Of a stretch of 64,000 bases of DNA, positions 1-64,000 are shown one piece after another. Source of the DNA: Rhizobacter sp. SG703 (GTDB lineage: Bacteria > Pseudomonadota > Gammaproteobacteria > Burkholderiales > Burkholderiaceae_C). Positions within the stretch are counted from its first letter, which is position 1, and the number at the start of each line of letters is the position of its first letter. The notes under the pieces are model-generated. The model searched no databases, was not told where the DNA came from, and saw nothing but the letters and a program-made list of their open reading frames with translations. The DNA lies in contig NZ_JAAZQK010000001.1 of the NCBI RefSeq assembly GCF_012275445.1, positions 305,198 to 369,197 on the forward strand, read 5' to 3'. Made by a program: the position numbers and the translations under genes.

Positions 1-207
1 CATCCAGCGGCGCAGCGACAGCGGCCGCATGTCGGTCCATGCGGCGTCGACGAAGGCCAGCACGGTCTTCTTGTCGCCGCTGGCGCCGGGCACCGCGGTC
101 CAGCCGGCGGGCACGGCCTTCCAGTGCGGCCAGATGGAATATTGGTCCTCGTGGTTGACGAGCACGATGAAGGTGTCGTCGTCGCGGTCGAAGCAGCTGG
201 TGGACAT
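1..207 (-). CDS. mbtH: MbtH family protein (partial, C-terminus beyond window)
   Basis: MbtH proteins bind adenylation domains of nonribosomal peptide synthetases and help them fold and activate amino acids, commonly for siderophores. The visible 69 codons match the family signature: [10 protein letters not shown], then VPAGW, then [10 protein letters not shown]. The family is about 70 residues, so only a few C-terminal residues should be missing past the left edge. The start at 207 gives the usual short N-terminus ([11 protein letters not shown]). It lies downstream, on the same strand, of an iron-type sigma factor and a DUF4880 protein. This is the gene order expected at the regulatory end of an ornibactin/malleobactin-like siderophore cluster continuing to the left. 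The NRPS genes themselves are not visible, so the siderophore link is inference. Confidence 0.93.
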
Positions 208-303
208 GGCAAGGCTCGTGGTTCGCGCAGCAGTGCGCCTTGCCTTCCATGACGAGCCGGGGGCGGGTTTGTTCAGCGCCGCCCGCAGGTTCTGGCGGGC
301 CGG

Positions 304-375
304 GCGCCGGGCCGTCCCAAGCCGGCCCGCATCCCCTCGGGGGATCGACCGGTGTACCCACCGGGCGAGGGGTCG
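304..375 (+). repeat. Structured intergenic repeat, type B copy 1
   Basis: About 72 bases shared with 11844-11919 (opposite strand) and 21861-21938. It folds as three hairpins: arms CGGGCCG/CGGCCCG around 8 bases, then ATCCCC-TCG-GGGGAT, then CCGGTG-TACC-CACCGG, followed by GAGGGG. Unlike the other two B copies, no ATG follows the GAGGGG. The element abuts the stop codon of the DUF4880 gene, on the opposite strand, between it and mbtH. Confidence 0.85.
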
Positions 376-379
376 GACG

Positions 380-613
380 TCAGTGCGGCAATCCGTCGTC
401 GTCGTGCGCCGGCGGCACCAGCCCGCTCAGCAGCCACAACCGCGAGGCCTGCGCATGCGCGATGCGGTGTTGCGGATCGGCATCGAGCCAGCGGTTCAAG
501 GCATCCAGCTCCGCATCGCCCAGCGGCTGCTCGTGCGCCTTCATCACCCAGTCCCAGGCGGCCTGCATGACAAGCTCCTGCGCGGGGTCTTCACGGTCCT
601 GGTCGGGGCTCAT
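380..613 (-). CDS. DUF4880 (FecR N-terminal domain) protein without transmembrane or FecR domain
   Basis: This 77-residue protein matches the N-terminal cytoplasmic module of FecR-type anti-sigma/co-activator proteins: an AAWDWV helix, then [22 protein letters not shown], where W-L-x-x-(D/S)-P-x-H is the recognisable core. A normal FecR is about 320 residues and continues with a transmembrane helix and periplasmic transducer domain. Here the frame stops after the first domain. It follows the ECF sigma gene on the same strand, so it probably binds that sigma factor in the cytoplasm. The start at 613 was chosen because the domain begins soon after; an upstream in-frame start exists but adds an arginine-rich leader. 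Whether this is a deliberate mini anti-sigma factor or a truncated relic cannot be decided here. Confidence 0.72.
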
Positions 614-677
614 CGGCGGGCGGCGCGCGCGGGTGCGCACGGGGCTGGCTGTGGAAACCGCCGATTCTAGGAGCGCC

Positions 678-1202
678 TCATTCGGCTTCGAGCAGGTGCC
701 TGCAGCGCGTGAGCGCCTGGACCGCGTCGCGGATCATCGTGTTGACCAGCGCCGCCGACACGCCCAGCCGCTCGCCGATCGCGCGCTGCGTCAGGCCGCC
801 CATGCGGTACAGCTCGAAGGCCTGACGCGTGCGCGCCGGCAGCCGGCCGAGCGCCTCGTCGACGATCACCAGGTTCTGCCGGCTGATCGCGTACTGCTCC
901 GGCGTGCCCTGCGGCGCGGCAATGTGCTCGCCGCTCTCGCCGTCGGCGAACACGCCGGCCTCGAGCATCATGCGGCGCCGGCAGTCGATCGCCAGGTTGC
1001 GCACCACCTGGAAGCAGTAGCCGATCGGCTGCTGCACCGGCAGGCCGGGCGCCACGTCGGCGAGCTTCAGGAAGGCCTCCTGCACCACGTCTTCGGCCAG
1101 CTCGCGCCGGCCGGTGATCTTGTGGGCCAGGCCCTGCAGCTTGGCCCGGTGGGCCAGGAAAGCTCCGCCCAGCCCGGCGGGCTCATGGTTGGTGATGGAC
1201 AC
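678..1202 (-). CDS. ECF RNA polymerase sigma factor, iron-starvation type
   Basis: 174 residues with sigma region 2 (GRRELAEDVVQEAFLKLADV...NLAIDCRRR) and region 4 helix-turn-helix (LTQRAIGERLGVSAALVNTMIRDAV). This is the FecI/PvdS/OrbS group, which directs RNA polymerase to siderophore and iron-uptake promoters. A GTG start at 1202 is chosen because AGGGGG lies about nine bases upstream and the protein then begins just before region 2. A longer upstream frame would run through the Fur box. A good Fur-box match lies 34-52 bases before the start, so expression should be repressed by Fur when iron is plentiful. Downstream on the same strand are the DUF4880 protein and mbtH. Confidence 0.9.
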   Translation of the reverse strand: MSITNHEPAGLGGAFLAHRAKLQGLAHKITGRRELAEDVVQEAFLKLADVAPGLPVQQPIGYCFQVVRNLAIDCRRRMMLEAGVFADGESGEHIAAPQGTPEQYAISRQNLVIVDEALGRLPARTRQAFELYRMGGLTQRAIGERLGVSAALVNTMIRDAVQALTRCRHLLEAE

Positions 1203-1235
1203 GCGCGCTACCCCCTGATGATTTCGCTGTTTGTT

Positions 1236-1254
1236 GAGAATGATTCTTATTTTC
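1236..1254 (-). promoter_or_regulatory. Fur box upstream of the ECF sigma gene
   Basis: On the minus strand the 19 bases GAAAATAAGAATCATTCTC match the classical Fur consensus GATAATGATAATCATTATC at 15 of 19 positions. They sit in the leader of the iron-type sigma factor. The stretch is conspicuously AT-rich for this genome. Confidence 0.8.
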
Positions 1255-1372
1255 TTGGGCCACGTCAAGCGCCTTCGAATGACCCTGCGTCGGCCTGCCG
1301 GGGGCTTGATCCAGAATGCGAACCTCGTTCCTGACGCGAAGCCTTCCGGCCAACCCTGCGGAAAACCAACCG

Positions 1373-2035
1373 ATGCGCGTATTGCTGGTGGAAGACGACC
1401 GGATGATCGGCGCGGCCGTGCAGCAGGCCCTGTCCGACGCCGCCTATGCGGTCGACTGGACCACCGACGGCGAGCAGGCACTGGCCGCCGCGCTCGCGCA
1501 GGCCTACGACGTCGTGCTGCTCGACCTCGGGCTGCCGCTGCGCGACGGCATCGACGTGCTGCGCCAGCTGCGCGCGCGCAATGCGCATGTGCCGATCCTG
1601 ATCGTCACCGCGCGCGACGAGGTCGAGGACCGCATCGCCGGCCTCGACCTCGGCGCCGACGACTACGTGCTGAAGCCGTTCGACGTGCAGGAGCTGCTCG
1701 CCCGCATGCGCGCGGTGATGCGCCGGCAAGGCGGCTCGGCCTCGCCGCTGCTGACCAACGGCACGGTCACGCTCGACCCGGTGACGCGCGACGTCAGCTT
1801 CGAAGGCCACGCCGTCACGCTGTCGGGCCGCGAGTTCACGCTGCTGCAGGCGCTGCTGGTGCGGCCCGGCGCGATCCTGTCGCGCCAGGAGCTCGAGGAG
1901 CGCATCTACGGCTGGAACGAGGAGATCGAGAGCAACACCGTCGAGGTGCTGATCCACGGCATCCGCCGCAAGCTCGGACCGACCGTGATCCGCAACGTGC
2001 GCGGCGTCGGCTGGCGCGTGGACCGCGGCGGATGA
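1373..2035 (+). CDS. OmpR/QseB-type response regulator
   Basis: A 220-residue two-domain regulator. The receiver domain (1-115) shows the acidic pair E7-D8-D9, phospho-acceptor Asp51 in VVLLDLGLP, a conserved Thr in IVTARD and Lys in VLKPF. The C-terminal winged helix (about 125-218) has the OmpR signature (LSGREFTLLQALL and VRGVGWRVD). The start at 1373 (MRVLLVEDD) places the first receiver beta strand at the N-terminus; an upstream in-frame ATG would add 19 atypical residues. Its TGA overlaps the ATG of the histidine kinase, so the pair is translationally coupled. The closest family style is QseB/PmrA/TctD. The target genes and signal are not evident. Confidence 0.93.
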   Translation: MRVLLVEDDRMIGAAVQQALSDAAYAVDWTTDGEQALAAALAQAYDVVLLDLGLPLRDGIDVLRQLRARNAHVPILIVTARDEVEDRIAGLDLGADDYVLKPFDVQELLARMRAVMRRQGGSASPLLTNGTVTLDPVTRDVSFEGHAVTLSGREFTLLQALLVRPGAILSRQELEERIYGWNEEIESNTVEVLIHGIRRKLGPTVIRNVRGVGWRVDRGG

Positions 2036-3369
2036 AGAATTCGCTGCAGTTCCGCCTGTCGCTGTGGATGGCCGTGCTGCTGCTGGCCACCGCGGTCGCG
2101 GCCGGTGCGGTGTCGTTCTTCTGGGCGCTGCACGAGGCCAACGAGCTGCAGGACGACCTGCTGGAGCAGACCGCCGCGCTGGTGCTGGCCGGCCAGCTCG
2201 CGATCAACCCGGTGGAGCCGGTGGCTGCAACCGGCGCGCCGCAGCCGAGCGTCGTCGTGGAGCTGGTCGACACGGTGGCCGGCCAGCCGCGGGTGAACGG
2301 CATCGGCCGGCTGCCGCCCGACCTCCCCGACGGCCTGGACACCCACGTCGCCGAAGGCCGCCCGTGGCGCATGCTGCTGGCCCACCTGCCGGACGGCCGC
2401 CGCTTCGTCGTCGCGCAGCAGACCGACCGGCGCGACGACATCGCGCAAGACAGCGCGCTGGCCGCGCTGGTGCCGCTGGTTGCGCTGCTGCCGGTGGTGG
2501 CGCTGCTGGTCCGCGTGGTGATCCGCAGCACGCTGCGGCCGATCGCGCTGGCCTCCCGGCAACTCGACCAGCAAGGCGATGCGGCGCTGGTCGACGTGCC
2601 GGCCGGCGGGATGCCCGACGAGGTGCGACCCTTCGTCACGTCGATCAACGCGCTGCTGCGCCGCCTGGCCGAATCGCTCGAACAGCAGCGCCGCTTCATC
2701 GCCGATGCGGCGCACGAACTGCGCTCGCCGATCACCGCGCTGACGGTGCAGGCCGAGAACCTGGAGCATGCCGAGATGTCGCCCGAGGCGCGCCGGCGTT
2801 TCGCGCCGCTGCGCGAAGGGCTGTCGCGCTCGCGCGCGCTGCTGGAGCAGCTGCTGTCGCTCGCGCGGGCGCAGGCGCGGCCCGCGGGCGACGCCGCGCC
2901 GCAGCCACCGGTCGCGCTGCACGAGGTGGTGCGCGAGGTGGTGTCCGACCTTGTCGCGATGGCCGAGGCCGGCAACGTCGACCTGGGCGTCACGCGGCTC
3001 GATGCGGTGCAGGTCGCCGGCACGCCGGTCGACCTGCACACGCTGGTGCGCAACGCGGTCGACAACGCGGTGCGCTACACGCCGGCCGGCGGGCGCGTCG
3101 ACGTCAGCATCGAGCGCGACGGCGCCCAGGCGCTGCTGCGCGTCGACGACACCGGCCCGGGCATTCCGCCGGACCAGCGCGAGCGGGTGTTCGATGCGTT
3201 CTACCGGGTGGTCGGCACGCAGCCGACCGGCAGCGGGCTGGGGCTGTCGATCGCGCGCGGCATCGCGCAGCGGCTGGGCGGGCAGATCGCGCTCGGCAGC
3301 GCACCGGCCGGCGGACTGCGCTTCGAGTACCGGCAGGACCTCCGCGACGACGGCGCGCCCGCCTCCTGA
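2032..3369 (+). CDS. Two-component sensor histidine kinase, QseC-like
   Basis: A 445-residue membrane kinase. It has a first transmembrane helix near residues 11-33, a periplasmic region to about 145, and a second hydrophobic helix (LVPLVALLPVVALLV). The linker is followed by the H-box FIADAAHELRSPI with phospho-accepting His228. The ATPase shows the N-box (NAVDNAVRYTP), the G1 box (DDTGPGIP) and the G2 box (GSGLGLSIARGI). It autophosphorylates and donates phosphate to the response regulator whose gene it overlaps by four bases. The periplasmic sensor is short and has no recognisable ligand motif. The gene ends about 100 bases before a small unknown gene. Confidence 0.93.
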   Translation: MKNSLQFRLSLWMAVLLLATAVAAGAVSFFWALHEANELQDDLLEQTAALVLAGQLAINPVEPVAATGAPQPSVVVELVDTVAGQPRVNGIGRLPPDLPDGLDTHVAEGRPWRMLLAHLPDGRRFVVAQQTDRRDDIAQDSALAALVPLVALLPVVALLVRVVIRSTLRPIALASRQLDQQGDAALVDVPAGGMPDEVRPFVTSINALLRRLAESLEQQRRFIADAAHELRSPITALTVQAENLEHAEMSPEARRRFAPLREGLSRSRALLEQLLSLARAQARPAGDAAPQPPVALHEVVREVVSDLVAMAEAGNVDLGVTRLDAVQVAGTPVDLHTLVRNAVDNAVRYTPAGGRVDVSIERDGAQALLRVDDTGPGIPPDQRERVFDAFYRVVGTQPTGSGLGLSIARGIAQRLGGQIALGSAPAGGLRFEYRQDLRDDGAPAS

Positions 3370-3470
3370 AAACGTGGGGGGTGGCGGGCCGCGTCCTCCA
3401 ATTTCGGTATGGACGCGGCGGCTGGCGCCGCTACCGTGGCAACTCCTCATTGCCTCATCGGAGCAACCGC

Positions 3471-3749
3471 ATGGCCCTGTACCGCAACGTCGGCGGCATC
3501 GTGACCCTCGCCCCCGGGGGCACGCACCACTGGGAGTACGTGTTCGACGGCTTCGGCCGCGACGTCGGCGTCGCGGTCGCGGCGCCCAACATCCAGGAGC
3601 CGCAGCTCAACGTCGAACTGGTCACGGTCAGCCAGGGCGTCGTCGCGCGCTCGAACGGCGAGACCGACGGCATCCACTACACCGTGAACATCCGCAACGC
3701 CGGCGCCGCGGCGATCCACTACAACCTCAGCATCGCCGAATGGAGCTGA
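3471..3749 (+). CDS. Hypothetical small protein
   Basis: A 92-residue protein of unknown function. It is rich in alternating hydrophobic and polar stretches (VTLAPGGTHHWEYVFDG, VELVTVSQGVV, HYTVNIRNAG, HYNLSIAEWS), which suggests an all-beta fold. It has no signal peptide, transmembrane segment or cysteine. A GGAG sits seven bases before the ATG at 3471. It is followed five bases later by another small gene on the same strand, and the two probably form an operon. Codon usage matches the neighbours. No family is recognised. Confidence 0.7.
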   Translation: MALYRNVGGIVTLAPGGTHHWEYVFDGFGRDVGVAVAAPNIQEPQLNVELVTVSQGVVARSNGETDGIHYTVNIRNAGAAAIHYNLSIAEWS

Positions 3750-3754
3750 ACACC

Positions 3755-4015
3755 ATGCACACCGCCACCGTCATCACCGAGGCCGGCCGCGTGGTCGGCG
3801 TCCAGGTCGACCTGCCGGCCGGCTCGCGCCGCGTCGGGCCGGTCGCGATGCTGCGCGCCGGGCCGGCGCAGACGCTGCACCGCATCGAGCTCGAACTGCC
3901 CGCGTCGCTCGCCACCACCGACGAGATCGAGCGTTTCCACGCCGGCATCGCGAAGCAGCTGGCGGTGCCCGCCTCCGACAAGCGCAGCGCAAAACCCCCG
4001 AAGACGCGCAAGTAG
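3755..4015 (+). CDS. Hypothetical small protein
   Basis: An 86-residue unknown protein beginning MHTATVITEAGRVVGVQVD, with a basic, lysine-rich C-terminus (KRSAKPPKTRK). An in-frame ATG at 3740 overlaps the end of the preceding gene. The start at 3755 is preferred because it follows GGAG, nine bases upstream, with no long overlap. It has no signal peptide or membrane helix. Spacing to the preceding gene implies co-transcription. The basic tail might bind nucleic acid or a partner, but nothing in the sequence shows this. Confidence 0.62.
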   Translation: MHTATVITEAGRVVGVQVDLPAGSRRVGPVAMLRAGPAQTLHRIELELPASLATTDEIERFHAGIAKQLAVPASDKRSAKPPKTRK

Positions 4016-4058
4016 CGCGCTGTCGCAGAATGCCCCCTCTTGCAGACAAGGGGCAGCG

Positions 4059-5039
4059 ATGAAGGTGTGCATCTACGGGGCCGGTGCGATCGGCGGATTC
4101 ATCGGCACGCGGCTCGCGGCCGGCACCAACGCGCAGGTCAGCGCGGTGGCGCGCGGCGCGACGCTGCAGTCGCTGCGCGCGCACGGCTGGCGGCTGCAGC
4201 AAGGCGGGCAGCTCATCACCGGCGCGGTGCACGCGAGCGCCGACGCCGCCGAGCTCGGCCCGCAGGACCTGGTCGTCATCGCGGTCAAGGGCCCGGCGCT
4301 CGCCGCGGTGGCCGACCGGCTCGCGCCGCTGCTGGCACCGCACACCGTGGTGCTGCCGGCGATGAACGGCGTGCCGTGGTGGTTCGGCCGCGGCATCGCG
4401 GCCATCGGCGATGCGCCGCTGGAGAGCGTCGACCCCGGCGGCCGCATCGCCGCGAAGATCCCGCACCAGCAGGTGCTCGGCTGCGTCGTGCATGCCGCCA
4501 CCGCCAGCCCGGAGCCCGGCCTGGTCGAGCACAAGATGGGCCGGGGGCTGATCGTCGGCGAGCCCGGCGGCGGCGAATCGGCCCGTGCGAAGGAGATCGG
4601 CGCGCTGCTGGCGCAGGCCGGCTTCGACGTCACCGTGTCGGCCAGCGTGCGCCAGGACATCTGGTACAAGCTGTGGGGCAACATGACGATGAACCCGGTG
4701 TCGGCGATCACCGGCGCCACCGTCGACCGCGTGCTCGACGACCCGCTGCTGCTGACCTTCTGCGCGAACGCGATGCGCGAGGCCTCGGCCATCGGCGAGC
4801 GCATCGGCTGCGCGATCGCGCAGACCCCCGAAGACCGCCAGCAGGTCACGCGCAAGCTCGGTGCGTTCAAGACCTCGATGCTGCAGGACGTCGAAGCCGG
4901 CCGCGGCATCGAACTCGATGCGCTGGTCGGCGCGGTGCGCGAGATCGCGCAGCGCCTCGGGCTCGCGACGCCGAACATCGATGCGCTGCTCGGGATGACG
5001 CGGCTGTTCGGGCGCGTGCGCGGGCTGTACCCCCAGTAA
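4059..5039 (+). CDS. 2-dehydropantoate 2-reductase (ketopantoate reductase family)
   Basis: A 326-residue PanE/ApbA-family enzyme. The family reduces ketopantoate to pantoate with NADPH in vitamin B5/CoA synthesis, though many bacteria carry paralogs acting on other 2-keto acids. The N-terminal Rossmann motif is GAGAIGG (residues 7-13). The KLWGNMTMNPVSAITG segment carries the conserved catalytic lysine and asparagine, and a C-terminal helical domain follows. The start at 4059 has GGGGCAG just upstream and puts the Rossmann strand at the N-terminus. There are no pantothenate genes nearby, so it may be the pantoate enzyme or a paralog. No gene symbol is assigned for that reason. Confidence 0.88.
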   Translation: MKVCIYGAGAIGGFIGTRLAAGTNAQVSAVARGATLQSLRAHGWRLQQGGQLITGAVHASADAAELGPQDLVVIAVKGPALAAVADRLAPLLAPHTVVLPAMNGVPWWFGRGIAAIGDAPLESVDPGGRIAAKIPHQQVLGCVVHAATASPEPGLVEHKMGRGLIVGEPGGGESARAKEIGALLAQAGFDVTVSASVRQDIWYKLWGNMTMNPVSAITGATVDRVLDDPLLLTFCANAMREASAIGERIGCAIAQTPEDRQQVTRKLGAFKTSMLQDVEAGRGIELDALVGAVREIAQRLGLATPNIDALLGMTRLFGRVRGLYPQ

Positions 5040-5057
5040 CCCCTGCCGGACACCGCC

Positions 5058-5672
5058 ATGACCCACCTTCCCCGCTTCCTCGGCGCCGCGCTGCTGGCGC
5101 TGGCCGTCACGGTCGCCCATGCGCAGGCATCGCCGCCGGCCCCGACGCAACGCCTGCGCGGTACCGTCGAATCCTTCGACAACACCACGCTGGTGATGAA
5201 GGAACGCAGCGGCGAGCTGCTGCGCCTGGCGCTGGCCGACAGCTTCGGCGTCAACGAGGTGGTGCCGACCGAGCTGGCCGACATCGCCGCCGGCAGCTAC
5301 ATCGGCACCGCGGCAATGCCGCAGGCCGACGGCACGCTGCAGGCGCTGGAGGTGCTGGTGTTCCCCGAACAGGCGCGCGGCAGCAACGAAGGCCACTACC
5401 CGTGGGACTTGCAGCCGGGCAGCACGATGACGAATGCGACCGTTGCCGACGTCGTCGGCCAGGCCAGGGGCCGCACGCTGCGGCTGCGCTACAAGGATGG
5501 CGAGAAGACGGTGCGGGTGCCCGAAGGCGTGCCGGTCGTCACCGTGAAGCCGGGCGACCGCGCGCTGCTGGTACCGGGCGCGAAGGTGCTGGTCACCGCG
5601 CAGCTGCGCGACGGCAAGCCGGTGGCGCTGCGGGCGATCGCGGGGCGCAACGGGTTCGCGCCGCCGATGTAG
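5058..5672 (+). CDS. Exported protein of unknown function, DUF5666-like
   Basis: A 204-residue protein with a clear Sec signal peptide (MTHLPRFLGAALLALAVTVAHAQA, likely cut after AHA). The mature part starts with QRLRGTVESFDNTTLVMKERSGELLRLAL, a pattern typical of small OB-like DUF5666 domains. A second similar unit follows (RGRTLRLRYKDGEKTVRVPEGVPVVTVKPGD). It is expected in the periplasm and has no enzymatic motif. It follows the ketopantoate-reductase-like gene by 18 bases and may be co-transcribed with it. The function is unknown. Confidence 0.7.
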   Translation: MTHLPRFLGAALLALAVTVAHAQASPPAPTQRLRGTVESFDNTTLVMKERSGELLRLALADSFGVNEVVPTELADIAAGSYIGTAAMPQADGTLQALEVLVFPEQARGSNEGHYPWDLQPGSTMTNATVADVVGQARGRTLRLRYKDGEKTVRVPEGVPVVTVKPGDRALLVPGAKVLVTAQLRDGKPVALRAIAGRNGFAPPM

Positions 5673-5779
5673 CGGCCGGCCGTGTGAGCGCTGTCCGACT
5701 CGCCAAGCCGATGCCGTCCGGCAGATTCCGATGCACCCAGGCTCGACGATGCGGTATCTGATCTGCACGGAGACCCTCG

Positions 5780-8002
5780 ATGGGCCTGACTCCCTTCCAG
5801 CGCTGGCTCGGCCGGACCGCGATGCCGTTCTTCCGCAAGGCGCTGCCCGCGATGGGCGACACCGAACGGGCGGCGCTCGAGGCCGGCACCGTGGGGTTCG
5901 AGGGGCAGCTGTTCGCCGGTCGGCCGGATTTCGACGCGCTGCTGGCGATCCCCCCGAACCGGCTGACGCCGGCCGAGCACGCCTTCCTCGACGGTCCGGT
6001 GCGCGACCTGATCGGCATGCTCGACGAGTTCGCGATCGACACCGAAGGCGACCTGCCCGCCGCGGTCTGGCAGCACCTGAGCCGGCACCGCTTCTTCGGC
6101 ATGATCATCCCGACTGAACAGGGCGGGCTCGGCTTCAGCCACCATGCGCATGCCACCGTGGTGGCGCGCATCGCGAGCGTCAACGTGGCGGCCGCCGTCA
6201 CGGTGATGGTGCCGAACTCGCTCGGCCCGGCCGAACTGCTGCTGCGCTACGGCACCGACGCGCAGAAGGCCCACTACCTTGAACGCCTGGCCGACGGCCG
6301 CGAGCTGCCGTGCTTCGGATTGACCTCGCCGTATGCCGGCTCCGACGCTGCGTCGATCCCCGACCGCGGCGTGCTGACCGAGCGGGTGATCGACGGCCGG
6401 CGCGTGCGCGGCTTCAGCGTCACCTTCGACAAGCGCTACATCACGCTCGCCCCGGTGGCGACGGTGGTCGGGCTGGCCTTCCAGGCGGTCGACCTGACGC
6501 GGCCCGACGGCGAACAGGAACTCGGCATCACCTGCGCGCTGCTGCCGGTGCCGACACCGGGCATGGAGATCGGGCGCCGCCACCGGCCGATGGATTCCGC
6601 CTTCATGAACGGCCCGGTGCGCGGCGAGAACGTGTTCGTGCCGATGGACTGGGTGATCGGCGGCGAGCAGCAGGTCGGCCAGGGCTGGCGCATGCTGATG
6701 GAATGCCTCGCCGCCGGCCGCGCGATATCGCTGCCGGCGATGGGCGCCGCGATGCAGCAGACCGCGCTGTTCGTGATGAACGGCTACGGCCAGATCCGCG
6801 AACAGTTCGGGCTGCCGATCGCGAAGTTCCATGCCATCGCCGCGCTGCTCGCCCGCACCGCCGCCGACCTGTACGCCACCGACGCCGCGCGCCGCTACAC
6901 CGCCGCCGCGCTCGATGCCGGCCAGCGGCCGAGCGTCGCCAGCGCGATCCTGAAGGTGCACCTGACGGAAGCCGGCCGGCGCGCGGTGGTGCACGGCATG
7001 GACGTGCTCGGCGGCAAGGGGATCATCTCCGGCCCGAGCAACCTGCTGGGCGCCGCGTACCGGCAGGCGCCGATCGCGATCACGGTGGAAGGCGCCAACC
7101 TGCTGACGCGCTCGCTGATCATCTTCGGCCAGGGCGCGGTGCGCTGCCACCCGCATGTGCTCGACGAGATGGCCGCGGTGCAGGCCGATGACGCCCAGGC
7201 GCTGGGCGCGGCGCTGCTGGCCCACGGCCGGCATGTGCTGCGCAACCTGTGGGCAAGCCTGGCCGGCGCCCCGCTGCAGGGCCGGGTGCCGAAGGGCCTG
7301 CAGAAGGAAGCGCGGCTGATCGCCCGGGTGTCGGCCAAGTACGCGTTGACCGCCGACCTGGCGATGGGGCTGCTCGGCGGCAAGCTGAAGCGCATGGAGC
7401 TGCTGTCGGCGCGGCTGGGCGACGTGCTGTCGAACCTGTACCTCGCATCGGCCAGCGTCTGGCGCTACGAGCAGGAGGCCGACCCGGCGCTGCTGCCGAT
7501 CGCGCGCGCGGCGATCCGCGTGCAGCTCGACCAGGCAGCCGCGACGCTGCGCGACCTGTACGCCAACCTGCCGTCGGGCGCGCTGCGCCTGCTGGCGCCG
7601 CTGCTGCTGAGCGGCACGCGGCACCTGGCGCCGCTGCGCGACCGCGACCTGGTGGCGCTGGCCGAATCGCTGCGCGACGAGCCGGCGGTGCTGGCGCGCC
7701 TGTGCATCGACGTCGGCACGCCGCGCTCCGGCGGCCTGCGCGACCTGAAGGACGCGCTCGACCAGGCACGGGCCCTTGGCGACGAGGCCGCCCGGCTGAA
7801 CCAGGCGCTGCGCCACAACCACTCGCTCGAAGACGTGGCCAGCCATTCGCGCAACCCCGGCGCGGCGCTCGCGTACCTGCGCGCGGCCGCGAAGGTGATC
7901 CGCGTCGATGACTTCCCAGGTCCGGTGAAACCGGCGCCGACGGTTCCCCGCGTTCCCTTGCCCACCGCCTTCGCGGTGCCCGATCCTCTGGAGGTGCCAT
8001 GA
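5780..8002 (+). CDS. fadE: Acyl-CoA dehydrogenase, FadE type
   Basis: A 740-residue flavoenzyme that catalyses the first beta-oxidation step (acyl-CoA to trans-2-enoyl-CoA). It is shorter than E. coli FadE (about 814) but has the same layout: N-terminal helical domain, MIIPTEQGGLGFS, a beta domain with FGLTSPYAGSDA, and a C-terminal helical domain with GGKGIISGPSNLLG. The VEGANLLTRSLIIFGQG segment carries the expected catalytic glutamate, and a long DUF1974-type extension follows. The start at 5780 gives MGLTPFQRWLG. The final TGA overlaps the ATG of the next gene, so the two are coupled. Other lipid-oxidation genes lie at 21-27 kb. Confidence 0.93.
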   Translation: MGLTPFQRWLGRTAMPFFRKALPAMGDTERAALEAGTVGFEGQLFAGRPDFDALLAIPPNRLTPAEHAFLDGPVRDLIGMLDEFAIDTEGDLPAAVWQHLSRHRFFGMIIPTEQGGLGFSHHAHATVVARIASVNVAAAVTVMVPNSLGPAELLLRYGTDAQKAHYLERLADGRELPCFGLTSPYAGSDAASIPDRGVLTERVIDGRRVRGFSVTFDKRYITLAPVATVVGLAFQAVDLTRPDGEQELGITCALLPVPTPGMEIGRRHRPMDSAFMNGPVRGENVFVPMDWVIGGEQQVGQGWRMLMECLAAGRAISLPAMGAAMQQTALFVMNGYGQIREQFGLPIAKFHAIAALLARTAADLYATDAARRYTAAALDAGQRPSVASAILKVHLTEAGRRAVVHGMDVLGGKGIISGPSNLLGAAYRQAPIAITVEGANLLTRSLIIFGQGAVRCHPHVLDEMAAVQADDAQALGAALLAHGRHVLRNLWASLAGAPLQGRVPKGLQKEARLIARVSAKYALTADLAMGLLGGKLKRMELLSARLGDVLSNLYLASASVWRYEQEADPALLPIARAAIRVQLDQAAATLRDLYANLPSGALRLLAPLLLSGTRHLAPLRDRDLVALAESLRDEPAVLARLCIDVGTPRSGGLRDLKDALDQARALGDEAARLNQALRHNHSLEDVASHSRNPGAALAYLRAAAKVIRVDDFPGPVKPAPTVPRVPLPTAFAVPDPLEVP

Positions 8003-8481
8003 GCCAGACCAAAGATGTACCGAACGCTGTCGAGAACCCGATCCGCAGCGATGGCGTGCTGCCGCCGGAGAACAAGATCTTCATCGCCTTCCAGCAGGCG
8101 GACGACCTGCAGGGCGCGCTGAATGCACTGCTCGACGCCGGCTTCCAGGAAAGCGAGCTGTTGGTGTTCTCGCCGCAGCAGATGAAGCAGCAGATGCAGA
8201 CCAACATCGACCATGCCGGGCCGCTGGCCTCGATCGGCCAGGACATGAACCTGCTGAAGACCCACCTCGCGCTCGCCGAGCAGGGGCACGGCTACGTGGT
8301 CGTGCTGTGGCCGAAGAGCGACCACGAAGAGCTGATCACGCAGGTGGCCATCCAGCACAACGCGGTACGGGCGCAGAAGTTCGGGCGGCTGATCATCGAG
8401 GAGCTGGTCGAGCCGCAGCCGGGCAAGCAGCAGCATTTCGAATCGCCCGACCGCGGGCTGGACCGCGAGACGCACCGCTGA
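7999..8481 (+). CDS. Conserved hypothetical cytoplasmic protein coupled to fadE
   Basis: A 160-residue soluble protein. The segment KIFIAFQQADDLQGALNALLDAGF followed by ELLVFSPQQM resembles the small ferredoxin-like domain of stress proteins in which a helix bundles paired sequence elements. This similarity is weak. There is no signal peptide, membrane helix or catalytic motif. The ATG at 7999 overlaps the stop of fadE by four bases, with GGAGG ahead of it, so translation is coupled. It could influence fatty-acid use or stress response, but the sequence does not show which. Confidence 0.75.
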   Translation: MSQTKDVPNAVENPIRSDGVLPPENKIFIAFQQADDLQGALNALLDAGFQESELLVFSPQQMKQQMQTNIDHAGPLASIGQDMNLLKTHLALAEQGHGYVVVLWPKSDHEELITQVAIQHNAVRAQKFGRLIIEELVEPQPGKQQHFESPDRGLDRETHR

Positions 8482-8491
8482 CCTGCAGGGA

Positions 8492-9136
8492 TCAGAGAAC
8501 GGCGTAGCGTCCCGGCTTGTGGTTGACCGCGATGAACAGGTTCATCACGACGGCCGCAAGCACCGACCACGCGACCCGCGCCGGGTCGACCACCGTCAGC
8601 GCCAGCAGCACGACGCTGCAGTCGACGACCATCTGCACCTTGCCCGCCCGCCAGCCGCGCGACTGCTGCAGGTACAGCGACACGATGGTCGCGCCGCCCA
8701 GGCTCGCGCGATGGCGGGCCAGGAACAGGCAGCCCGAACCGAGCAGCAGCCCGCCCAGCACCGCCGCATACGCCGGGTGCAATCGCTCGATCGCGAACAG
8801 CCGCGGCGACCATTCCGTCATCAGCGACAGCAGCGTGATCGCGACGAAGGTCTTCAGCGTGAACTCGCGGCCCATGCGCCGCCACGCGAACCAGTAGAAC
8901 GGCAGGTTGATCGCGAAGAACAGCTTGCCCAGGCCGATGCCGGTCGCGTAGTGCAGCACGAAGGCCACGCCGGCCGTGCCGCCGGTCAGCAGCCCGGCCT
9001 GCGCGAACAGGATCAGCGCGAGCGACACGAACAGCGTGCCGGTGAAGATCGCCTGCGCGTCTTCGAACGGCGTGTGCCGCTGGACCGGTGGCGATGCGGG
9101 CGGCGCGGCGTCGGCGGGGGCGCGGGAGAGGCTCAT
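8492..9136 (-). CDS. YitT family membrane protein
   Basis: A 214-residue integral membrane protein with about five to six hydrophobic helices. It has the YitT/DUF161 pattern GLLTGGTAGVAFVLHYATGIGLGKLFFAINLPFYWFAW, written here in parts: GLLTGGTAGVAF, then LFFAINLPFYW. Unlike Bacillus YitT it lacks the C-terminal cytoplasmic DUF2179 domain and ends soon after the last helix. The transported substrate for this family is not established. It is convergent with the fadE operon, about ten bases away, and lies upstream of dps on the same strand's far side. Confidence 0.85.
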   Translation of the reverse strand: MSLSRAPADAAPPASPPVQRHTPFEDAQAIFTGTLFVSLALILFAQAGLLTGGTAGVAFVLHYATGIGLGKLFFAINLPFYWFAWRRMGREFTLKTFVAITLLSLMTEWSPRLFAIERLHPAYAAVLGGLLLGSGCLFLARHRASLGGATIVSLYLQQSRGWRAGKVQMVVDCSVVLLALTVVDPARVAWSVLAAVVMNLFIAVNHKPGRYAVL

Positions 9137-9188
9137 GGCCCCGGATGTTGCACGAAGCGTGCCGCCACCGGCCGCGGGCTGGTGCCCG

Positions 9189-9737
9189 TCAGTGCCCGCC
9201 GCTGTCGCCCGAGCGGCCGGCCTCGAACAGGAACCAGGTGCGGCGCTCGCTCTCGTCGATCCAGACCTCGATCAGGCTGGCGGTCGCGATGTCTTGGTGC
9301 TCGTCGCAGACGTTGTGGGCCTGGCGCAGCGCGGCGACCAGCGTCTTGTTGTCCTCGCGCAGTTCGGCCAGCATGTCCGACGGCTCGACGTAGTCGGCAT
9401 CGTTGTCGAGGATGCGCTGCGAGCGCGCGATGTGGCCGATCGAGCGCAGCGTCGTGCCGCCGACCTTGCGCACGCGTTCGGCGATCGGGTCGGTCATCGC
9501 ATAGAGCTGGTCGGCCTGCTCGTCGAGCATCACGTGGTAGTCGCGGAAGTGCGGCCCGCTCATGTGCCAGTGGAAGTTCTTGGTCTTCAGGTACAGCGCG
9601 AACACGTCGGCCAGGATGCCGTTCATCGCGGCGGCGATGTCGCGGGTGGCGCCCGCCTTCAGGTCGGTCGGCGTGACCAGCGGGGCGCGCTGGCGTTCCT
9701 TGGCGCTGCGCGCGGGGATCGAGGCCTTCTTCTTCAT
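9189..9737 (-). CDS. dps: Dps-family DNA-protecting ferritin
   Basis: A 182-residue Dps/ferritin-like protein. The diagnostic segment NFHWHMSGPHFRDYHVMLDEQADQ (split: NFHWHMSGPHF, then DYHVMLDEQADQ) carries the intersubunit ferroxidase ligands (His, His, Asp, Glu). Dps forms 12-mers that oxidise and store iron with peroxide and coat DNA in starved cells. The lysine-rich N-terminus (MKKKASIPARSAKERQR) is the type used for DNA binding. The start at 9737 is chosen because AAGGA lies upstream at good spacing; a longer frame adds eleven residues with no Shine-Dalgarno. It is monocistronic by spacing, and no OxyR site was recognised by eye. Confidence 0.94.
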   Translation of the reverse strand: MKKKASIPARSAKERQRAPLVTPTDLKAGATRDIAAAMNGILADVFALYLKTKNFHWHMSGPHFRDYHVMLDEQADQLYAMTDPIAERVRKVGGTTLRSIGHIARSQRILDNDADYVEPSDMLAELREDNKTLVAALRQAHNVCDEHQDIATASLIEVWIDESERRTWFLFEAGRSGDSGGH

Positions 9738-9838
9738 CGCGGATCCTTCGGTGGAGTGACCGCGCAGCATAGCCCCGGGCTGCGGGATTCGCCTCCTCCA
9801 GAAGGGGCGGGCGTGCCGACCTCGATCAAGCTGCCATG

Positions 9839-9866
9839 AAAAAAGGGACGCCTCTCGGCGTCCCTT
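9839..9866 (-). terminator. Rho-independent terminator after livJ-type gene
   Basis: On the minus strand AAGGGACGCC pairs with GGCGTCCCTT across a four-base loop and is followed by six T. It lies 37 bases past the stop of the substrate-binding protein gene and would end its transcript. Confidence 0.92.
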
Positions 9867-9902
9867 CTGTCCTGCAGCGATCTGGCGGTGAACGCAGGCC
9901 GA

Positions 9903-11042
9903 TCAGCGCACGACGGCGATCTGCTCGCGCTTCTCGCCCTTGTAGGTGTACAGCGTCAGCGCGCCGTTCTTGACGTCGCCCTTCTCGTCGAACGAGATCG
10001 TGCCCGTCACGCCCTTGTAGCCGTCGGTCTTGGCCAGCACCGGCAGGTACTTGGCCGGGTCGGCGGAGCCGGCCTTGACCATCGCGGCGACCATCACGTT
10101 GACGGCGTCGTAGACGTACGGCGAATAGATCTGCACCTCAGTGCCGAACTTCTTCTTGTAGTCCTCGCGGAACTTGTCCATGCCGACCTTCTGCGTGCCT
10201 TCGACACCACCGGCTTCGGCGCAGACGACCTGGCCGTCGCCCATCGCGCCGGCGGCCAGCTTCGGCAGTTCGCCCGAGCAGATGCCGTCGCCGCCCATGA
10301 ACTTGGCGTCGATGCCGAGTTGCTTCATCTGGCGGATCATCGGGCCGGCCACGGCGTCCATGCCGCCGTAGAACACGACGTCCGGCTTCTTCGACTTGAT
10401 CTGGGTCAGGATGGCGGTGAAGTCGGTCGCCTTGTCGGTCGTGAACTGGTGCGAGACGGTCGTGCCGCCCGCGCCCTTGACGCCCTTTTCGAACTCGTCG
10501 GCGACGCCCTGGCCGTAGGCGGTGCGGTCGTCGATGACGGCGATCGACTTGCCCTTCAGCTCCTTGACGGCATAGCGGCCCAGCGTGCCGCCGAGGTGCA
10601 CGTCGTCAGCCACCACGCGGAACGTGGTCTTGTAGCCGTTGCGGGTGAACTTCGGGTTGGTGGCCGACGGGCTGATCTGCGGGATGCCGGCGTCGCTGTA
10701 GACCTTGGAGGCCGGGATCGACGTGCCCGAATTCAGGTGGCCGATCACGCCGTTGACCTTGGAGTCGACCAGCTTCTGGGCGACCGCGGTGCCTTGCTTC
10801 GGATCGCCGGCGTCGTCTTCAGCCTGCAGCTCGAGCTTGACCTTCTTGCCGCCGATCGTCACGCCCTTGGCGTTCAGTTCGTCGATGGCCATGCGCGCGC
10901 CGTTCTCGTTGTCCTTGCCGAGGTGGGCAATGCCGCCGCTGGTCGGGGCGACGTGACCGATCTTCACGACTTCCTGGGCGGACACCGCACCGGCGAACAG
11001 GGTCACGGCGGCGGCGACCAGGACATTGAGTTTGTATTGCAT
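9903..11042 (-). CDS. livJ: Branched-chain amino acid ABC transporter substrate-binding protein
   Basis: A 379-residue periplasmic type I binding protein of the LivJ/LivK family, which delivers leucine, isoleucine, valine or related compounds to LivFGHM. A signal peptide (MQYKLNVLVAAAVTLFAGAVSA) is followed by EVVKIGHVAPTSGGIAHLGKDNENGARMA (in parts: VKIGHVAPTSG, then GKDNENGARMA). The SGTSIPASK and AYGQGVADEFEKG segments are typical. Codon choice is strongly biased, suggesting high expression. GGAGG lies upstream of the ATG, and a strong terminator follows. The permease and ATPase genes are not adjacent, so this is an orphan binding protein working with a transporter elsewhere. Confidence 0.93.
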   Translation of the reverse strand: MQYKLNVLVAAAVTLFAGAVSAQEVVKIGHVAPTSGGIAHLGKDNENGARMAIDELNAKGVTIGGKKVKLELQAEDDAGDPKQGTAVAQKLVDSKVNGVIGHLNSGTSIPASKVYSDAGIPQISPSATNPKFTRNGYKTTFRVVADDVHLGGTLGRYAVKELKGKSIAVIDDRTAYGQGVADEFEKGVKGAGGTTVSHQFTTDKATDFTAILTQIKSKKPDVVFYGGMDAVAGPMIRQMKQLGIDAKFMGGDGICSGELPKLAAGAMGDGQVVCAEAGGVEGTQKVGMDKFREDYKKKFGTEVQIYSPYVYDAVNVMVAAMVKAGSADPAKYLPVLAKTDGYKGVTGTISFDEKGDVKNGALTLYTYKGEKREQIAVVR

Positions 11043-11250
11043 TCAAAAACCTCCGGGGTTTGGAAAGACTGGAATAACGGGTGAGGAGTCAGCCTCAGCG
11101 GGCGCAACGTTACCCCAAAAAAAACCGCCTCCATTGCGGGAATCCTCGGGTCTCGTTGCGCGATGTCCTCAGCAGGGACAAGGGGTTGGGCTCGCTGGGC
11201 ATGGCGACTCAACGAGCAAGAACCGGGCCGCGTTGATAGGGTAAACGACA
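11043..11250. other. Leader region of the livJ-type gene
   Basis: 208 bases between the type A repeat and the livJ start. They hold the Shine-Dalgarno (CGGAGG on the minus strand near 11050) and an A-tract at 11116-11123. No small reading frame with a convincing ribosome site and no recognisable riboswitch were seen. The promoter probably lies here but its boxes could not be placed. Confidence 0.4.
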
Positions 11251-11330
11251 GCCCCCAGTCGCTTCGCTCCTGCCCGAGGGGCGCCACCCCTGGGCCCGGC
11301 AGAGCCGGATCCCCGGGGCGTTGCTTGATG
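11251..11330 (-). repeat. Structured intergenic repeat, type A copy 1
   Basis: Eighty bases closely similar to 12372-12451 and 28445-28526, all in the same orientation. On the minus strand it starts about 20 bases after the stop codon of the proline-rich protein gene. It contains CCGGC-TCT-GCCGG, a GC-rich stem, GCCC-CTC-GGGC and the shared AGCGAAGCGACT hairpin followed by a G run. Confidence 0.9.
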
Positions 11331-11349
11331 GGTCCTCGCGGTGCTCGAC

Positions 11350-11841
11350 CTAGCGGCCGCGCTGGCGATGCAGCTCTTGCGCGACGGCGCGCGTGACGAT
11401 CTCGCGCAGCGTGGTCGCGAGCTCGTTGCGGGTGTCGCGGATCAACGAATCGGCAATGCGCGCGAGCGCCGGCGTCAGCAACTCGCGCAGCTTGTATTCG
11501 AAGACCAGGTCGAGCTGGCGCTGCACATCGGTCAGCACACGTTGGACGACGGCTTCTTCGCTGAGCGGTGGAGCCACCGGCGCGGCTGCAGGGGCCGCCG
11601 CCGGGACGGCCGCACGGGGCGCCAGCGGTGGCGGGGGCGATTGCGCAGGAGGCAGCGGCGACAACGCCGATGGCGCGGTGGCCGCGAAAGCCGGCGGCGC
11701 GACCGGCACGGGCGCACGCGGCGGTGAAGGTGGCGGTGGCGGTACGGCCTCGGCGGCCGGCGGCGCGCCGCGTGCGCTCGGCACCACCTCGGTCAGCACC
11801 GGCAGGCGGTGCGGCGGCTGCTGGCGCGGGGTGGTGCTCAT
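11350..11841 (-). CDS. Proline-rich protein of unknown function, third gene of pepA-holC operon
   Basis: 163 residues. The N-terminal half (to about 100) is low-complexity proline/alanine sequence with a polyproline run near residue 35. The C-terminal 60 residues (LSEEAVVQRVLTDVQRQLDLVFEYKLREL, then PALARIADSLIRDTRNELATTLREIV) form amphipathic helices that could oligomerise. It has no signal peptide. The layout, a disordered proline arm with a helical tail, recalls scaffold proteins such as PopZ, but no homology is claimed. The ATG at 11841 is preceded by GAGGGG at five bases, supplied by the type B repeat. It lies downstream of holC on the same strand and is presumably co-transcribed with it. 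Confidence 0.75.
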   Translation of the reverse strand: MSTTPRQQPPHRLPVLTEVVPSARGAPPAAEAVPPPPPSPPRAPVPVAPPAFAATAPSALSPLPPAQSPPPPLAPRAAVPAAAPAAAPVAPPLSEEAVVQRVLTDVQRQLDLVFEYKLRELLTPALARIADSLIRDTRNELATTLREIVTRAVAQELHRQRGR

Positions 11842-11843
11842 GA

Positions 11844-11919
11844 CGACCCCTCGCTCGATGAATACATCGATCGATCCCCCGAGGGGATGCGATCCGGCTT
11901 GGGAACGGCCCGGCGCTCG
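11844..11919 (-). repeat. Structured intergenic repeat, type B copy 2, carrying the RBS of the next gene
   Basis: Minus-strand copy of the type B element between holC and the proline-rich gene. Hairpins: ATCCCC-TCG-GGGGAT, then TCGATG-TATT-CATCGA. The second replaces the CCGGTG/CACCGG stem of copy 1 with fully compensated pairs. It ends GAGGGG-TCGTC-ATG, so the element provides the Shine-Dalgarno. The upstream CCCCTCG can also pair with the terminal CGAGGGG. The first hairpin is partly decayed in this copy. Confidence 0.88.
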
Positions 11920-11926
11920 GCTCGCT

Positions 11927-12367
11927 TCATTCGCCCTCCTGCGCCACGTCGTGCCGGACGATCGGGTAGCCGCGGTCGGCGTAGTGCTTCCAGCGCGCGC
12001 GGCCCGACGGGCGGTCGTCGCCGTCGCGCGAAACGAGCTCGATCACGCGGGCGAAGCTCTCGAAACCGTCGGCGGTTTCTTCGCCCAGGTTCAGCAGCAC
12101 GTCACGGTGCGGCGCATCGGCCAGCCGCTCGACCAGCCAGACCGGCGTCGGCGCGAGCCGCGGCGCGATCGGCTGGCCGGCGCGTGCATGCACATGGGGC
12201 ACGAAATCGGTCGGCTCGAACACCCACAGCTGCTTGTCGAGGCGTCCGAGCACCGGCGCGGGGCCTGCGACCACCACGCGTGCACCGCGGCGAGTCGCCT
12301 TGCGCAGCAACCTGCACGCGTACGACAGCCGATCCGGCACGTTGAAGTGGAAGCTGACCTCTGTCAT
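11927..12367 (-). CDS. holC: DNA polymerase III chi subunit
   Basis: A 146-residue HolC protein, which links the clamp loader (through psi) to single-stranded DNA-binding protein at the replication fork. It starts MTEVSFHFNVPDRLSYACRLLRKA, with the typical beta strand then helix. Downstream comes LDKQLWVFEPTDFVPH, which is diagnostic for chi (W-x-F-x-x-x-x-F-I/V-P-H), and then VLLNLG near residue 100. It follows pepA on the same strand, the order conserved in many proteobacteria. The ATG at 12367 is preceded by a run of six G at five bases, supplied by a type A repeat. Because chi affects replication-fork repair, element-controlled translation of this gene would be notable. Confidence 0.93.
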   Translation of the reverse strand: MTEVSFHFNVPDRLSYACRLLRKATRRGARVVVAGPAPVLGRLDKQLWVFEPTDFVPHVHARAGQPIAPRLAPTPVWLVERLADAPHRDVLLNLGEETADGFESFARVIELVSRDGDDRPSGRARWKHYADRGYPIVRHDVAQEGE

Positions 12368-12371
12368 GTGG

Positions 12372-12451
12372 GCCCCCCAGTCGCTTCGCTCCTGCCCCCG
12401 AGGGGCGCCTCCCCTCGGCCCGGCAAAGCCGGATCCTGGGGAGTGGCTTGA
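12372..12451 (-). repeat. Structured intergenic repeat, type A copy 2, carrying the RBS of holC
   Basis: Minus-strand element filling the pepA-holC gap. It starts 29 bases after the pepA stop. Hairpins: CCGGC-TTT-GCCGG, CCGAGGGG/CCCCTCGG around five bases, alternatively GCCCC-TCG-GGGGC, then a stem around AGCGAAGCGACT. It ends GGGGGG-CCCAC-ATG, the same five-base spacing as the type B copies upstream of 11841 and 21940. Confidence 0.9.
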
Positions 12452-12479
12452 AGGAGCAGCGCGGCGCGGGCCAGGAGCA

Positions 12480-13952
12480 TCACTTTGCCTGCGAGAGCAC
12501 GAATTGCGTCAGCAGCGGCACCGGCCGCCCCGTCGCGCCCTTGGCAGCACCCGACTTCCAGGCGGTGCCGGCGATGTCGAGGTGGGCCCAGCGGTATTTC
12601 GCGGTGAAGCGGCGCAGGAACATCGCCGCGGTGATCGCTCCGCCGGCGCGCGGACCGACGTTGCCCATGTCGGCGAAGTTGCTCTTCAGCGCGTCGTCGT
12701 ACTCCTCGTCCAGCGGCATGCGCCAGGCCGGGTCGAGCGCGCTCTGGCCGGCGGCCAGCAGGTCGGCGGCCAGCGCGTCGTCGGCGGTGAACAGGCCCGA
12801 GTTGTGGTGGCCGAGCGCGATCACGCAGGCACCGGTCAGCGTCGCGATGTCGACCACGACCGCCGGCTTGAAGCGCTCGGCGTAGGTCAGCGCATCGCAC
12901 AGGATCAGCCGGCCTTCGGCGTCGGTGTTCAGGATCTCGATCGTCTGGCCCGACATGCTGGTGACGACGTCGCCCGGCTTCACTGCCCGGCCGCTCGGCA
13001 TGTTCTCGCACGACGGGATGATGCCGATCAGGTTCAGCTTCGGCTTCAGTTCGGCCACCGCGCGCAGCGTGCCGAGCACGCTCGCGGCGCCGCCCATGTC
13101 GTACTTCATCTCGTCCATCTCGGCGGCCGGCTTGATCGAGATGCCGCCGGTGTCGAAGGTGATGCCCTTGCCGACCAGCACGATCGGCGCCTGCGTCTTC
13201 GCCGCGCCTTCGTAGCGCGCGACGATGAAGCGCAGCGGCTCGTCGGAGCCCTGGGCGACCGCGAGGAACGAGCCCATGCCGAGCTTCTCGACCGCCTTGC
13301 GGTCCAGCACCTCGACCTTCAGGCCGTGGTCCTTCGCAAGCTTCTTCGCCTGCTCGGCCAGGAAGGTGGGCGTGCAGTGGTTGCCCGGCCGGTTGGCGCA
13401 TTCGCGCGCCAGCTCGACGCCGGCACCGATCGCCTCGCCGACCGCCAGGCCCGACTGCACCGCCTTGGCCTGCGCCTTGTCGCACACCAGCGTGAGCTTG
13501 GCGATGGCCGATGCGGCCGGTGCGCTGGGCTTGGTGTGGCGGTACAGGTAGGTGGCGTCGCCGGCCGCGGCGACCAGCGCCTGCGCATGCGCGGCGCCGA
13601 GGTCGCCGGCCGAAGCCAGCGCGACGGCCACGTGCTTCGCGCCGCCGCCCTTCAGCTGGGCCAGCCCGTTCGCGACCGCGGTCTTGAAGGCCTTCGCGGT
13701 GCCGGAGGCGGCTGCGGCCACCACCACGCGCGGCGCCTTCACGCCGGCCACGCGGTGCAGGTACAGCGCGCGCCCGGCCTTCAGTGCGAAGTCGCCATGG
13801 GCGATCGCCTCGTTGATCGGGGCCGCGAGCTTCGCGTCGAGCGAGGCATCGACGGTGTTGCCGCCGGCGGAGGCGTCGACGATGACGAGCAGTGCGTCGG
13901 CCTGCAGGGCAGCCAGGCTGCCGGAAGAAGAAACCTGATGCTTGAAGTCCAT
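12480..13952 (-). CDS. pepA: Leucyl aminopeptidase (cytosol aminopeptidase, M17)
   Basis: A 490-residue M17 aminopeptidase removing N-terminal residues from peptides in the cytoplasm with two metal ions; in E. coli PepA also binds DNA in Xer recombination. The family signature NTDAEGRL is present, along with [16 protein letters not shown] (metal-binding Lys and Asp) and the MKYDMGGAA region. The start at 13952 (MDFKHQVSS) is chosen by homology to the short N-terminus; the longer frame would run into the divergent lptF leader. It is the first gene of pepA-[repeat A]-holC-[repeat B]-proline-rich gene, and is divergent from lptF with only 26 bases between them. Confidence 0.95.
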
Positions 13953-13978
13953 AATGCGAGCCAGTCCAGAATCCAACG

Positions 13979-15124
13979 ATGTTATTCGATTCCTCCCTGC
14001 GGCGAGACCTCGCCCGCACATTCGGCGCCACGCTGGTGGTGATCCTCACCATCGTGCTGACGATGATGCTGATCCGCACGCTGGGCCAGGCCGCGCTGGG
14101 CCGTGTCGCCCCGCAGGACGTGGTGCTGCTGCTCGGCTACGTGGCGCTCGCGCAGCTGCCGACGATGCTGAGCCTGTCGCTGTTCATCGCCACCGTCTCG
14201 ACGATGACGCGCATGTACCGCGACAGCGAGATGGCGATCTGGTTCGCGAGCGGCGTCGGCCTGTCGCGCTTCGTGCGGCCGGTGTTGCGCGTCAGCTGGC
14301 CGGTGCTGCTGGTGGTGGCGCTGCTCGCGCTCTTCGTGTGGCCGTGGATGAACGCGCGCAGCGCCGAGCTGCGCGAGCGCTTCGAGCGCCGCTCCGACCT
14401 GTCGCGCGTCACGCCGGGCCAGTTCCAGTCGTCGCGCGACGGGCGCCGCACCTTCTTCATCGAGCGCGACAGCGAAGACGGCCGCACCGGCCGCAACGTC
14501 TTCATCCTGACCGCGCAGGCCGACAAGGAATCGGTCACCTCGGCACGCAGCGGGCACATCGAGAACACCGACGACGACCGCTTCCTGGTGCTCGACAGCG
14601 GCCAGCAGAACGAGCAGAACCTGCGCAGCGGCGACAAGACGCTGGCGCGCTTCGAGACCTACAAGGTGCAGGCCGGCGACCGCGTGCTGAGCAGCGCGGA
14701 CGCGCCGCCGCCGAAGGCGCGCCCGACCATCGAGCTGATGAGCGAGCCGACGCCGGCCGCGCAGGGCGAACTCACCTGGCGGCTCGGCCTGACGCTCGGC
14801 GCGGCCAACCTGCTGCTGCTGGCGATCGGGCTGTCGGCCACGCAGCCGCGGCGTGCCAGCAACTGGAACCTGCTGTTCGCGCTGCTGAGCTTCGTCGTCT
14901 ACTACAACCTGATCAACCTGTCGCAGGCCTGGGTGGCCGGCGGCAAGGCCGGCATGGGGGCGATCCTGGTCACGATGCACGGCGGCGTGCTGCTGCTGGC
15001 GATCGCGCTGCTCTGGTGGCGCGACAACGGCACCCACTGGAGCCTGCGCCGGCACACCGGCGACGGTGGCGGAAGCGGCAAGGGCCGCCTGAAGCAGCGC
15101 CTGCAGGAAGCCTGCAAGAAATGA
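13979..15124 (+). CDS. lptF: LPS export ABC transporter permease LptF
   Basis: A 381-residue inner-membrane protein of the YjgP/YjgQ family. With LptG and the LptB ATPase it extracts lipopolysaccharide from the inner membrane and feeds it to the LptCADE bridge. Visible are three N-terminal transmembrane helices ([46 protein letters not shown]), a large periplasmic beta-jellyroll domain (about 130-265) and three C-terminal helices. It begins 26 bases from the divergent pepA start, and is followed seven bases later by lptG. The gene is expected to be essential in most Gram-negatives. Confidence 0.95.
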
Positions 15125-15131
15125 GTCTCCG

Positions 15132-16235
15132 ATGAAAACCGTGCGCCGGCTGCTCTATGCCGACATCGTCTCGTCGGTGGCCTTCGTCGCCGTGGCCTTC
15201 CTGTCGCTGTTCTTCTTCATCGACTTCGTCGACGAGCTGGCCGACATCACGAAGACCTACACCGCCCTGCATGCGGCGGTGTACTCGCTGCTCGAGCTGC
15301 CCGGGCACCTGTACGAGCTGTCGCCGATCGCGGTGCTGATCGGCACCATCTACGCGCTGTCGCGGCTTGCGCAGTCGTCCGAGTTCACCGTGCTGCGCAC
15401 CGGCGGGCTCGGCCCGGGCCGCGCGCTGTTCCTGCTGACCGGCCTCGGCATGGCCTTCGGCGTGCTGACCTTCGTCGTCGGCGACTACCTCGCGCCGCTC
15501 AGCGAGCGCGGCGCCGCACAGCTGCAGGCGCGCTACAAGGGCGGCTTCAGCCTCGGCATCACCGGCGCCTGGCTGAAGGACCACCGCGTGACGCCCGACG
15601 GCGAGCGCTCGTACTCGGTCAACGTCGGCAGCGCCGCCGCCGGCGGCGAGCTGCTGAACATCCGCATCTTCGAATCCGACGGCAGCGGCCGGCTGCTGCG
15701 CCGCATCAGCGCGGCGCGCGGGCGCGTCGGCAGCGACGACAACTGGACGCTGCAGGACGTGAACCTGACCGACTGGCGCGATGCCGCGACCGGCGGGCTG
15801 GTCAACTCGCAGCAGATGCCGGTCTACACCTGGCCGAGCACGCTGCCGGCCAACGTGGTGGCGGCCGCGGTGCTGCCCGAAGGCTCGATGTCGACGCTGG
15901 AGCTGTTCCGCTACATCACCCACCTGTCCGACAACGAGCAGACGGCGCAGCGCCACGAGATCCAGTTCTGGAAACGCGCGCTGTACCCGCTCGCCTGCCT
16001 GGTGATGGTGGCGCTGGCGCTGCCCTTCGCGTACCTGCATGCACGCGCCGGCGGCGTCAGCCTGAAGGTGTTCGGCGGCATCATGCTCGGCATCAGCTTC
16101 GTGCTGCTGAACAACGTCGCGGCGCACCTGGGCTTGCTGCAGAACTGGACGCCATGGATCGTCGCGGCGACGCCGAGCGCGATCTACCTGCTGCTGTCGC
16201 TGGCCGCCTTCAGCTGGCTCGTCCGCTACCGATGA
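15132..16235 (+). CDS. lptG: LPS export ABC transporter permease LptG
   Basis: A 367-residue partner of LptF with the same architecture: an N-terminal helix (VAFVAVAFLSLFFFIDFVDEL), the LYELSPIAVLIGTIYALSRLA helix with the coupling region TVLRTGGLG, a periplasmic jellyroll (about 130-265) and three C-terminal helices (ACLVMVALALPFAYLH, FGGIMLGISFVLLNNVA, IYLLLSLAAFSWL). The gene overlaps the following cbiX-like gene by four bases (ATGA), an unusual partner for the LPS export genes. Confidence 0.95.
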   Translation: MKTVRRLLYADIVSSVAFVAVAFLSLFFFIDFVDELADITKTYTALHAAVYSLLELPGHLYELSPIAVLIGTIYALSRLAQSSEFTVLRTGGLGPGRALFLLTGLGMAFGVLTFVVGDYLAPLSERGAAQLQARYKGGFSLGITGAWLKDHRVTPDGERSYSVNVGSAAAGGELLNIRIFESDGSGRLLRRISAARGRVGSDDNWTLQDVNLTDWRDAATGGLVNSQQMPVYTWPSTLPANVVAAAVLPEGSMSTLELFRYITHLSDNEQTAQRHEIQFWKRALYPLACLVMVALALPFAYLHARAGGVSLKVFGGIMLGISFVLLNNVAAHLGLLQNWTPWIVAATPSAIYLLLSLAAFSWLVRYR

Positions 16236-16618
16236 GCCGCGGCCTGCTGCTGTTCGCGCACGGCGCGCGCGACCCGAACTGGGCATTGCCGTTCGAGGAC
16301 GTCGCCGCGCGCGTGCGCCGAGCGCATCCCGGCGTGCCGGTCGCCCTCGCCTTCCTCGAATTCATGGCGCCGGACCTGCGCGAAGCCGGCCGGCAGCTCG
16401 CCGCGCACGGCTGCACGCACGTCGACGTGCTGCCGCTGTTCCTCGGCGCCGGCGGCCACGTGCGCAAGGACCTGCCGGAACTGCTGGCCGAACTGGGCAC
16501 CGCGCACCCCGGCGTGCGCTGGCAGCTGCACCCGGCCGTCGGCGAACTCGACCCGGTGATCGCCGCGATGGCCGACGCCGCCGGCCGACTGATCATCGCT
16601 TCCACAGACACGAAGTGA
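16232..16618 (+). CDS. Sirohydrochlorin chelatase family protein (CbiX, short form)
   Basis: A 128-residue CbiX/SirB-type protein. The N-terminal LLLFAHGARDPNW carries the metal-binding histidine of the chelatase fold. A second conserved part is DVLPLFLGAGGHVRKDLPEL, with GGHVRKD carrying the second histidine. The family inserts cobalt or iron into sirohydrochlorin; short single-domain forms usually act as dimers. The ATG overlaps the lptG stop. The next gene is a CysB-type regulator of sulfur assimilation, which fits a role in sirohaem for sulfite reductase. That is inference from position. Confidence 0.87.
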   Translation: MSRGLLLFAHGARDPNWALPFEDVAARVRRAHPGVPVALAFLEFMAPDLREAGRQLAAHGCTHVDVLPLFLGAGGHVRKDLPELLAELGTAHPGVRWQLHPAVGELDPVIAAMADAAGRLIIASTDTK

Positions 16619-16652
16619 TTTAATCCGTGCAATCCACAGATTGCAACGGAAT

Positions 16653-17609
16653 ATGAACCTGCACCAATTCCGGTTCGTCCAGGAGGCCGTGCGCCGCAAC
16701 CTGAACCTGACCGAGACGGCCAAGGCGCTGTTCACCTCGCAGCCCGGCATCTCCAAGGCCATCCTCGAACTCGAGGACGAGCTCGGCGTCGACATCTTCG
16801 CGCGCCACGGCAAGCGGCTGCGCCGCGTCACCGAGCCGGGCGCCGAGGTGCTGAAGTCGATCGAGGTGATCATGCGCGAGGTCGGCAACCTGAAGCGCAT
16901 CGGCGAAGAGTTCTCGAAGCAGGATGCCGGCACGCTGTCGATCGCGACCACGCACACGCAGGCCCGCTACTTCCTGCCCGAGCCGGTGTCGCAGCTGCGC
17001 AAGCGCTTCCCGAAGGTCAACATCAGCCTGCACCAGGGCGCGCCGGCGCAGGTGGCGCAGATGGTGATCGAGGAGGTGGCCGACATCGGCATCGCGACCG
17101 AGGCGCTGGCCGAGCACAGCGAGCTGATCAGCCTGCCCTGCTACGAATGGCAGCACGCGGTGGTGATGCCGGCCGGCCACCCGCTGGCGCAGCTCGAACG
17201 CATCACGCTCGAAGACCTGGCGCAGCAGCCGCTGGTGTCGTACCACCCGTCGTTCAGCGGCCGCACGCGGGTCGACCAGGCCTTCGCGGCGCGCCGGCTG
17301 AAGCCGAACATCGTGCTGGAGGCGATCGACGCCGACGTCATCAAGACCTATGTGCGCCTGGGCATGGGCATCGGCGTGCTGGCCGAGATCGCGGTGCGCG
17401 ACGACCCGCCGAACGGCGACCTGGTGTCGCGCCCGGTCGGCCACCTGTTCGGCCCCAACGTCACCCGCGTCGCGTTCAAGCGCGGGGCCTATCTGAGAAA
17501 CTTCGTCTACGCGTTCGCCGAGATGCTGTCCGACCGCCTGAACCGCGGACTGATCACCCGCGCGATGAGCGGCGATGCGGCCGACACCGGCCACGACTAC
17601 CAACTCTGA
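16653..17609 (+). CDS. cysB: CysB-type LysR transcriptional regulator
   Basis: A 318-residue LysR-family activator of sulfur-assimilation genes. The N-terminal helix-turn-helix is NLTETAKALFTSQPGISKAILELE; the SQPGISKAI recognition helix is hallmark CysB/Cbl. The effector domain contains IATTHTQARYFLP and HQGAPAQV, which line the ligand site for acetylserine-like inducers or sulfate. The start at 16653 (MNLHQFRFVQEAV) matches the family; an upstream in-frame ATG adds four residues. It follows the chelatase-like gene by 34 bases, and is followed by a methionine aminotransferase. Cbl is the alternative family member, but beta-proteobacteria usually have one CysB of this type. Confidence 0.92.
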   Translation: MNLHQFRFVQEAVRRNLNLTETAKALFTSQPGISKAILELEDELGVDIFARHGKRLRRVTEPGAEVLKSIEVIMREVGNLKRIGEEFSKQDAGTLSIATTHTQARYFLPEPVSQLRKRFPKVNISLHQGAPAQVAQMVIEEVADIGIATEALAEHSELISLPCYEWQHAVVMPAGHPLAQLERITLEDLAQQPLVSYHPSFSGRTRVDQAFAARRLKPNIVLEAIDADVIKTYVRLGMGIGVLAEIAVRDDPPNGDLVSRPVGHLFGPNVTRVAFKRGAYLRNFVYAFAEMLSDRLNRGLITRAMSGDAADTGHDYQL

Positions 17610-17637
17610 TTCGCCCGTTTCGAGCCACGAGCCCACC

Positions 17638-18789
17638 ATGCGAACCCCCACCCTCGAAAGCCGCCTGCCGCAGGTCGGCACGACCATCTTCACCGTGATG
17701 TCGGCGCTGGCGCAGCAGCATGGCGCCGTCAACCTCGGCCAGGGCTTCCCCGATTTCGACGGCGACCCGAAGCTGCTCGACGCGGTGACCGGCGCGATGA
17801 AGCGCGGACTGAACCAGTACCCGCCGATGGCCGGCGTGCCGGCGCTGCGCGAGGCGGTGGCCGCGAAGATCGCCGCGCTGTACGGCCACGCGTACGACCC
17901 CGGCACCGAAGTGACCATCACCGCCGGCGCGACGCAGGCCATCATCACCGCGATCCTCGCGATCGTGCACCCCGGCGACGAGGTGATCGTGCTCGACCCG
18001 TGCTACGACAGCTACGAGCCGAACATCGTGCTGGCCGGCGGCACCGCGGTGCACGTGCCGCTGACGCCGCGCACGTTCCGGCCCGATTTCGAGCGCATCC
18101 GCGCCGCGCTCACGCCGCGCACCCGCGCGATCATCGTCAACACGCCGCACAACCCGAGCGCAACCGTCTGGAGCGTGGCCGAGATGCAGCAGCTGGCCGA
18201 GCTGCTGCGCCCGACCGACGTGTTCGTGATCGCCGACGAGGTCTACGAGCACATGGTGTTCGACGGCCAGCGGCACGAAAGCATCGCGCGCCACCCCGAG
18301 CTGGCGGCGCGCGGCTTCATCGTCTCGAGCTTCGGCAAGACCTACCACGTGACCGGCTGGAAGGTCGGCTACGTCGCGGCGCCGGCGCCGCTGACGGCCG
18401 AATTCCGCAAGGTGCACCAGTTCAATGTGTTCACCGTCAACACGCCGGTGCAGCACGGGCTGGCCGCCTACATGGCCGACCCGGCGCCCTACCTCGAGCT
18501 GCCGGCGTTCTACCAGCGCAAGCGCGACCTGTTCCGCGCGGGCCTGGCGACGACCCGGCTGAAGCTGCTGCCGAGCGCGGGCAGCTATTTCCAGAGCGTC
18601 GACTACTCGGCCGTCAGCGAGTTGGGCGAGGAAGGCTTCTGCCGCTGGCTGACCAGCGAGATCGGCGTCGCGGCGATCCCGGTGTCGGTGTTCTATGCCG
18701 GCGGTTTCGAGCAGAAGCTGGCGCGCTTCTGCTTCGCGAAGAAGGACGAGACGCTGGAGCTGGCGCTGGAGCGCCTGGCCAGGCTGTAG
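17638..18789 (+). CDS. Methionine aminotransferase (class I/II PLP enzyme, YbdL type)
   Basis: A 383-residue fold-type I aminotransferase. Visible are NLGQGFPDFD at the N-terminus, GATQAI, the substrate/cofactor loop NTPHNPSATVWS (Asn), ADEVYEHMVFDG (Asp and Tyr), and SSFGKTYHVTGWKVGY with the PLP-binding lysine. SFGKTYHVTGWK is characteristic of methionine-oxo-acid transaminases (YbdL, used in methionine salvage) and related kynurenine aminotransferases. The start at 17638 follows the cysB-type gene by 28 bases. Its position beside a sulfur regulator supports a sulfur amino-acid role. Confidence 0.9.
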   Translation: MRTPTLESRLPQVGTTIFTVMSALAQQHGAVNLGQGFPDFDGDPKLLDAVTGAMKRGLNQYPPMAGVPALREAVAAKIAALYGHAYDPGTEVTITAGATQAIITAILAIVHPGDEVIVLDPCYDSYEPNIVLAGGTAVHVPLTPRTFRPDFERIRAALTPRTRAIIVNTPHNPSATVWSVAEMQQLAELLRPTDVFVIADEVYEHMVFDGQRHESIARHPELAARGFIVSSFGKTYHVTGWKVGYVAAPAPLTAEFRKVHQFNVFTVNTPVQHGLAAYMADPAPYLELPAFYQRKRDLFRAGLATTRLKLLPSAGSYFQSVDYSAVSELGEEGFCRWLTSEIGVAAIPVSVFYAGGFEQKLARFCFAKKDETLELALERLARL

Positions 18790-18817
18790 CGCGGATGCCC
18801 ATCCGGGCTGCGCAGAT

Positions 18818-20899
18818 TCAGCGCGAGCCGCTCGCCTTCGGTTTGCGGGTGGTGTCGAGTGCGCTCAGTTCGCTGAGGTCGAAATCGAGGCCGGGGCGCG
18901 AGTCGCCGGCGTCGTTCGGCGCCGCGGTGGGCCCCGACAGCCGGGCCGGATCGGTCGAGATATCGAGGTCGAGCGACAGCCGCTCGACCTGCGGGAGCGG
19001 CAGCGTCGGGGCACCCGGCGGCGGCATCACGGCGGCATCGGGCCGCGGGGCGGACGAATCGCCGGTCGCCGACAGGTCCAGCGTGATGCCCACCGATTCG
19101 ATCGGCAGCAGCAGGTCGACGCCTTCGGGGCGCACGTCGCGTTCGGCCAGGTCGCGCGCGATGCCGTACAGGAACAGCAGGTCGCGGTACGCCGGCACGT
19201 CGAACGGCGGGCCCTGGTTGCGCCGGAACAGCGCGCCGTCGAGCGCGGCCATCGCCTCGGCCGGTGCCGACCACAGCGATTGCACGCGGGCCAGCACGTC
19301 GGGGAAGCCTTCCTCGAGGTCGCGCTCCTTCGACGGATCGTTTTCGTCCCATTCGACCGCATAGGCGTTGAAGCGGCGGTTGAAACGCTCGCGGATGCGG
19401 TCGTACGGATCGCGCTCGCCGCGGCGGCGGTAGATCTCCATCAGCTTCAGGTACGGCAGCGGGCTGACGCCGCCGGTGCTGCGCACATGGCCCATCAGCA
19501 GGTCGACCGCGGCGTCGTCCTGGCCCAGCACGACGAAGAACTCGACCTGCTGGTCGAGGTCGATCAGCTCCTCGGCCGACATCGGCCGGTGCGGTTCCAG
19601 CGCATCGGGATCGATGTCGGTGCCGGGCTCGGTCGCCCTCGACAGCGTAGCTTGCATCGCGGCGACCGCGCGCGGCGTCAGCGTGACGTCGGACATCGGC
19701 GACAGCGGCGCCGGCGCGGCGGGCCGCTTGCGCACCGGCGGCGGCGTGTCGACCAGCACTGCGCCACCGGCGAATGGCTCGGGCGACATCGCTGCTGGAA
19801 TGGTGCGCGGCGGCTCGGCCGGCGCGGCGGCCGGGGCCGCGGTGGGCGTCGGCGCCGGCGGCTCGACCCACCAGGCGGCGGCCTGGCGCTCGCGCCAGCG
19901 CTGCCAGACCAGGAAGCCGAGGCCGGCGGCGAGCAGCGCGCACAGCACGGCCAGCGCATAGACCAGCGGGTTCGCGTAGCGCGCCGACTGGGCCTGCTGC
20001 ACCTTCGCCTGCAGGTCGGCGATCGACTGCTGGCGCGCCTGGCCTTCGGCGCGCAGCTGGCTCATCGACGCTTCGAGCGACTTCAGGCGATCCTGCGCCT
20101 GCAGGCGCTCGACCAGTTCGGGGTCGATGAAGCGGTACGGCGCCGAGCCGGCCGCCTGTGCGGCCTCGGCCAGCGGCGTCAGCTGGGAGCTCATCCGCAG
20201 CGACGGCGAGATCAGCGCATCGGTCTCGACCGGATCGAGTTGCAGCGTCGGTCCCTTCGGGCGCACCGGCTCGGGGGCCGGTTTCTGCGAGCGCGCGGCC
20301 TTCCTGGCCGCGCCGGCCGTCGCGGCCGGGCGTGTCGACGATGTCGCGCCGGCGGCGGCGCGCGGGCGCTGCGCCGCCACGCCCGGGGCAACGCGCGGAA
20401 GCGTCGAACGCACCGGCGGCTCGCCCTGCGGCGAGATCACGCTGGCCAGCGGCGAGGCAGAGAGATCGGGTTGATCGGCGATGTCCGGCAGCGCATGGGC
20501 CGGTGCCGCCGCGGTGGCCGACGGCGGATCGGCAAACACCACGTAATTGCGCGACAGCCGGGTCGGACATCCGACATTCAATGCAATGGCCACCACCGGT
20601 TCGTCGACCGGCACGGTGGTGGTGACGCGCAGCCGGCGCTCGGCGCTGCCTGGCCGGCCTTCGATGCGGACCTGCACCGACAGCGAGGACAGCGGATGGT
20701 CGCCGATCGACACATCGGCCTTGATGCAGGAGGCCTCGAGGCGCTCGTCGGGCTCCAGCCGCAGCATCACGCCGAAATTGAGCGGGTGGCCCAGCGTGGT
20801 GGCACCCAGCGTATTGCCGAACCCCATCGCGGTCGCTCGGCCCATGGGCAGGAGGCCCAAAGCGAGACTGACCGCGAGCAAGTTCGAGAATCTCTGCAT
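18818..20899 (-). CDS. fimV: FimV-like pilus assembly/polar landmark protein
   Basis: A 693-residue protein of the FimV/HubP family. A signal peptide (MQRFSNLLAVSLALGLLPMGRATA) precedes the FimV N-terminal domain with LGHPLNFGVMLRLEPDE and a cysteine pair (ASCIKADV, NVGCPTRL). A long proline/alanine linker follows, then a coiled-coil stretch (LVERLQAQDRLKSLEASMSQL, in parts) and one transmembrane helix (NPLVYALAVLCALLAAGLGFLVWQ). The acidic cytoplasmic tail is TPR-like with repeated short helices. No LysM motif was recognised. FimV proteins organise type IV pili and polar protein placement. The start at 20899 is chosen for the signal peptide; a longer frame adds an arginine-rich leader. Confidence 0.88.
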   Translation of the reverse strand: MQRFSNLLAVSLALGLLPMGRATAMGFGNTLGATTLGHPLNFGVMLRLEPDERLEASCIKADVSIGDHPLSSLSVQVRIEGRPGSAERRLRVTTTVPVDEPVVAIALNVGCPTRLSRNYVVFADPPSATAAAPAHALPDIADQPDLSASPLASVISPQGEPPVRSTLPRVAPGVAAQRPRAAAGATSSTRPAATAGAARKAARSQKPAPEPVRPKGPTLQLDPVETDALISPSLRMSSQLTPLAEAAQAAGSAPYRFIDPELVERLQAQDRLKSLEASMSQLRAEGQARQQSIADLQAKVQQAQSARYANPLVYALAVLCALLAAGLGFLVWQRWRERQAAAWWVEPPAPTPTAAPAAAPAEPPRTIPAAMSPEPFAGGAVLVDTPPPVRKRPAAPAPLSPMSDVTLTPRAVAAMQATLSRATEPGTDIDPDALEPHRPMSAEELIDLDQQVEFFVVLGQDDAAVDLLMGHVRSTGGVSPLPYLKLMEIYRRRGERDPYDRIRERFNRRFNAYAVEWDENDPSKERDLEEGFPDVLARVQSLWSAPAEAMAALDGALFRRNQGPPFDVPAYRDLLFLYGIARDLAERDVRPEGVDLLLPIESVGITLDLSATGDSSAPRPDAAVMPPPGAPTLPLPQVERLSLDLDISTDPARLSGPTAAPNDAGDSRPGLDFDLSELSALDTTRKPKASGSR

Positions 20900-21051
20900 T
20901 CGGCTGAGCAGTTGATTGATCGTTTTGACTCTAGCATGAACGTTCCTGCGGCGATCTCCGCAATAACGGGCAGGAACGGGCCCAGAACGGCGCGTCCGGC
21001 ACCCCATGCCACAATCGCGCGCCATGCGCCTGGCGCTGTCTGACGAATGGG

Positions 21052-21837
21052 ATGGCCATGCCTTCTGAATTGCGTGCCGAACGACGTGACGGCGCCCTGG
21101 TGCTGACGATCAGCGACCCGGCTTCGCGCAACACGCTCTCCGAACAGGTCTTCACCGCCGGCATCGAATCGCTGGGCGTGGCCGAATCGGACCCCGACGT
21201 GCATTGCGTCGTGCTGCGCGGCGATGGCGAGCATTTCTGCGCCGGCGGCAACCTGCAGCGGCTGCGCGCGAACCGCGAGGCGCCGCCCGAGGTGCAGCGC
21301 GCGATGCTGGAGCGATTCCACGAGTTCGTCGAGGTATTGCGCGTGTTCCCGAAGCCGGTGATCGCGGCGGTCGAAGGCGCCGCGGCCGGCGGTGGCTTTG
21401 CGCTGGCGCTGGCCTGCGACCTGATCGTCGCGGCCGAGGATGCACGCTTCGTGATGTCGTACGGCCGCATCGGCCTGTCGCCCGACGGCGGCTCGACCTG
21501 GCAGCTGATGCAGCGCCTGCCGCGCGCGGTGGTGCTGCAGATGCTGTGGCTGGCCGAGCCGATGGGCGCGGCGCAGCTTCAGGCCTTGGGCCTTGTCAAT
21601 TGGGTGACAGACAGTGGCCAGGCGCTGACCCAAGCTCTGGCGGTGGCCGAACGGCTGTCGCACCTGGCGCCGAACGCGGTGTCCAGCGTGAAGGAGCTGG
21701 TCAATGCATGGCCCGAGCGCAGCCTCTCGCAGCAGATGGCATCGGAGCGGGATCACTTCCTTGAGAACCTCTTTCATCGCAACGGCGGCGAAGGCCTGCA
21801 GGCCTTCCTGGACAAGCGCGCGCCGCACTTCGAATAG
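21052..21837 (+). CDS. Enoyl-CoA hydratase/isomerase family protein
   Basis: A 261-residue crotonase-fold enzyme. The oxyanion-hole motifs are HFCAGGNLQRL and EGAAAGGGFALALACD. RIGLSPDGGSTW follows, where the active-site position of hydratases holds glutamate or aspartate (here SPDGG). Substitution at these positions separates hydratases from isomerases and 2,3-dehydroadipyl/oxepin-CoA enzymes, so the exact reaction is open. An ATG at 21058 is an equally possible start. The type B repeat follows immediately and leads into the histidine phosphatase gene on the same strand. Confidence 0.9.
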   Translation: MAMPSELRAERRDGALVLTISDPASRNTLSEQVFTAGIESLGVAESDPDVHCVVLRGDGEHFCAGGNLQRLRANREAPPEVQRAMLERFHEFVEVLRVFPKPVIAAVEGAAAGGGFALALACDLIVAAEDARFVMSYGRIGLSPDGGSTWQLMQRLPRAVVLQMLWLAEPMGAAQLQALGLVNWVTDSGQALTQALAVAERLSHLAPNAVSSVKELVNAWPERSLSQQMASERDHFLENLFHRNGGEGLQAFLDKRAPHFE

Positions 21838-21860
21838 CGCGTGCCCGCGAGACCGCGGGC

Positions 21861-21938
21861 CGAGCGCCGGGCCGCTCCCAAGCCGGCCCGCGCTCCCCTC
21901 GGGGGAGTGGCCGGCGTACTCGCCGGTCGAGGGGCTGT
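21861..21938 (+). repeat. Structured intergenic repeat, type B copy 3, carrying the RBS of the next gene
   Basis: Fills the gap between the enoyl-CoA hydratase and histidine phosphatase genes. Hairpins: CGGGCCG/CGGCCCG around nine bases, CTCCCC-TCG-GGGGAG (the A-T closing pair of the other copies is changed to C-G), and CCGGCG-TACT-CGCCGG. It ends GAGGGG-CTGTC-ATG. The upstream CCCCTCG is complementary to the terminal CGAGGGG. Confidence 0.9.
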
Positions 21939-21939
21939 C

Positions 21940-22623
21940 ATGAGGCGACGCATCTACCTGATGCGGCATGGGTCGGTCGACTACTTTCGAGAAGACGGCA
22001 GCGCGGTGCCGCCGGACACGGTGCCGCTGAATGCCGTCGGCCGCGAGCAGGCCGATGCAGCGGGCCGGTTGTTCGCGCAATGCGGCGTGCAATTCGACAG
22101 CGTGCTCGTCAGCGGATTGCCGCGCACGGTCGAGACCGCGACGCGCGTGCTGGCCGCGGGCGCGCAGCCGGCCTTGCAACTGCTGCACGAGCACGCGCTC
22201 GAAGAGATCCGCCCAGGCCGCCTGGCCGACATCCCGAAGCACGAGATCGAGGCCGCCTTCCTCGGCGCGTTCCGCATCGGCCCGGACGTGCAATCGCAGC
22301 GCTTCCTCGGGGGCGAATCGGTCGGCGAGCTGCTCGACCGCGTGCTGCCGGCCTTCGACGCGCTGCTCGCGCGCGACGACTGGCAATGCCTGCTGATGGT
22401 GATGCACGGCGGCGTGAACCGCGCGTTGCTGTCGCGCGTGCTGGCCGGCGAGCGCGCCTTCTTCGGCCGGCTCGAACAGGCGCCGGCCTGCATCAACGTG
22501 ATCGACGTCGGCACGAACGACCAGATCGTGCGCGCCGTCAACCTCGCGCCCACGCAATGGCTGCACGAGCGCGAGACGATGACGACGATGGAGAAGCTGC
22601 TGGCGCAGTACATGCGCCCATAG
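21940..22623 (+). CDS. Histidine phosphatase superfamily protein
   Basis: A 227-residue phosphoglycerate-mutase-like phosphatase. The N-terminal RIYLMRHGSVDYF has the catalytic RHG (His9 forms the phospho-intermediate). LVSGLPRTVETA contains the phosphate-binding arginine, EIRPGRL the acid and VMHGGVNRALL the second histidine. The substrate is unknown. It follows an enoyl-CoA hydratase and is 2 kb from an APH-type kinase plus ACAD11-like dehydrogenase, so a phosphorylated acyl or sugar intermediate is conceivable. Start 21940 is fixed by GAGGGG at five bases, provided by the repeat; an earlier frame would read through the repeat. Confidence 0.88.
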   Translation: MRRRIYLMRHGSVDYFREDGSAVPPDTVPLNAVGREQADAAGRLFAQCGVQFDSVLVSGLPRTVETATRVLAAGAQPALQLLHEHALEEIRPGRLADIPKHEIEAAFLGAFRIGPDVQSQRFLGGESVGELLDRVLPAFDALLARDDWQCLLMVMHGGVNRALLSRVLAGERAFFGRLEQAPACINVIDVGTNDQIVRAVNLAPTQWLHERETMTTMEKLLAQYMRP

Positions 22624-22692
22624 TCCGGATCCGATCCGGGACTCAACCCCCATTTGTTCGCTTGTCACACCCGAAGGAGCAGAGCGCTGCCC

Positions 22693-22942
22693 GAAGGCGC
22701 GTGGGGGGAGGCCGTGGCGCGCCAATCAGGGCGGGTCGCCGGAGCTGGCTGGTTTGGTGGCCCCGCGCGCAGCGCGTTCGTGAACTGACTGTCGCCGACT
22801 GTCTGACCACAGCGAACGAAGTGAGCGGCGGGAGTTTCGGCGACGGGCCATCGAACCAGTCAGCGGAGGGAAGTCATCGGCCCCCCAGGGGGCCGATGAC
22901 CGACCCGTCCGGCGCGCCACGGCCTCCTCCCACGCGCCTTTC
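22693..22942. repeat. 250-base element bounded by near-perfect 31-base inverted repeats (type C)
   Basis: The left arm (22693-22723) and the reverse complement of the right arm (22912-22942) agree across about 31 bases, sharing AAGGCGCGTGGG and GGAGGCCGTGGCGCGCC with one substitution and one inserted base. Between them are smaller inverted repeats, including TCGCCGA/TCGGCGA and a perfect internal palindrome. It has no open frame of its own. The shape resembles a MITE or large REP-like element; no clear target duplication was seen. Confidence 0.8.
22873..22900. terminator. 28-base perfect palindrome, possible bidirectional terminator
   Basis: Thirteen-base arms GTCATCGGCCCCC and GGGGGCCGATGAC separated by only CA, inside the type C element. 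It sits between two convergent genes and could stop transcripts from both, although no T-run follows on either side. Confidence 0.5.
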
Positions 22943-22967
22943 GCGCCACCATGCGAACGACAGCAAC

Positions 22968-23744
22968 CTACGTCCGATACCCCCCATCGATCCGATCCAG
23001 CCGCCGCAACAACCCCGGCCACGTCAACGCCCCCGCCCCCATCCCCCGCGTCGCCACCCTCGCCTGCTCCGCCGCGGTCTGGATGATCTGCGGGTCGATG
23101 TGGATCAGCGGCGCACCACCCGCCATCGCACGGACCTGGATCGTGCACACCGTCTCGAAGAAGTACATCGCCAGCACCGCATCGGCCACCGTCGGCCCGA
23201 CCGTCAGCAACCCGTGGTTGCGCAGCATCAGGTAGGTCGCGCGGCCGAGGTCCTTCACCAGCCGCGGCTTCTCGTCGTCGCGCAGCGCGACGCCTTCGTA
23301 GTCGTGGTACGCGAGGCTGGACAGGATGAAGATCGACTGCTGCGACAACGGCAGCACGCCGCCCTTCTGCGCCGACACCGCCAGGCCGTTCAGCGTGTGC
23401 GTGTGCAGCACGCACTGCGCATCGTGGCGCGCCGAATGGATCGCGCTGTGGATCGTGAAACCCGCAGGGTTCACCGGGAACGGCGTGTCGTCGAGCTTGT
23501 TGCCCTGCAGGTCGATCTTCACCAGGCTCGACGCGGTGATCTCGTCGAACATCAGCCCGTACGGGTTGATCAGGAAGCGGTCTTCCTCGCCCGGCACGCG
23601 CGCGGTGATGTGGGTAAACACCAAGTCGTCCCACTTGAAATGCGCCACCAGCCGGTACGCCGCGGCCAGGTCCACGCGGGTCTGCCATTCGGCATCGCTG
23701 ACGCGGCCCTCGCGGCTCGGGATGTCCAGCACTCGATCGCCCAT
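22968..23744 (-). CDS. Class II aldolase/adducin family protein
   Basis: A 258-residue zinc-type class II aldolase/epimerase fold. Motifs include LVFTHITARVPG and NPYGLMFDEI. Metal ligands come from VLHTHTLNGLAV (His-x-His) and LRNHGLLTVGPTVADAV (third His). The family cleaves sugar phosphates such as fuculose-1-phosphate, but many proteobacterial members are of unknown substrate and lack the usual catalytic glutamate. The start at 23744 has GAGGAG at seven bases; an in-frame GTG six bases earlier is too close to it. It is divergent from the Crp/Fnr regulator, which may control it. Confidence 0.87.
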   Translation of the reverse strand: MGDRVLDIPSREGRVSDAEWQTRVDLAAAYRLVAHFKWDDLVFTHITARVPGEEDRFLINPYGLMFDEITASSLVKIDLQGNKLDDTPFPVNPAGFTIHSAIHSARHDAQCVLHTHTLNGLAVSAQKGGVLPLSQQSIFILSSLAYHDYEGVALRDDEKPRLVKDLGRATYLMLRNHGLLTVGPTVADAVLAMYFFETVCTIQVRAMAGGAPLIHIDPQIIQTAAEQARVATRGMGAGALTWPGLLRRLDRIDGGYRT

Positions 23745-23836
23745 GTGCACTCTCCTCGTGAAGGGAATCCGCGCACTCTTTCAGCAATCGCCTTCATGGA
23801 CAATGAGGTCGCACCCTGTCACGTCAGAGACAAAAC

Positions 23837-24541
23837 ATGAATACCCCCGTTCTTACAATCGATGAGCAGGCCAACATCGAATCGGGTTCGTGGTTCTCCA
23901 AACTCTCGCAGCCATTGCGCAATGCCATCCTCTCGCGGGCCGTCGTGCGCCGCGTGCACGACGGCGCCTTGCTGTCGTCGCGCGGCGAAGCGGCCGACGA
24001 ATGGTGCGGCGTCGCGAAGGGCGCGGTGCGGGTCAGCTCGGTCTCGCTGTCCGGCAAGCAGATCACGCTGACCTACGTGGAGCCCGGCCTGTGGTTCGGC
24101 GACATCTCGCTGTTCGACGGCCTGCCGCGCACGCACGATGCAAACGCGCATGGCGCGACCACGCTGCTCGTGGTGCGCAAGGCCGATTTCCGCGAGCTGC
24201 TGTCGCAGCACACCGAGCTCTACGAAGCGCTGCTGAAGCTGAATTGCCGCCGGCTGCGCCTGATGTTCGACGTGGTCGAAGACCTCAACACGATGCCGCT
24301 CGCGGCGCGGCTGGCCAAGCAGATCCTGCTGCTGTCGCGCAGCTATGGCATCGAACAAGGCCAGGAGATCCGCATCGGCCTGCAGCTCGCGCAGGAAGAC
24401 CTGGCGCAGCTGCTCGGTGCCTCGCGCCAGCGCGTCAACCAGGAGCTGAAGGGCTTCGAGCGCGACGGCGCGGTGCGCATCGAGCCGACGCGGCTGGTGG
24501 TGCTGTCGAAGGACAAGCTGCTGGCGATCTCCGAACGCTGA
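23837..24541 (+). CDS. Crp/Fnr family transcriptional regulator
   Basis: 234 residues: an N-terminal cyclic-nucleotide-binding beta barrel (SSRGEAADEWCGVAKGAVRVSSV... and GLWFGDISLFDGLPRTHDANAH), a long dimer helix and a C-terminal winged helix with IGLQLAQEDLAQLLGASRQRVNQELKGFE (QEDLAQLLGASRQRVNQ is the recognition part). No cysteine cluster like FNR is visible, so oxygen sensing by iron-sulfur is unlikely. It is divergent from the class II aldolase gene and 31 bases upstream of the APH/ACAD pair, so one or both are candidate targets. Confidence 0.9.
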   Translation: MNTPVLTIDEQANIESGSWFSKLSQPLRNAILSRAVVRRVHDGALLSSRGEAADEWCGVAKGAVRVSSVSLSGKQITLTYVEPGLWFGDISLFDGLPRTHDANAHGATTLLVVRKADFRELLSQHTELYEALLKLNCRRLRLMFDVVEDLNTMPLAARLAKQILLLSRSYGIEQGQEIRIGLQLAQEDLAQLLGASRQRVNQELKGFERDGAVRIEPTRLVVLSKDKLLAISER

Positions 24542-24571
24542 GTTCCCGACGCTGACCAGGGGCTGGACCGC

Positions 24572-25663
24572 ATGGACGCCTACACCGGAACCAAACCCGT
24601 CGCCGACTCGCACGCGTTCGACGCGGCCGCGTTGCAGGCCCACCTGCAGGTCGCGCTGCCGGGGTTCGGCGGGCCGCTGCAGGTCGAGCAGTTCAAGGGC
24701 GGCCAGTCGAACCCGACCTACAAGCTGGTGACGCCGTCGCGCTCGTACGTGATGCGCACCAAGCCCGGCCCGGCCGCGAAGCTGCTGCCGTCGGCGCATG
24801 CGATCGAGCGCGAGTTCCGCGTGATGCGCGCGCTGCACGGCAGTGCCGTGCCGGTGCCCGAGATGCTGCTGCTGTGCGAGGACGAATCGGTGATCGGCCG
24901 CGCGTTCTACATCATGGAGTTCGTGCAGGGCCGCGTGCTGTGGGAGCAGTCGCTGCCCGGCTTCGATGCGGCCGAGCGCGGCCGCCTCTACGACGAGATG
25001 AACCGCGTGATGGCGGCGCTGCACCAGGTCGACGTCGCGGCCGCGGGCCTGGCCGACTATGGCAAGCCGGGCAACTACTTCGAGCGCCAGATCGCGCGCT
25101 GGAGCAAGCAGTACCAGGCCTCGGTCACGCAGCCGATCGACGCGATGGACGAGCTCGCGCAGTGGCTGCCGGCCCACATGCCGGCCAGCGCGCGCGACGA
25201 ATCGCAGGTGTCTGTGGTGCACGGCGACTACCGGCTCGACAACCTGGTGTTCCACCCGAGCGAGCCGCGCGTGCTGGCGGTGCTCGACTGGGAGCTGTCG
25301 ACGCTCGGCCACCCGCTGGCCGATTTCAGCTACCACTGCATGTCGTGGCACATCCCGCCCGGCGCGTTCCGCGGCATCGGCGGGCTCGACCTGGCCGCGC
25401 TCGGCATCCCCGCCGAAGCGGCCTATGTGCGCTGCTACTGCGAGCGCACCGGCCGCACCGACCCGCAGGCGGTGATGGCCGACTGGAACTTCTACATGGC
25501 CTACAACCTGTTCCGCATGGCCGGCATCCTGCAAGGCATCGCGAAGCGGGTCGAAGACGGCACCGCGTCGAGCGCGCAGGCGCGCCAGGCCGGCGCCGGC
25601 GCGCGGCCGCTGGCCGAGATGGGCTGGCGGATTGCACAACACGGCGCCCGGCACGGCACCTGA
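24572..25663 (+). CDS. Phosphotransferase family protein (APH fold, ACAD10/LvaA-like)
   Basis: A 363-residue aminoglycoside-phosphotransferase-fold kinase. It contains FKGGQSNPTYKL (nucleotide loop), YVMRTKPGP (ATP-binding lysine region), the Brenner motif VVHGDYRLDNLVF with catalytic Asp, and VLDWELSTLGHPLADF with the metal-binding Asp. This subgroup is fused to acyl-CoA dehydrogenase in human ACAD10/11 and is separate but adjacent in bacteria. In Pseudomonas levulinate catabolism (LvaA) the kinase phosphorylates a 4-hydroxyacyl-CoA. The gene precedes an ACAD11-like dehydrogenase by 21 bases, supporting the same chemistry. The physiological substrate is not shown. Confidence 0.92.
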   Translation: MDAYTGTKPVADSHAFDAAALQAHLQVALPGFGGPLQVEQFKGGQSNPTYKLVTPSRSYVMRTKPGPAAKLLPSAHAIEREFRVMRALHGSAVPVPEMLLLCEDESVIGRAFYIMEFVQGRVLWEQSLPGFDAAERGRLYDEMNRVMAALHQVDVAAAGLADYGKPGNYFERQIARWSKQYQASVTQPIDAMDELAQWLPAHMPASARDESQVSVVHGDYRLDNLVFHPSEPRVLAVLDWELSTLGHPLADFSYHCMSWHIPPGAFRGIGGLDLAALGIPAEAAYVRCYCERTGRTDPQAVMADWNFYMAYNLFRMAGILQGIAKRVEDGTASSAQARQAGAGARPLAEMGWRIAQHGARHGT

Positions 25664-25684
25664 CCACCCTCCGGAGACCCCAGC

Positions 25685-26899
<1,215 letters not shown>

Positions 26900-26905
26900 G
26901 TCGGC

Positions 26906-27667
26906 TCAGTGCCTCGACCGGTCCTTCGGATCGTCGGGGCCCAGCTGGGTCTGCCATGCGGTCGACGAGGTGCTGGGCCAGCCGCTGGCTGCGCCGCTGT
27001 CGCCCGCGCCCATGCCGCCGGCCACCCGCACCGCCTGCAGCACCGCCACCTCGAACAGCCCGATCGCCTGCTTCACCGACGCCAGGTCGGGGCTGGCCAG
27101 CTGCAGACGCAGGTAGACCCGCCCGCGCAGCAGCATCAGCACGAACGGCGGCTCCTGCGCCAGCAGGTTGCCGCTGGCCTCTTCGAGCTGCCGCGCCAGC
27201 GCGCCCTCGACCCACGACGCCGCCACCTGCGGCGTGTTGCCGACCAGCCCGAAGCGCATGCGCACCGCCTTCGACGCGGCGAACGTGACCTTCGCGAACA
27301 TCGCGAGCCAGCGCATCTCTTCGGGCGTGGCGCCGTCGATCACGGTCTGCGTGCTTTCGGTGAAGCGCTCGAAGGTCTGGCGCTCGAGTGTCTCGCGCAA
27401 CGGCTGCGACAGCAGCAGCACCTGCAGGTTCGGCGGCAGGCCGAGTTCCATGCGCAGGCGCAGCTCATGGCCTTCGATGTAGAAGCGCTGCGGCGCGCCC
27501 CATTCGAGGCGCCACGGCTTGCTGTCCATGCCGCCGTCGATGACGAAGCCTTCTTCTTCGCGGACGCGCTTGAAGGCCATCTTGCTGTCGCGCGCCCATT
27601 CCGACACCGCCCGCCAGTCCGGGCCGTCGGGCCTGCCTGAGATCAGTCGTTTGAGCGCGTCGAGCAT
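26906..27667 (-). CDS. Conserved hypothetical protein
   Basis: A 253-residue soluble protein with no signal peptide. The middle region reads like an alpha/beta fold (RLEWGAPQRFYIEGHELRLRMELG, in parts; LQVLLLSQPLRETLERQTFERF), and the end is glycine/serine-rich. No catalytic motif is recognised. The style is that of uncharacterised proteins conserved in Burkholderiales, but I cannot name the family. The start at 27667 (MLDALKRLISGRPDGPDW) is preferred to an upstream in-frame start that overlaps the divergent GST leader. It is convergent with the ACAD gene. Confidence 0.72.
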   Translation of the reverse strand: MLDALKRLISGRPDGPDWRAVSEWARDSKMAFKRVREEEGFVIDGGMDSKPWRLEWGAPQRFYIEGHELRLRMELGLPPNLQVLLLSQPLRETLERQTFERFTESTQTVIDGATPEEMRWLAMFAKVTFAASKAVRMRFGLVGNTPQVAASWVEGALARQLEEASGNLLAQEPPFVLMLLRGRVYLRLQLASPDLASVKQAIGLFEVAVLQAVRVAGGMGAGDSGAASGWPSTSSTAWQTQLGPDDPKDRSRH

Positions 27668-27743
27668 GAAGGCCGTGCTTGAACTAGAGTCGCAATCCAC
27701 GCAGCACGCCCGTGCTGCAGAAAGACGACCTGAGGAAAACAAG

Positions 27744-28436
27744 ATGATCGAAGTGTATTCGTGGGCCACGCCCAATGGCCACAAAGTTCACATCATGCTC
27801 GAGGAGTGCGGGCTGCCGTACCGGGTGACGGCGGTGGACATCGGGGCCGGCGACCAGTTCAAGCCCGAGTTCCTCGCGATCAGCCCGAACAACAAGATCC
27901 CCGCGATCGTCGACCCCGACGGGCCGGAAGGCCGACCGATCTCGCTGTTCGAATCGGGCGCCATCCTGATGTACCTCGCCGGCAAGACCGGCCACCTGCT
28001 GCCGACCGGCACCGCCGCGCGCTACGAGGTGCTGGAGTGGCTGATGTTCCAGATGGGCGGCATCGGTCCGATGCTCGGCCAGGCGCATCACTTCCGCATC
28101 TACGCGCCCGAGAAAATCGAGTACGCGATCAACCGCTACACCAATGAGGCGAAGCGCCTGTACGGCGTGCTCGACAAGCGGCTCGCGAAGTCGAAGTACG
28201 TCGCCGGCCCGGAATACAGCATCGCCGACATCGCGATCTTCCCGTGGCTGCGGTCGTGGAAGAACCAAGGCATCGACTGGGCCGACTACCCGCACCTGAA
28301 AGGCTGGTTCGACGAGATCGCCGCCCGCCCGGCGGTGCAGCGCGGCGTGGCCGTGCTGGCCGAGCATCGCAAGCCGCTCAACGACGAGAAGGCCCGCAAC
28401 GCCCTGTTCGGCAAGCAGCAATACGAGCGTCGCTAG
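27744..28436 (+). CDS. Glutathione S-transferase, Ure2p/YfcG (Nu) type
   Basis: 230 residues. The N-terminal thioredoxin-like domain is IEVYSWATPNGHKVHIMLEECGLPY, where TPNGxKV is the diagnostic loop of the YfcG/Ure2p-like group. The GSH-binding cis-Pro (NNKIPAIVDPDG) and FESGAILMYLA follow. The C-terminal helical domain ends with SIADIAIFPWLRSW (N-capping Asp). Nu-class enzymes have disulfide-bond reductase activity. TGAGGA lies upstream of the ATG. A type A repeat follows eight bases after the stop. Confidence 0.92.
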   Translation: MIEVYSWATPNGHKVHIMLEECGLPYRVTAVDIGAGDQFKPEFLAISPNNKIPAIVDPDGPEGRPISLFESGAILMYLAGKTGHLLPTGTAARYEVLEWLMFQMGGIGPMLGQAHHFRIYAPEKIEYAINRYTNEAKRLYGVLDKRLAKSKYVAGPEYSIADIAIFPWLRSWKNQGIDWADYPHLKGWFDEIAARPAVQRGVAVLAEHRKPLNDEKARNALFGKQQYERR

Positions 28437-28444
28437 AGCAAACG

Positions 28445-28526
28445 GCCCCCCAGTCGCTTCGCTCCTGCCCCCAAGGGGCGCCACCCCAGGGGCCCGGCAA
28501 AGCCGGTTCCCCGGGGCGTTGCTTGA
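28445..28526 (-). repeat. Structured intergenic repeat, type A copy 3
   Basis: About 82 bases nearly identical to 11251-11330 and 12372-12451. On the minus strand it begins 14 bases after the stop of the substrate-binding protein gene, as the other A copies do after their genes. On the other side is the stop of the GST gene. It contains CCGGC-TTT-GCCGG and the AGCGAAGCGACT segment followed by six G, but no start codon follows. Confidence 0.9.
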
Positions 28527-28539
28527 TCGTCAGATAGCG

Positions 28540-29607
28540 TCACTTCTCTATGGTCTTGTTCCAGCGTGCGTTCCACGCTGGTCTGTTGGCATTGATGCTC
28601 TCCCAGTCGAGCGTCACCGCGTTCTTCATCCACTGGGAGATCTGCGCGACCTGCGCCGCGCCCTCGCCCACCGCGGGTGCCTTCGGGTTGGTCGGGATCT
28701 GGCTGCCGTACTGCAGCACGTTGGCCTGCGCCAGCGGGCTCAGCAGGAACTCGGCGAGCTTCTGCGCCAGCTCGGGTTCGCTGTTGTTCGCGATCACGCA
28801 CTGGCCGACCATCAGCACCACCGAGCCTTCCTTGGGCTGCGCGTACTCCACCGGGATGCCCTTGACCTTCAGCGCGGCCACCGCGGTCGGCGTCAGCGGG
28901 AACAGTGCCGCCTCGCCGGTCTGCACCATCTCGGACAGCTTGGCCGAACTCGGGATGTACTCCAGCACGTTCGGCCCGATCTTCTCCGGCCAGGCCTTGA
29001 AGCCGGGCTCGACGTTCTTGTCGTTGCCGCCCTGGATGCGGTTGAACATCAGGAAGCCGTGCAGCCCGAAGGACGACGACGACACCGACTGGAACACCAC
29101 CTTGCCCTTGAACTTCGGATCGGCGAAATCCATCCACGAGGTCGGCGCGGCCCAGCCCTTCTCGGTGAACATCTTCTTGTTGTAGGCGATGCCGGTCATG
29201 CCGAGGCTGACGCCGCTGGCCATGTCGTCCTTGAAGCGCGCCGCCGGGTAGATCTCGTTCAGTGCCGGGCTCGGCCGCTGCTTCTCGCACAGGCCCATGC
29301 CGATCGCGCGCACCATGATGCCGTCGTCGAGGAACATCACGTGCATCTGCGGCTTGTCCTTGTTGGCCTGCGCCTTCGCGAGGATGTCCGACGAGGTGCC
29401 CGGCACCACGACGACCTTGGCGCCGTACAGCTTCTCGAAGGCCGGGAACACGTACTGGGTGTACGCCTTCTCCATCGTGCCGCCGTTCATGCCGATGTAG
29501 ATCGTCTTGGCCTGCGCCTGCGCGGCGCCGGCAGACAGCAGCGCGGCCGCGGCGGCCACGGCCCCCAGCCAGTGACGGCGCGTGCGGAGCGGGAAGGTGC
29601 TTGGCAT
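28540..29607 (-). CDS. ABC transporter substrate-binding protein, PotD/AfuA-like
   Basis: A 355-residue periplasmic type II binding protein. The signal peptide is MPSTFPLRTRRHWLGAVAAAAALLSAGAAQA (in parts: twin-arginine-like RTRRHWLG, hydrophobic AAAAALLSAGAAQA). The mature part has IYIGMNGGTMEKAYTQYVFPAFEKLYGAKV and VMFLDDGIMVRAIGMGLC. The fold is that of spermidine/putrescine and iron-binding proteins (SBP_bac_8). It is the last gene of the seven-gene operon, with AAGGA ahead of the ATG at 29607, 12 bases past the dehydrogenase beta gene. It should feed the PotA/B/C-like importer encoded upstream, bringing in the substrate for the dehydrogenase. Confidence 0.9.
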   Translation of the reverse strand: MPSTFPLRTRRHWLGAVAAAAALLSAGAAQAQAKTIYIGMNGGTMEKAYTQYVFPAFEKLYGAKVVVVPGTSSDILAKAQANKDKPQMHVMFLDDGIMVRAIGMGLCEKQRPSPALNEIYPAARFKDDMASGVSLGMTGIAYNKKMFTEKGWAAPTSWMDFADPKFKGKVVFQSVSSSSFGLHGFLMFNRIQGGNDKNVEPGFKAWPEKIGPNVLEYIPSSAKLSEMVQTGEAALFPLTPTAVAALKVKGIPVEYAQPKEGSVVLMVGQCVIANNSEPELAQKLAEFLLSPLAQANVLQYGSQIPTNPKAPAVGEGAAQVAQISQWMKNAVTLDWESINANRPAWNARWNKTIEK

Positions 29608-29618
29608 GGTCGATCCTT

Positions 29619-30836
29619 TCAACGGTGGGACAACACGGGAAGCGAAGTGGGACGTGAAGCGGCAGCCATCGCGGCCGCCGCGGGCGCCGCCGATGCGGCC
29701 GGCGCCTGCGCGGCGCCGGGCTGGGCCGCGAAGCGCTCGATGCCGAACGCGCCGATCGGCGTGCTGCTGCGGCCGTCGCGGGCCAGCTCGGCCAGCACCT
29801 CGCCGACGGCCGGCCCGATCTGGAACCCGGCACCGGCGAAGCCGAAGCCGTGGATCAGTCCGGGCATCGTGCGGCTGCAGCCGAGCACCGGTTCGCGGTC
29901 GGGCAGGTAGCCTTCGGTGCCGCTCCAGGTGCGGATCAGCTGCGCATCGCGCAGCGCGGGGATCAGCTCGACGGCCTGGCGCGCCAGCGTCGTGATCGCC
30001 TGCCGGTCCGAGCGTGCGCGGTCGGCGTCGAGCGCCACGCCCGCGCCGCCGCCCAGCACCAGGTTGCCGCGCGCGACCTGCCGGCAGTAGATGCCGCCGC
30101 CCTCGACGCCCAGGCTCCAGTCCATGAAATGCGGCATCGGTTCGGTGACCGCCATCGCCGGGTGGCCGGAATGCATCGGCACCGGCTCGCCGAACTGCGC
30201 CGCGAGCTGGCCGGCCCACGCGCCGGCGCAGTTCAGCAGCAGCGGCGCGCGCACCTCCAGCGTGGGGCCGCAGCGCAGCGTGAAGCCGGCGCGGTCGCCG
30301 ATCACCTCGTCGACCGGCGTGCGTTCGAACACCAGCGCGCCGGCGCGCTCGGCGGCGCGCGCGAACGCCGGCGAAACCAGCCGCGGATTGGCCTGGCCGT
30401 CCGCGGGGCACAGCGAGCCGCCGACCGCCTTCGCGCCCAGCCACGGGCAGCGCGCGCGCAGGCGCTCGCCGGAGATCAGCTCCAGGTCGAGGTCGAAGCC
30501 CTGGCTCAGCGCGCGGTAGCGTTCCAGCGAGGCCATGTCGGCCGCACTGCGGGCGATCTTGAAATGCCCGCTGCGCTCGTACTCGCCGTCGGTGCCGATC
30601 AGCTCGGGCAGCCGGCCCCACAGTTCGTGCGCGCGCTGCGCGAGCGGCAGCTGCGACAACGGCCGGCCCTGCCGCCGCACGCCGCCGTAGTTGACGCCGC
30701 TGGAGCGCGAGCCGCACAGGTCGCGTTCGAGCAGCACCACCTTCAGCCCCATGCGGCGCAACGCGAGCGCGGCCGAGCTGCCGACGATGCCGCCGCCGAC
30801 GATCGCGACATCGGTGACGCAGCGCCGGGCCGTCAT
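29619..30836 (-). CDS. FAD-dependent dehydrogenase beta subunit (DAO family; HcnC/LhpB/OoxB-like)
   Basis: A 405-residue D-amino-acid-oxidase-fold flavoprotein with the dinucleotide motif VAIVGGGIVGSSAALALRRMG and LLERD. The middle has SGVNYGGVRRQG; the end shows WSGTEGYLPDREPVLGCS and HGFGFAGAGFQIGPAVGE. In heterotrimeric enzymes such as hydrogen cyanide synthase, D-hydroxyproline dehydrogenase and opine oxidase, this subunit oxidises the amine. About 35 alanine/proline-rich residues form an unusual C-terminal tail. The ATG overlaps the alpha-subunit stop by four bases. The substrate is unknown, and the importer genes alongside suggest an external amine, opine or imino acid. Confidence 0.9.
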   Translation of the reverse strand: MTARRCVTDVAIVGGGIVGSSAALALRRMGLKVVLLERDLCGSRSSGVNYGGVRRQGRPLSQLPLAQRAHELWGRLPELIGTDGEYERSGHFKIARSAADMASLERYRALSQGFDLDLELISGERLRARCPWLGAKAVGGSLCPADGQANPRLVSPAFARAAERAGALVFERTPVDEVIGDRAGFTLRCGPTLEVRAPLLLNCAGAWAGQLAAQFGEPVPMHSGHPAMAVTEPMPHFMDWSLGVEGGGIYCRQVARGNLVLGGGAGVALDADRARSDRQAITTLARQAVELIPALRDAQLIRTWSGTEGYLPDREPVLGCSRTMPGLIHGFGFAGAGFQIGPAVGEVLAELARDGRSSTPIGAFGIERFAAQPGAAQAPAASAAPAAAAMAAASRPTSLPVLSHR

Positions 30837-32224
30837 GCGGCGGCCTCCGGCTCGGGCACGGCCGACGGCGCGGACGACAACGCGGACAACGGCACCGGCT
30901 TGATCGGCGCCTGCCCGCGCAGCCGGCCCACCTCGCCGACCGGCCGGCCGCAGGCCTGCGCCAGGATCTCGGTCGCCGCGACGCCGCACATGCGGCCTTG
31001 GCAGCGGCCCATGCCGACGCGCGACAGCGCCTTCAGCCGGTTGATGTCGTCGGCGCCGGTCTCGCGCACGGTGCGGCGCAATTGCCCGGCGCTGAGGTGC
31101 TCGCAGCGGCACACGATGAGCTCGTCGTCGGCACGCGCCGCCCAGTCGATCGGGAACGGGAACGCCCGTTCGAGGCCGCGCCGGAACGGCCGGAGGCCGG
31201 CCAGGCGTTGCTCCAGTGCACGCGCCCGCGCCGCATCGACCGGCAGGCCGCGGTCTTCGAGCAGCGCCAGCGCCGCGCGCTCGCCGGCCCACTCGGCCGC
31301 ATCGGCCCCGAGGATGCCGGCACCGTCGCCGGCCAGGTACAGGCCCGGCACGCTGCTGCGCCCTGCCGCGTCGCGCAGCGGCAGGTGCGCGCGCTGCAGC
31401 TCGTCGAAGGCGAAGCGGCAGCCGAGCAGGTCGGGAAGCTGGGTTTCCGAGCGCAGCGCATGGCCGATGCCGACGGCGTCGCATTCGATCGCCTGCAGGC
31501 GATCGCCCTGCTCGAACTCCACGCCCTCGACCCGCTCGCCACCCACGATCCGCAGCGGCCGCGCATCGCGCACGATGGGCACGCCGTGCGCGCGCAGCCA
31601 CGCGACGTACCACGCGCCCTTCATCAGGATCGCCGGCCGCGTCAGCATCATCGGCAGCGCCGCGACCTGGTCGGCCAGCCGCGCGCTGTCGAGCACCGCG
31701 ACGACGCGCGCCCCGGCCTTCGCATACTGGTACGCGACCAGGTACAGCAGCGGCCCGCTGCCCATCAGCACCACGCGCTCGCCGATCGCACAGCCCTGGA
31801 ACTTCAGCGCCACCTGCGCGCCGCCGAGCGTGGTGACGCCGGGCAGCGTCCAGCCCGGCACCGGCAGCACGCGATCGGTGGCACCGGTGGCGACGATCAG
31901 CCCGTCGTACGGCAGGCGTTCGATGCGGCCGCGCTGAAGCACGTCGAGCACGCCGCCTTGCGCGTTCCACACCAGGCTGTCGGGCCGGTGGTCGATGCGG
32001 TCGGCGAGCGCGTCGGCCGCGGCATGCAGCGCGACCGCGCGCGCCGCCTCGCTGCCGTACAGCTCGGCCGGCGAGCGGCGGAAATGCGCCGGCGGGCGCC
32101 GGTAGACCTGGCCGCCGGCGCGCGGCGCCTCGTCGACCAGCACCGGCCGCAGGCCGTGTGCCGCGAGCGCCTGCGCGGCGCGCACGCCAGCCGGGCCGGC
32201 GCCGACGATCACCGGTGGCGTCAT
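30833..32224 (-). CDS. NAD(P)/FAD-dependent oxidoreductase alpha subunit with BFD-like [2Fe-2S] domain
   Basis: 463 residues. The N-terminal FAD motif is PVIVGAGPAGVRAAQALAAHG. PGWTLPGVTTLGGAQ and VLMGSGPLLYLVAYQYAKAGARVV form the second Rossmann unit. The C-terminal domain has the iron-sulfur cysteines VCRCEH and GRCQGRMCG. This is the HcnB/LhpF/OoxA type, which passes electrons from the beta subunit toward the respiratory chain. Length and domain order are as expected. It overlaps both neighbours by four bases, so the three subunits are translationally coupled. Confidence 0.9.
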   Translation of the reverse strand: MTPPVIVGAGPAGVRAAQALAAHGLRPVLVDEAPRAGGQVYRRPPAHFRRSPAELYGSEAARAVALHAAADALADRIDHRPDSLVWNAQGGVLDVLQRGRIERLPYDGLIVATGATDRVLPVPGWTLPGVTTLGGAQVALKFQGCAIGERVVLMGSGPLLYLVAYQYAKAGARVVAVLDSARLADQVAALPMMLTRPAILMKGAWYVAWLRAHGVPIVRDARPLRIVGGERVEGVEFEQGDRLQAIECDAVGIGHALRSETQLPDLLGCRFAFDELQRAHLPLRDAAGRSSVPGLYLAGDGAGILGADAAEWAGERAALALLEDRGLPVDAARARALEQRLAGLRPFRRGLERAFPFPIDWAARADDELIVCRCEHLSAGQLRRTVRETGADDINRLKALSRVGMGRCQGRMCGVAATEILAQACGRPVGEVGRLRGQAPIKPVPLSALSSAPSAVPEPEAAA

Positions 32225-32532
32225 GCCGCGCCCTCCCCGCTCAGCAAGGCCATGCCCGGTGCGATGAAGGTCGAGCAGGCGCGCAGCCGCTCGCCGTCCG
32301 CCGTTGCGATCCAGCAGTCCTGGCAGGCGCCCATCAGGCAGAAGCCGGCCCGCGGCGCGCCGCTGAACTCGTTGCGGCGCAGGCGGTCGCGCTGCGTCAG
32401 CACCGCGGTCAGCACGGTGTCGCCTTCGAGCGCGGCGGCCGGCGCGCCGTCGAGCGTGAAGGCCACGCGCGCGCGGCCGGTCTCGGCCAGGCGCACCAGC
32501 AGCGGTCGGCGCGGTGTCGGTGCATCGGTCAT
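32221..32532 (-). CDS. Small (2Fe-2S)-binding subunit (HcnA/LhpE-like gamma)
   Basis: A 103-residue ferredoxin-like protein. The cysteine pattern FCLMGACQDCWIATADGERLRACSTF (in parts: CLMGACQDC, then RACSTF) is the four-cysteine [2Fe-2S] motif of the plant-type Fer2_4 domain found in sarcosine oxidase, proline dehydrogenase and hydrogen cyanide synthase. The size matches HcnA (about 104). The ATG at 32532 overlaps the stop of the upstream permease (TGATG). It is the gamma subunit of the dehydrogenase encoded by the next two genes. Confidence 0.9.
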   Translation of the reverse strand: MTDAPTPRRPLLVRLAETGRARVAFTLDGAPAAALEGDTVLTAVLTQRDRLRRNEFSGAPRAGFCLMGACQDCWIATADGERLRACSTFIAPGMALLSGEGAA

Positions 32533-33326
32533 CAGCGCCGCCCCACCAGCACGCGGTCGAGCCCGTAGGCGCGGTCGAGCAGCACCATCGCGAGGGCCGT
32601 CACGCCGACCATCAGCGCCGACACCGCGGCCATCAGCGGGTCGATCGATTCGGTCGCATACATGTACATGCGCACCGGCAGCGTCACCGTGCTCGGCGCG
32701 GTCACGAAGATCGACATCGTCACCTCGTCGAAGCTGTTGATGAAGGCCAGCATCCAGCCGCCGGTGACGCCGGGCAGGATCATCGGCAGCGTGATGCGCC
32801 GGAACACGGTGAAGTGGCCGGCGCCGAGCGAGGCCGCCGCCTGCTCCGCGCTGCGGTCGAAGCCGACCAGCGCCGCCACCACCAGGCGCAGCGCGTACGG
32901 CGTGACGATCAGCGCATGCGCGAACACCAGGAAGCCGAAGCTGCCGCTGCCGCCGACCAGTGCGAACAGCCGCAGCAGCGCGACGCCGAGCACCAGGTGC
33001 GGAATGATCAGCGGCGACAGGAACAGCCCGTTCAGGAACTCCCGCCCGGCAAAGCGGTGGCGGGTGATCGCCAGGCCGGCCGGCACCGCGAGCAGCGTCG
33101 AGAGCGTGGCCGAACCGAGCGCCAGCCACAGGCTGTTCCAGAACGACTGCATGAAATCCGGATGCTCGAACACCGCGCGGAACCAGCGCAGCGAGAAGCT
33201 GGTGGTCGGCAGCGTCAGCGTGTTCTCGGGCGTGAACGCGACCAGGCACACGACGACCAGCGGCGCCAGCATGAAGGCGATCACGAGCGCGTGGAATGCG
33301 AGGGCGAGCGGGCCGTTGCGGTTCAT
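32532..33326 (-). CDS. ABC transporter permease, PotC-like
   Basis: A 264-residue inner-membrane permease with about six transmembrane helices (LALAFHALVIAFMLAPLVVVCLVAF, then ALGSATLSTLLAVPAGLAI, LSPLIIPHLVLGVALLRLFAL). The EAA coupling loop is EQAAASLGAGHFTVFRRITLPMILPGV, written as AAASLGAGHFTVFRRI with LPMILPG. With the PotB-like and PotA-like genes it forms the importer. It follows the PotB-like gene by 13 bases. Confidence 0.92.
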   Translation of the reverse strand: MNRNGPLALAFHALVIAFMLAPLVVVCLVAFTPENTLTLPTTSFSLRWFRAVFEHPDFMQSFWNSLWLALGSATLSTLLAVPAGLAITRHRFAGREFLNGLFLSPLIIPHLVLGVALLRLFALVGGSGSFGFLVFAHALIVTPYALRLVVAALVGFDRSAEQAAASLGAGHFTVFRRITLPMILPGVTGGWMLAFINSFDEVTMSIFVTAPSTVTLPVRMYMYATESIDPLMAAVSALMVGVTALAMVLLDRAYGLDRVLVGRR

Positions 33327-33339
33327 CGGCGGCGCCCCA

Positions 33340-34185
33340 TCAGCCCAGCGCGCGCCGGTAGCGCCCTTCGACCAGCCGGTTCCAGCCCAGCATCACCGCG
33401 AGGTTGGCGGCCAGCAGCGTCAGCGCGACCGCGGCGCCGAGCGGCCAGTTGAGCTCGTGCAGGTACTCGTCGTAGACCACGGTCGCGACCATCTTCAGCC
33501 GGCGTCCGCCGAGCAGCCCCGGGATCGCGAACGAACTGGCCGCGAGGCCGAACACGATCAGGCTGCCCGACAGGATGCCCGGCATCACCTGCGGCAGCAC
33601 GATGCGGCGCAGCGCGGTGAACGGCGAGGCCTTCAGCGACAGCGCGGCGTCGGCGATGCCGGGGTCGAGCTTCTGCAGCGAGGTCCAGACCGGGATCACC
33701 ATGAAGGGCAGCATCACGTGCACCAGCGCGATGACGACCGCCGTCTCGGTGTACAGCAGCTTGAACGGCCCGAGGCCGAGCGCGCCGAGCGCCGCGTTGA
33801 CCAGGCCCTCGGGGCCGAGCAGCATGCTCCAGCCGAACGCCCGCACCACCACCGAGACCAGCAGCGGCGCCAGCACCACCAGCAGCATCGCCGAGCGCCA
33901 CGGGTTGCGCATGCGGCTCAGCACCCAGGCCTCGGGCGCGCCGACCAGCACGCAGATCAGCGCCACCAGCGCCGAGATGCGGAAGGTGCGCCAGAAGATG
34001 CCGTGGTAGTACGGGTCGCCGAACACCATCGCGTAGTGGGCCAGCGTGAACTCGCCGGCACGCGCGCCGGTGGCCGGGTCGTAGACGTTGAAGGACAGCA
34101 CCGCGGTCAGCGCGAGCGGCACCAGCAGCAGCCCGGTGAACAGCAGCGCGGCCGGGGCGCTCAGCCACCACGGAGCCCACTTCAA
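33340..34185 (-). CDS. ABC transporter permease, PotB-like (TTG start)
   Basis: A 281-residue permease with six helices (WWLSAPAALLFTGLLLVPLAL, ISALVALICVLVGAPEAWVL, AMLLVVLAPLLVSVVVRAFGW, and three more). The coupling loop is DAALSLKASPFTALRRIVLPQVMPG, seen as AALSLKASPFTALRRI. The proposed start is TTG at 34185, overlapping the TGA of the ATPase gene (CGTTGAAG on the minus strand). The first hydrophobic helix begins four residues later, so no later ATG or GTG would keep it intact. Co-translation with the ATPase follows from the overlap. Confidence 0.9.
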   Translation of the reverse strand: MKWAPWWLSAPAALLFTGLLLVPLALTAVLSFNVYDPATGARAGEFTLAHYAMVFGDPYYHGIFWRTFRISALVALICVLVGAPEAWVLSRMRNPWRSAMLLVVLAPLLVSVVVRAFGWSMLLGPEGLVNAALGALGLGPFKLLYTETAVVIALVHVMLPFMVIPVWTSLQKLDPGIADAALSLKASPFTALRRIVLPQVMPGILSGSLIVFGLAASSFAIPGLLGGRRLKMVATVVYDEYLHELNWPLGAAVALTLLAANLAVMLGWNRLVEGRYRRALG

Positions 34186-35270
34186 CGCACGGTCTCCTGC
34201 ACGGCACGCGATGCAGTGCCGGCCGCCACCTCGGACGGCAGCAGCCGGCTGCCCTGCACCGGCCAGTCGATGCCGGCACGCTGCCCGGTCTCGAGCGCGG
34301 CGCGGCCGTCGTTCGGGCACAGCACGGCCAGCACGCCGACCGCGGTGTCGACGCGGTACAACCACTGGCTGCCGAGGAAGAAGCGCTCGGCGACCTCGCC
34401 GTCGAGCCGGCCGCTGCCGGGCGGCACGAACTGCAGCTTCTCCGGCCGCACGCTCAGCAGCACCGCGGCGCCGGGGCGGTGGCCGGTGTCGTCGACCACC
34501 ACGCGCAGCGGGCCGACCTGCACCGCGCCTTCGCCGTTGACGCGCGCCTCCAGCAGGTTGGCCTTGCCGACGAAGGTGGAAATGAAGCGGGTGCGCGGGT
34601 GGTCGTAGACGCGCTGCGGACGGTCGACCTGCGTCGCCCGGCCCTGCTCCATCACGACGACACGGTCGCTGATCGACATCGCCTCGCCCTGGTCGTGCGT
34701 GACCATCACCGTGGTGGTGCCGACCTGGCGCTGGATGCGGCGCAGCTCGAACTGCATCTCCTCGCGCAGCTGGGCATCGAGGTTGGACAGCGGCTCGTCG
34801 AGCAGCAGCACCGGCGGCTCGATCACCAGCGCGCGCGCCAGCGCCACGCGCTGGCGCTGGCCGCCGGACAGTTCGCGCGGGTACTTGCCGGCATGTGCTT
34901 CCAGGTGCACCAGCGCCAGCGCGGCGCGCACGCGCTCGAGCCGCTCGGCGCGCGGCATCCTGCGCATCTCGAGCCCGAAGGCCACGTTCGCGCTGACCGT
35001 CATGTGCGGAAACAGCGCATAGGTCTGGAACACGATGCCCAGCCCGCGGGTGTTGGCCTTGGCCTGCGTGATGTCGCGGCCGTCGAGCTCGATGCGGCCG
35101 CGCGTCACCGGCTCGAAGCCGGCCACCATCTGCAGCGTGGTCGTCTTGCCGCAACCCGACGGCCCGAGCAGCGAGACGAACTCGCCCTTCTCGACCGACA
35201 GGCTCAGGTCGGCGACCGCGCAGGTGTCGCCGTAGAACTTGGTCACGCCCGTCAACTGCAGGAAAGACAT
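34182..35270 (-). CDS. ABC transporter ATP-binding protein, PotA-like
   Basis: A 362-residue ATPase. Walker A LLGPSGCGKTTTLQM (GPSGCGKTT), the Q-loop VFQTYALFPHMTV, signature LSGGQRQRVALARAL, Walker B VLLLDEPLSNLDA and the switch histidine MVTHDQGEAM are all present. A C-terminal TOBE_2 domain (about 280-350) is typical of spermidine/iron-type importers. It is the first gene of the seven-gene operon; the promoter lies in the 165-base AT-richer gap shared with the divergent IclR gene. Confidence 0.94.
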   Translation of the reverse strand: MSFLQLTGVTKFYGDTCAVADLSLSVEKGEFVSLLGPSGCGKTTTLQMVAGFEPVTRGRIELDGRDITQAKANTRGLGIVFQTYALFPHMTVSANVAFGLEMRRMPRAERLERVRAALALVHLEAHAGKYPRELSGGQRQRVALARALVIEPPVLLLDEPLSNLDAQLREEMQFELRRIQRQVGTTTVMVTHDQGEAMSISDRVVVMEQGRATQVDRPQRVYDHPRTRFISTFVGKANLLEARVNGEGAVQVGPLRVVVDDTGHRPGAAVLLSVRPEKLQFVPPGSGRLDGEVAERFFLGSQWLYRVDTAVGVLAVLCPNDGRAALETGQRAGIDWPVQGSRLLPSEVAAGTASRAVQETVR

Positions 35271-35352
35271 GGAGGCCCTCGCTTGCCGAATCCCCGAACC
35301 GATGTTTCAAATCGATTGCAAGTTGCAAGCCATCTTGAACCTGACATTCCGA

Positions 35353-35373
35353 TGAATCAAATACTTTGTTTCA
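35353..35373. promoter_or_regulatory. Candidate IclR operator in the divergent promoter region
   Basis: Near-perfect inverted repeat TGAATCAAA-TAC-TTTGTTTCA halves (TGAAwCAAA and TTTGwTTCA, one central mismatch). It lies 62 bases upstream of the IclR gene and 82 upstream of the importer operon, in the AT-rich stretch 35300-35400. IclR proteins typically bind such 14-20-base palindromes in divergent intergenic regions. Confidence 0.6.
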
Positions 35374-35435
35374 TGATTTCGCTCAATGGAATACTCTTCG
35401 GCTGACCGAACCCGGAGATTCCACAGGATAGAGCC

Positions 35436-36248
35436 ATGAGCGAAGACAGTCCGTCGACCGCCGCCGCCAGCCGGCTGTTTGCCGTGATCCGTGCGCTGGC
35501 GCAGGTGCACGCCGATGGGGGGCGGGTCACGCAGATTGCACGCAGCGTGGGCCTGACACAGGCGACGACGCACCGGCTGCTGCAGTCGCTGGTGGCCGAG
35601 GGCATGGTCGAGCAGGACGCGCGCAGCAAGCTCTACCGGCTGGGCATCGAGTTCTTCGCGCTGGCCGCGACGGCCGGCAACCCGGCCGACCTGCGCACGC
35701 TATGCCGGCCGGCGCTGCTGCGGCTGTGCGCGAGCCTGGGCGACAGCATCTTCCTGCTGGCGCGCAGCGGCTTCGACGCGGTGTGCCTGGACCGCAGCGA
35801 GGGGCCGTTCCCGATCCGCTCGTTCACCGGCGACGTCGGCGGGCGCGTCGCGCTCGGCGTCGGCCAGGGGGCGCTGGCGATCCTCGCGTTCCTGCCGGAG
35901 GCCGAGCGCGAGGAGGTGATCCGCTTCAACCTGTCGCGGGTGCGCGAGTACGGCGTGTACGACGAGGTCTACCTGCGCACCGAGATCGATCGCGTGCGGC
36001 AGGCCGGCTTCGCCGGGCGCAACACCGGCTTGCTGGAAGGCATGGCGGGCGTCGCGGTGCCGGTGCTCGACCGCGAGGGACGCGCGGTGGCCGCGCTGTC
36101 GGTGGGCACGATCTCCGACCGGCTCAACGCCGACCGCATGCCGACCGTGGTGGAACTGCTGAAGCGCGAGGCGGCCGCGATCGGGCCGCGCATCCACCCG
36201 TTCGACCCGAGCCTGCGGCGGCCGGCGCAAAGCCTGGCGTCGCGCTGA
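35436..36248 (+). CDS. IclR family transcriptional regulator
   Basis: 270 residues: an N-terminal winged helix (RLFAVIRALAQVHADGGRVTQIARSVGLTQATTHRLLQSL; recognition part GLTQATTHRLLQ) and a C-terminal effector domain (ILAFLPEAEREEVI, GRNTGLLEGMAGVAVPVLDREGRAVAALSVG). IclR regulators usually bind small carbon compounds and control a neighbouring catabolic operon. Here it is divergent from the importer-dehydrogenase operon, so it is the natural candidate controlling it. The effector may be the imported substrate or a breakdown product. Confidence 0.93.
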   Translation: MSEDSPSTAAASRLFAVIRALAQVHADGGRVTQIARSVGLTQATTHRLLQSLVAEGMVEQDARSKLYRLGIEFFALAATAGNPADLRTLCRPALLRLCASLGDSIFLLARSGFDAVCLDRSEGPFPIRSFTGDVGGRVALGVGQGALAILAFLPEAEREEVIRFNLSRVREYGVYDEVYLRTEIDRVRQAGFAGRNTGLLEGMAGVAVPVLDREGRAVAALSVGTISDRLNADRMPTVVELLKREAAAIGPRIHPFDPSLRRPAQSLASR

Positions 36249-36396
36249 ACCGGAAGCGGGCTGTCGGACGGCACTGATCGGCGCGTCGGACCCATCTCCG
36301 TCGGATACACGGCCGGCAACCAATTGGGGCTTGCCGCCCGCGGCGGCACAGTCTTCAATGGGAGGCGCTGGAAAGGGTCCGGCAGGGAGAACCCAG

Positions 36397-37287
36397 ATGA
36401 AGACGTGGATGATCGCCTCGGCCTGTTTGCTGAGCGTGTGCGGCGTGGCGCAGGCCGGATCGGATTCGACGCCGCAGGGGAAGCCGGGCTCGGCATCGGC
36501 GACCTTCACGCTCGGCACGCCGACCGGCCTCGACACCGGCGAGCCGGGTCACTGGCTGGCGGACAACGGCTTCCAGGCCTCGCTGGTCACGGCGCACGAG
36601 GTGCCCGGGCCGAACGACGTGCATTCGCTGAACCTGAAGTCGCGCCTGCTGGATGCGTCGGCGCGTGCGGGCACGCCGTTCGGCGAGGCGGCGATCGAGC
36701 TGCCGAAGGCGCCCGGCGAGACGCTGTCGGCGCAGGCCTCGATCGGGCACGGCAGCGTGTCGACTGGCTTCCAGGCCGACCGGCACGACGACGAAGCCAG
36801 CGCGACGATCAACTGGCAGCGCCCGTTCGTGCTGAACCCGTTCGCGTCGGTGACCTTCTCGGGCATCGCGATGCTGACGAACTCGATCGCGTCGGCGCCG
36901 CTGCCGCGCTTCACCGAGGACAGCACCCGGCCCGATTCGTACGTGCACCAGGCGGCGCTGATCTTCCGCGACGAAGCCTTCGCGAGCAACGGCGTGAACC
37001 TGATCGCGAACATCTTCAACGACAACCCGACGGCACCCGGCACCGCCGCGCAGCAGCGGCTGCCGAGCTTCGACGACTTCACCTACAGCGCCGATCCGCT
37101 CGGGCATTTGTCATTGACGGTGCACAACCGCTCGGAGCAGGTGCTGTTCGGCAGCTTCGAGCTGTTCGCATACAGCTGGAACAACACCGCGCCGGTGCCC
37201 GAGCCGGCGACCTGGGCGCTGATGGTGCTGGGGTTGGCGGGACTGGGCGTGGCGAAGCGGCGTGTCGGCGCGGCGAGCCGTCCCTGA
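36397..37287 (+). CDS. PEP-CTERM sorting domain protein
   Basis: A 296-residue exported protein with a signal peptide (MKTWMIASACLLSVCGVAQA) and the C-terminal sorting signal VPEPATWALMVLGLAGLGVAKRR. The latter comprises the VPEP motif, a hydrophobic helix and an arginine cluster, cut by an exosortase. The body (residues 25-265) has beta-rich, low-complexity sequence (GTPTGLDTGEPGHWLADNG, TFSGIAMLTNSIAS) with no enzyme motif; it is probably an exopolysaccharide-associated surface protein. AGGGAGA precedes the ATG at 36397. No exosortase is in the window; an EpsA-like sensor lies at 50.7 kb. Confidence 0.9.
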   Translation: MKTWMIASACLLSVCGVAQAGSDSTPQGKPGSASATFTLGTPTGLDTGEPGHWLADNGFQASLVTAHEVPGPNDVHSLNLKSRLLDASARAGTPFGEAAIELPKAPGETLSAQASIGHGSVSTGFQADRHDDEASATINWQRPFVLNPFASVTFSGIAMLTNSIASAPLPRFTEDSTRPDSYVHQAALIFRDEAFASNGVNLIANIFNDNPTAPGTAAQQRLPSFDDFTYSADPLGHLSLTVHNRSEQVLFGSFELFAYSWNNTAPVPEPATWALMVLGLAGLGVAKRRVGAASRP

Positions 37288-37414
37288 CGGCGATCCCGCC
37301 TCGGGCGCCACCGGGGCACGAGCGTGGCAATAGCGCGGCAAGAGCGCGTCATGAGCGGGACACATCGCGTCCCTAGAGTCGCAGCTTCCAAAATCGGCTG
37401 TCACTCCCTCGACC

Positions 37415-39382
37415 ATGATGTCTCGCTTCGCCTTGCGCCCGCTCTGCCTCGCCCTGTCCACCACCTTGTTGCTGAGCGCCTGCGGCGGCGGGGGCAGCAA
37501 TGGTGACGACACCGCCCCGGGCTACACCGTTCCCGATGCGCCGACCGGCCTCGGCAAGACGGACACGGCACCGGTGGCCGACGAAAGCACGGTGCTGCCG
37601 TTCGTCGACAACGCCTTCACCAACCAGCGCGGCGATGCGCGCTATGCCACGCTCTCGACCAATGCCGGCGTGCGCGTGGTCGGCGGCTTCCTGTCGGTGT
37701 GGAAACCGACGACCGCCCTCGTCGATGCCGGCGTGACGGCCGCGGCCAGCGGCAGCTTCCCGGCCGTGGCCACCTCGACTTGGAGCGGCATCCCCGGCGA
37801 CGCCACCGATGGCACGGTGCTCGACGCCACGGCGCACGGCGCCAACATCCAGTACGTGATCGATGCGACCACCCGGCGCACGGCCGCGCAGGAACTGGCC
37901 GCCTACCTGGACGACCGCCGCGGCAAGGCCTACAGCGTCAGCGACGGCATGGGCCCGCTCACCGCAGCATGGCGCAGCGCCGCCCAGCAGGTGACCTCGA
38001 TCACGGCCATCGCGGGCGACGCCACGACGGTGCTCTACAACGACAGCGGCAACAACACCGGCGTGGCGAGCGCCGCGGGCAACACGAGCTTCGGCGTCGT
38101 CGTCGACTTCGTCAACGGCATCGGCGAGAACGGCTCGACCGAGCCCGCCAAGCGCTTCTTCAAGTACGCGCGCCCGTGGCGCTGGAGTTCCAGCGTGAAG
38201 GTGGTGCCGGCGCTGGAGCCGGCCAAGAGCACGACGCCCACCACCGACGGCGGCTTCATCAGCGGCCACTCGGCCGAGGCGACGCGCGACGCCGTCGCGA
38301 TGGCATACGTGGTGCCGCAGCGCTTCCAGGAGATGCTCGCGCGGGGCGCGGAGCTCGGCGAGAACCGCATCCTCGCCGGCATGCACTCGCCGCTGGACGT
38401 GATCGGCGGGCGCGTGCACGGCCAGGCCGTCGCGGCCGCGGCCATCGCGACCGGCGCCGACTCGAAGATCCGTGCCGCGGCCTATGCGCAGGCGCAGACG
38501 GCGCTGATGGCCGCGACGGGCGCGAGCAGCGCGGCCGAGCTCAACGCGTTCGCGCATTCGCAAGTCGGCAGCAGCGACCGCTTCGCCGACCGGGCTGCCG
38601 CGAAGGCCGACTACCTGCGCCGCCTGACGTACGGCTTCGCGCAGACCGGCGACAAGACCAGGGCCGCCGTCGTGCCCAAAGGTGCCGAAGTGCTGCTGGA
38701 GACCCGCCTGCCCTACCTGAGCGTCGAGCAGCGCCGCGTGGTGCTGAAGACCACCGCGCTGCCGTCGGGCTACCCGGTGCTTGACGATGCCGAAGGCTGG
38801 GGTCGCCTGAACCTGTTCGACGCGGCCGACGGCTACGGCGCCTTCAACGGCGACGTCAGCGTCGCGATGGACGCCAGCCTCGGCGGCTTCAACGCGTCGG
38901 ACAGCTGGAACAACACCATCGGCGGCGCCGGCAAGCTCAGCAAGTCCGGCACCGGCACGCTGGCGCTGAGCGGCAGCAACCGCTACAGCGGCGGCACCGC
39001 GGTGCAGGCCGGGGCCTTGCGCGCCGACAGTGCGCTGGCACTCGGCAGCGGAGACGTGCATGTGAGCGGCGGCAGCCTGGTCAGCAACGGCAGCACGGCA
39101 CTTCATCTGCTCGGCGCCTACACCCAGCTGGGCGGCGGCACGCTGCAGCTGAACCTGGGCGCCGCGGATGCGGGGCGACTGGTCGTCGACCGCACGGTGA
39201 CGCTGGATGGCGGCACGCTGACCCTCCAGTTCCGCAGCGGCTTCGCACCGGTCGTCGGCGACACGATCCGGGTCATCAGCGCGTCGAAGCTGCGCGGCCG
39301 CTTCACGACGATCACGCTCCCAGGTCACACGGTGACGCCGACCTACACCGACACCGGCTTGTCGCTGCACATCGACGCCTGA
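37415..39382 (+). CDS. PAP2-type acid phosphatase lipoprotein with autotransporter-associated beta-strand repeat
   Basis: A 655-residue exported protein. A lipobox LLLSAC gives Cys23, so it should be lipid-anchored. Residues about 150-460 match bacterial class A acid phosphatases: RPWRWS, then GGFISGHSAEATRDAVAM (SGH at 283-285) and NRILAGMHSPLDVIGGRVHG (arginine and histidine of the third motif). A C-terminal half (about 495-650) has the PATR pattern GTGTLALSGSNRYSGGTAVQAGAL. No beta-barrel translocator follows, so the repeat may be used for anchoring or export by another route. It probably hydrolyses phosphomonoesters outside the cytoplasm. Confidence 0.85.
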   Translation: MMSRFALRPLCLALSTTLLLSACGGGGSNGDDTAPGYTVPDAPTGLGKTDTAPVADESTVLPFVDNAFTNQRGDARYATLSTNAGVRVVGGFLSVWKPTTALVDAGVTAAASGSFPAVATSTWSGIPGDATDGTVLDATAHGANIQYVIDATTRRTAAQELAAYLDDRRGKAYSVSDGMGPLTAAWRSAAQQVTSITAIAGDATTVLYNDSGNNTGVASAAGNTSFGVVVDFVNGIGENGSTEPAKRFFKYARPWRWSSSVKVVPALEPAKSTTPTTDGGFISGHSAEATRDAVAMAYVVPQRFQEMLARGAELGENRILAGMHSPLDVIGGRVHGQAVAAAAIATGADSKIRAAAYAQAQTALMAATGASSAAELNAFAHSQVGSSDRFADRAAAKADYLRRLTYGFAQTGDKTRAAVVPKGAEVLLETRLPYLSVEQRRVVLKTTALPSGYPVLDDAEGWGRLNLFDAADGYGAFNGDVSVAMDASLGGFNASDSWNNTIGGAGKLSKSGTGTLALSGSNRYSGGTAVQAGALRADSALALGSGDVHVSGGSLVSNGSTALHLLGAYTQLGGGTLQLNLGAADAGRLVVDRTVTLDGGTLTLQFRSGFAPVVGDTIRVISASKLRGRFTTITLPGHTVTPTYTDTGLSLHIDA

Positions 39383-39414
39383 GCACGCGTCGACCTCAGA
39401 AACCGTCGTCATCG

Positions 39415-39442
39415 AAAGCGCCTCCGCAAGGGGGCTTTTTTT
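39415..39442 (+). terminator. Rho-independent terminator after the phosphatase gene
   Basis: An imperfect hairpin AAAGCGCCTCC/GGGGGCTTT around GCAA, followed by seven T, 33 bases after the stop codon. Confidence 0.75.
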
Positions 39443-39498
39443 GACACGGCCGCCCGGACCAGGCGGCCCGCTGGATTCAACGAGAAATTCCATTCCAA

Positions 39499-39516
39499 AA
39501 ACAATCAAAATTGTTT
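39499..39516. promoter_or_regulatory. Inverted repeat upstream of hicAB, candidate HicB operator
   Basis: AAACAAT-CAAA-ATTGTTT, perfect seven-base arms in an AT-rich stretch about 170 bases before the hicA remnant. HicB antitoxins autoregulate through such palindromes. The distance makes this a tentative call. Confidence 0.4.
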
Positions 39517-39686
39517 ACGGTCGCATCGGCAACGAGGTTGGCCAACCAGCCTGATCCGAGTTGCCTGGTGCGCCGCAGGATCCCGCCGGACTGACGACTC
39601 GCTCCACGCTGACGCCGCCCCAGTGCACAAGGACGGCAGTTTCAGGAGTGCATTCATGTCGCCAACTCGCCGGAACTGGAACCCGC

Positions 39687-39761
39687 ATGAAGGTCGCAGA
39701 GTTCAAACGCCAACTTGCATCGATGGGCGCGCGATTCGTTGAGGGAAGCAATCCATGTTGA
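39687..39761 (+). pseudogene. hicA: hicA toxin remnant (24 codons)
   Basis: The frame reads MKVAEFKRQLASMGARF then VEGSN, matching the start of HicA toxins of the MKxxEFKRWLxxxGaxFxxGsN(H) type, an RNase of about 60 residues. Right after GSN it meets PC and a stop, and the hicB start overlaps. The essential catalytic histidine and everything after it are missing. This looks like a clean internal deletion that left the hicB start intact. The encoded 24-mer cannot be an active RNase. Confidence 0.75.
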
Positions 39762-40171
39762 GTTACCCCGCCCGCATCGTCCGAGATGGCGATGGCTTCA
39801 TGGTCTCATTCCCGGACATCCCCGAGGCGCTGACCGGCGCTGCCACGAAGGAAGAGGCGCTGCAGAACGCGGCCGATGCCTTGACCACCGCGATGGATTT
39901 CTATTTCGAGGACCGTCGACTCGTCCCCGAGCCGTCGGCACCCAAGCGCGGTCAGGTGTCCATCGACCTCCCGGTCAGCATCGCCGTCAAGGTCTTGCTG
40001 CTGAACGAAATGATTCGCCAGGGAACGCGGCCGGTCGATCTCGCGCGCCGCATGCACATCCGGCCACAAGAAGTGAACCGCCTCACGACGCTGACCCACC
40101 CGACGAAGATCGATACGGTGGCCGATGCGCTGAAGGCGCTCGGCAGGCGCCTCACGATCTCGCTCACCTGA
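39755..40171 (+). CDS. hicB: HicB antitoxin
   Basis: 138 residues. The N-terminal partially degraded RNase-H fold (YPARIVRDGDGFMVSFPDIPEALTGAATKEEALQNAADAL; core FPDIPEALT) binds HicA. The segment PSAPKRGQVSIDLPVSIAVKVLLLNEMI links to a C-terminal helix-turn-helix (RPVDLARRMHIRPQEVNRLTTL). It normally neutralises the HicA RNase and represses its own operon. The ATG at 39755 overlaps the end of the toxin remnant. The stop is six bases from the convergent ligD gene. With hicA destroyed, it may act as a stand-alone regulator or as an anti-addiction protein against related toxins. Confidence 0.92.
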   Translation: MLSYPARIVRDGDGFMVSFPDIPEALTGAATKEEALQNAADALTTAMDFYFEDRRLVPEPSAPKRGQVSIDLPVSIAVKVLLLNEMIRQGTRPVDLARRMHIRPQEVNRLTTLTHPTKIDTVADALKALGRRLTISLT

Positions 40172-40177
40172 ACGAGA

Positions 40178-42751
40178 TCAACCCTTGTCCTTCCCGCTCA
40201 CCGGCTTGAACCCCAACCGCTGCATCGCCTTGCCGATCGGCTGCTTCGTCGTCCAGTAGTCCTTCCATGGGTCTTCGCGTTCGAACGACAGGTGATCGAG
40301 CGCGGTCTTGATGGTCCATTGGTTGCCGCCCTTCAGCTCGTCCAGTGCCTCCCACGGCACCGGCATCGAGACCCCGAGCCCCGGCCGCGCGCGTGCCGAG
40401 AACGCGGCCGCGGTCGTCGCGTTGTGGCCGTTGCGCAGGTAGTCGACGAAGATCTTGCCGACGCGGTTGGCGGGCCCGCTCTTCGCGACGAAACGCTCCG
40501 GCACCACCTGCGCCATGTGCTGCACGATCGCCTGCGAGAAGCCCTTCACCGCATCCCAGCCGTGCTGCGGCTTCAGCGGCACCACCACGTGCAGGCCCTT
40601 GCCGCCGCTGGTCTTCAGCCAGCTCTCCAGGCCCAGCGCCTGCAGCAGCGAGCGCACCAGCGCCGCTGCCTCGCGCACCTTCGCCCACTCGACGCCTTCT
40701 CCCGGGTCCAGGTCGAACACCATCCGGTCGGGTTTGTCGATGCGGCGCGCGAGCGCATTCCAGGTGTGGAACTCGATCACGTTCATCTGCGCCGCGCCGG
40801 CCAGCGCCGTCGCGCTCGGCACCTCGAGCAGCGGCTCGTGCTCGGGCCACAACGCCGGGTCGAGCTCGCGCATGCCGGGGAATCGCATCTTGCCGGCGTG
40901 CTTCTGGAAGAACTGTTCGCCGCCGACGCCTTCCGGGGCGCGCATCAGCGCGCACGGCCTGCCCTTCAAGTGCGGCAGCATCCGCTCGGCCACGCTTTCG
41001 TAGTAGCGCACCAGGTCGAGCTTGGTCAGCCCGGTGCTCTTGTCGATCACGCGTTCCGGGTGCGTCACCTTCGTCGCCGCGCGGGTCTTCGCGCTCGTGC
41101 CCATGCTTGTGCTCGCGGTCGCCTTCGTCTTCACCGCCACCGCCCGCTCGCGCGTGATCCGCTTTGCCGGCTTGTCGGTGCGCAGGCCTTCGAACGATGC
41201 ATGGCGGATCTGCCCATCGGGCGTCCATTCGCCGAAGCTGACCTCGGCCATCAAGGTCGGCTTGACCCAGCGGCGCTCGCCCTGGGCGCCGCGCGGCCCG
41301 CGCCCGGGCTTCGGCGCCGTGGCGAACGGCGACGCATCGGCCTGCAGCTTCAGCAGCTTCGTCTTCAGCTCGGCCGCCATCGCCGAATCCCAGCCGGTGC
41401 CGACGCTGCCGACCGAGCGCAGCGTGCCGTCGTCGTCGTGCACGCCCAGCAGCAGGCTGCCGATGTGCGCGCCGTCGCGCTCGCCGCGCCGGTCGGTGTA
41501 GCCGCCGATCACGAACTCCTGGCGCTGCTGGCACTTCAGCTTCAGCCAGTCCTCGGTGCGGCGCGACACGTACGGCGCATCCTGCCGCTTCGCGATCACG
41601 CCTTCGAGCTTCAGCCGGCAGGCCGATTGCAGCACGCTGGCCGCATCGGCCGGGAAGTCTTCGCTGAAGCGCAGCGGCCCGCTGCCCTTCGCCTCGAGCA
41701 GCTGCTTCAGCAGCCGGCGCCGTTCGCGCAATGGCAGCTCGCGCAGGTCGTGCCCTTCGAGGTACGGCAGGTCGAACAGGAAATACGCCACCTGCGCGGT
41801 GTTGCCGCCGTCGAACGCGTTCTGCAGCCGGTTGAAGGCCGGCAGGCCGTCGTCGCCGAGCACGACGATCTCGCCGTCGAGCCAGGCCGACGTCACGTCG
41901 AGTTGGCGCAAGGCGGCCACCAGTGTCGGCAGCCGGTCGCTCCAGTCGTGCCCGCCGCGCGTGATCAGCACCGGCTTGCCGCGCTGGATGCGCGTCATGA
42001 TCCGGTAGCCGTCGAACTTGATCTCGAAGCCCCAGTCGCCGTCGGCCGGCACGCCGCTCGCAAGCGTCGCCAGCTGCGGGGTCATCGTCGCCGGCAGCGG
42101 CGCCTTCACGGCCTTCAGCGGGCGCTCCTGCCGTTCGGGTTTCGGCTTCGGCCTCGCCTTCGCGTCGCCACCCGGGCCCACGCTGTCCGGCAGCGCGCTG
42201 ACGACGTCGTACTCCGCATGCGGCCGGGCGAAGCCGTCCTTCTTCTTCAGCAGCAGCCACGGCGGCTGCTTGTCGCTGCCGGCGCCGCGCATGCGCACCA
42301 GCTCCCACGCGCCGTGCAGCTTCTCGCCATCGAGCGTGAACGCGATCTTGCCGGCGGCCAAGCCCTTCTTCGGGTCGCCGACGGGCTGCCAGGTGCCGCG
42401 GTCCCAGATGATCACGTCGCCGGCGCCATAGTGGCCCTCGGGGATGCGGCCTTCGAAGCTGTTGTACGACACCGGATGGTCTTCGGTGCGCACCGCGAGC
42501 CGCTTTTCCGACGGGTCGAAGCTCGGCCCCTTCGGCACCGCCCACGACAGCATCACGCCGTCCAGTTCGAGCCGGAAGTCGTAGTGCAGCCGCGTCGCAT
42601 CGTGCTTCTGCACGACGAACGCCAGCGCATCGCCGGCCGAGGCCTGCTCGCCGCGCGGCTCCGGCGTCTGGCTGAAATCGCGCTTGCTCCAGTAGGTGTG
42701 CAGCGGGTCGGCCGCCGTCGAGCCGTGTGCGGTAGTCGAGTTGCGCGCCAT
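40178..42751 (-). CDS. ligD: DNA ligase D (NHEJ multifunctional ligase)
   Basis: An 857-residue protein with three domains in the Pseudomonas order. The 3'-phosphoesterase is about 20-200 (HDATRLHYDFRLELDG, GHYGAGDVIIWDRG). The ATP-dependent ligase is about 215-540, with nucleotidyl Lys245 in FEIKFDGYRI and DGEIVVLGDDG. The polymerase/primase is about 560-850, with VFDLDPGEGV and SGGKGLHVVVPL. It fills, trims and seals double-strand breaks after recruitment by Ku. The ku gene lies just upstream on the same strand with a ten-base gap, so both are probably one transcript. Basic, low-complexity linkers separate the domains. Nothing appears truncated. Confidence 0.95.
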   Translation of the reverse strand: MARNSTTAHGSTAADPLHTYWSKRDFSQTPEPRGEQASAGDALAFVVQKHDATRLHYDFRLELDGVMLSWAVPKGPSFDPSEKRLAVRTEDHPVSYNSFEGRIPEGHYGAGDVIIWDRGTWQPVGDPKKGLAAGKIAFTLDGEKLHGAWELVRMRGAGSDKQPPWLLLKKKDGFARPHAEYDVVSALPDSVGPGGDAKARPKPKPERQERPLKAVKAPLPATMTPQLATLASGVPADGDWGFEIKFDGYRIMTRIQRGKPVLITRGGHDWSDRLPTLVAALRQLDVTSAWLDGEIVVLGDDGLPAFNRLQNAFDGGNTAQVAYFLFDLPYLEGHDLRELPLRERRRLLKQLLEAKGSGPLRFSEDFPADAASVLQSACRLKLEGVIAKRQDAPYVSRRTEDWLKLKCQQRQEFVIGGYTDRRGERDGAHIGSLLLGVHDDDGTLRSVGSVGTGWDSAMAAELKTKLLKLQADASPFATAPKPGRGPRGAQGERRWVKPTLMAEVSFGEWTPDGQIRHASFEGLRTDKPAKRITRERAVAVKTKATASTSMGTSAKTRAATKVTHPERVIDKSTGLTKLDLVRYYESVAERMLPHLKGRPCALMRAPEGVGGEQFFQKHAGKMRFPGMRELDPALWPEHEPLLEVPSATALAGAAQMNVIEFHTWNALARRIDKPDRMVFDLDPGEGVEWAKVREAAALVRSLLQALGLESWLKTSGGKGLHVVVPLKPQHGWDAVKGFSQAIVQHMAQVVPERFVAKSGPANRVGKIFVDYLRNGHNATTAAAFSARARPGLGVSMPVPWEALDELKGGNQWTIKTALDHLSFEREDPWKDYWTTKQPIGKAMQRLGFKPVSGKDKG

Positions 42752-42761
42752 CGCCGTTCGC

Positions 42762-43610
42762 TCAGGCTCGCTTGCGGGCCGGCGACTTGCGCGCCGCCGG
42801 CTTGTGCGCAGCGGCCGGCTTGCCCTTCAGGCTCTTCGCCAGCAGCTCGGTCAGGTCGACCACGTTGCTCGGCCCGGTCGAGCCGCTCTCTTCCATCGGC
42901 TCGACCTGCTCGGTCTCGCCGCGCTCGACGCGCCGGGCCACCAGTGCGTGGATCGCTTCGGTGAAGCGGTCGGAATACGCCTCGGGCTTCCACGGTTCGG
43001 TCATGTCGCCGATCAACTGCTGCGCCATCTTCAATTCGGCCTCCTTCAGGTTCACGCCCTTCCTGCCTTCGGGCGGCAGGTTGATGTCGGCCCACGGCCG
43101 GATGTCGGCGGCCCAGCGCAGCGTGTTCAGCATCAGCGCCGGGCCGCTCGGGATCAGCGCGGCCAGGTGCTCCTTGGTGTGCATCACGACGCGCGCGATG
43201 CCGATCACGCCCGCGGCCAGCATCGCCTCGCGCAGCAGCGCATACACCTTCTCGCCCTTGGCCAGCGGTTCCAGGTAGTACGGCCGGTCGAGCAGCGTGA
43301 AGGGGATCTCGTCGGCATGCGCGAACGATTCGATCTCGATCGTCTGCGTGGTTTTCGGGTACGCAGCCTTGATCTCGTCGTCGCTCAGCACGACGTAGTC
43401 GCCGCCGTCGACCTTCACGCCCTTCACGATGTGCGACTTGTCGATCTCGCGGCCGGTGCGCTTGTTGACACGCTTGTAGCCGACCGGGTCCATCGAGCGC
43501 TTGTCGAGCCAGTCGAAGTCGACACCCGATTCCGATGACGCCGGGTACAGCGCGACCGGCACGTGCACCAGGCCGAAGCTGATGGCGCCTTTCCAGATGG
43601 CGTGGGGCAT
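42762..43610 (-). CDS. ku: Ku DNA end-binding protein (non-homologous end joining)
   Basis: A 282-residue bacterial Ku. It starts HAIWKGAISFGLVHVPVALYPAS, a family hallmark, then GREIDKSHIVKGVKV, PFTLLDRPYYLEP and GVIGIARVVMHTKEHLAALIP. The C-terminal lysine/alanine-rich tail (AAHKPAARKSPARKRA) is typical of Ku tails that hold DNA. A homodimer encircles broken DNA ends and recruits LigD. The start at 43610 is right before the family motif. It is divergent from the lectin/di-haem lipoprotein gene. Confidence 0.95.
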   Translation of the reverse strand: MPHAIWKGAISFGLVHVPVALYPASSESGVDFDWLDKRSMDPVGYKRVNKRTGREIDKSHIVKGVKVDGGDYVVLSDDEIKAAYPKTTQTIEIESFAHADEIPFTLLDRPYYLEPLAKGEKVYALLREAMLAAGVIGIARVVMHTKEHLAALIPSGPALMLNTLRWAADIRPWADINLPPEGRKGVNLKEAELKMAQQLIGDMTEPWKPEAYSDRFTEAIHALVARRVERGETEQVEPMEESGSTGPSNVVDLTELLAKSLKGKPAAAHKPAARKSPARKRA

Positions 43611-43779
43611 GGCGGAACTCCTTGAACGGCATCGACGACGGCTCCAAGCCTAGGGTCGTGCGACGCCGTGTCGCCAGCAGCAGATCGCGCACGCTGATGT
43701 AGGAAGACGCCGGCTTGCAAAAGTTTTCTATCCGACTGGACGACCCGTGCACTTCGGGAGTTCAATGGCGTCGCTGTAC

Positions 43780-43795
43780 TTGGAACCGGTTCCAA
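43780..43795. promoter_or_regulatory. Perfect 16-base palindrome, LacI/GalR-type operator
   Basis: TTGGAACCGGTTCCAA is a perfect palindrome with the central CG and AACCGGTT core typical of LacI-family operators. It is 49 bases upstream of the ATG of the lectin/di-haem lipoprotein gene, in a 234-base gap shared with ku. No LacI-type regulator is in the window. Confidence 0.7.
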
Positions 43796-43844
43796 TGACC
43801 GCAGTACCGAGGGACCGTTTCTGCCATCCACACGAGGAGACGAC

Positions 43845-46478
43845 ATGAAACAGGTCCCATCACGCGGGTCGGGCCGCGCTTTGGCTTCGCGCATCGGGAG
43901 GTTGGCATGGTTGCCGGCCCTGCTGCTCGCGGGCTGCGGCGGCAACGACGCTTCCGCCCCTTCTTCCGACACCGCCGGCAGCGCCGCCAAGGAGCAGGCG
44001 ATGGCCGTCACGGCCGGTCGCTACGCGCTGCAGAGCGTGTCGACCGGGCAATGCATCGGCATCAACGGCGGCGGCAACGCCAGCGGCACGGCGCTGCAAC
44101 TGCAGGCCTGCAGCAGCGCCGCCACCCAGCAGTTCGACCTGGCGCAGGTGACGACCGGCGTCTACAGGCTGACGGTCGCGGCGAGCGGCCTGGCGGTCGA
44201 CGTGCAGAACGCATCCGCCAGCGACGGCGCACCGCTGCAGCAGTGGACCGACAACGGCACCAACGCGCAGCGTTTCCAGCTGACCGAGCTCGGCGCCGGC
44301 GTCATCGCGCTGGTCAACGTCAACAGCGGCAAGTGCGTGCAGGCGGCCGATGCGGCCACCGTGCGCCAGTACGGCTGCGCCGCCGGCAGCGCGCCGCAGC
44401 AGTTCAAGCTGGTCGGCGGCAGCATCAACCCGCCCGACCCGGCCGGCCTGGTGCCGCTGTTCCCGCAGGGCACGCCGATCACCGAGCCGATCCAGACCGT
44501 CGAGGCCGACGGCACGCTGGTCACCTACATGGGCATGCGGCCGACCGAGCGCCACGCGCGCGAACGCGGCGAGGCCTGGGACGCGCCCGACCAGGGTCCG
44601 GGCCGCTACCTGACCTTCCCCTCGTTCTACTTCCAGAACCGGACCTTCGGGCTGGTGATCCGCGACGAGGTGCCGGCCGGCCGCTCGAAGATCACCTTCA
44701 CGCTGCGCGTCAACGACGGCACCTTCGACGGCACCACCTTCAGCCTGTTCCGCAACGCCGGCGACCCGAACGTGCGCGACTACGGCTGGGCGCTGAACTA
44801 CGGCTTCGGCAACCCGAAGTTCCTGAACCAGGACAACTACCCGCTGCCGATCTGCATCGCCGGCCAGCCGGATGCCGACTGCCAGTTCTCGGTCGACACC
44901 AACTGGCGCACCGATCCGCACAGCACGCTGAAGGTCGGCGACCCGGTCGAGCTCGCACCGGCCCCGCGGCTGAAGTACAACGCCGACGGCAGCGCGGTGA
45001 TCGACGGCGGCGGCGCGCGCTACTACTCGTTCGAGCAGCTGTACGTGGCCGGCGTCGGACTGCGGCCGTGGTACGGCATCGCGCCGAACCTCGACTCCGC
45101 GGCGCTGCCGGCCGAGACGCTGTCCGGCGGGCAGACCAGCCTGTCGTACAACTATTCCGAAGAGCCGATGCGCGTGTTCCAGCAGATGGCCAACAACATC
45201 GGCATCCAGAACACCAGGCGCTTCGTCGAGGGGCGGCGGCTGTTCCACACCTCGTTCGTCGACGGCCGGCATTCGGAGCACCCGGAGACCAACCCGGTGT
45301 TCAGCGCGCATGCCGGGCAGCTGGGGCCGCGCTACAACCAGGTCAGCTGCATCGCCTGCCATGCGCTGAACGGGCGCACGGCGGCCCCGGTCGCCGGCAC
45401 GCTGTTCGCCGGCACGGTGCTGACCGGCAGCGCGGGCAGCGACGGCAAGCGCGTGCCCGATGCGACCTACGGGCTGAACGTGCTGCAGAAGGCCAGCGCC
45501 GCCGGCGCGGCGGACTACGGCGTCAACGTCCAGGCCTACACGACGACGGTGCGCACGCTGGCCGATGGCGAAAAGGTCGAGCTGCAGAAGCCGGTGTATG
45601 CGTTCAAGGGCCCGGTGCCGGCGCAGTTCTCGGCACGCCAGGCGCCGCAGGTGATCGGCGTCGGGCTGCTGGAGGCCTTGCCCGAGAGCACCGTGCTGGC
45701 GCTGGCCGACCCCGGCGATGCGAACGGCGACGGCATCCGCGGCGTCGCCAACCTGGTGACCGATCCGGAAACCGGCCAGACGCGGCTCGGCCGCTTCGGC
45801 TGGAAGGCCGCGAAGGCGAGCGTGCGCCACCAGGCCGCCGAGGCGTTGGTCAACGACATGGGCGTGGTGTCGCCGGTGTACCCGTCGCGCAGCTGCCAGC
45901 GGGCGGCCGCCGACTGCCGCAGCAACCCGCAGGGCAGCGGCGTCAACGAGCAGGAGCTGCAACGCGTCGTGCAGTACCTGGAGCTGCTCGCGGTGCCAGC
46001 CCAGCGCAGCCTGCGCAGCGCCTTCCCGGCGGGCGTGCGGGTGTCGCCGGAGCACGAGGTGAACCCGGCCCAGGTGGCGCGCGGCGCGCAGCTGTTCGCG
46101 CAGGTCAACTGCGTCGGCTGCCACACCGCGACGCTGAAGACCGGCACCACGCACCCGTTCGCCGAGCTGCGCGACCAGACCATCCATCCGTACACCAACC
46201 TGCTGCTGCACGACATGGGCGCGGGGCTGGCGGACACGGTGGCCGAAGGCAAGGCGCAGCCGTCGATGTGGCGCACCGCGCCGCTGTGGGGCATCGGCTC
46301 GCTGCCGTTCGTGCAAGGCGCCGCGCAGAACGTGCGCTACCTGCACGACGGCCGGGCCCGCACGCTGATGGAGGCGATCGGCTGGCACGGCGGCGAGGCC
46401 GACAACAGCCGCCAGCGCTTCGAGGCCTTGTCGAAGGACGACCGCGCGGCGGTGCTGGCCTTCCTCGGCACGCTGTAG
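43845..46478 (+). CDS. Di-haem oxidoreductase (DUF1111) lipoprotein with N-terminal ricin B lectin domain
   Basis: 877 residues. A lipobox LLLAGC gives lipid-linked Cys31. Residues about 55-190 form a ricin B-type beta-trefoil lectin (repeated Q-x-F/W units: TQQFDLAQV, AQRFQLTEL, PQQFKLVGG). The rest is a DUF1111 'thiol oxidoreductase' with two c-type haem motifs, CIACH (502-506) and CVGCH (756-760), and HDGRARTLMEAIGWHGGEA near the end, where a further haem ligand is usual. The protein is exported, probably bound to a membrane surface, and may couple carbohydrate binding to electron transfer. Substrate and electron partner are unknown. A LacI-like operator precedes it. Confidence 0.87.
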   Translation: MKQVPSRGSGRALASRIGRLAWLPALLLAGCGGNDASAPSSDTAGSAAKEQAMAVTAGRYALQSVSTGQCIGINGGGNASGTALQLQACSSAATQQFDLAQVTTGVYRLTVAASGLAVDVQNASASDGAPLQQWTDNGTNAQRFQLTELGAGVIALVNVNSGKCVQAADAATVRQYGCAAGSAPQQFKLVGGSINPPDPAGLVPLFPQGTPITEPIQTVEADGTLVTYMGMRPTERHARERGEAWDAPDQGPGRYLTFPSFYFQNRTFGLVIRDEVPAGRSKITFTLRVNDGTFDGTTFSLFRNAGDPNVRDYGWALNYGFGNPKFLNQDNYPLPICIAGQPDADCQFSVDTNWRTDPHSTLKVGDPVELAPAPRLKYNADGSAVIDGGGARYYSFEQLYVAGVGLRPWYGIAPNLDSAALPAETLSGGQTSLSYNYSEEPMRVFQQMANNIGIQNTRRFVEGRRLFHTSFVDGRHSEHPETNPVFSAHAGQLGPRYNQVSCIACHALNGRTAAPVAGTLFAGTVLTGSAGSDGKRVPDATYGLNVLQKASAAGAADYGVNVQAYTTTVRTLADGEKVELQKPVYAFKGPVPAQFSARQAPQVIGVGLLEALPESTVLALADPGDANGDGIRGVANLVTDPETGQTRLGRFGWKAAKASVRHQAAEALVNDMGVVSPVYPSRSCQRAAADCRSNPQGSGVNEQELQRVVQYLELLAVPAQRSLRSAFPAGVRVSPEHEVNPAQVARGAQLFAQVNCVGCHTATLKTGTTHPFAELRDQTIHPYTNLLLHDMGAGLADTVAEGKAQPSMWRTAPLWGIGSLPFVQGAAQNVRYLHDGRARTLMEAIGWHGGEADNSRQRFEALSKDDRAAVLAFLGTL

Positions 46479-46562
46479 CGCCGGGGCTGTGCGAAGCCTC
46501 CTACAGGCGGTCGCGCCGGTGGACGATGGCAGCGGCGCGGCGCCTGGGTACGCTCGACGGCG

Positions 46563-47510
46563 ATGGACACCGCCGCCCCGCTCCCCTCCCGCTGGCCGGG
46601 CCTGCGCGCCTGGTGGTCGCTCGTGAAGCAGGCCGGCAATGCGTGGATCGACGACTACGCGCCCAGCATGGGCGCGGCGCTGTCGTACTACAGCATGTTC
46701 TCGCTGGCGCCGCTGCTGCTGATCGTGATCGCGATCGCCGGGCTGGTGTTCGGCGAGGACGCCGCGCGCGGCGAGGTGTTCGGCCAGATCCGCGGCCTGC
46801 TCGGCACCGAGTCGGCGCAGGCGGTGGAAGCGGTGCTGGCCAGCCTGCACAAGCCGGCCGAAGGCACCGCGTCGGCGGTGCTCGGCGTCGTCGTGCTGCT
46901 GGTCGGCGCCACCTCGGTGTTCGGCGAATTGCAGGACGCGCTCGACCGCATCTGGCGCGCACCGGCCCGCGTGCGCGCGAGCGGCTGGTGGAACCTGCTG
47001 CGCGCGCGGCTGCTGTCGTTCGGCATGATCCTCGGCATCGCGTTCCTGCTGATGATCTCGCTGGTGCTCAGCGCCGCGATCTCGGCGCTCGGCAAGTGGT
47101 GGGGCGGCGCGTTCGGCAACTGGGCCACGTTGGCCCAGGGCGTGAACCTGGCGGTCGGCCTGCTGATGACGACCGGCGTGTTCGCGATGATCTACAAGCT
47201 GATGCCGCGGGTGGATGTGCGCTGGCACGACGTGTGGCTGGGCGCGCTGCTGACGGCTGTGCTGTTCACCGTCGGCCGCTACCTGATCGGCGCCTACATC
47301 GGCCGCAGCGGCGTGGCCTCCGGCTTCGGCGCCGCCGGCTCGCTGATCGTGATCTTCGTGTGGGTCTACTACTCGGCGCAGATCTTCCTGATGGGGGCCG
47401 AGCTGACCTGGGTCTATGCGCGCAGCTTCGGTTCGATGCGGCAGCTGCCGCACCCGCCCGCGCCGACGCAGTCGGGCAGCGCGGGCGGAATTCCTACAGT
47501 GGGTTCTTGA
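46563..47510 (+). CDS. YihY/BrkB family inner-membrane protein
   Basis: A 315-residue membrane protein with about six helices. The family core is VKQAGNAWIDDYAPSMGAALSYYSMFSLAPLLLIVIAIAGL (in parts: DYAPSMGAALSYYSMFSLAP, then LLIVIAIAGLVFG). VLGVVVLLVGATSVFGELQDALDRIW and GSLIVIFVWVYYSAQIFLMGAELTWVYA follow. The family was once called ribonuclease BN by mistake, and its transport role is not established. The gene starts 84 bases after the lectin/di-haem gene. Confidence 0.9.
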   Translation: MDTAAPLPSRWPGLRAWWSLVKQAGNAWIDDYAPSMGAALSYYSMFSLAPLLLIVIAIAGLVFGEDAARGEVFGQIRGLLGTESAQAVEAVLASLHKPAEGTASAVLGVVVLLVGATSVFGELQDALDRIWRAPARVRASGWWNLLRARLLSFGMILGIAFLLMISLVLSAAISALGKWWGGAFGNWATLAQGVNLAVGLLMTTGVFAMIYKLMPRVDVRWHDVWLGALLTAVLFTVGRYLIGAYIGRSGVASGFGAAGSLIVIFVWVYYSAQIFLMGAELTWVYARSFGSMRQLPHPPAPTQSGSAGGIPTVGS

Positions 47511-47574
47511 GCGCACCTACACCAGGGAGATCGGGTCGTCCTTACAGTCTCTCCATCGCCAGGGAGAAAACACC

Positions 47575-47874
47575 ATGCGTTCGCTGCACCTCGCCGACCT
47601 GTCGCACCGCTCGTTGCCGGCGGCCCGCAAGCTGCTCCCCGGCGTCGGCGTGGCCGTGCCGGTGGCGGTGGCCCTGGCGGCGCTGGCGATCGGCCTGCCG
47701 GTGACCGAGCGGGCCGACCGCAACGCGTTCGCCGCCGACGTGCTGCTGATGGCCGCCGCGGTGCCGGCGGCGGCCGCAAGCGCGGTGCCGGTCATCAAGC
47801 GCGAGGTCAGCCGGGTGCGCGAATCGGCGCGGGGTCTGGGGCCTTCGTCGCTGGGGTCGCCATCCGGTCGATGA
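47575..47874 (+). CDS. Small hydrophobic hypothetical protein
   Basis: 99 residues with two hydrophobic stretches (VGVAVPVAVALAALAIGLPV and VLLMAAAVPAAAASAVPV), so it is probably a two-helix membrane protein. AGGGAGA precedes the ATG at 47575. It follows yihY by 64 bases. Its last 68 bases overlap the end of the convergent LysR gene, so the final residues may not be under selection as protein. No homolog is recognised. Confidence 0.5.
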   Translation: MRSLHLADLSHRSLPAARKLLPGVGVAVPVAVALAALAIGLPVTERADRNAFAADVLLMAAAVPAAAASAVPVIKREVSRVRESARGLGPSSLGSPSGR

Positions 47875-48742
47875 CCCAGTCGACGAACACCCGCACCCGC
47901 GGCGACAGCTGCCGGCTGTGCGGGTACAGCAAGGACACCGGCATCGGCGCCGGACACCACGCCGCCAGCACCTCCTGCAAGCGCCCGTCGGCCAGCTCGG
48001 CCTGCACGTGGTAGCGCGGCACCTGGACCAGGCCCTGGCCGGCGAGGCAGCAGGCCAGGTACGCATCGGCATGGCGCACTGACACGCTGCCCTTCATCGA
48101 CACCGACTGCGGCTGGCCGTCGACGATGAAATCGAACGGGACGCGCCGGCCGCTCGCACTCGACACGAAGTTCACCGCCCGGTGCTGCGGCAGCTCGGCC
48201 AGCGAGTTCGGCACGCCGTACTTCGCGAGGTAGGCCGGGCTCGCGCAGGTGAGCTGCGGGTTGTCGGCCACATGCCGCTGCACCATCGACGAATCGCGCG
48301 GGCTGCCGGCGCGCAGCACGCAATCCACGCCCTCGCGCACCAGGTCGACCAGCCGGTCGCCCATGCCGATCTCCAGCTCGATGTCGGGGTAGCGGGCGCA
48401 GAACTCGCCCAGGTGCGGCAGCAGGAAGTGGCGCGCGAGCGTCTCCTGCAGGTCGACGCGCAGCTTGCCCTTCGGGCTGGCCAGCGACTGGCCGAATGCC
48501 GATTCGGTCTCGTCCAGGTCGGCCAGCAGCCGCACGCAGCGCTGGTGGTAGGCCTCGCCGTCGGGCGTCGGCTTCACCTGGCGGGTCGTGCGCTGCAGCA
48601 ACCGGGTGCCCAGGCGCTTCTCCAGCGCCTGGATCGCATGCGTCGCAGTGGCGCGCGGCAGCTCCAGGTCTTCGGCGCCCTTCGTGAAGCTGCCCAGCTC
48701 GACGATGCGCACGAACAGCTGCATGGTCTGGAAACGGTCCAT
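47807..48742 (-). CDS. LysR family transcriptional regulator (CrgA-like)
   Basis: 311 residues with an N-terminal winged helix (MQLFVRIVELGSFTKGAEDLELPRATATHAIQALEKRLG; recognition part LPRATATHAIQALE) and RTTRQVKPTPDGEAY of the dimer helix. The co-inducer domain (90-300) is of the CrgA/AaeR type. The start at 48742 has only weak Shine-Dalgarno support but gives the correct N-terminus. It is divergent from the first SDR gene (119-base gap), the classic LysR layout, so the two SDR genes are its probable targets. Confidence 0.9.
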   Translation of the reverse strand: MDRFQTMQLFVRIVELGSFTKGAEDLELPRATATHAIQALEKRLGTRLLQRTTRQVKPTPDGEAYHQRCVRLLADLDETESAFGQSLASPKGKLRVDLQETLARHFLLPHLGEFCARYPDIELEIGMGDRLVDLVREGVDCVLRAGSPRDSSMVQRHVADNPQLTCASPAYLAKYGVPNSLAELPQHRAVNFVSSASGRRVPFDFIVDGQPQSVSMKGSVSVRHADAYLACCLAGQGLVQVPRYHVQAELADGRLQEVLAAWCPAPMPVSLLYPHSRQLSPRVRVFVDWVIDRMATPATKAPDPAPIRAPG

Positions 48743-48860
48743 CGGGGAGCCCCTTTTTTGTTGTTCTTGGTTGAACAGTGATGGCAATTCTTGCTCATTT
48801 ATTGATTTCCTTCGAGCAACGAGACTTCACTCCATCGCAACTCACTCCCAGGAGCTCACC

Positions 48861-49598
48861 ATGACCCAGCCAGTCGCCATCGTCACCGGCGCGTCCCGCG
48901 GCATCGGCGCCACCGTCGCCCGCCGCCTCGCATCCGACGGCTTCGCCGTCATCGTCAACTACGCCGGCAACGCCGCCGCGGCCGCCGAAGTGGTCGCTGA
49001 AATCGCCGCCGCCGGCGGGCAGGCCACCGCGGTCCAGGCCGACGTGGCGGACCCGGCCGCCGCCCGCACGCTGTTCGACGAGGCAGCGCACGCCTACGGC
49101 CGCGTCGACGTGTTGGTCAACAACGCCGGCGTGATGCCGACGAACATGCCGGCGCTCGTCGACACCGACGACGCGACCTTCGACCGCCTGTTCCACATCA
49201 ACGTCAAGGGCAGCTTCAACACGATGCGCGAAGCCGTGAAGCGCCTGCAGGCGGGCGGGCGCATCGTCAATTTCTCGAGCAGCGTGGTCGGGCTCGCGAC
49301 GCCGGGCTACGCGGCCTATGCGGCCGGCAAGTCGGCGATCGAGACGATGACCCACATCCTCGCGAAAGAGCTGCGGGGTCGCCGGATCACCGTCAACGCC
49401 GTCGCGCCGGGACCGACCGCGACCGACCTGTTCCTGAACGGCAAGAGCCCCGAGCTGATCGAGCGCCTGGCCCAGGCCTCGCCGCTGGAGCGGCTGGGCA
49501 CCCCGCAGGACATCGCGGGCGTCGTGGCCTTCCTTGCCGGTCCCGACAGCGCGTGGGTCAACGGCCAGACCCTGCGCGCCAATGGCGGCATTGTCTGA
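48861..49598 (+). CDS. SDR family oxidoreductase (FabG-like)
   Basis: A 245-residue classical short-chain dehydrogenase: TGASRGIG (cofactor loop), NNAGVMPTN, catalytic Ser in VNFSSSVVG, and YAAYAAGKSAIE with catalytic Tyr and Lys. The arginine after the first strand favours NADP. AGGAGCTCACC precedes the ATG at 48861. It is followed 38 bases later by a second SDR. Substrate unknown; control by the divergent LysR protein is likely. Confidence 0.92.
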   Translation: MTQPVAIVTGASRGIGATVARRLASDGFAVIVNYAGNAAAAAEVVAEIAAAGGQATAVQADVADPAAARTLFDEAAHAYGRVDVLVNNAGVMPTNMPALVDTDDATFDRLFHINVKGSFNTMREAVKRLQAGGRIVNFSSSVVGLATPGYAAYAAGKSAIETMTHILAKELRGRRITVNAVAPGPTATDLFLNGKSPELIERLAQASPLERLGTPQDIAGVVAFLAGPDSAWVNGQTLRANGGIV

Positions 49599-49635
49599 CC
49601 CACTGGATCCATTCTTTCCACCCCGGAGAACTCTC

Positions 49636-50535
49636 ATGAACAAAGTGATCGTCATCACCGGTGCGTCGAGCGGTTTCGGCGCCCTCACCGCCCGCGCCCT
49701 CGCCGACGCCGGCCACACCGTCTACGCCGGCATGCGGGCCATCGCGACGCGCAATGCGAAGGCGGCACAGGACGCCGCAGACTACGCGACGGAACGCCTC
49801 GTCGACCTGCGCAGCATCGAGCTCGATGTCGGCTCGCAGGCATCGGTCGACGCCGCGGTGGCCCGCATCGTCGAGGCCCACCAGCGGCTCGACGTCATCG
49901 TGCACAACGCCGGCCACCTGGTGACCGGCCCGGCCGAGGCCTTCACGCCGGAGCAGATCGCGCAGGTCTTCGACGTCAACACGCTGGGCACGCAGCGCCT
50001 GAACCGCGCGGCGCTGCCGCAGCTGCGCCGCCAGCGGCATGGGCTGGTCGTGTGGGTGTCGAGCTCCAGCGTCAAGGGCGGCACGCCGCCCTTCCTCGGG
50101 CCATACTTCGCGGCCAAGGCGGCGATGGATGCGCTGGCGGTCAGCTACGCCGGCGAGCTGGCGCGCTTCGGCGTCGAGACCAGCATCGTCGTGCCCGGCG
50201 CGTTCACGTCGGGCACCAACCACTTCGCGCACGCCACGCACGCGGCCGACGCCGACGTGGCCCGGGCCTACGACGCGCTGTACGCCGGGCTGCCCGAGCA
50301 GGTCGGCGAGGCGCTCGCGAAGCTGGAGCCGGCCGATGCCGACGTGGCCGATATCGCGCGGGCGATCGTCGCCGCCGTCGACGCGCCGTACGGCCAGCGG
50401 CCGTACCGCGTGCATGTCGATCCGAGCGACGACGGCTCGGGAATCGTCAGCGCGGTGGCCGACCGGATGCGCGCGCAGTTGTTCGAACGAGCCGGGCTGT
50501 CGGACCTGCTGAAGGTCGTGCCGACGGTCGCTTGA
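49636..50535 (+). CDS. SDR family oxidoreductase, second copy
   Basis: A 299-residue SDR with TGASSGFG, VHNAGHLVTGP, WVSSSSVKGG and PYFAAKAAMDAL (catalytic Tyr and Lys). It is longer at the C-terminus than the preceding SDR (about 50 extra residues including DPSDDGSGIVSAVADRM). CCGGAGAA lies before the ATG at 49636. Sequence divergence from its neighbour is large, so this is not a recent tandem duplication. Probably co-transcribed with the first SDR. Confidence 0.91.
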   Translation: MNKVIVITGASSGFGALTARALADAGHTVYAGMRAIATRNAKAAQDAADYATERLVDLRSIELDVGSQASVDAAVARIVEAHQRLDVIVHNAGHLVTGPAEAFTPEQIAQVFDVNTLGTQRLNRAALPQLRRQRHGLVVWVSSSSVKGGTPPFLGPYFAAKAAMDALAVSYAGELARFGVETSIVVPGAFTSGTNHFAHATHAADADVARAYDALYAGLPEQVGEALAKLEPADADVADIARAIVAAVDAPYGQRPYRVHVDPSDDGSGIVSAVADRMRAQLFERAGLSDLLKVVPTVA

Positions 50536-50677
50536 AACCGTTGCGCAGGGCCATCTTGGAAGCCGCCGTCACCATCTTCATTTGCGATGGCGACCTCCGC
50601 ATTCGCTGCACATTCGCGGCAGCCAATGGCCGGGGTTTCACCGGATCCGCCGGTGGACGGCAACCACGGACACAGGC

Positions 50678-51265
50678 ATGACGACGAAGGGATCGAACGA
50701 AGAACATGGCACGCCGCAGGCGCCGTTGACGCAGCTGCTGCTCGCGCTGCGAGACGCCTGCGCGCTGTGCAGCGACGAAGCGCAGTTCGCCGCGATGGTG
50801 CGACAGCAGGTGCAACCGGTGCTGCCGCACGGCTCGCTGGTGGCGGCGATCGTGCGCATCGGGCCGCAGCAGCTGCGGCTGGTGCATGCGATCGGCGTGG
50901 ACCACCCGGCCGCCGCGATGGCGAAGCTGCCGCGGCAGCTCGACCTGGACGACCGGCCGGCACTGAAACGCTGGCTCGACACCCGCGAGCCGCAGGTGCT
51001 GCAGATGCCCCGCGATGCCGAGCGGGTGTCGGCGCGGGAGCGCCGCGAAATCGATGCGCTGGGCATCCGCCGGCTGGCGTTGCACGGCCGCATCGACCTC
51101 GGCGGCATCGTCGGCAGCTGCTTCAGCTTCTGCCACCTGAACGAAGACATCAGCCCCTCGCAGACGCTGGAGATCCTGCGCCTGGTGATCCCGCCGCTGC
51201 ACGAGGCGCTGATGCACGCATGGCGGCACGAGCGGCAGGTGCTGCGCCGCCCGCTCGCGCGCTGA
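50678..51265 (+). CDS. EpsA-like sensor domain protein lacking a LuxR HTH
   Basis: 195 residues resembling the N-terminal ligand-binding domain of EpsA-type regulators linked with exosortase/PEP-CTERM exopolysaccharide loci: LTQLLLALRDACALC, VQPVLPHGSLVAAIVRI, ALKRWLDTREPQVL and a final long helix near LEILRLVIPPLHEALMHAW. Ordinary members continue with a LuxR helix-turn-helix. Here the frame stops at RRPLAR with no DNA-binding domain. It may act as a co-sensor or be C-terminally truncated. Assignment rests on pattern similarity only. It begins 142 bases after the SDR pair. Confidence 0.55.
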   Translation: MTTKGSNEEHGTPQAPLTQLLLALRDACALCSDEAQFAAMVRQQVQPVLPHGSLVAAIVRIGPQQLRLVHAIGVDHPAAAMAKLPRQLDLDDRPALKRWLDTREPQVLQMPRDAERVSARERREIDALGIRRLALHGRIDLGGIVGSCFSFCHLNEDISPSQTLEILRLVIPPLHEALMHAWRHERQVLRRPLAR

Positions 51266-51306
51266 CCGGCCGGCCGACGCGCGTCGCTTCTGCGCGTCGC
51301 GTCAGC

Positions 51307-52434
51307 TCAGCGCAAGCGCTCCAGCGCGTTCGCCAGCTGCTGCACCGTGCGGTCGACATGCCCCAGCTTGTCGAGCCCGAACAGCCCGATGCGCCAGCTG
51401 CGGAAATCCGCCGGCTCGTCGCATTGCAGCGGCACGCCCGCGGCGGTCTGCAGGCCGAGCCCGGCGAACTTGCGGGCCGACTGGATCTCGGGGTCGTCGG
51501 TGTAGCTGACCACGACGCCCGGCGCCTCGAAGCCGGTCGCCGCGACGCTCTTGAAGCCCTTCTGCGCCAGCAACGCGCGCACCTTGGTGCCGAGCTGCTG
51601 CTGCGCGTTGCGCGCCGCGTCGAAGCCGAAGCGGTTCGTTTCCTGCATCACCTCCCAGGTCTTCGTCAGCGCATCGGTCGGCATCGTCGTGTGGTAGCCG
51701 AACGCGCCGGCCTCGTAGGTCTCGGCGATCTGCAGCCACTTGCGCAGGTCGCAGGCGAAGCTGGTGCTCTGCGTCTGCGCCATGCGGTCGCGCGCGGCCG
51801 CGCTCAGCATCACGAAGGCGCTGCCCGGCGAGCCGCTCCAGCCCTTCTGCGGCGCGCTGATCAGGATGTCGACGCCGGACGCCTCCATGTCGACCCACAT
51901 CGCGCCCGACGCGATGCAGTCGAGCACGAACAGGCCGCCCGCCGCATGCACCGCATCGGCCACCGCCTTCAGGTAGTTGTCGGGCAGGATGATCCCGGAC
52001 GCGGTCTCGACGTGCGCTGCGAACACCAGCGCCGGCGACTCGCGGTGGATCGTCTGCACCACCTCGTCGATCGGCGGCGGCGCGTACGGCGCCTGGTAGC
52101 CCGAGCCGGTGGGCCGCGCCTTCAGCACGGTGGCGGCCGACGGGATCGAGCCCATCTCGAAGATCTGCGTCCAGCGGTAGCTGAACCAGCCGTTGCGAAT
52201 CACCAGCACGCGCTGGCCGGTCGCGAACTGGCGGGCCACCGCCTCCATGCCGAAGCTGCCGCTGCCGGGCATCACGATCGCGGTGGGCGCGCGGTAGGTG
52301 CGCTTCAGCGTGTCGGTGATGCCGCGCAGCACGCCCTGGAACTTCTTCGACATGTGGTTCAGCGCGCGGTCGGTGTAGACCACCGAGAACTCGAGCAGGC
52401 CATCGGGATCGACCTGGGGCAGCAGTCCGGGCAT
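51307..52434 (-). CDS. Class V aminotransferase (alanine-glyoxylate/serine-pyruvate type)
   Basis: 375 residues. PGSGSFGMEAVARQFATGQRVLVI, VFAAHVETASGIILPDN, FVLDCIASGAMWVDMEASGVDI (PLP-binding Asp in LDCIAS) and SAPQKGWSGSPGSAFVML with the PLP lysine in QKGW mark the aspartate-aminotransferase-like class V fold. Typical substrates are alanine, serine or glyoxylate. The start at 52434 (MPGLLPQVD) is chosen because GGAG lies six bases upstream; an ATG four codons earlier is possible. It is divergent from the ChaN-like gene. Confidence 0.9.
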   Translation of the reverse strand: MPGLLPQVDPDGLLEFSVVYTDRALNHMSKKFQGVLRGITDTLKRTYRAPTAIVMPGSGSFGMEAVARQFATGQRVLVIRNGWFSYRWTQIFEMGSIPSAATVLKARPTGSGYQAPYAPPPIDEVVQTIHRESPALVFAAHVETASGIILPDNYLKAVADAVHAAGGLFVLDCIASGAMWVDMEASGVDILISAPQKGWSGSPGSAFVMLSAAARDRMAQTQSTSFACDLRKWLQIAETYEAGAFGYHTTMPTDALTKTWEVMQETNRFGFDAARNAQQQLGTKVRALLAQKGFKSVAATGFEAPGVVVSYTDDPEIQSARKFAGLGLQTAAGVPLQCDEPADFRSWRIGLFGLDKLGHVDRTVQQLANALERLR

Positions 52435-52503
52435 GGGTGTCTCCATCAGTGGGGTGTCGTCGTGGCGCAGCGTAGCACCGGACGCCGGCGGATACCTGCC
52501 ATC

Positions 52504-53310
52504 ATGCGGCGGATGCGATTCGCCCTGATCCTGTGCTGCGCCGCCACCGTGCTGCTGGTCGCCTGCGCACATTCCTCCGCACCGCCGTCCATCGTGCTGC
52601 TCGGCGAGGTGCACGACAACGCCGCACAGCATGCGCTGCGGCTCGCCGAGTTCAGGACACTGCTCGACAGCGGCGCGCGGCCGGCGCTGCTGATGGAGCA
52701 GTTCGACCGCGACCGCCAGCCCGACATCGACCGGGTGCGCGCGGCCACGCCGGCCCCGACCGCCGCCGCGCTGGTCGCCGCGGCCGGCGGTGGCCCGGGC
52801 TGGGACTGGGCCTTCTACACGCCGTTCGTGCAGCTCGCGCTCGACCGAGGCCTGCCGATCGTCGCGGTCAACGTGTCGCGCGCCGAGAGCCGGCAGGTGA
52901 TGAGCCAGGGCCTGGCCGACACCGGTTTCTCGGCCGACGTGCCGGACGCGGTCTGGACCGCCCACACCGCCGACATCGAAGACAGCCACTGCGGGATGAT
53001 CGACGCGGCCACCGCCCGCCGCATGGCCGGCGCCCAGGTGGCGCGCGACCAGTTCATGGCGCGCAGCATCGAGGCCTGGGCCGACCGTGGCGTGGTGCTG
53101 CTGGCCGGCAACGGCCACGTGCGGCGCGATGTCGGCGTGCCGCGCTGGCTGGCCGACCGCACCCGCGCGCGCAGCCGCAGCATCGGCTACCTGGAGGACA
53201 CCGACGTGCCGCCGCCGGGCGCCTACGACCGCGTCGTCGTGACGCCACCGCAAGCGCGCGAGGACCCTTGCGCGGCGATGCACCAACCCTCACCGCCCCG
53301 TTCGCCCTGA
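52504..53310 (+). CDS. ChaN family lipoprotein (haem-binding, TIKI superfamily)
   Basis: 268 residues. A signal peptide with a lipobox-like VLLVAC suggests lipidation near residue 21. The ChaN fold begins IVLLGEVHDNAAQHALRLAE (GEVHDN motif), then ALLMEQFDRDRQ, and VVLLAGNGHVRRDVGVPRWL near the end. ChaN binds haem in Campylobacter and is often linked to iron. The last dozen residues come from a dispersed repeat whose bases encode the stop. It is divergent from the class V aminotransferase gene. Confidence 0.87.
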   Translation: MRRMRFALILCCAATVLLVACAHSSAPPSIVLLGEVHDNAAQHALRLAEFRTLLDSGARPALLMEQFDRDRQPDIDRVRAATPAPTAAALVAAAGGGPGWDWAFYTPFVQLALDRGLPIVAVNVSRAESRQVMSQGLADTGFSADVPDAVWTAHTADIEDSHCGMIDAATARRMAGAQVARDQFMARSIEAWADRGVVLLAGNGHVRRDVGVPRWLADRTRARSRSIGYLEDTDVPPPGAYDRVVVTPPQAREDPCAAMHQPSPPRSP

Positions 53311-53367
53311 GCCTGTCGATGGGTTGCTCGCACGCCACCGCGGCTTCGACAAGCTCAGCCCGAACGG
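53298..53367. repeat. Dispersed inverted repeat of the 'GCTTCGACAAGCTCAGCCCGAACGG' type (type D)
   Basis: Two imperfect 25-base arms: 53298-53323, starting CCGTTCGCCCTGAGCC, and 53343-53367, whose core is GACAAGCTCAGCCCGAACGG. Similar bipartite repeats are common in many proteobacterial genomes and translate as RAELVEA/DKLRAN. It lies between the convergent ChaN and LysR genes and supplies the ChaN stop codon. Confidence 0.8.
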
Positions 53368-53381
53368 GTGAGTAGTCCGTT

Positions 53382-54263
53382 TCAGCTCCACGCCTCCTGC
53401 ACCGCCGAACGCACCGCCAGCGTGGCCGGCGACAAGCGCCCCTCCGGCGGCGACGCGAAGCAGATCCAGGTGTGGGCCCGCCAGTGCTTCCAGATGCGCA
53501 GCTCGCCCTGGCGCTCGGCCTGCTCGGCCTGGTCCAGTCGCACGACGCCGACGCCCATGCCGCTGGCCACCATGCTGCGCACCACGCCTTCGGTGCTGGC
53601 CGATGCGCCCTCTTCGCGGTAGTCGCGCCCGCCGGCGGCGAACAGCGCATCGATGTGGGTGCGCAGCACGCAGCCGGCCGGCGTGCCGATCCACGGCTGC
53701 GTCATCAGGTCGGCCAGCGACGGGTCGGGATGGGCCTCGGCGAACGCGGTCGGCAGCGCGACCACCAGGTCGACCGTCGCGAGCCGCTGCAGCTGCACGC
53801 CCGGCACGTCCTCGTGGTCGGTCATCACGTAGGCGCAGTCCAGCTCGCCGCGTTGCAGCATCAGCAGCATCTCGGACGACAAGCCCTGCTGCAGCTGCAG
53901 CGTGACCTGCGGGTTGCGCTGCGCGAGCCGCAGCAGCGCATCGCCGAGCCGCAGCGCGATCGGGTCGCTGACGGTTCCGAAGCGCACCACGCCCTGCGCG
54001 GCGCCGCGCAGCTGCGCCGCCGCCGAGCGCAGCCGCCCGGCCGAGGCCAGCGTGCGCTCGGCGTCGTCGAGCAGCCGGCGGCCCTCTTCGGTCAGCACCA
54101 TGCCGCGCGGCGTGCGGTCGAACAGCCGCACGCCGAGTTCATCCTCCAGCGCCTTGACCTGCGCGCTGACCGCCGGCGGGCTGGTGAACACGCGCTCGGC
54201 GGCACGCGTCAGGTGGCCCTCCTGGGCGACCGCGACGAAGGTCTTCAGTTGATACAGCTCCAT
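53382..54263 (-). CDS. LysR family transcriptional regulator
   Basis: 293 residues: winged helix (MELYQLKTFVAVAQEGHLTRAAERVFTSPPAVSAQVKALEDELG; recognition part SPPAVSAQVKALE), dimer helix, and a co-inducer domain with TVDLVVALPTAFAEAHPD and GVVRSMVASGMGVGVVRLDQ. The SPPAVS recognition helix is of the CysB/CbbR-like group. It is divergent from the EamA transporter gene (136-base gap), the probable target. Confidence 0.9.
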   Translation of the reverse strand: MELYQLKTFVAVAQEGHLTRAAERVFTSPPAVSAQVKALEDELGVRLFDRTPRGMVLTEEGRRLLDDAERTLASAGRLRSAAAQLRGAAQGVVRFGTVSDPIALRLGDALLRLAQRNPQVTLQLQQGLSSEMLLMLQRGELDCAYVMTDHEDVPGVQLQRLATVDLVVALPTAFAEAHPDPSLADLMTQPWIGTPAGCVLRTHIDALFAAGGRDYREEGASASTEGVVRSMVASGMGVGVVRLDQAEQAERQGELRIWKHWRAHTWICFASPPEGRLSPATLAVRSAVQEAWS

Positions 54264-54398
54264 GGCCGGCGATTGTGGCCATGCGGTGCCGGGCTGTCAG
54301 TTCGGATTTCCTGAGGCTCCGGTCCGAATTCGCGAATGGCCTTGCAGGCCGGCGTTGCCGAGACTGGCTCCATCGCATCCGTTTCCGTGGAGCCCGCC

Positions 54399-55433
54399 AT
54401 GACCCTTCCTCGTTCTCCGGCCGTCGGCATCGCCGGGCTGCTGCTCGCGACCACCGCCTGGGGCAGCCTGTTCCTCGCCAGCAAGCCGGTGCTGCCGCAC
54501 GTCGACCCGGTGTGGTTCACGCTGCTGCGCTACAGCATCGCGACGCTCGGCTTCATGGCGGTGCTGCGCCTGCGCGGGCCGGTGCCGTGGAGCGCGTTGC
54601 GGCAGCACGGCGCGCGGCTGGCCGGGCTCGGCTTCATCGGCTACGGCGTGTTCAGCGCGATGGTGCTGGTGGGTCTCGCGCACTCGCTGCCGTCGCACGG
54701 CGCGGTGATCATGGCGACGATGCCGATCACGACGCAGCTGGTGCGCTGGGCGCTCGACGGCCAGCGGCCGAGCCGCAGCGCGGTCTTCAGCACCCTGCTG
54801 GCGCTGGTCGGCGTGGCGATGGTGTCGGGTGCGGTGACGCGGGCAGCGTCCGCGCAAGCCTCGACGCTGGTCGGCGACCTGACGGCGCTGGCCGGCACGC
54901 TCGGCTGGATCGCCTACACCCGCGGCGCGGCGCGTTTTCCGGCGCTCGACGTGATCGGCTTCAGCGCGTTGAGCGCCCTCGCCTCGTGGCCGCTGCTGCT
55001 GATCGCCACGCTCGCGCTGACCGCCTTCGGGCTGGCGCCGGTCCCGACCGCCGAGGCTGCGTGGAACGCGGCGCCTGCGCTGGTCTACATCGGCCTCGTG
55101 CCGACGGTGTTCGGGGTGCTGGCGTACAACTTCGGCGTCAGGACGCTGGGCGTCGTGACCAGCACCGCGTTCCTGAACGTCGTTCCGGTGTCGGTGCTGC
55201 TGATCGGGGTCGCGATGGGCTCACGCCCGGCGCTGCATGAGCTGGCCGGGGTGATGCTGGTGGTGTCGGGCTTGCTGGTCCACACGCTGTCGCAGCGTGC
55301 GGCCAGCCGGTTGGCGAAAGACGCTCAGCGGCCGGTGCCGGCCGGCGACATCGACAGGAACGCGCTGGTGTGCAGGTCGCCCCGGCCGCTGCGGCTGTTG
55401 TCGATCGCGCGCATGCGGCGCTCGAGTTCGTAG
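54399..55433 (+). CDS. EamA/DMT family transporter
   Basis: 344 residues with ten hydrophobic helices in two EamA repeats (VGIAGLLLATTAWGSLFLASKPVL, ATLGFMAVLRLRG, VFSTLLALVGVAMVSGAV; ALVYIGLVPTVFGVLAYNFGV, AFLNVVPVSVLLIGVAMGS). Members export metabolites or amino acids. The start at 54399 gives MTLPRSPAVGIAG directly before the first helix; an upstream in-frame ATG adds 21 residues. The last 37 residues after the tenth helix overlap, antisense, the DUF3563 gene, so they are probably a run-on rather than a domain. Likely controlled by the divergent LysR protein. Confidence 0.9.
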   Translation: MTLPRSPAVGIAGLLLATTAWGSLFLASKPVLPHVDPVWFTLLRYSIATLGFMAVLRLRGPVPWSALRQHGARLAGLGFIGYGVFSAMVLVGLAHSLPSHGAVIMATMPITTQLVRWALDGQRPSRSAVFSTLLALVGVAMVSGAVTRAASAQASTLVGDLTALAGTLGWIAYTRGAARFPALDVIGFSALSALASWPLLLIATLALTAFGLAPVPTAEAAWNAAPALVYIGLVPTVFGVLAYNFGVRTLGVVTSTAFLNVVPVSVLLIGVAMGSRPALHELAGVMLVVSGLLVHTLSQRAASRLAKDAQRPVPAGDIDRNALVCRSPRPLRLLSIARMRRSSS

Positions 55434-55537
55434 ATGTCGTGGGATTCGGCCAGCCAGGCCTCGTCGTAGCCGCGGGGCTGGGTGCCGCCGGCGAATGCGT
55501 TGCGCATGGCGCTGGCGATGGCATTGATGAAGTTCAT
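55325..55537 (-). CDS. DUF3563 family small protein
   Basis: 70 residues. The diagnostic core GYDEAWLAESHDIYELERRMRAID matches DUF3563 (D/W-L-x-x-S-x-D-x-x-x-L-E-R-R-M-R), a short protein of unknown function common in Burkholderiales. It starts MNFINAIASAMRNAFAGG, a weakly amphipathic helix. It overlaps the end of the EamA gene by 109 bases on the opposite strand. A 30-base inverted repeat lies about 58 bases upstream and may control it. Confidence 0.87.
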   Translation of the reverse strand: MNFINAIASAMRNAFAGGTQPRGYDEAWLAESHDIYELERRMRAIDNSRSGRGDLHTSAFLSMSPAGTGR

Positions 55538-55594
55538 GTTCTATCTCGGTCCGTCTTGTGGTCGGTTTTTTCTCAGTCGGTGCGCCCGTCGTGC

Positions 55595-55624
55595 GGGTTA
55601 ACACCTAGTACCTAGTGTAAACCC
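55595..55624. promoter_or_regulatory. 30-base inverted repeat between DUF3563 and DUF3616 genes
   Basis: Arms GGGTTAACAC and GTGTAAACCC (one mismatch) flank CTAGTACCTA, itself containing the direct repeat ACCTAGT. It sits 58 bases upstream of the DUF3563 start and 92 bases upstream of the DUF3616 start. It looks like a binding site for a dimeric regulator of one or both genes. Confidence 0.6.
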
Positions 55625-55716
55625 TGACGTGTGTCCTGTCTGTGACGGAAACCGCTGACCCCTGTGAATCGGGGGCCGCGAGAATGATCGCTTCGCCCGT
55701 GCGGCCGGAGGACCTG

Positions 55717-56694
55717 ATGAAGACGCTGCGATGCCGCTGCCTGGCCGGCCTGCTGTTCACGTTGCTCGCGGCCGCCCATGCCGGCGCCCGCGCGCAGGCG
55801 CCCGACGCGTACCGCGGGCTGTGCGATGCATCGGCCGCCATCGCGCTCGATGCCCGGCACTTTGTCGTCGCCGACGACGAACACAACACGCTGCAGGTGT
55901 TTCGCCGCGATGCGCCGGACGCCGTCGGCCGCGTCGACCTCGACGACTTCCTCGGCACCGCGGGCGGCCGCGAATCCGACCTCGAAGGCGCGGCCGAGAG
56001 CGGCGGCCTCATCTACTGGATCGCCTCGCACGGCCGCAACAGCGCCGGCAAGAAGCGCGACGAGCGGCACCGGCTGTTCGCGACCGAGCGCGTGCCCGGG
56101 TCGACGCCGCCCTCGCTGCGCCCGGTCGGCCGGCCGTACACCCGCCTGCTCGACGACCTGCTCGATGCGCCGCAGCTGAAGGGCTACCACCTGAAAGACG
56201 CGTCGAAGCGGCCGCCCGAGGCGGAGGGCGGCCTGAACATCGAAGGCCTGGCCGCGACGCCCGGCGGCGCGCTGCTGGTCGGGCTGCGCAACCCGCTGCC
56301 GCGCGGGCGGGCGCTGGTCATCGCGATCGACAACCCGGCGCAGGTCGTGCACGGCCAGCGCGCGAAGATCGGCCGCGTGACCGAACTGGCGCTCGGCGGC
56401 CGCGGCATCCGCAGCCTCGAACGCGTCGGCAGCGGCTACCTCGTCGTCGCCGGGCCGCCGGCCGATGACGGCAGCTTCGCGTTGTACCGCTGGTCCGGCA
56501 ACGCCGGCGATATCCCGGTGCCGCTGTCGTCGGTCGCGTTCGGCAGCCTGCGGCCCGAGGCGCTGTTCGCATGGCCGGAAACGGGCGAGGTGCAGGTGCT
56601 CAGCGATGACGGCGGCGTGCGCATCGCCGGCGTCGAATGCAAGACGCTGCCGGCGGCGCAGCGCGCGTTCCGTAGCGTCGTCGTCAGGCCGTAG
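55717..56694 (+). CDS. DUF3616 family exported protein
   Basis: A 325-residue protein with a signal peptide (MKTLRCRCLAGLLFTLLAAAHAGARA). The mature part begins YRGLCDASAAIALDARHFVVADDEHNTLQVFRRD, the DUF3616 opening, and contains DLEGAAESGGLIYWIASHGRN and LNIEGLAATPGGALLVGLRNP. It looks like a beta-propeller-like secreted protein; the function is unknown. GGAGG lies six bases before the ATG at 55717. It is convergent with the M28 peptidase gene (three bases apart). Confidence 0.87.
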   Translation: MKTLRCRCLAGLLFTLLAAAHAGARAQAPDAYRGLCDASAAIALDARHFVVADDEHNTLQVFRRDAPDAVGRVDLDDFLGTAGGRESDLEGAAESGGLIYWIASHGRNSAGKKRDERHRLFATERVPGSTPPSLRPVGRPYTRLLDDLLDAPQLKGYHLKDASKRPPEAEGGLNIEGLAATPGGALLVGLRNPLPRGRALVIAIDNPAQVVHGQRAKIGRVTELALGGRGIRSLERVGSGYLVVAGPPADDGSFALYRWSGNAGDIPVPLSSVAFGSLRPEALFAWPETGEVQVLSDDGGVRIAGVECKTLPAAQRAFRSVVVRP

Positions 56695-56697
56695 CGA

Positions 56698-57684
56698 TCA
56701 CAGCGCTCGCGTCACAGCCCAGACGCCCTGCACCACCTGCGCCATGCGGCGATAGTCCAGCGTCTCCCAGCGGTCGCCCGGTTGGTGGTAGTGGTCGTTG
56801 CGCAGGAAGGCGGTGTCGGTGACCATCAGCGCCGGCATGCCGAGCGCCCAGTAGCTCAGGTGGTCGGAGAAGTCGATGCCGTCGAGCCCGGTCGGCGCAT
56901 TGATCGATTGCACGCGCAGGTCGGTGGCACCCGCCATCACCGCCTTCACCTGGCGCGTGAGGCCGAAGCGTTCGAGCCGGCCGACGACCGCGATGAAATC
57001 GCCGCGGTCGCCGTACAGCGCCGACAGGCCCGGCACCGGGTAGCGCTGCGAGCCGGGCTGGTCGGAGAACGTGCCGATCATCTCCAGCGCCAGCATCAGG
57101 CGCGGCTCGCGGCCGCCGGCGCGCAGCGACTGCGCATGCACCGCGCTGCCCATCCCGGCCGTGCGGAAGTACGGCGGCTCTTCCAGCGTGTAGGCGACGA
57201 GTTCGACCGGCCGCGGCGGCGGATCGCGGCCGAGCAGCCGCGCCAGTTCCAGCAGCCCGGCGACGCCGCTCGCGTTGTCGTCGGCGCCCGGGGTCGCATC
57301 GCCGTCGTCGCCGCCATGCGCGTCGTAATGCGAGCCGATCACCAGCGGCTCGCCGTCCGCCGGTCCGAAGCGCGCGATCAGGTTGCGCTGACGAACCTTG
57401 CCGACGCTGACACGCTGCATGCTCACCGCGCCGCCGGATTCGCGCAGCACGCCGGCCACGTAGTCGGCCGCTGCCTCGAGCCGCCCGGATGGCCCGGCCA
57501 CGCGCGGGTGCAGGTCGACCGACAGCCGCCGCACATGCGCCTTCAGCCGCTCGGCGTCGACTTCGGGCGGGTGCGTCGCGAGCGGCACCACCCACGGCTG
57601 CGCGACGGTGATCCAGGCCGCGATCAAGACCGCGAGCACGGCCGCGAGCAGGCCGACCCAGGCGATGCGAAACCCTCTTGTCAT
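56698..57684 (-). CDS. M28 family zinc peptidase, membrane-anchored
   Basis: 328 residues. An uncleaved-looking N-terminal helix (FRIAWVGLLAAVLAVLIAAWI) places the enzyme in the periplasm. The two-zinc site is visible: VIGSHYDAHGGDDG (His, Asp), PGADDNASGVAGLLELAR (bridging Asp), YTLEEPPYFRTAG (catalytic Glu pair) and GIDFSDHLSYWALG (distal His). It should be an aminopeptidase of the Aap/YwaD type. It is convergent with the DUF3616 gene. Confidence 0.92.
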   Translation of the reverse strand: MTRGFRIAWVGLLAAVLAVLIAAWITVAQPWVVPLATHPPEVDAERLKAHVRRLSVDLHPRVAGPSGRLEAAADYVAGVLRESGGAVSMQRVSVGKVRQRNLIARFGPADGEPLVIGSHYDAHGGDDGDATPGADDNASGVAGLLELARLLGRDPPPRPVELVAYTLEEPPYFRTAGMGSAVHAQSLRAGGREPRLMLALEMIGTFSDQPGSQRYPVPGLSALYGDRGDFIAVVGRLERFGLTRQVKAVMAGATDLRVQSINAPTGLDGIDFSDHLSYWALGMPALMVTDTAFLRNDHYHQPGDRWETLDYRRMAQVVQGVWAVTRAL

Positions 57685-57780
57685 GCGCGATCCCTCGGTG
57701 ATTCGATCACGGCATCGTGCCCACGGCGCCCGACCTCGTGGGGCAGCATCCGACGATCGACCGGTTCGAGGCCGCGAAAC

Positions 57781-58719
57781 TCAGCCGGTCGCGATCCGGC
57801 CGCCGGCCGCGCGCCGGAAGCGCCCCGGCGTCACGCCCGCATGCCGCGCGAACGCGCGGTTGAACGCGGCCTCGGAGCGGTAACCCACTGCCTCGCCGAC
57901 CGACGCGCTGTCGTGACCGCCCTGCGCGAGCAGGCGCGACGCAAGCTCCATCCGCAGCGTCGTCAGCAGCTCGATCGGGCCGCAGCCCGCGGCCTGCAGG
58001 AACTGGCGCGCGAAGGTCGCGCGCGACAAGTGGCAGCGGCGCGCCATCTCGTCGACCGTCCACGGCCGCTGCGGCTCGGACAGCATCGCCTGCAGCGCCG
58101 GCGCGAGGCGCTCGCGCACCATCAGGCCGAGCACGCCGCGCTGCTGCGGCTGCTGCGCCAGGTGCGCGCGCAGCGCCAGCGTGAACAAGGCACCGCACAG
58201 CCCGGCGACGATCGCGGCCGCGCCCGGCTGCTGCTGCTCGATCTCGTGCGCCATCATGCCGACCAGCCCGCGCAGCCAGGCCGCGCCCGGCGTCGCCTCG
58301 AAGGGCACGACGATGTGCGCCGGCAACGCATCGAGCACGCTGCTACGCCGCCGCCCGGCGAACTCGAACTCGCCGCACAACAGGTCGAGCGCGGCCGCCT
58401 CGGGCGACGCGAGGTTGGTCTTCAGCGGCAGCACCGGGCCGTCGTCGGTGCGGATCGCCGGGCCGCGCCGCGCCGACACGCCGCGCACCACATGCGCATC
58501 GCCATGGGGCAGCACCAGCAGGCTGCCCTGCCGCAACGCGATCGCGCGCCGCTGTGCCGGCAGCCACACCTCGCACTCGCCCGCCAGCACCACGTGGAAC
58601 GGCGCCCGCCACGGCCCGGTTGCGGCATGCGGCACCGAGAAGCCGGGGCCGAACAGGCAACGCAGGTCCATGCGACCGCGCAGGTCGAGCGTGGCGACCA
58701 GCTGGGTCAAGGCATCCAT
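57781..58719 (-). CDS. AraC family transcriptional regulator (cupin_6 type)
   Basis: 312 residues. The N-terminal cupin domain (FHVVLAGECEVWLPAQRRAIALRQGSLLVLPHGDAHVVRG) is of the AraC cupin_6 group. The C-terminal double helix-turn-helix is WTVDEMARRCHLSRATFARQFLQAAG and ASVGEAVGYRSEAAFNRAFARHAGVTPGRFRR. The start at 58719 gives MDALTQLVATLDLRG, the usual beginning. It is divergent from the TehA-like gene (118 bases), the likely target. Confidence 0.9.
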   Translation of the reverse strand: MDALTQLVATLDLRGRMDLRCLFGPGFSVPHAATGPWRAPFHVVLAGECEVWLPAQRRAIALRQGSLLVLPHGDAHVVRGVSARRGPAIRTDDGPVLPLKTNLASPEAAALDLLCGEFEFAGRRRSSVLDALPAHIVVPFEATPGAAWLRGLVGMMAHEIEQQQPGAAAIVAGLCGALFTLALRAHLAQQPQQRGVLGLMVRERLAPALQAMLSEPQRPWTVDEMARRCHLSRATFARQFLQAAGCGPIELLTTLRMELASRLLAQGGHDSASVGEAVGYRSEAAFNRAFARHAGVTPGRFRRAAGGRIATG

Positions 58720-58837
58720 GGGCAGCTTCCCGGTTGAGACGACGGAGCAATTATCGGAGACCCGCCGGCATTCATCATCGCGTGGCGCGTGCCTACAGTC
58801 GGGGCATCGACACACCGTCGCCGTGATGGACCCCGCC

Positions 58838-59848
58838 ATGAACTCTCCACGCTCCCCGATCCCCGTCTCGTTCTTCAGCATCGCGGTCGGCCTGCTCGCG
58901 CTCGGCGCGGCCTGGCGAGTGGCCGTCGGACTGTGGCCGCTGCCGGCCTGGCTGGCATCGGTCGTCACCGCCGCGGGTCTCGTCGCGTGGCTCGCGTTGC
59001 TGGTGCTGTATGCGCTGAAGTGGGGGCGGCACCGCGAGGCGGCGCGCGCCGAGCTGCAGCATCCGCTGCAGTCGGCCTTCCTCGCGCTGGTGCCGGTGTC
59101 CAGCCTGCTCGCCGCGATCGCGCTGCAGCCGTTGTCGCGGCCGCTGGCGTTCACGGTGTTCATCGTCGCGCTGCTCGCGTCGCTGGCCATCGGCGCGTGG
59201 CTGTACGGCCGCGTCTGGCGAGGCGGGCTGGCGCCGGAGCTCGTCACGCCGGCGATCTACCTGCCGGTGGTCGCGCAGAGCTTCGTCGCCGCGCTCGCGT
59301 CCGCCAGCTTCGGCTGTACGCAGGTGGGCCTGTGGTTCTTCGGCGCCGGCCTGCTGGGCTGGCTCGCGATCGAATCGACGATCCTGAACCGCCTCGGCAC
59401 GCGCGGCCCGCTGCCGGCCGCGATGCGACCGCTGCTGGGCATCCAGCTCGCACCGCCGGTGGTCGGTGGCGTCGCGTGGATGGCGCTCGGCCACGAGTCG
59501 CCGGAGTGGGTCGGCCAGGCCTTGCTCGGTTACGGCCTGTACCAGGCGCTGTTGCTGGCCCGCCTTCTGCCGTGGATCCGTGAACAGGGCTTCACGACCT
59601 CGTACTGGGGTTTCAGCTTCGGCGTGGCGGCGTTGCCGACGCTGGCGATGCGGCTGGCCGCGCAGGGCACGCCTGACAGCGCGGTGCACTGGCTCGCGCC
59701 GATCGCGTTCGCGCTCGCCAATGCGATCGTCGTCGCGCTCGGGGTCGGTACGCTGCGCCTGTGGGCGGCTGGCCGCCTGATCCCTGCCACGCCGTCGACG
59801 GCTGCACCGGCCGCCCCCATCCATCCGGGGGTGTCCCAGCCTGTCTGA
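58838..59848 (+). CDS. tehA: TehA/SLAC1 family transporter
   Basis: 336 residues with ten hydrophobic helices; begins NSPRSPIPVSFFSIAVGLLALGAAWR, typical of TehA homologs (PVSFFSIAVGLLALG). Related helices include LAFTVFIVALLASLAIGAWLYG and YLPVVAQSFVAALASA. E. coli TehA confers tellurite resistance when overexpressed and belongs to the TDT dicarboxylate/anion channel family. ATG at 58838 is preferred; an in-frame ATG 12 bases earlier is possible. Control by the divergent AraC-type regulator is inferred from layout. Confidence 0.87.
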   Translation: MNSPRSPIPVSFFSIAVGLLALGAAWRVAVGLWPLPAWLASVVTAAGLVAWLALLVLYALKWGRHREAARAELQHPLQSAFLALVPVSSLLAAIALQPLSRPLAFTVFIVALLASLAIGAWLYGRVWRGGLAPELVTPAIYLPVVAQSFVAALASASFGCTQVGLWFFGAGLLGWLAIESTILNRLGTRGPLPAAMRPLLGIQLAPPVVGGVAWMALGHESPEWVGQALLGYGLYQALLLARLLPWIREQGFTTSYWGFSFGVAALPTLAMRLAAQGTPDSAVHWLAPIAFALANAIVVALGVGTLRLWAAGRLIPATPSTAAPAAPIHPGVSQPV

Positions 59849-59906
59849 CGCCTTGGGGTGACTTTGGTCGAGCGGCGCAGCAGGGCCCGGCCGCAATAAT
59901 GGCCCG

Positions 59907-60863
59907 ATGCCCGCACGACGAGATCACGCCCGCCCGCCGCGACGGTCGACTGCCGCCCCCCGGGTCGGCGTCGGCCTGCTGGTGCTGGCAGGCCTGTTCG
60001 CCGGTTGCGGGCCGGCCCATTCCAACGACGGCGGCAACGGCATGATCTTCGGCCTGTTCAAGAGCAAGTACACGACGAGTGTCGGTCCGCAGGTCGGCGC
60101 TTCGCTGGTGCGCGAAGCGGCCTGGCCCGCATCGATGCCGGCGCCACCGGCGGCGTCGTACCCGCAGGTCCGCAACGTCAGCATCGACGGCGGCCTGCCG
60201 CCGGCCGGCACGCTGGCGGCCACGCGCGCCGAGCACCCGGCCGCCGAGGCCTTCGTCATCGACGCGACGGCGGGCCAGCCCGCGCTGGCCGTCGTCAACA
60301 CCTACGACCCGGAACGCCGCACGCAGCTGTGGCAGCTCGATGCCCGCGACGCGCGCCGCTTCGACAAGCAGCGCAGTGCCACCTTCGATGCCGCGCAGGC
60401 GAAGTGGTTGATGTACAGCGCCGAATCGGTGCTCGCGCTGCCCGGCCGGCAACTGCTGATCCAGCTGAAATACCACAAGCCGCAAGCGGCCGACGGCCTG
60501 TTCGTCTACGACGCCGAGGCCGACCGCATCCGCAGCTTCGGCAACGTCGAGCCCGACTGGTCGCGCGGCCTGCCGTTCAGGTTCATCGACAGCCTGCAGC
60601 TACTGCCCGACGCGCTGCTGGTGCGCTACCAGACCGACAAGGAGCGGCTCGGCCCGCAGCGCTACGTGAACCACTTCGAGCACCTGGTGCTGTTCTCGCC
60701 GCGCCACCGCGACGGCCTGGAACTCGCGAAGCTCGGCCTCGACGACGGCAGCGTCCGCCGCTGGGGCCTGTCGGGCAGCAAGCTGTGGTTGCAGACCGTC
60801 GACGAGCGGGCGTCGCCGCCGCGCGAGTTCGTCTGGTCGCTGGACCTCGCCCGCGTGCTCTGA
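59907..60863 (+). CDS. Lipoprotein of unknown function
   Basis: 318 residues. After a basic N-terminus comes a hydrophobic core ending VLAGLFAGCGPAHS; the lipobox LFAGC predicts a lipidated Cys35. The mature part is beta-rich (ALAVVNTYDPERRTQLWQLDARD, LPGRQLLIQLKYHKP, FVYDAEADRIRSFGNV), suggesting a propeller-like fold, with no catalytic motif. It is followed 42 bases later by a class 3 lipase gene and a small unknown gene on the same strand, so the three may be one operon. Confidence 0.8.
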   Translation: MPARRDHARPPRRSTAAPRVGVGLLVLAGLFAGCGPAHSNDGGNGMIFGLFKSKYTTSVGPQVGASLVREAAWPASMPAPPAASYPQVRNVSIDGGLPPAGTLAATRAEHPAAEAFVIDATAGQPALAVVNTYDPERRTQLWQLDARDARRFDKQRSATFDAAQAKWLMYSAESVLALPGRQLLIQLKYHKPQAADGLFVYDAEADRIRSFGNVEPDWSRGLPFRFIDSLQLLPDALLVRYQTDKERLGPQRYVNHFEHLVLFSPRHRDGLELAKLGLDDGSVRRWGLSGSKLWLQTVDERASPPREFVWSLDLARVL

Positions 60864-60905
60864 CGTTTCACCGACACGCCCCTCCCACGCACACCGCGAA
60901 CCATC

Positions 60906-62219
60906 ATGTCGACACCGATCAACGAATACCTGACGCCGCAAGAGGCGTCGTACATCGCGCACAACGCCTACTTCACGCTGAAGGACTGGATCAGCGGCCA
61001 GCCGACGATCGGCATGGAGACACGCGCCAACGTGCGCAAGATGGTCACCGGCGACGGGCTGGGCGCGGCGGCGCAGGCCGGCGGCGCCAACACCTCGCTG
61101 AAGACCACCGAGCTCGGCGGCGCGAAGCTCGACCGGGTGTTCGCCGGGTCGACGGCCGGCGTCACCACCGGCTTCGGCTACGTGCTGAGCTTCAACCGGG
61201 CCGGCAGCAAGCAGGTCGTCATCGCGACGCGTGGCACGCGGGCCGAGCATTCGAAGGCCGACCTGCTGACCGACCTGCGCGCGTCGATGACCGGCTTCGG
61301 CGATTTCGGGCTGGTGCACCAGGGCTTCCGCAACACCTTCGACAGCGTGAAGACCGGCCTCGCCCGCGACGACCGACGCATCATGGATGCCGACGTGGTG
61401 CACTGCGTCGGCCACAGCCTGGGCGGTGCGGTCGCGACGCTGGTGGCGGCGCATTTCTCGTCGCGCGGCAAGGCGGTGAAGCTCTACACCTTCGGCTGTC
61501 CGCGCGTCGGCGCGCTGGGGGCGCAGGGAGCGATGGAGCAGTCGCTCGGCAAGCACAACATCTTCCGCGTCTCGCACGACCTCGACCCGGTGACGATGGT
61601 CGGCCCCTACCCCTACGGCCACCTGAATGGCCAGCCGGAGGATGCGAACAACATGATGCTGGTGTCGCCGACCGGCCAGCTGCTGAGCGTGGCCAACCAC
61701 GACATGACCGAGTACGTGCGCAGCGTCGGCGGCCTTGAAATGAACTGGCAGGCGGTGCGTGCGCTCGGCGGCGCGGTCGAGCGCGACAACGCGGTGCTGG
61801 CGCGCTGGCTGCTGCGCAGTTCCGACAACCCCGGCTGGCTCACGCAGACCGCCGCGCAGGGCCTGAGCTACCTGATGAAGGCCTTCTCGCACCTGCTGCG
61901 CCAGCTCGGCTTCGTGACGATCGCCGGGCTGACCGGCATCGACCTGTTCTGCGTGGTGCTGGCGTCCAACATGACGAAGATCGCCGAGATGAACTCGCAA
62001 CTGATGGACTGCATCCTGCAGGCCGCCCGCTGGGCGCGCGTCGTGGTGTCGAACGCGGCACAGCTGACCGCCACCGTGATCCGCGCGATCCTGAACGCGA
62101 TGTTCAGCGTGCTGCGGCCGATCGCGGTGAACGCGCTGCAGACCGTCGGGCGCTCGGGCACGCCGCTGCCGCTGCTGCTCGGCGGTGCGAGCGCGCTGGC
62201 CGGCGCATTGATCGGTTGA
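60906..62219 (+). CDS. Class 3 lipase family protein
   Basis: 437 residues of an alpha/beta-hydrolase. The nucleophile elbow VHCVGHSLGGAVATLVAAHF has GHSLG with catalytic Ser171. Upstream is VVIATRGTRAEHSKADLLTDL; the acid is probably in VSHDLDPVTMVGP and the histidine in YPYGHLNGQ or ANHDMTEY. There is no signal peptide, but the C-terminal 100 residues are hydrophobic (LGFVTIAGLTGIDLFCVVLAS, TPLPLLLGGASALAGALIG). Lipolytic enzymes of this size with a lipoprotein neighbour also occur as type VI secretion effectors. No VgrG, PAAR or T6SS gene is in the window, so that is only a possibility. Confidence 0.85.
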   Translation: MSTPINEYLTPQEASYIAHNAYFTLKDWISGQPTIGMETRANVRKMVTGDGLGAAAQAGGANTSLKTTELGGAKLDRVFAGSTAGVTTGFGYVLSFNRAGSKQVVIATRGTRAEHSKADLLTDLRASMTGFGDFGLVHQGFRNTFDSVKTGLARDDRRIMDADVVHCVGHSLGGAVATLVAAHFSSRGKAVKLYTFGCPRVGALGAQGAMEQSLGKHNIFRVSHDLDPVTMVGPYPYGHLNGQPEDANNMMLVSPTGQLLSVANHDMTEYVRSVGGLEMNWQAVRALGGAVERDNAVLARWLLRSSDNPGWLTQTAAQGLSYLMKAFSHLLRQLGFVTIAGLTGIDLFCVVLASNMTKIAEMNSQLMDCILQAARWARVVVSNAAQLTATVIRAILNAMFSVLRPIAVNALQTVGRSGTPLPLLLGGASALAGALIG

Positions 62220-62224
62220 CGCCG

Positions 62225-62791
62225 ATGGACCGCGACGCCTTCGAGCACCTGTACCTGCATGCCCACACGCTGGCCGAGTTCGGCTTCATGCGGGCGATGG
62301 CGGGGCTCGCGACCACCGACATCGCCGCGCTCGCGCCGGCGCAGCTTGCGGCCAACGAGGCCGATGCGCAGCAGATGCTGAACCTCGATGCGGCCAGCTT
62401 CGACTGGTCGGCGCTGGAGGGCGTGGACGCGTTCGGTGCCGAGGCCGTTGCGCTCGATGCGGCGCCGGCGGCAAGCTACGACGGCCCGACCTTCACCGAA
62501 GCGCTGGCGATCGACGACGAGGTCGGCGGCGATGCACTGCCCGAGCTCGCGAACTACCTGGCGCGCGCGCATGCGGCGCGAACTCTGCTGGCCGGGCGCA
62601 TCGCGCATTCATGGGCCACGGTGGACCGGCAGGTGCTCGACGACGCGCTGGCGGCGCTGCCGGCCGGCCCGTCGGCGCTGACCGGCCCGCTGAGCGCCGA
62701 CGAGCTCGCGCCGTGGCTCGCGCTCTACGAGCAACGCCACCCGGCGCTCGAGGCGCTGGTGCAGCAGATCCGGCGGCTCGAGCCGTTCTGA
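62225..62791 (+). CDS. Hypothetical protein downstream of lipase
   Basis: 188 residues, alanine-rich and mostly helical by appearance (MDRDAFEHLYLHAHTLAEFGFMRAMAG, ANYLARAHAARTLLAGRIAHSWATV), without a signal peptide or transmembrane segment. It follows the lipase stop by five bases, so it is co-transcribed. In-frame TTG at 62216 overlaps the stop but ATG at 62225 is preferred. It could be a partner, chaperone or immunity protein for the lipase; nothing in the sequence proves it. Confidence 0.72.
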   Translation: MDRDAFEHLYLHAHTLAEFGFMRAMAGLATTDIAALAPAQLAANEADAQQMLNLDAASFDWSALEGVDAFGAEAVALDAAPAASYDGPTFTEALAIDDEVGGDALPELANYLARAHAARTLLAGRIAHSWATVDRQVLDDALAALPAGPSALTGPLSADELAPWLALYEQRHPALEALVQQIRRLEPF

Positions 62792-62794
62792 ACC

Positions 62795-63745
62795 CTAGGC
62801 CGGCGCCGGCATCAGCCGCACGCCCGGCAGCGTGCGCAGCGAGGTCTCGCGCATCACACGCACGAAGTCGGCCACGTACGGGCGCGCACCGAGCCGCTGC
62901 GGCACCGCCGCGTACAACCGGCCGGTGAGCCCCTGCGGCCCGATGCGCTGGCTCGCGACATAGCCACGCTCCAGGTAGCCCGCCACCGCCCACAGCGGCA
63001 GCGCGGCCAGCCCGCGGCCGCTGGCCACCAGCTGCAGCATCGCGACCGTCAGCTCGGTGGTGCGCCGCGCCGGCGCGATGCCGGCCGGCTGAAGCACGCG
63101 GCGCACCAGGTCGAGCATCTCGTCGGGCACCGGGTAGGTGATCAGCGTGCGGTCGGCGAAATCGGCCGCTTCCAGCCAGGGTTTGCCGAGCAGCGCATCG
63201 CCCTTCGGCAGCAGCGCGACCATCTCGAATTCGAACAGCGGGTGCACGACCACGCCGGCTTCGCCGTCGTCGACGTCGGAGACGATGGCCAGGTCGGCGC
63301 GGTCCTGGTGCAGCAGCCCGACCGGGTCGGCCTGGAAGCCGGAGACGATGTCGAGCTCGACCTCGGGCCAGCGCTCGCGCAACGCGTCCATCGCCGGCAT
63401 CAGCCAGTCGAAGCAGGTGTGGCACTCGACCGCGATGCGCAACGTGCCCGCCGCGCCGCTGACCAGCCGGCTCACGTCGCGCTCGGCCTCGTCGATCAGC
63501 GGCAGCACCGCATCGGCCAGCCGCAGCAGCCGCTGGCCGGCGACGAAGAAGCTGACCGGGTTCGACTTGCGCTCGAACAGCGGCGTGGCGTAGTGCTCCT
63601 CCAGCGCGCGCAGCTGGTACGACAGCGCCGACTGCGTCAGGTTGAGCAGCTGCGCAGCGCGCGACAGGTTGCCGGTCTCGCGCAGCGCCTGCAGGGTCTT
63701 CAGGTGGCGCAGTTCCAGCGGCGTGGTCGGCATGGCGGTCTGCAT
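62795..63745 (-). CDS. metR: MetR-type LysR regulator
   Basis: 316 residues. The winged helix is LELRHLKTLQALRETGNLSRAAQLLNLTQSALSYQLRALEEHY, close to MetR (LTQSALSYQLRALE). The co-inducer domain has VECHTCFDWLMPAMDALRERWPEVELDIVSG, the homocysteine-sensing part of MetR proteins. It is divergent from metE (97-base gap), the standard MetR layout, and is expected to activate metE with homocysteine as co-inducer. The start at 63745 is one of two in-frame ATGs (the other at 63733). Confidence 0.93.
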   Translation of the reverse strand: MQTAMPTTPLELRHLKTLQALRETGNLSRAAQLLNLTQSALSYQLRALEEHYATPLFERKSNPVSFFVAGQRLLRLADAVLPLIDEAERDVSRLVSGAAGTLRIAVECHTCFDWLMPAMDALRERWPEVELDIVSGFQADPVGLLHQDRADLAIVSDVDDGEAGVVVHPLFEFEMVALLPKGDALLGKPWLEAADFADRTLITYPVPDEMLDLVRRVLQPAGIAPARRTTELTVAMLQLVASGRGLAALPLWAVAGYLERGYVASQRIGPQGLTGRLYAAVPQRLGARPYVADFVRVMRETSLRTLPGVRLMPAPA

Positions 63746-63759
63746 GAACGCAGCTCAGG

Positions 63760-63789
63760 ATGATTGAGAAAAAGTTTCGTTTGAATCAT
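63760..63789. promoter_or_regulatory. Candidate MetR binding sites in the metR-metE gap
   Basis: ATGATT at 63760-63765 is matched by AATCAT at 63784-63789 (18 bases between). A second palindrome, TGAATTCA, lies at 63817-63824 and resembles the TGAA-N5-TTCA MetR half-sites. Confidence 0.5.
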
Positions 63790-63842
63790 AGAAGCGGTGT
63801 GCCGATCATTGCAAGCTGAATTCATCAACATGCATCGATTCC

Positions 63843-64000
63843 ATGATTCGTACTCATACCCTCGGCTTTCCGCGCATCGGCGCGCACCGCGAGCTGAAGC
63901 TGGCGCTCGAGCGCCACTGGCGCGGTGACCTGCCGCTGGCGGCGCTGGAGCAGACCGGCCGCGAGCTGCGGGCACGCCACTGGGCGCTGCAGCGCCAGGC
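63843..64000 (+). CDS. metE: Cobalamin-independent methionine synthase MetE (partial, start only)
   Basis: The first 52 codons read [27 protein letters not shown], then [18 protein letters not shown], the N-terminus of 5-methyltetrahydropteroyltriglutamate-homocysteine methyltransferase. It transfers a methyl group to homocysteine to make methionine without B12. The gene runs off the right edge of the window (family length about 760 residues). It is divergent from metR. Confidence 0.93.

What the first reader, a model, noticed from the sequence alone, without database searches (positions are those of the whole stretch)
11844..11919. Type B element: covarying hairpins ending in a Shine-Dalgarno that can be sequestered
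Seen: three type B copies (304-375, 11844-11919, 21861-21938) keep the same fold while their sequence changes in a compensated way. The third hairpin is CCGGTG-TACC-CACCGG, TCGATG-TATT-CATCGA and CCGGCG-TACT-CGCCGG. The second hairpin changes its closing pair from A-T to C-G. Each copy ends GAGGGG, and in two copies an ATG follows exactly five bases later. The CCCCTCG in hairpin two is complementary to the terminal CGAGGGG, so pairing there would bury the ribosome-binding site. Inference: a mobile, RNA-level translation switch.
Basis: partly seen in the sequence, partly recalled or inferred. Interest (0 to 1): 0.8.

Follow-up and report, generated by a model that had tools for sequence, protein, structure and literature searches.

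The report
Mobile hairpin element forming coupled micro-ORFs
A short hairpin repeat scattered through a Rhizobacter genome inserts where one operon gene stops and the next starts, and in most testable cases it keeps a tiny in-phase reading frame that ribosomes could pass through, so it looks like a translation-friendly mobile element and not like a riboswitch.

Summary
In detail: three ~85-nt type B copies with compensated hairpins. B is a dispersed family: 103 matches in this Rhizobacter genome (150 of 14,903 candidates scored); 26 of 100 genomes searched, own included, all in one family. It is recently mobile: 12 of 14 aligned copies are missing from at least one close relative. The proposed switch is not supported: the Shine-Dalgarno-burying helix does not covary and has near-zero predicted probability in the window copies. 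Instead, sense copies inside operons often sit at stop/start overlaps (ATGA), with ATGA on both sides, and read as a ~30-codon micro-ORF that starts on the upstream stop and ends on the downstream start. Of 36 testable copies 34 are in phase (permutation mean 17.0, 0 of 20,000), 33 of 35 with orthologous sites merged; convergent copies 3 of 11. The window copy encodes MKRAERRAVPKPDRIPSGDRSMYSSSEGSS*. Residues show no selection: the frame is kept, not the peptide. Against: B1 faces a stop, B3 lacks such an ORF. Best reading: a REP/MITE-like non-autonomous element tolerated at coupled junctions mainly in translatable form. Translation and the mobilising enzyme are untested.

The parts
11841..11925 (-). 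Type B element, copy 2; its last base is the A of the downstream ATG
   Evidence: 104.2 bits
11838..11930 (-). Predicted micro-ORF made by the insertion: its ATG overlaps the TGA stop of holC, its TGA overlaps the ATG of the next gene; 30 aa
11889..11925 (-). Hairpin 1 (outer stem GCGAGCCG/CGGATCGC, one mismatch in this copy)
11874..11888 (-). Hairpin 2, ATCCCC-TCG-GGGGAT
11852..11873 (-). Hairpin 3, conserved GTAY loop, strongest covariation
11847..11852 (-). GAGGGG, Shine-Dalgarno-like, five bases before the ATG at 11841
11935..11940 (-). AGGAGG that stands before the ATGA also in the relative without the element; now precedes the micro-ORF
   Evidence: (G008)
11927..12367 (-). holC (DNA polymerase III chi), upstream gene
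   Evidence: PF04364 5.6e-35
11350..11841 (-). Downstream gene, 163 aa, no Pfam match at E<=0.01
295..378 (+). Type B copy 1; its end faces the stop of a gene on the opposite strand; no start codon there
21855..21940 (+). Type B copy 3 (86-nt form) before the histidine phosphatase start at 21940; no in-phase start overlapping the upstream stop
12364..12480 (-). Type A repeat at the pepA-holC junction, also an open in-phase ORF (38 aa) from TGATG to ACATGA; a different family

Best explanation
Type B is a non-autonomous, REP/MITE-like mobile element of mostly 84-86 nt with three hairpins, found here only within the family of Rhizobacter. One favoured site is the ATGA (or TGATG) overlap between two co-directional operon genes. 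Shown: after such an insertion an ATGA lies on both sides. The left one closes the upstream gene and can open a micro-ORF through the element; the right one closes that micro-ORF and opens the downstream gene; the element also brings GAGGGG five bases before that start. Shown: the phase of this chain is kept although linker and element lengths both vary. Inferred: ribosomes ending the upstream gene reinitiate on the micro-ORF, unfold the hairpins and terminate next to the downstream start, so translational coupling survives; insertions that break the phase are removed by selection. The peptide appears to have no role of its own. Copies between convergent genes are a second class without such a frame, often giving the opposite gene its stop codon. 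The enzyme that moves the element is unknown.
For: Location: of 94 own copies (at least 46 bits) and 89 from other genomes only 3 and 3 lie between divergent genes. Phase: 18 own copies have both overlaps, 16 in phase and all 16 open; relatives 18, 18 in phase, 17 open. Together 34 of 36; shuffling linkers against element lengths gives a mean of 17.0, 0 of 20,000 reach 34; the count stays 34 if, in the 3 copies with two candidate starts, only the first is used. Merging copies before the same gene: 33 of 35, mean 17.1, 0 of 20,000. Compensation is visible: after ATGA, 0 nt with an 86-nt element, 1 with 85, 2 with 84, 6 with 95. Control: convergent copies 3 of 11 in phase. In the own genome the frame-changing 84-nt form is 3 of 23 at junction starts but 34 of 46 elsewhere (84 vs 85/86 nt, p 1.8e-6). 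Empty sites with a single ATGA overlap: copy 2, C4:44578, C8:299648, C16:113872, C16:115067. Parallel cases: at C16:113872, where G002 is empty, G008 carries an unrelated repeat with ATGA on both sides and an open in-phase 42-aa ORF; the window's type A copy at pepA-holC is likewise open and in phase. Fused variants: the element gives upstream proteins a tail ending TCA-TGA on the next start (3 own, 2 relatives flagged).
Against: No measurement of translation. No amino-acid-level selection: synonymous/nonsynonymous changes 71/241 in 37 coupled copies, 166/548 in 87 others (p 0.94), and the frame is free of stops in nearly all copies of both classes (47 of 50, 128 of 133). Out-of-phase exceptions C10:57904 and C1:550760. 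Nine more junction-start copies lack a start overlapping the upstream stop (4 own, 5 relatives). Sense-operonic copies without a start at the junction, where no chain is needed, are in phase in 8 of 14, above one third, so part of the phase bias may be inherited. At C8:293675 the empty relative has an ATGA start that does not overlap the upstream stop. Window copy 3 has no in-phase start on the upstream stop; copy 1 is not at a start. The 84-nt contrast is not seen in relatives (5 of 29 vs 13 of 54, p 0.58), where copies were picked by best model score. Gene strands come from a home-made codon score, which misplaced copy 2 itself (so it is not among the 36). A mechanism that always inserts a fixed length with a 4-bp duplication would give the same phase at birth, though not the compensation.
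Confidence: 0.72

Rival explanations
1. Ordinary dispersed palindromic repeat. The insertion mechanism duplicates ATGA and adds a fixed length, so the phase is a by-product and the micro-ORF is never used.
For: The commonest arrangement is 85 nt with 1 nt after ATGA (13 of 36); no peptide selection; the GC-rich element is open in nearly all copies of both classes; 8 of 14 sense copies without a junction start are also in phase.
Against: Phase is kept with 2 to 33 nt from start codon to element and lengths 84-95, far above permutation; convergent copies are not in phase (3 of 11); two unrelated repeats show the same arrangement at coupled junctions.
Confidence: 0.2
2. RNA translation switch: CCCCTCG pairs with the terminal CGAGGGG and buries the ribosome-binding site, relieved by a signal.
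For: The two stretches are complementary in nearly all copies (97.3% of cells); the GAGGGG is predicted mostly paired with something (mean 0.27 unpaired in 46 sense-start copies).
Against: No covariation and 6 of 32 copies break the T-A pair; predicted probability near zero in the window copies, above 0.3 in only 3 of 46 and 2 of 88; hairpin 2 claims the same bases and is supported; no Rfam family matches (for 11700-12600).
Confidence: 0.04
3. The encoded peptide or C-terminal tail is itself functional (tag, leader peptide).
For: A recognisable consensus, roughly (M)[29 protein letters not shown], recurs in several genera.
Against: Third codon positions are the least variable and the ratio of change types equals that of other copies; the orthologous copy 2 in G002 differs at several residues yet still matches the model (89.2 bits).
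Confidence: 0.04

Closest known systems
Rickettsia palindromic elements (RPE)
   Same: Short dispersed palindromes inserted so that they are read in frame within host genes (review PMC10969869, passages read)
   Different: RPEs insert inside coding genes; B sits between operon genes and adds a whole start-to-stop unit with both overlaps kept. No sequence comparison with RPEs was made
ORF-carrying RU/ERIC repeats of enterobacteria (PMC2759123, abstract read)
   Same: Small mobile repeats with open frames, found within genes
   Different: The abstract describes gene fusions, not an ATGA-to-ATGA chain
Chunjie MITE of Geobacter (Chen 2008; title seen in two reference lists, one review passage; paper not held)
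   Same: A MITE in an operon, by its title without disturbing the operon structure
   Different: 178-235 bp with terminal inverted repeats; the review passage says it disrupts one phosphate uptake operon; whether translation was considered was not seen
MITEs QMITE1/2 of Coxiella (PMC5896051, passages read)
   Same: Some copies supply stop codons or short C-terminal tails to neighbouring genes
   Different: 150-400 bp, direct repeats, no micro-ORF chain between operon genes in the passages seen
GTAG/CGTC-tagged REPs (PMC3733652, abstract and passages read)
   Same: Dispersed hairpins, mostly downstream of genes, some read in genes; no transposase beside the CGTC class
   Different: 20-40 bp single hairpins with a tag at one end; B has three hairpins over about 85 nt
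Termination-reinitiation at ATGA/TGATG overlaps (PMC6728339, abstract read)
   Same: The coupling mechanism invoked here
   Different: Concerns native gene pairs, not mobile elements

Membership tests
REP (GTAG or CGTC type) | 20-40 bp single palindrome with an unpaired GTAG or CGTC/TGTC tag at one end | tested here: not met
   84-86 nt, three hairpins; the 3' end is TCGTCA (22), CTGTCA (19), TTGTCA (15) and others of 123 distinct copies, but lies beyond an unpaired CGAGGGG
REP mobilised by RAYT | A Y1 transposase gene flanked by the repeats | tested here: not met
   One Y1_Tnp match in the genome; no B in its 3.3-kb locus at E<=1
MITE | Terminal inverted repeats | tested here: not met
   2 of the first 10 and 5 of the first 20 bases match between the ends; best 12-mer with offsets 7 of 12 (consensus)
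MITE | Target-site duplication | tested here: inconclusive
   ATGA on both sides at coupled sites with one ATGA in the empty site, but no clear duplication at convergent sites
Mobile element (any) | Presence/absence at orthologous sites | tested here: met
   12 of 14 aligned copies absent from G008, G002 or both
RPE-type protein-coding palindrome | Kept in frame with host translation | tested here: met
   34 of 36 in phase, at junctions and not inside genes
RPE-type protein-coding palindrome | Insertion inside a coding gene | tested here: not met
   Sense copies lie between genes; the nearest thing is a C-terminal tail (3 own, 2 relatives)
Riboswitch / known structured RNA | Match to an Rfam family | tested here: not met
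   0 matches in the whole window at gathering scores; one chance-level match, outside B, in 11700-12600 at E<=5
SD-sequestering switch | Conserved alternative pairing of the SD | tested here: not met

The most novel reading that the evidence does not exclude
A class of mobile elements adapted to operon junctions: they carry a portable, phase-correct reading frame and a ribosome-binding site, so that inserting into a stop/start overlap turns a two-gene coupled unit into a three-gene coupled unit. Unrelated repeats converge on the same solution, which makes translation-compatible insertion a general filter that shapes which repeats can live inside operons.
Probability: 0.4. Interest if true: 0.75.

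Novelty: new variant of a known kind. Interest (0 to 1): 0.6.

Why it matters
Repeats of this kind are usually treated as extragenic. If these copies are translated, this family carries many unannotated micro-ORFs that exist only to let ribosomes pass a mobile element, and their phase becomes a genome-scale readout of how much translational coupling matters to operons. It also shows how covarying, SD-bearing repeats before start codons can be mistaken for riboswitches.

Tried and rejected
SD-sequestration switch: tested by covariation and by partition-function folding, not supported. Known RNA family: none. RAYT as partner: one Y1 gene, no B in its locus. A transposase between close pairs of B: six long ORFs from five inter-element intervals gave Pfam matches to SLAC1, DJ-1/PfpI plus AraC-type HTH (two opposite-strand ORFs of one interval), NadA, a branched-chain transporter permease and arginyl-tRNA synthetase; one ORF had none; no transposase. 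Spread on plasmids or phages: no match for the DNA or, on plasmids, for the peptide (phages not tried with the peptide). Peptide function: no sign. Joint A/B model: dropped because A is a distinct family. Antisense operonic copies: some also make an open frame that ends on the downstream start (2 of 16 own, 7 of 24 from relatives, counted by eye); no phase statistic was run, so no claim is made. Literature: nine searches, of which I saw the listings; no listed title or abstract start described this element or a mobile micro-ORF at ATGA overlaps. Only open-licence PubMed Central is held.

Rows dropped: the phase test needs sense-operonic placement by codon score, a start at the junction in the coding frame, an upstream stop and both overlaps. 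From 183 copies 55 had a junction start; 7 of these had no stop before the element or were fused, 9 had no start overlapping the upstream stop, 3 had no stop overlapping the downstream start; 36 remain. The relative copies (89 matches in 88 loci) were chosen mostly from the best model scores listed, at most 45 candidates being scored per genome. One search used 124 of 183 copies (84 or 85 nt, over 75% identity), 123 distinct. Of 103 own matches the 9 below 46 bits were left out. For type A, 30 of 44 matches were read.

Full report
WHAT IS THERE. The three B copies are real and as described. They belong to a family: BLAST with copy 3 scored 40 matches in the own genome (196 first-look candidates, 40 scored); a covariance model built from 32 copies found 103 at E<=0.01 (150 of 14,903 candidates scored). 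The window is G000:C1:305198-369197 of a 6.5-Mb genome. The nearest named record is Rhizobacter sp. Root1238 (pepA 99% identical); G002 has a contig of the same length (377,372) and is probably that genome. NCBI places Rhizobacter in Sphaerotilaceae. In 100 genomes including the own one, the model found matches in 26 at E<=1e-4 with stricter filters: 10 of 11 of the genus, 16 of 49 others of the family, 0 of 40 outside it. One same-genus genome (G006) gave none and another (G010) three (at most 45 candidates scored per genome).

ANATOMY. 5' GCGGGCCG-AGCGCCGGGCCGC(T)CCCAAGC-CGGCCCGC (hairpin 1), ATCCCC-TCG-GGGGAT (hairpin 2), CGn-CCGACG-GTAY loop-CGTCGG-nCG (hairpin 3), then CGAGGGG, two variable bases and mostly GTCA. 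Covariation is well above shuffles. Over 123 distinct copies G-T mismatches outnumber A-C 52 to 11 in the sense orientation (p 2e-7 on cells that are not independent; 121 other mismatches, many at one position of hairpin 3), so the strand drawn here is probably the one that folds, as RNA or as single-stranded DNA. Strand-biased mutation could give the same.

MOBILITY. Against G008 (the syntenic pieces mostly 89-96% identical, one 83%) and G002 (mostly 94-98%, one 89%), 14 copies were aligned; 12 are missing in one or both: C10:283149, C4:44578, C4:57512, C8:293675, C8:299648, C5:113622, C5:122231, C1:305492 (window copy 1), C1:317038 (window copy 2), C10:267830, C16:113872, C16:115067. Of the other two, C10:265544 was aligned only with G002, which has it; the match coordinates leave no room for it in G008. 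C10:287693 is filled in G002 and unclear in G008. For C4:57512 and C5:113622 the junctions are too changed to read exactly.

PLACEMENT. By codon score, own copies lie between convergent genes (40 of 94), inside operons in sense (35) or antisense (16), and rarely between divergent genes (3); copies from relatives 17, 45, 24 and 3 of 89. In the sense class the start codon begins on the element's last base in the coding frame in 26 of 35 and 29 of 45. In the convergent class the element's terminal TCA is in frame as the stop of the opposite gene in 17 of 40 own and 8 of 17 relative copies.

THE MICRO-ORF. At copy 2 the relative without the element (G008) reads GGCGA-ATGA-GCACC: holC stops and the next gene starts in one ATGA. 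With the element it reads GGCGA-ATGA-A-[B]-GTC-ATGA-GCACC. The first ATG opens a 30-codon frame through the element, and its TGA overlaps the downstream ATG. The AGGAGG that stood before the gene now precedes the micro-ORF and the element's GAGGGG precedes the gene. The same arrangement was read at C4:44578 and C8:299648 and at C16:113872 and C16:115067; at C8:293675 the empty relative has an ATGA start that does not overlap the upstream stop. Across copies the phase is kept in 34 of 36, against 17.0 expected when linker and element lengths are shuffled (unchanged if only the first of two candidate starts is used), and in 33 of 35 sites with different downstream genes. The start codon lies 2 to 33 nt before the element. 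Convergent copies with a comparable left end are in phase in 3 of 11; sense copies without a start at the junction in 8 of 14. The last figure is above one third on a small sample and leaves room for inherited phase. Copy 2 is not in the 36 because the codon score misread its proline-rich downstream gene; it would be one more in phase. Copy 3 is not a case: the upstream gene stops 17 nt before the element and no ATG, GTG or TTG opens the frame that ends on its ATGA.

CONVERGENT SUPPORT. At C16:113872 the genome G008 has not B but another repeat (containing TTCGACARGCTCAG, a motif found in 14 of 329 loci) between two ATGA, open and in phase: MSGRPQFPFALSLSKGLRASNQGFDKLSPNEELRGLAQEDGP*. In the window, the type A repeat at pepA-holC is likewise open from TGATG to ACATGA, although the other A copies read show no such placement (30 read). 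These are two cases, not a statistic.

WHAT IS NOT SELECTED. Synonymous and nonsynonymous changes are in the same ratio in coupled and other copies. So the frame, not the peptide, is kept. This fits selection for ribosome passage or coupling, and argues against a functional peptide.

THE SWITCH. The SD-burying helix is complementary by composition but shows no covariation, and one of its pairs is broken in 6 of 32 copies. Its predicted probability is about zero in the window copies and above 0.3 in 3 of 46 sense-start and 2 of 88 other copies.

COMPARISON. It works like an RPE in being translation-compatible and like REP/MITE elements in being short, structured and non-autonomous, but it fails defining features of each: no tagged single hairpin, no RAYT partner found, no terminal inverted repeats, and placement between genes and not inside them. 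Coupling at ATGA overlaps is established for native gene pairs (PMC6728339, abstract). I therefore file it as a new variant of a known kind.

STATUS OF STEPS. Shown: family, fold covariation, mobility, ATGA placement, phase. Inferred: translation, reinitiation, selection on phase. Unknown: the enzyme, the exact ends, and whether the ATGA pair is a target duplication or is kept by selection.

Noticed in passing
window 12364-12480, 11252-11317, 28444-28515: Type A repeat family (44 matches in the own genome, 40 of 181 candidates scored), unrelated in placement to B; the pepA-holC copy forms an open in-phase 38-codon ORF between the two genes and the match coordinates leave no room for it in G002 and G008.
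   Followed up: partly
L327 from 4650: A different dispersed repeat (TTCGACARGCTCAG motif) inserted in G008 at the same ATGA junction where the window genome carries B.
   Followed up: partly
L233 357-847 and beyond: In G002, at the position of window copy 1 (between the pieces matching window 280 and 378), an array with 20 matches to the TTCGACARGCTCAG motif, those listed in alternating orientation.
   Followed up: no
C9:223497, C4:239500, C8:270450, C4:137933, C10:265633, C10:267830: Long B variants of 111-113 nt with an extra hairpin inside the loop of hairpin 1, such as CCACGAAG...CTTCGTGG.
   Followed up: no
C8:170670, C3:372482, C8:123512, C10:257042: Four B copies share the left flank (t/c)aggttc.atgt..ggcgtcaa; two of them abut a GTAGCCCGG... 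REP-like hairpin on the right, suggesting a composite element.
   Followed up: no
C4:110649-110942: The only Y1 transposase match found in the genome, with no B in its 3.3-kb locus.
   Followed up: partly
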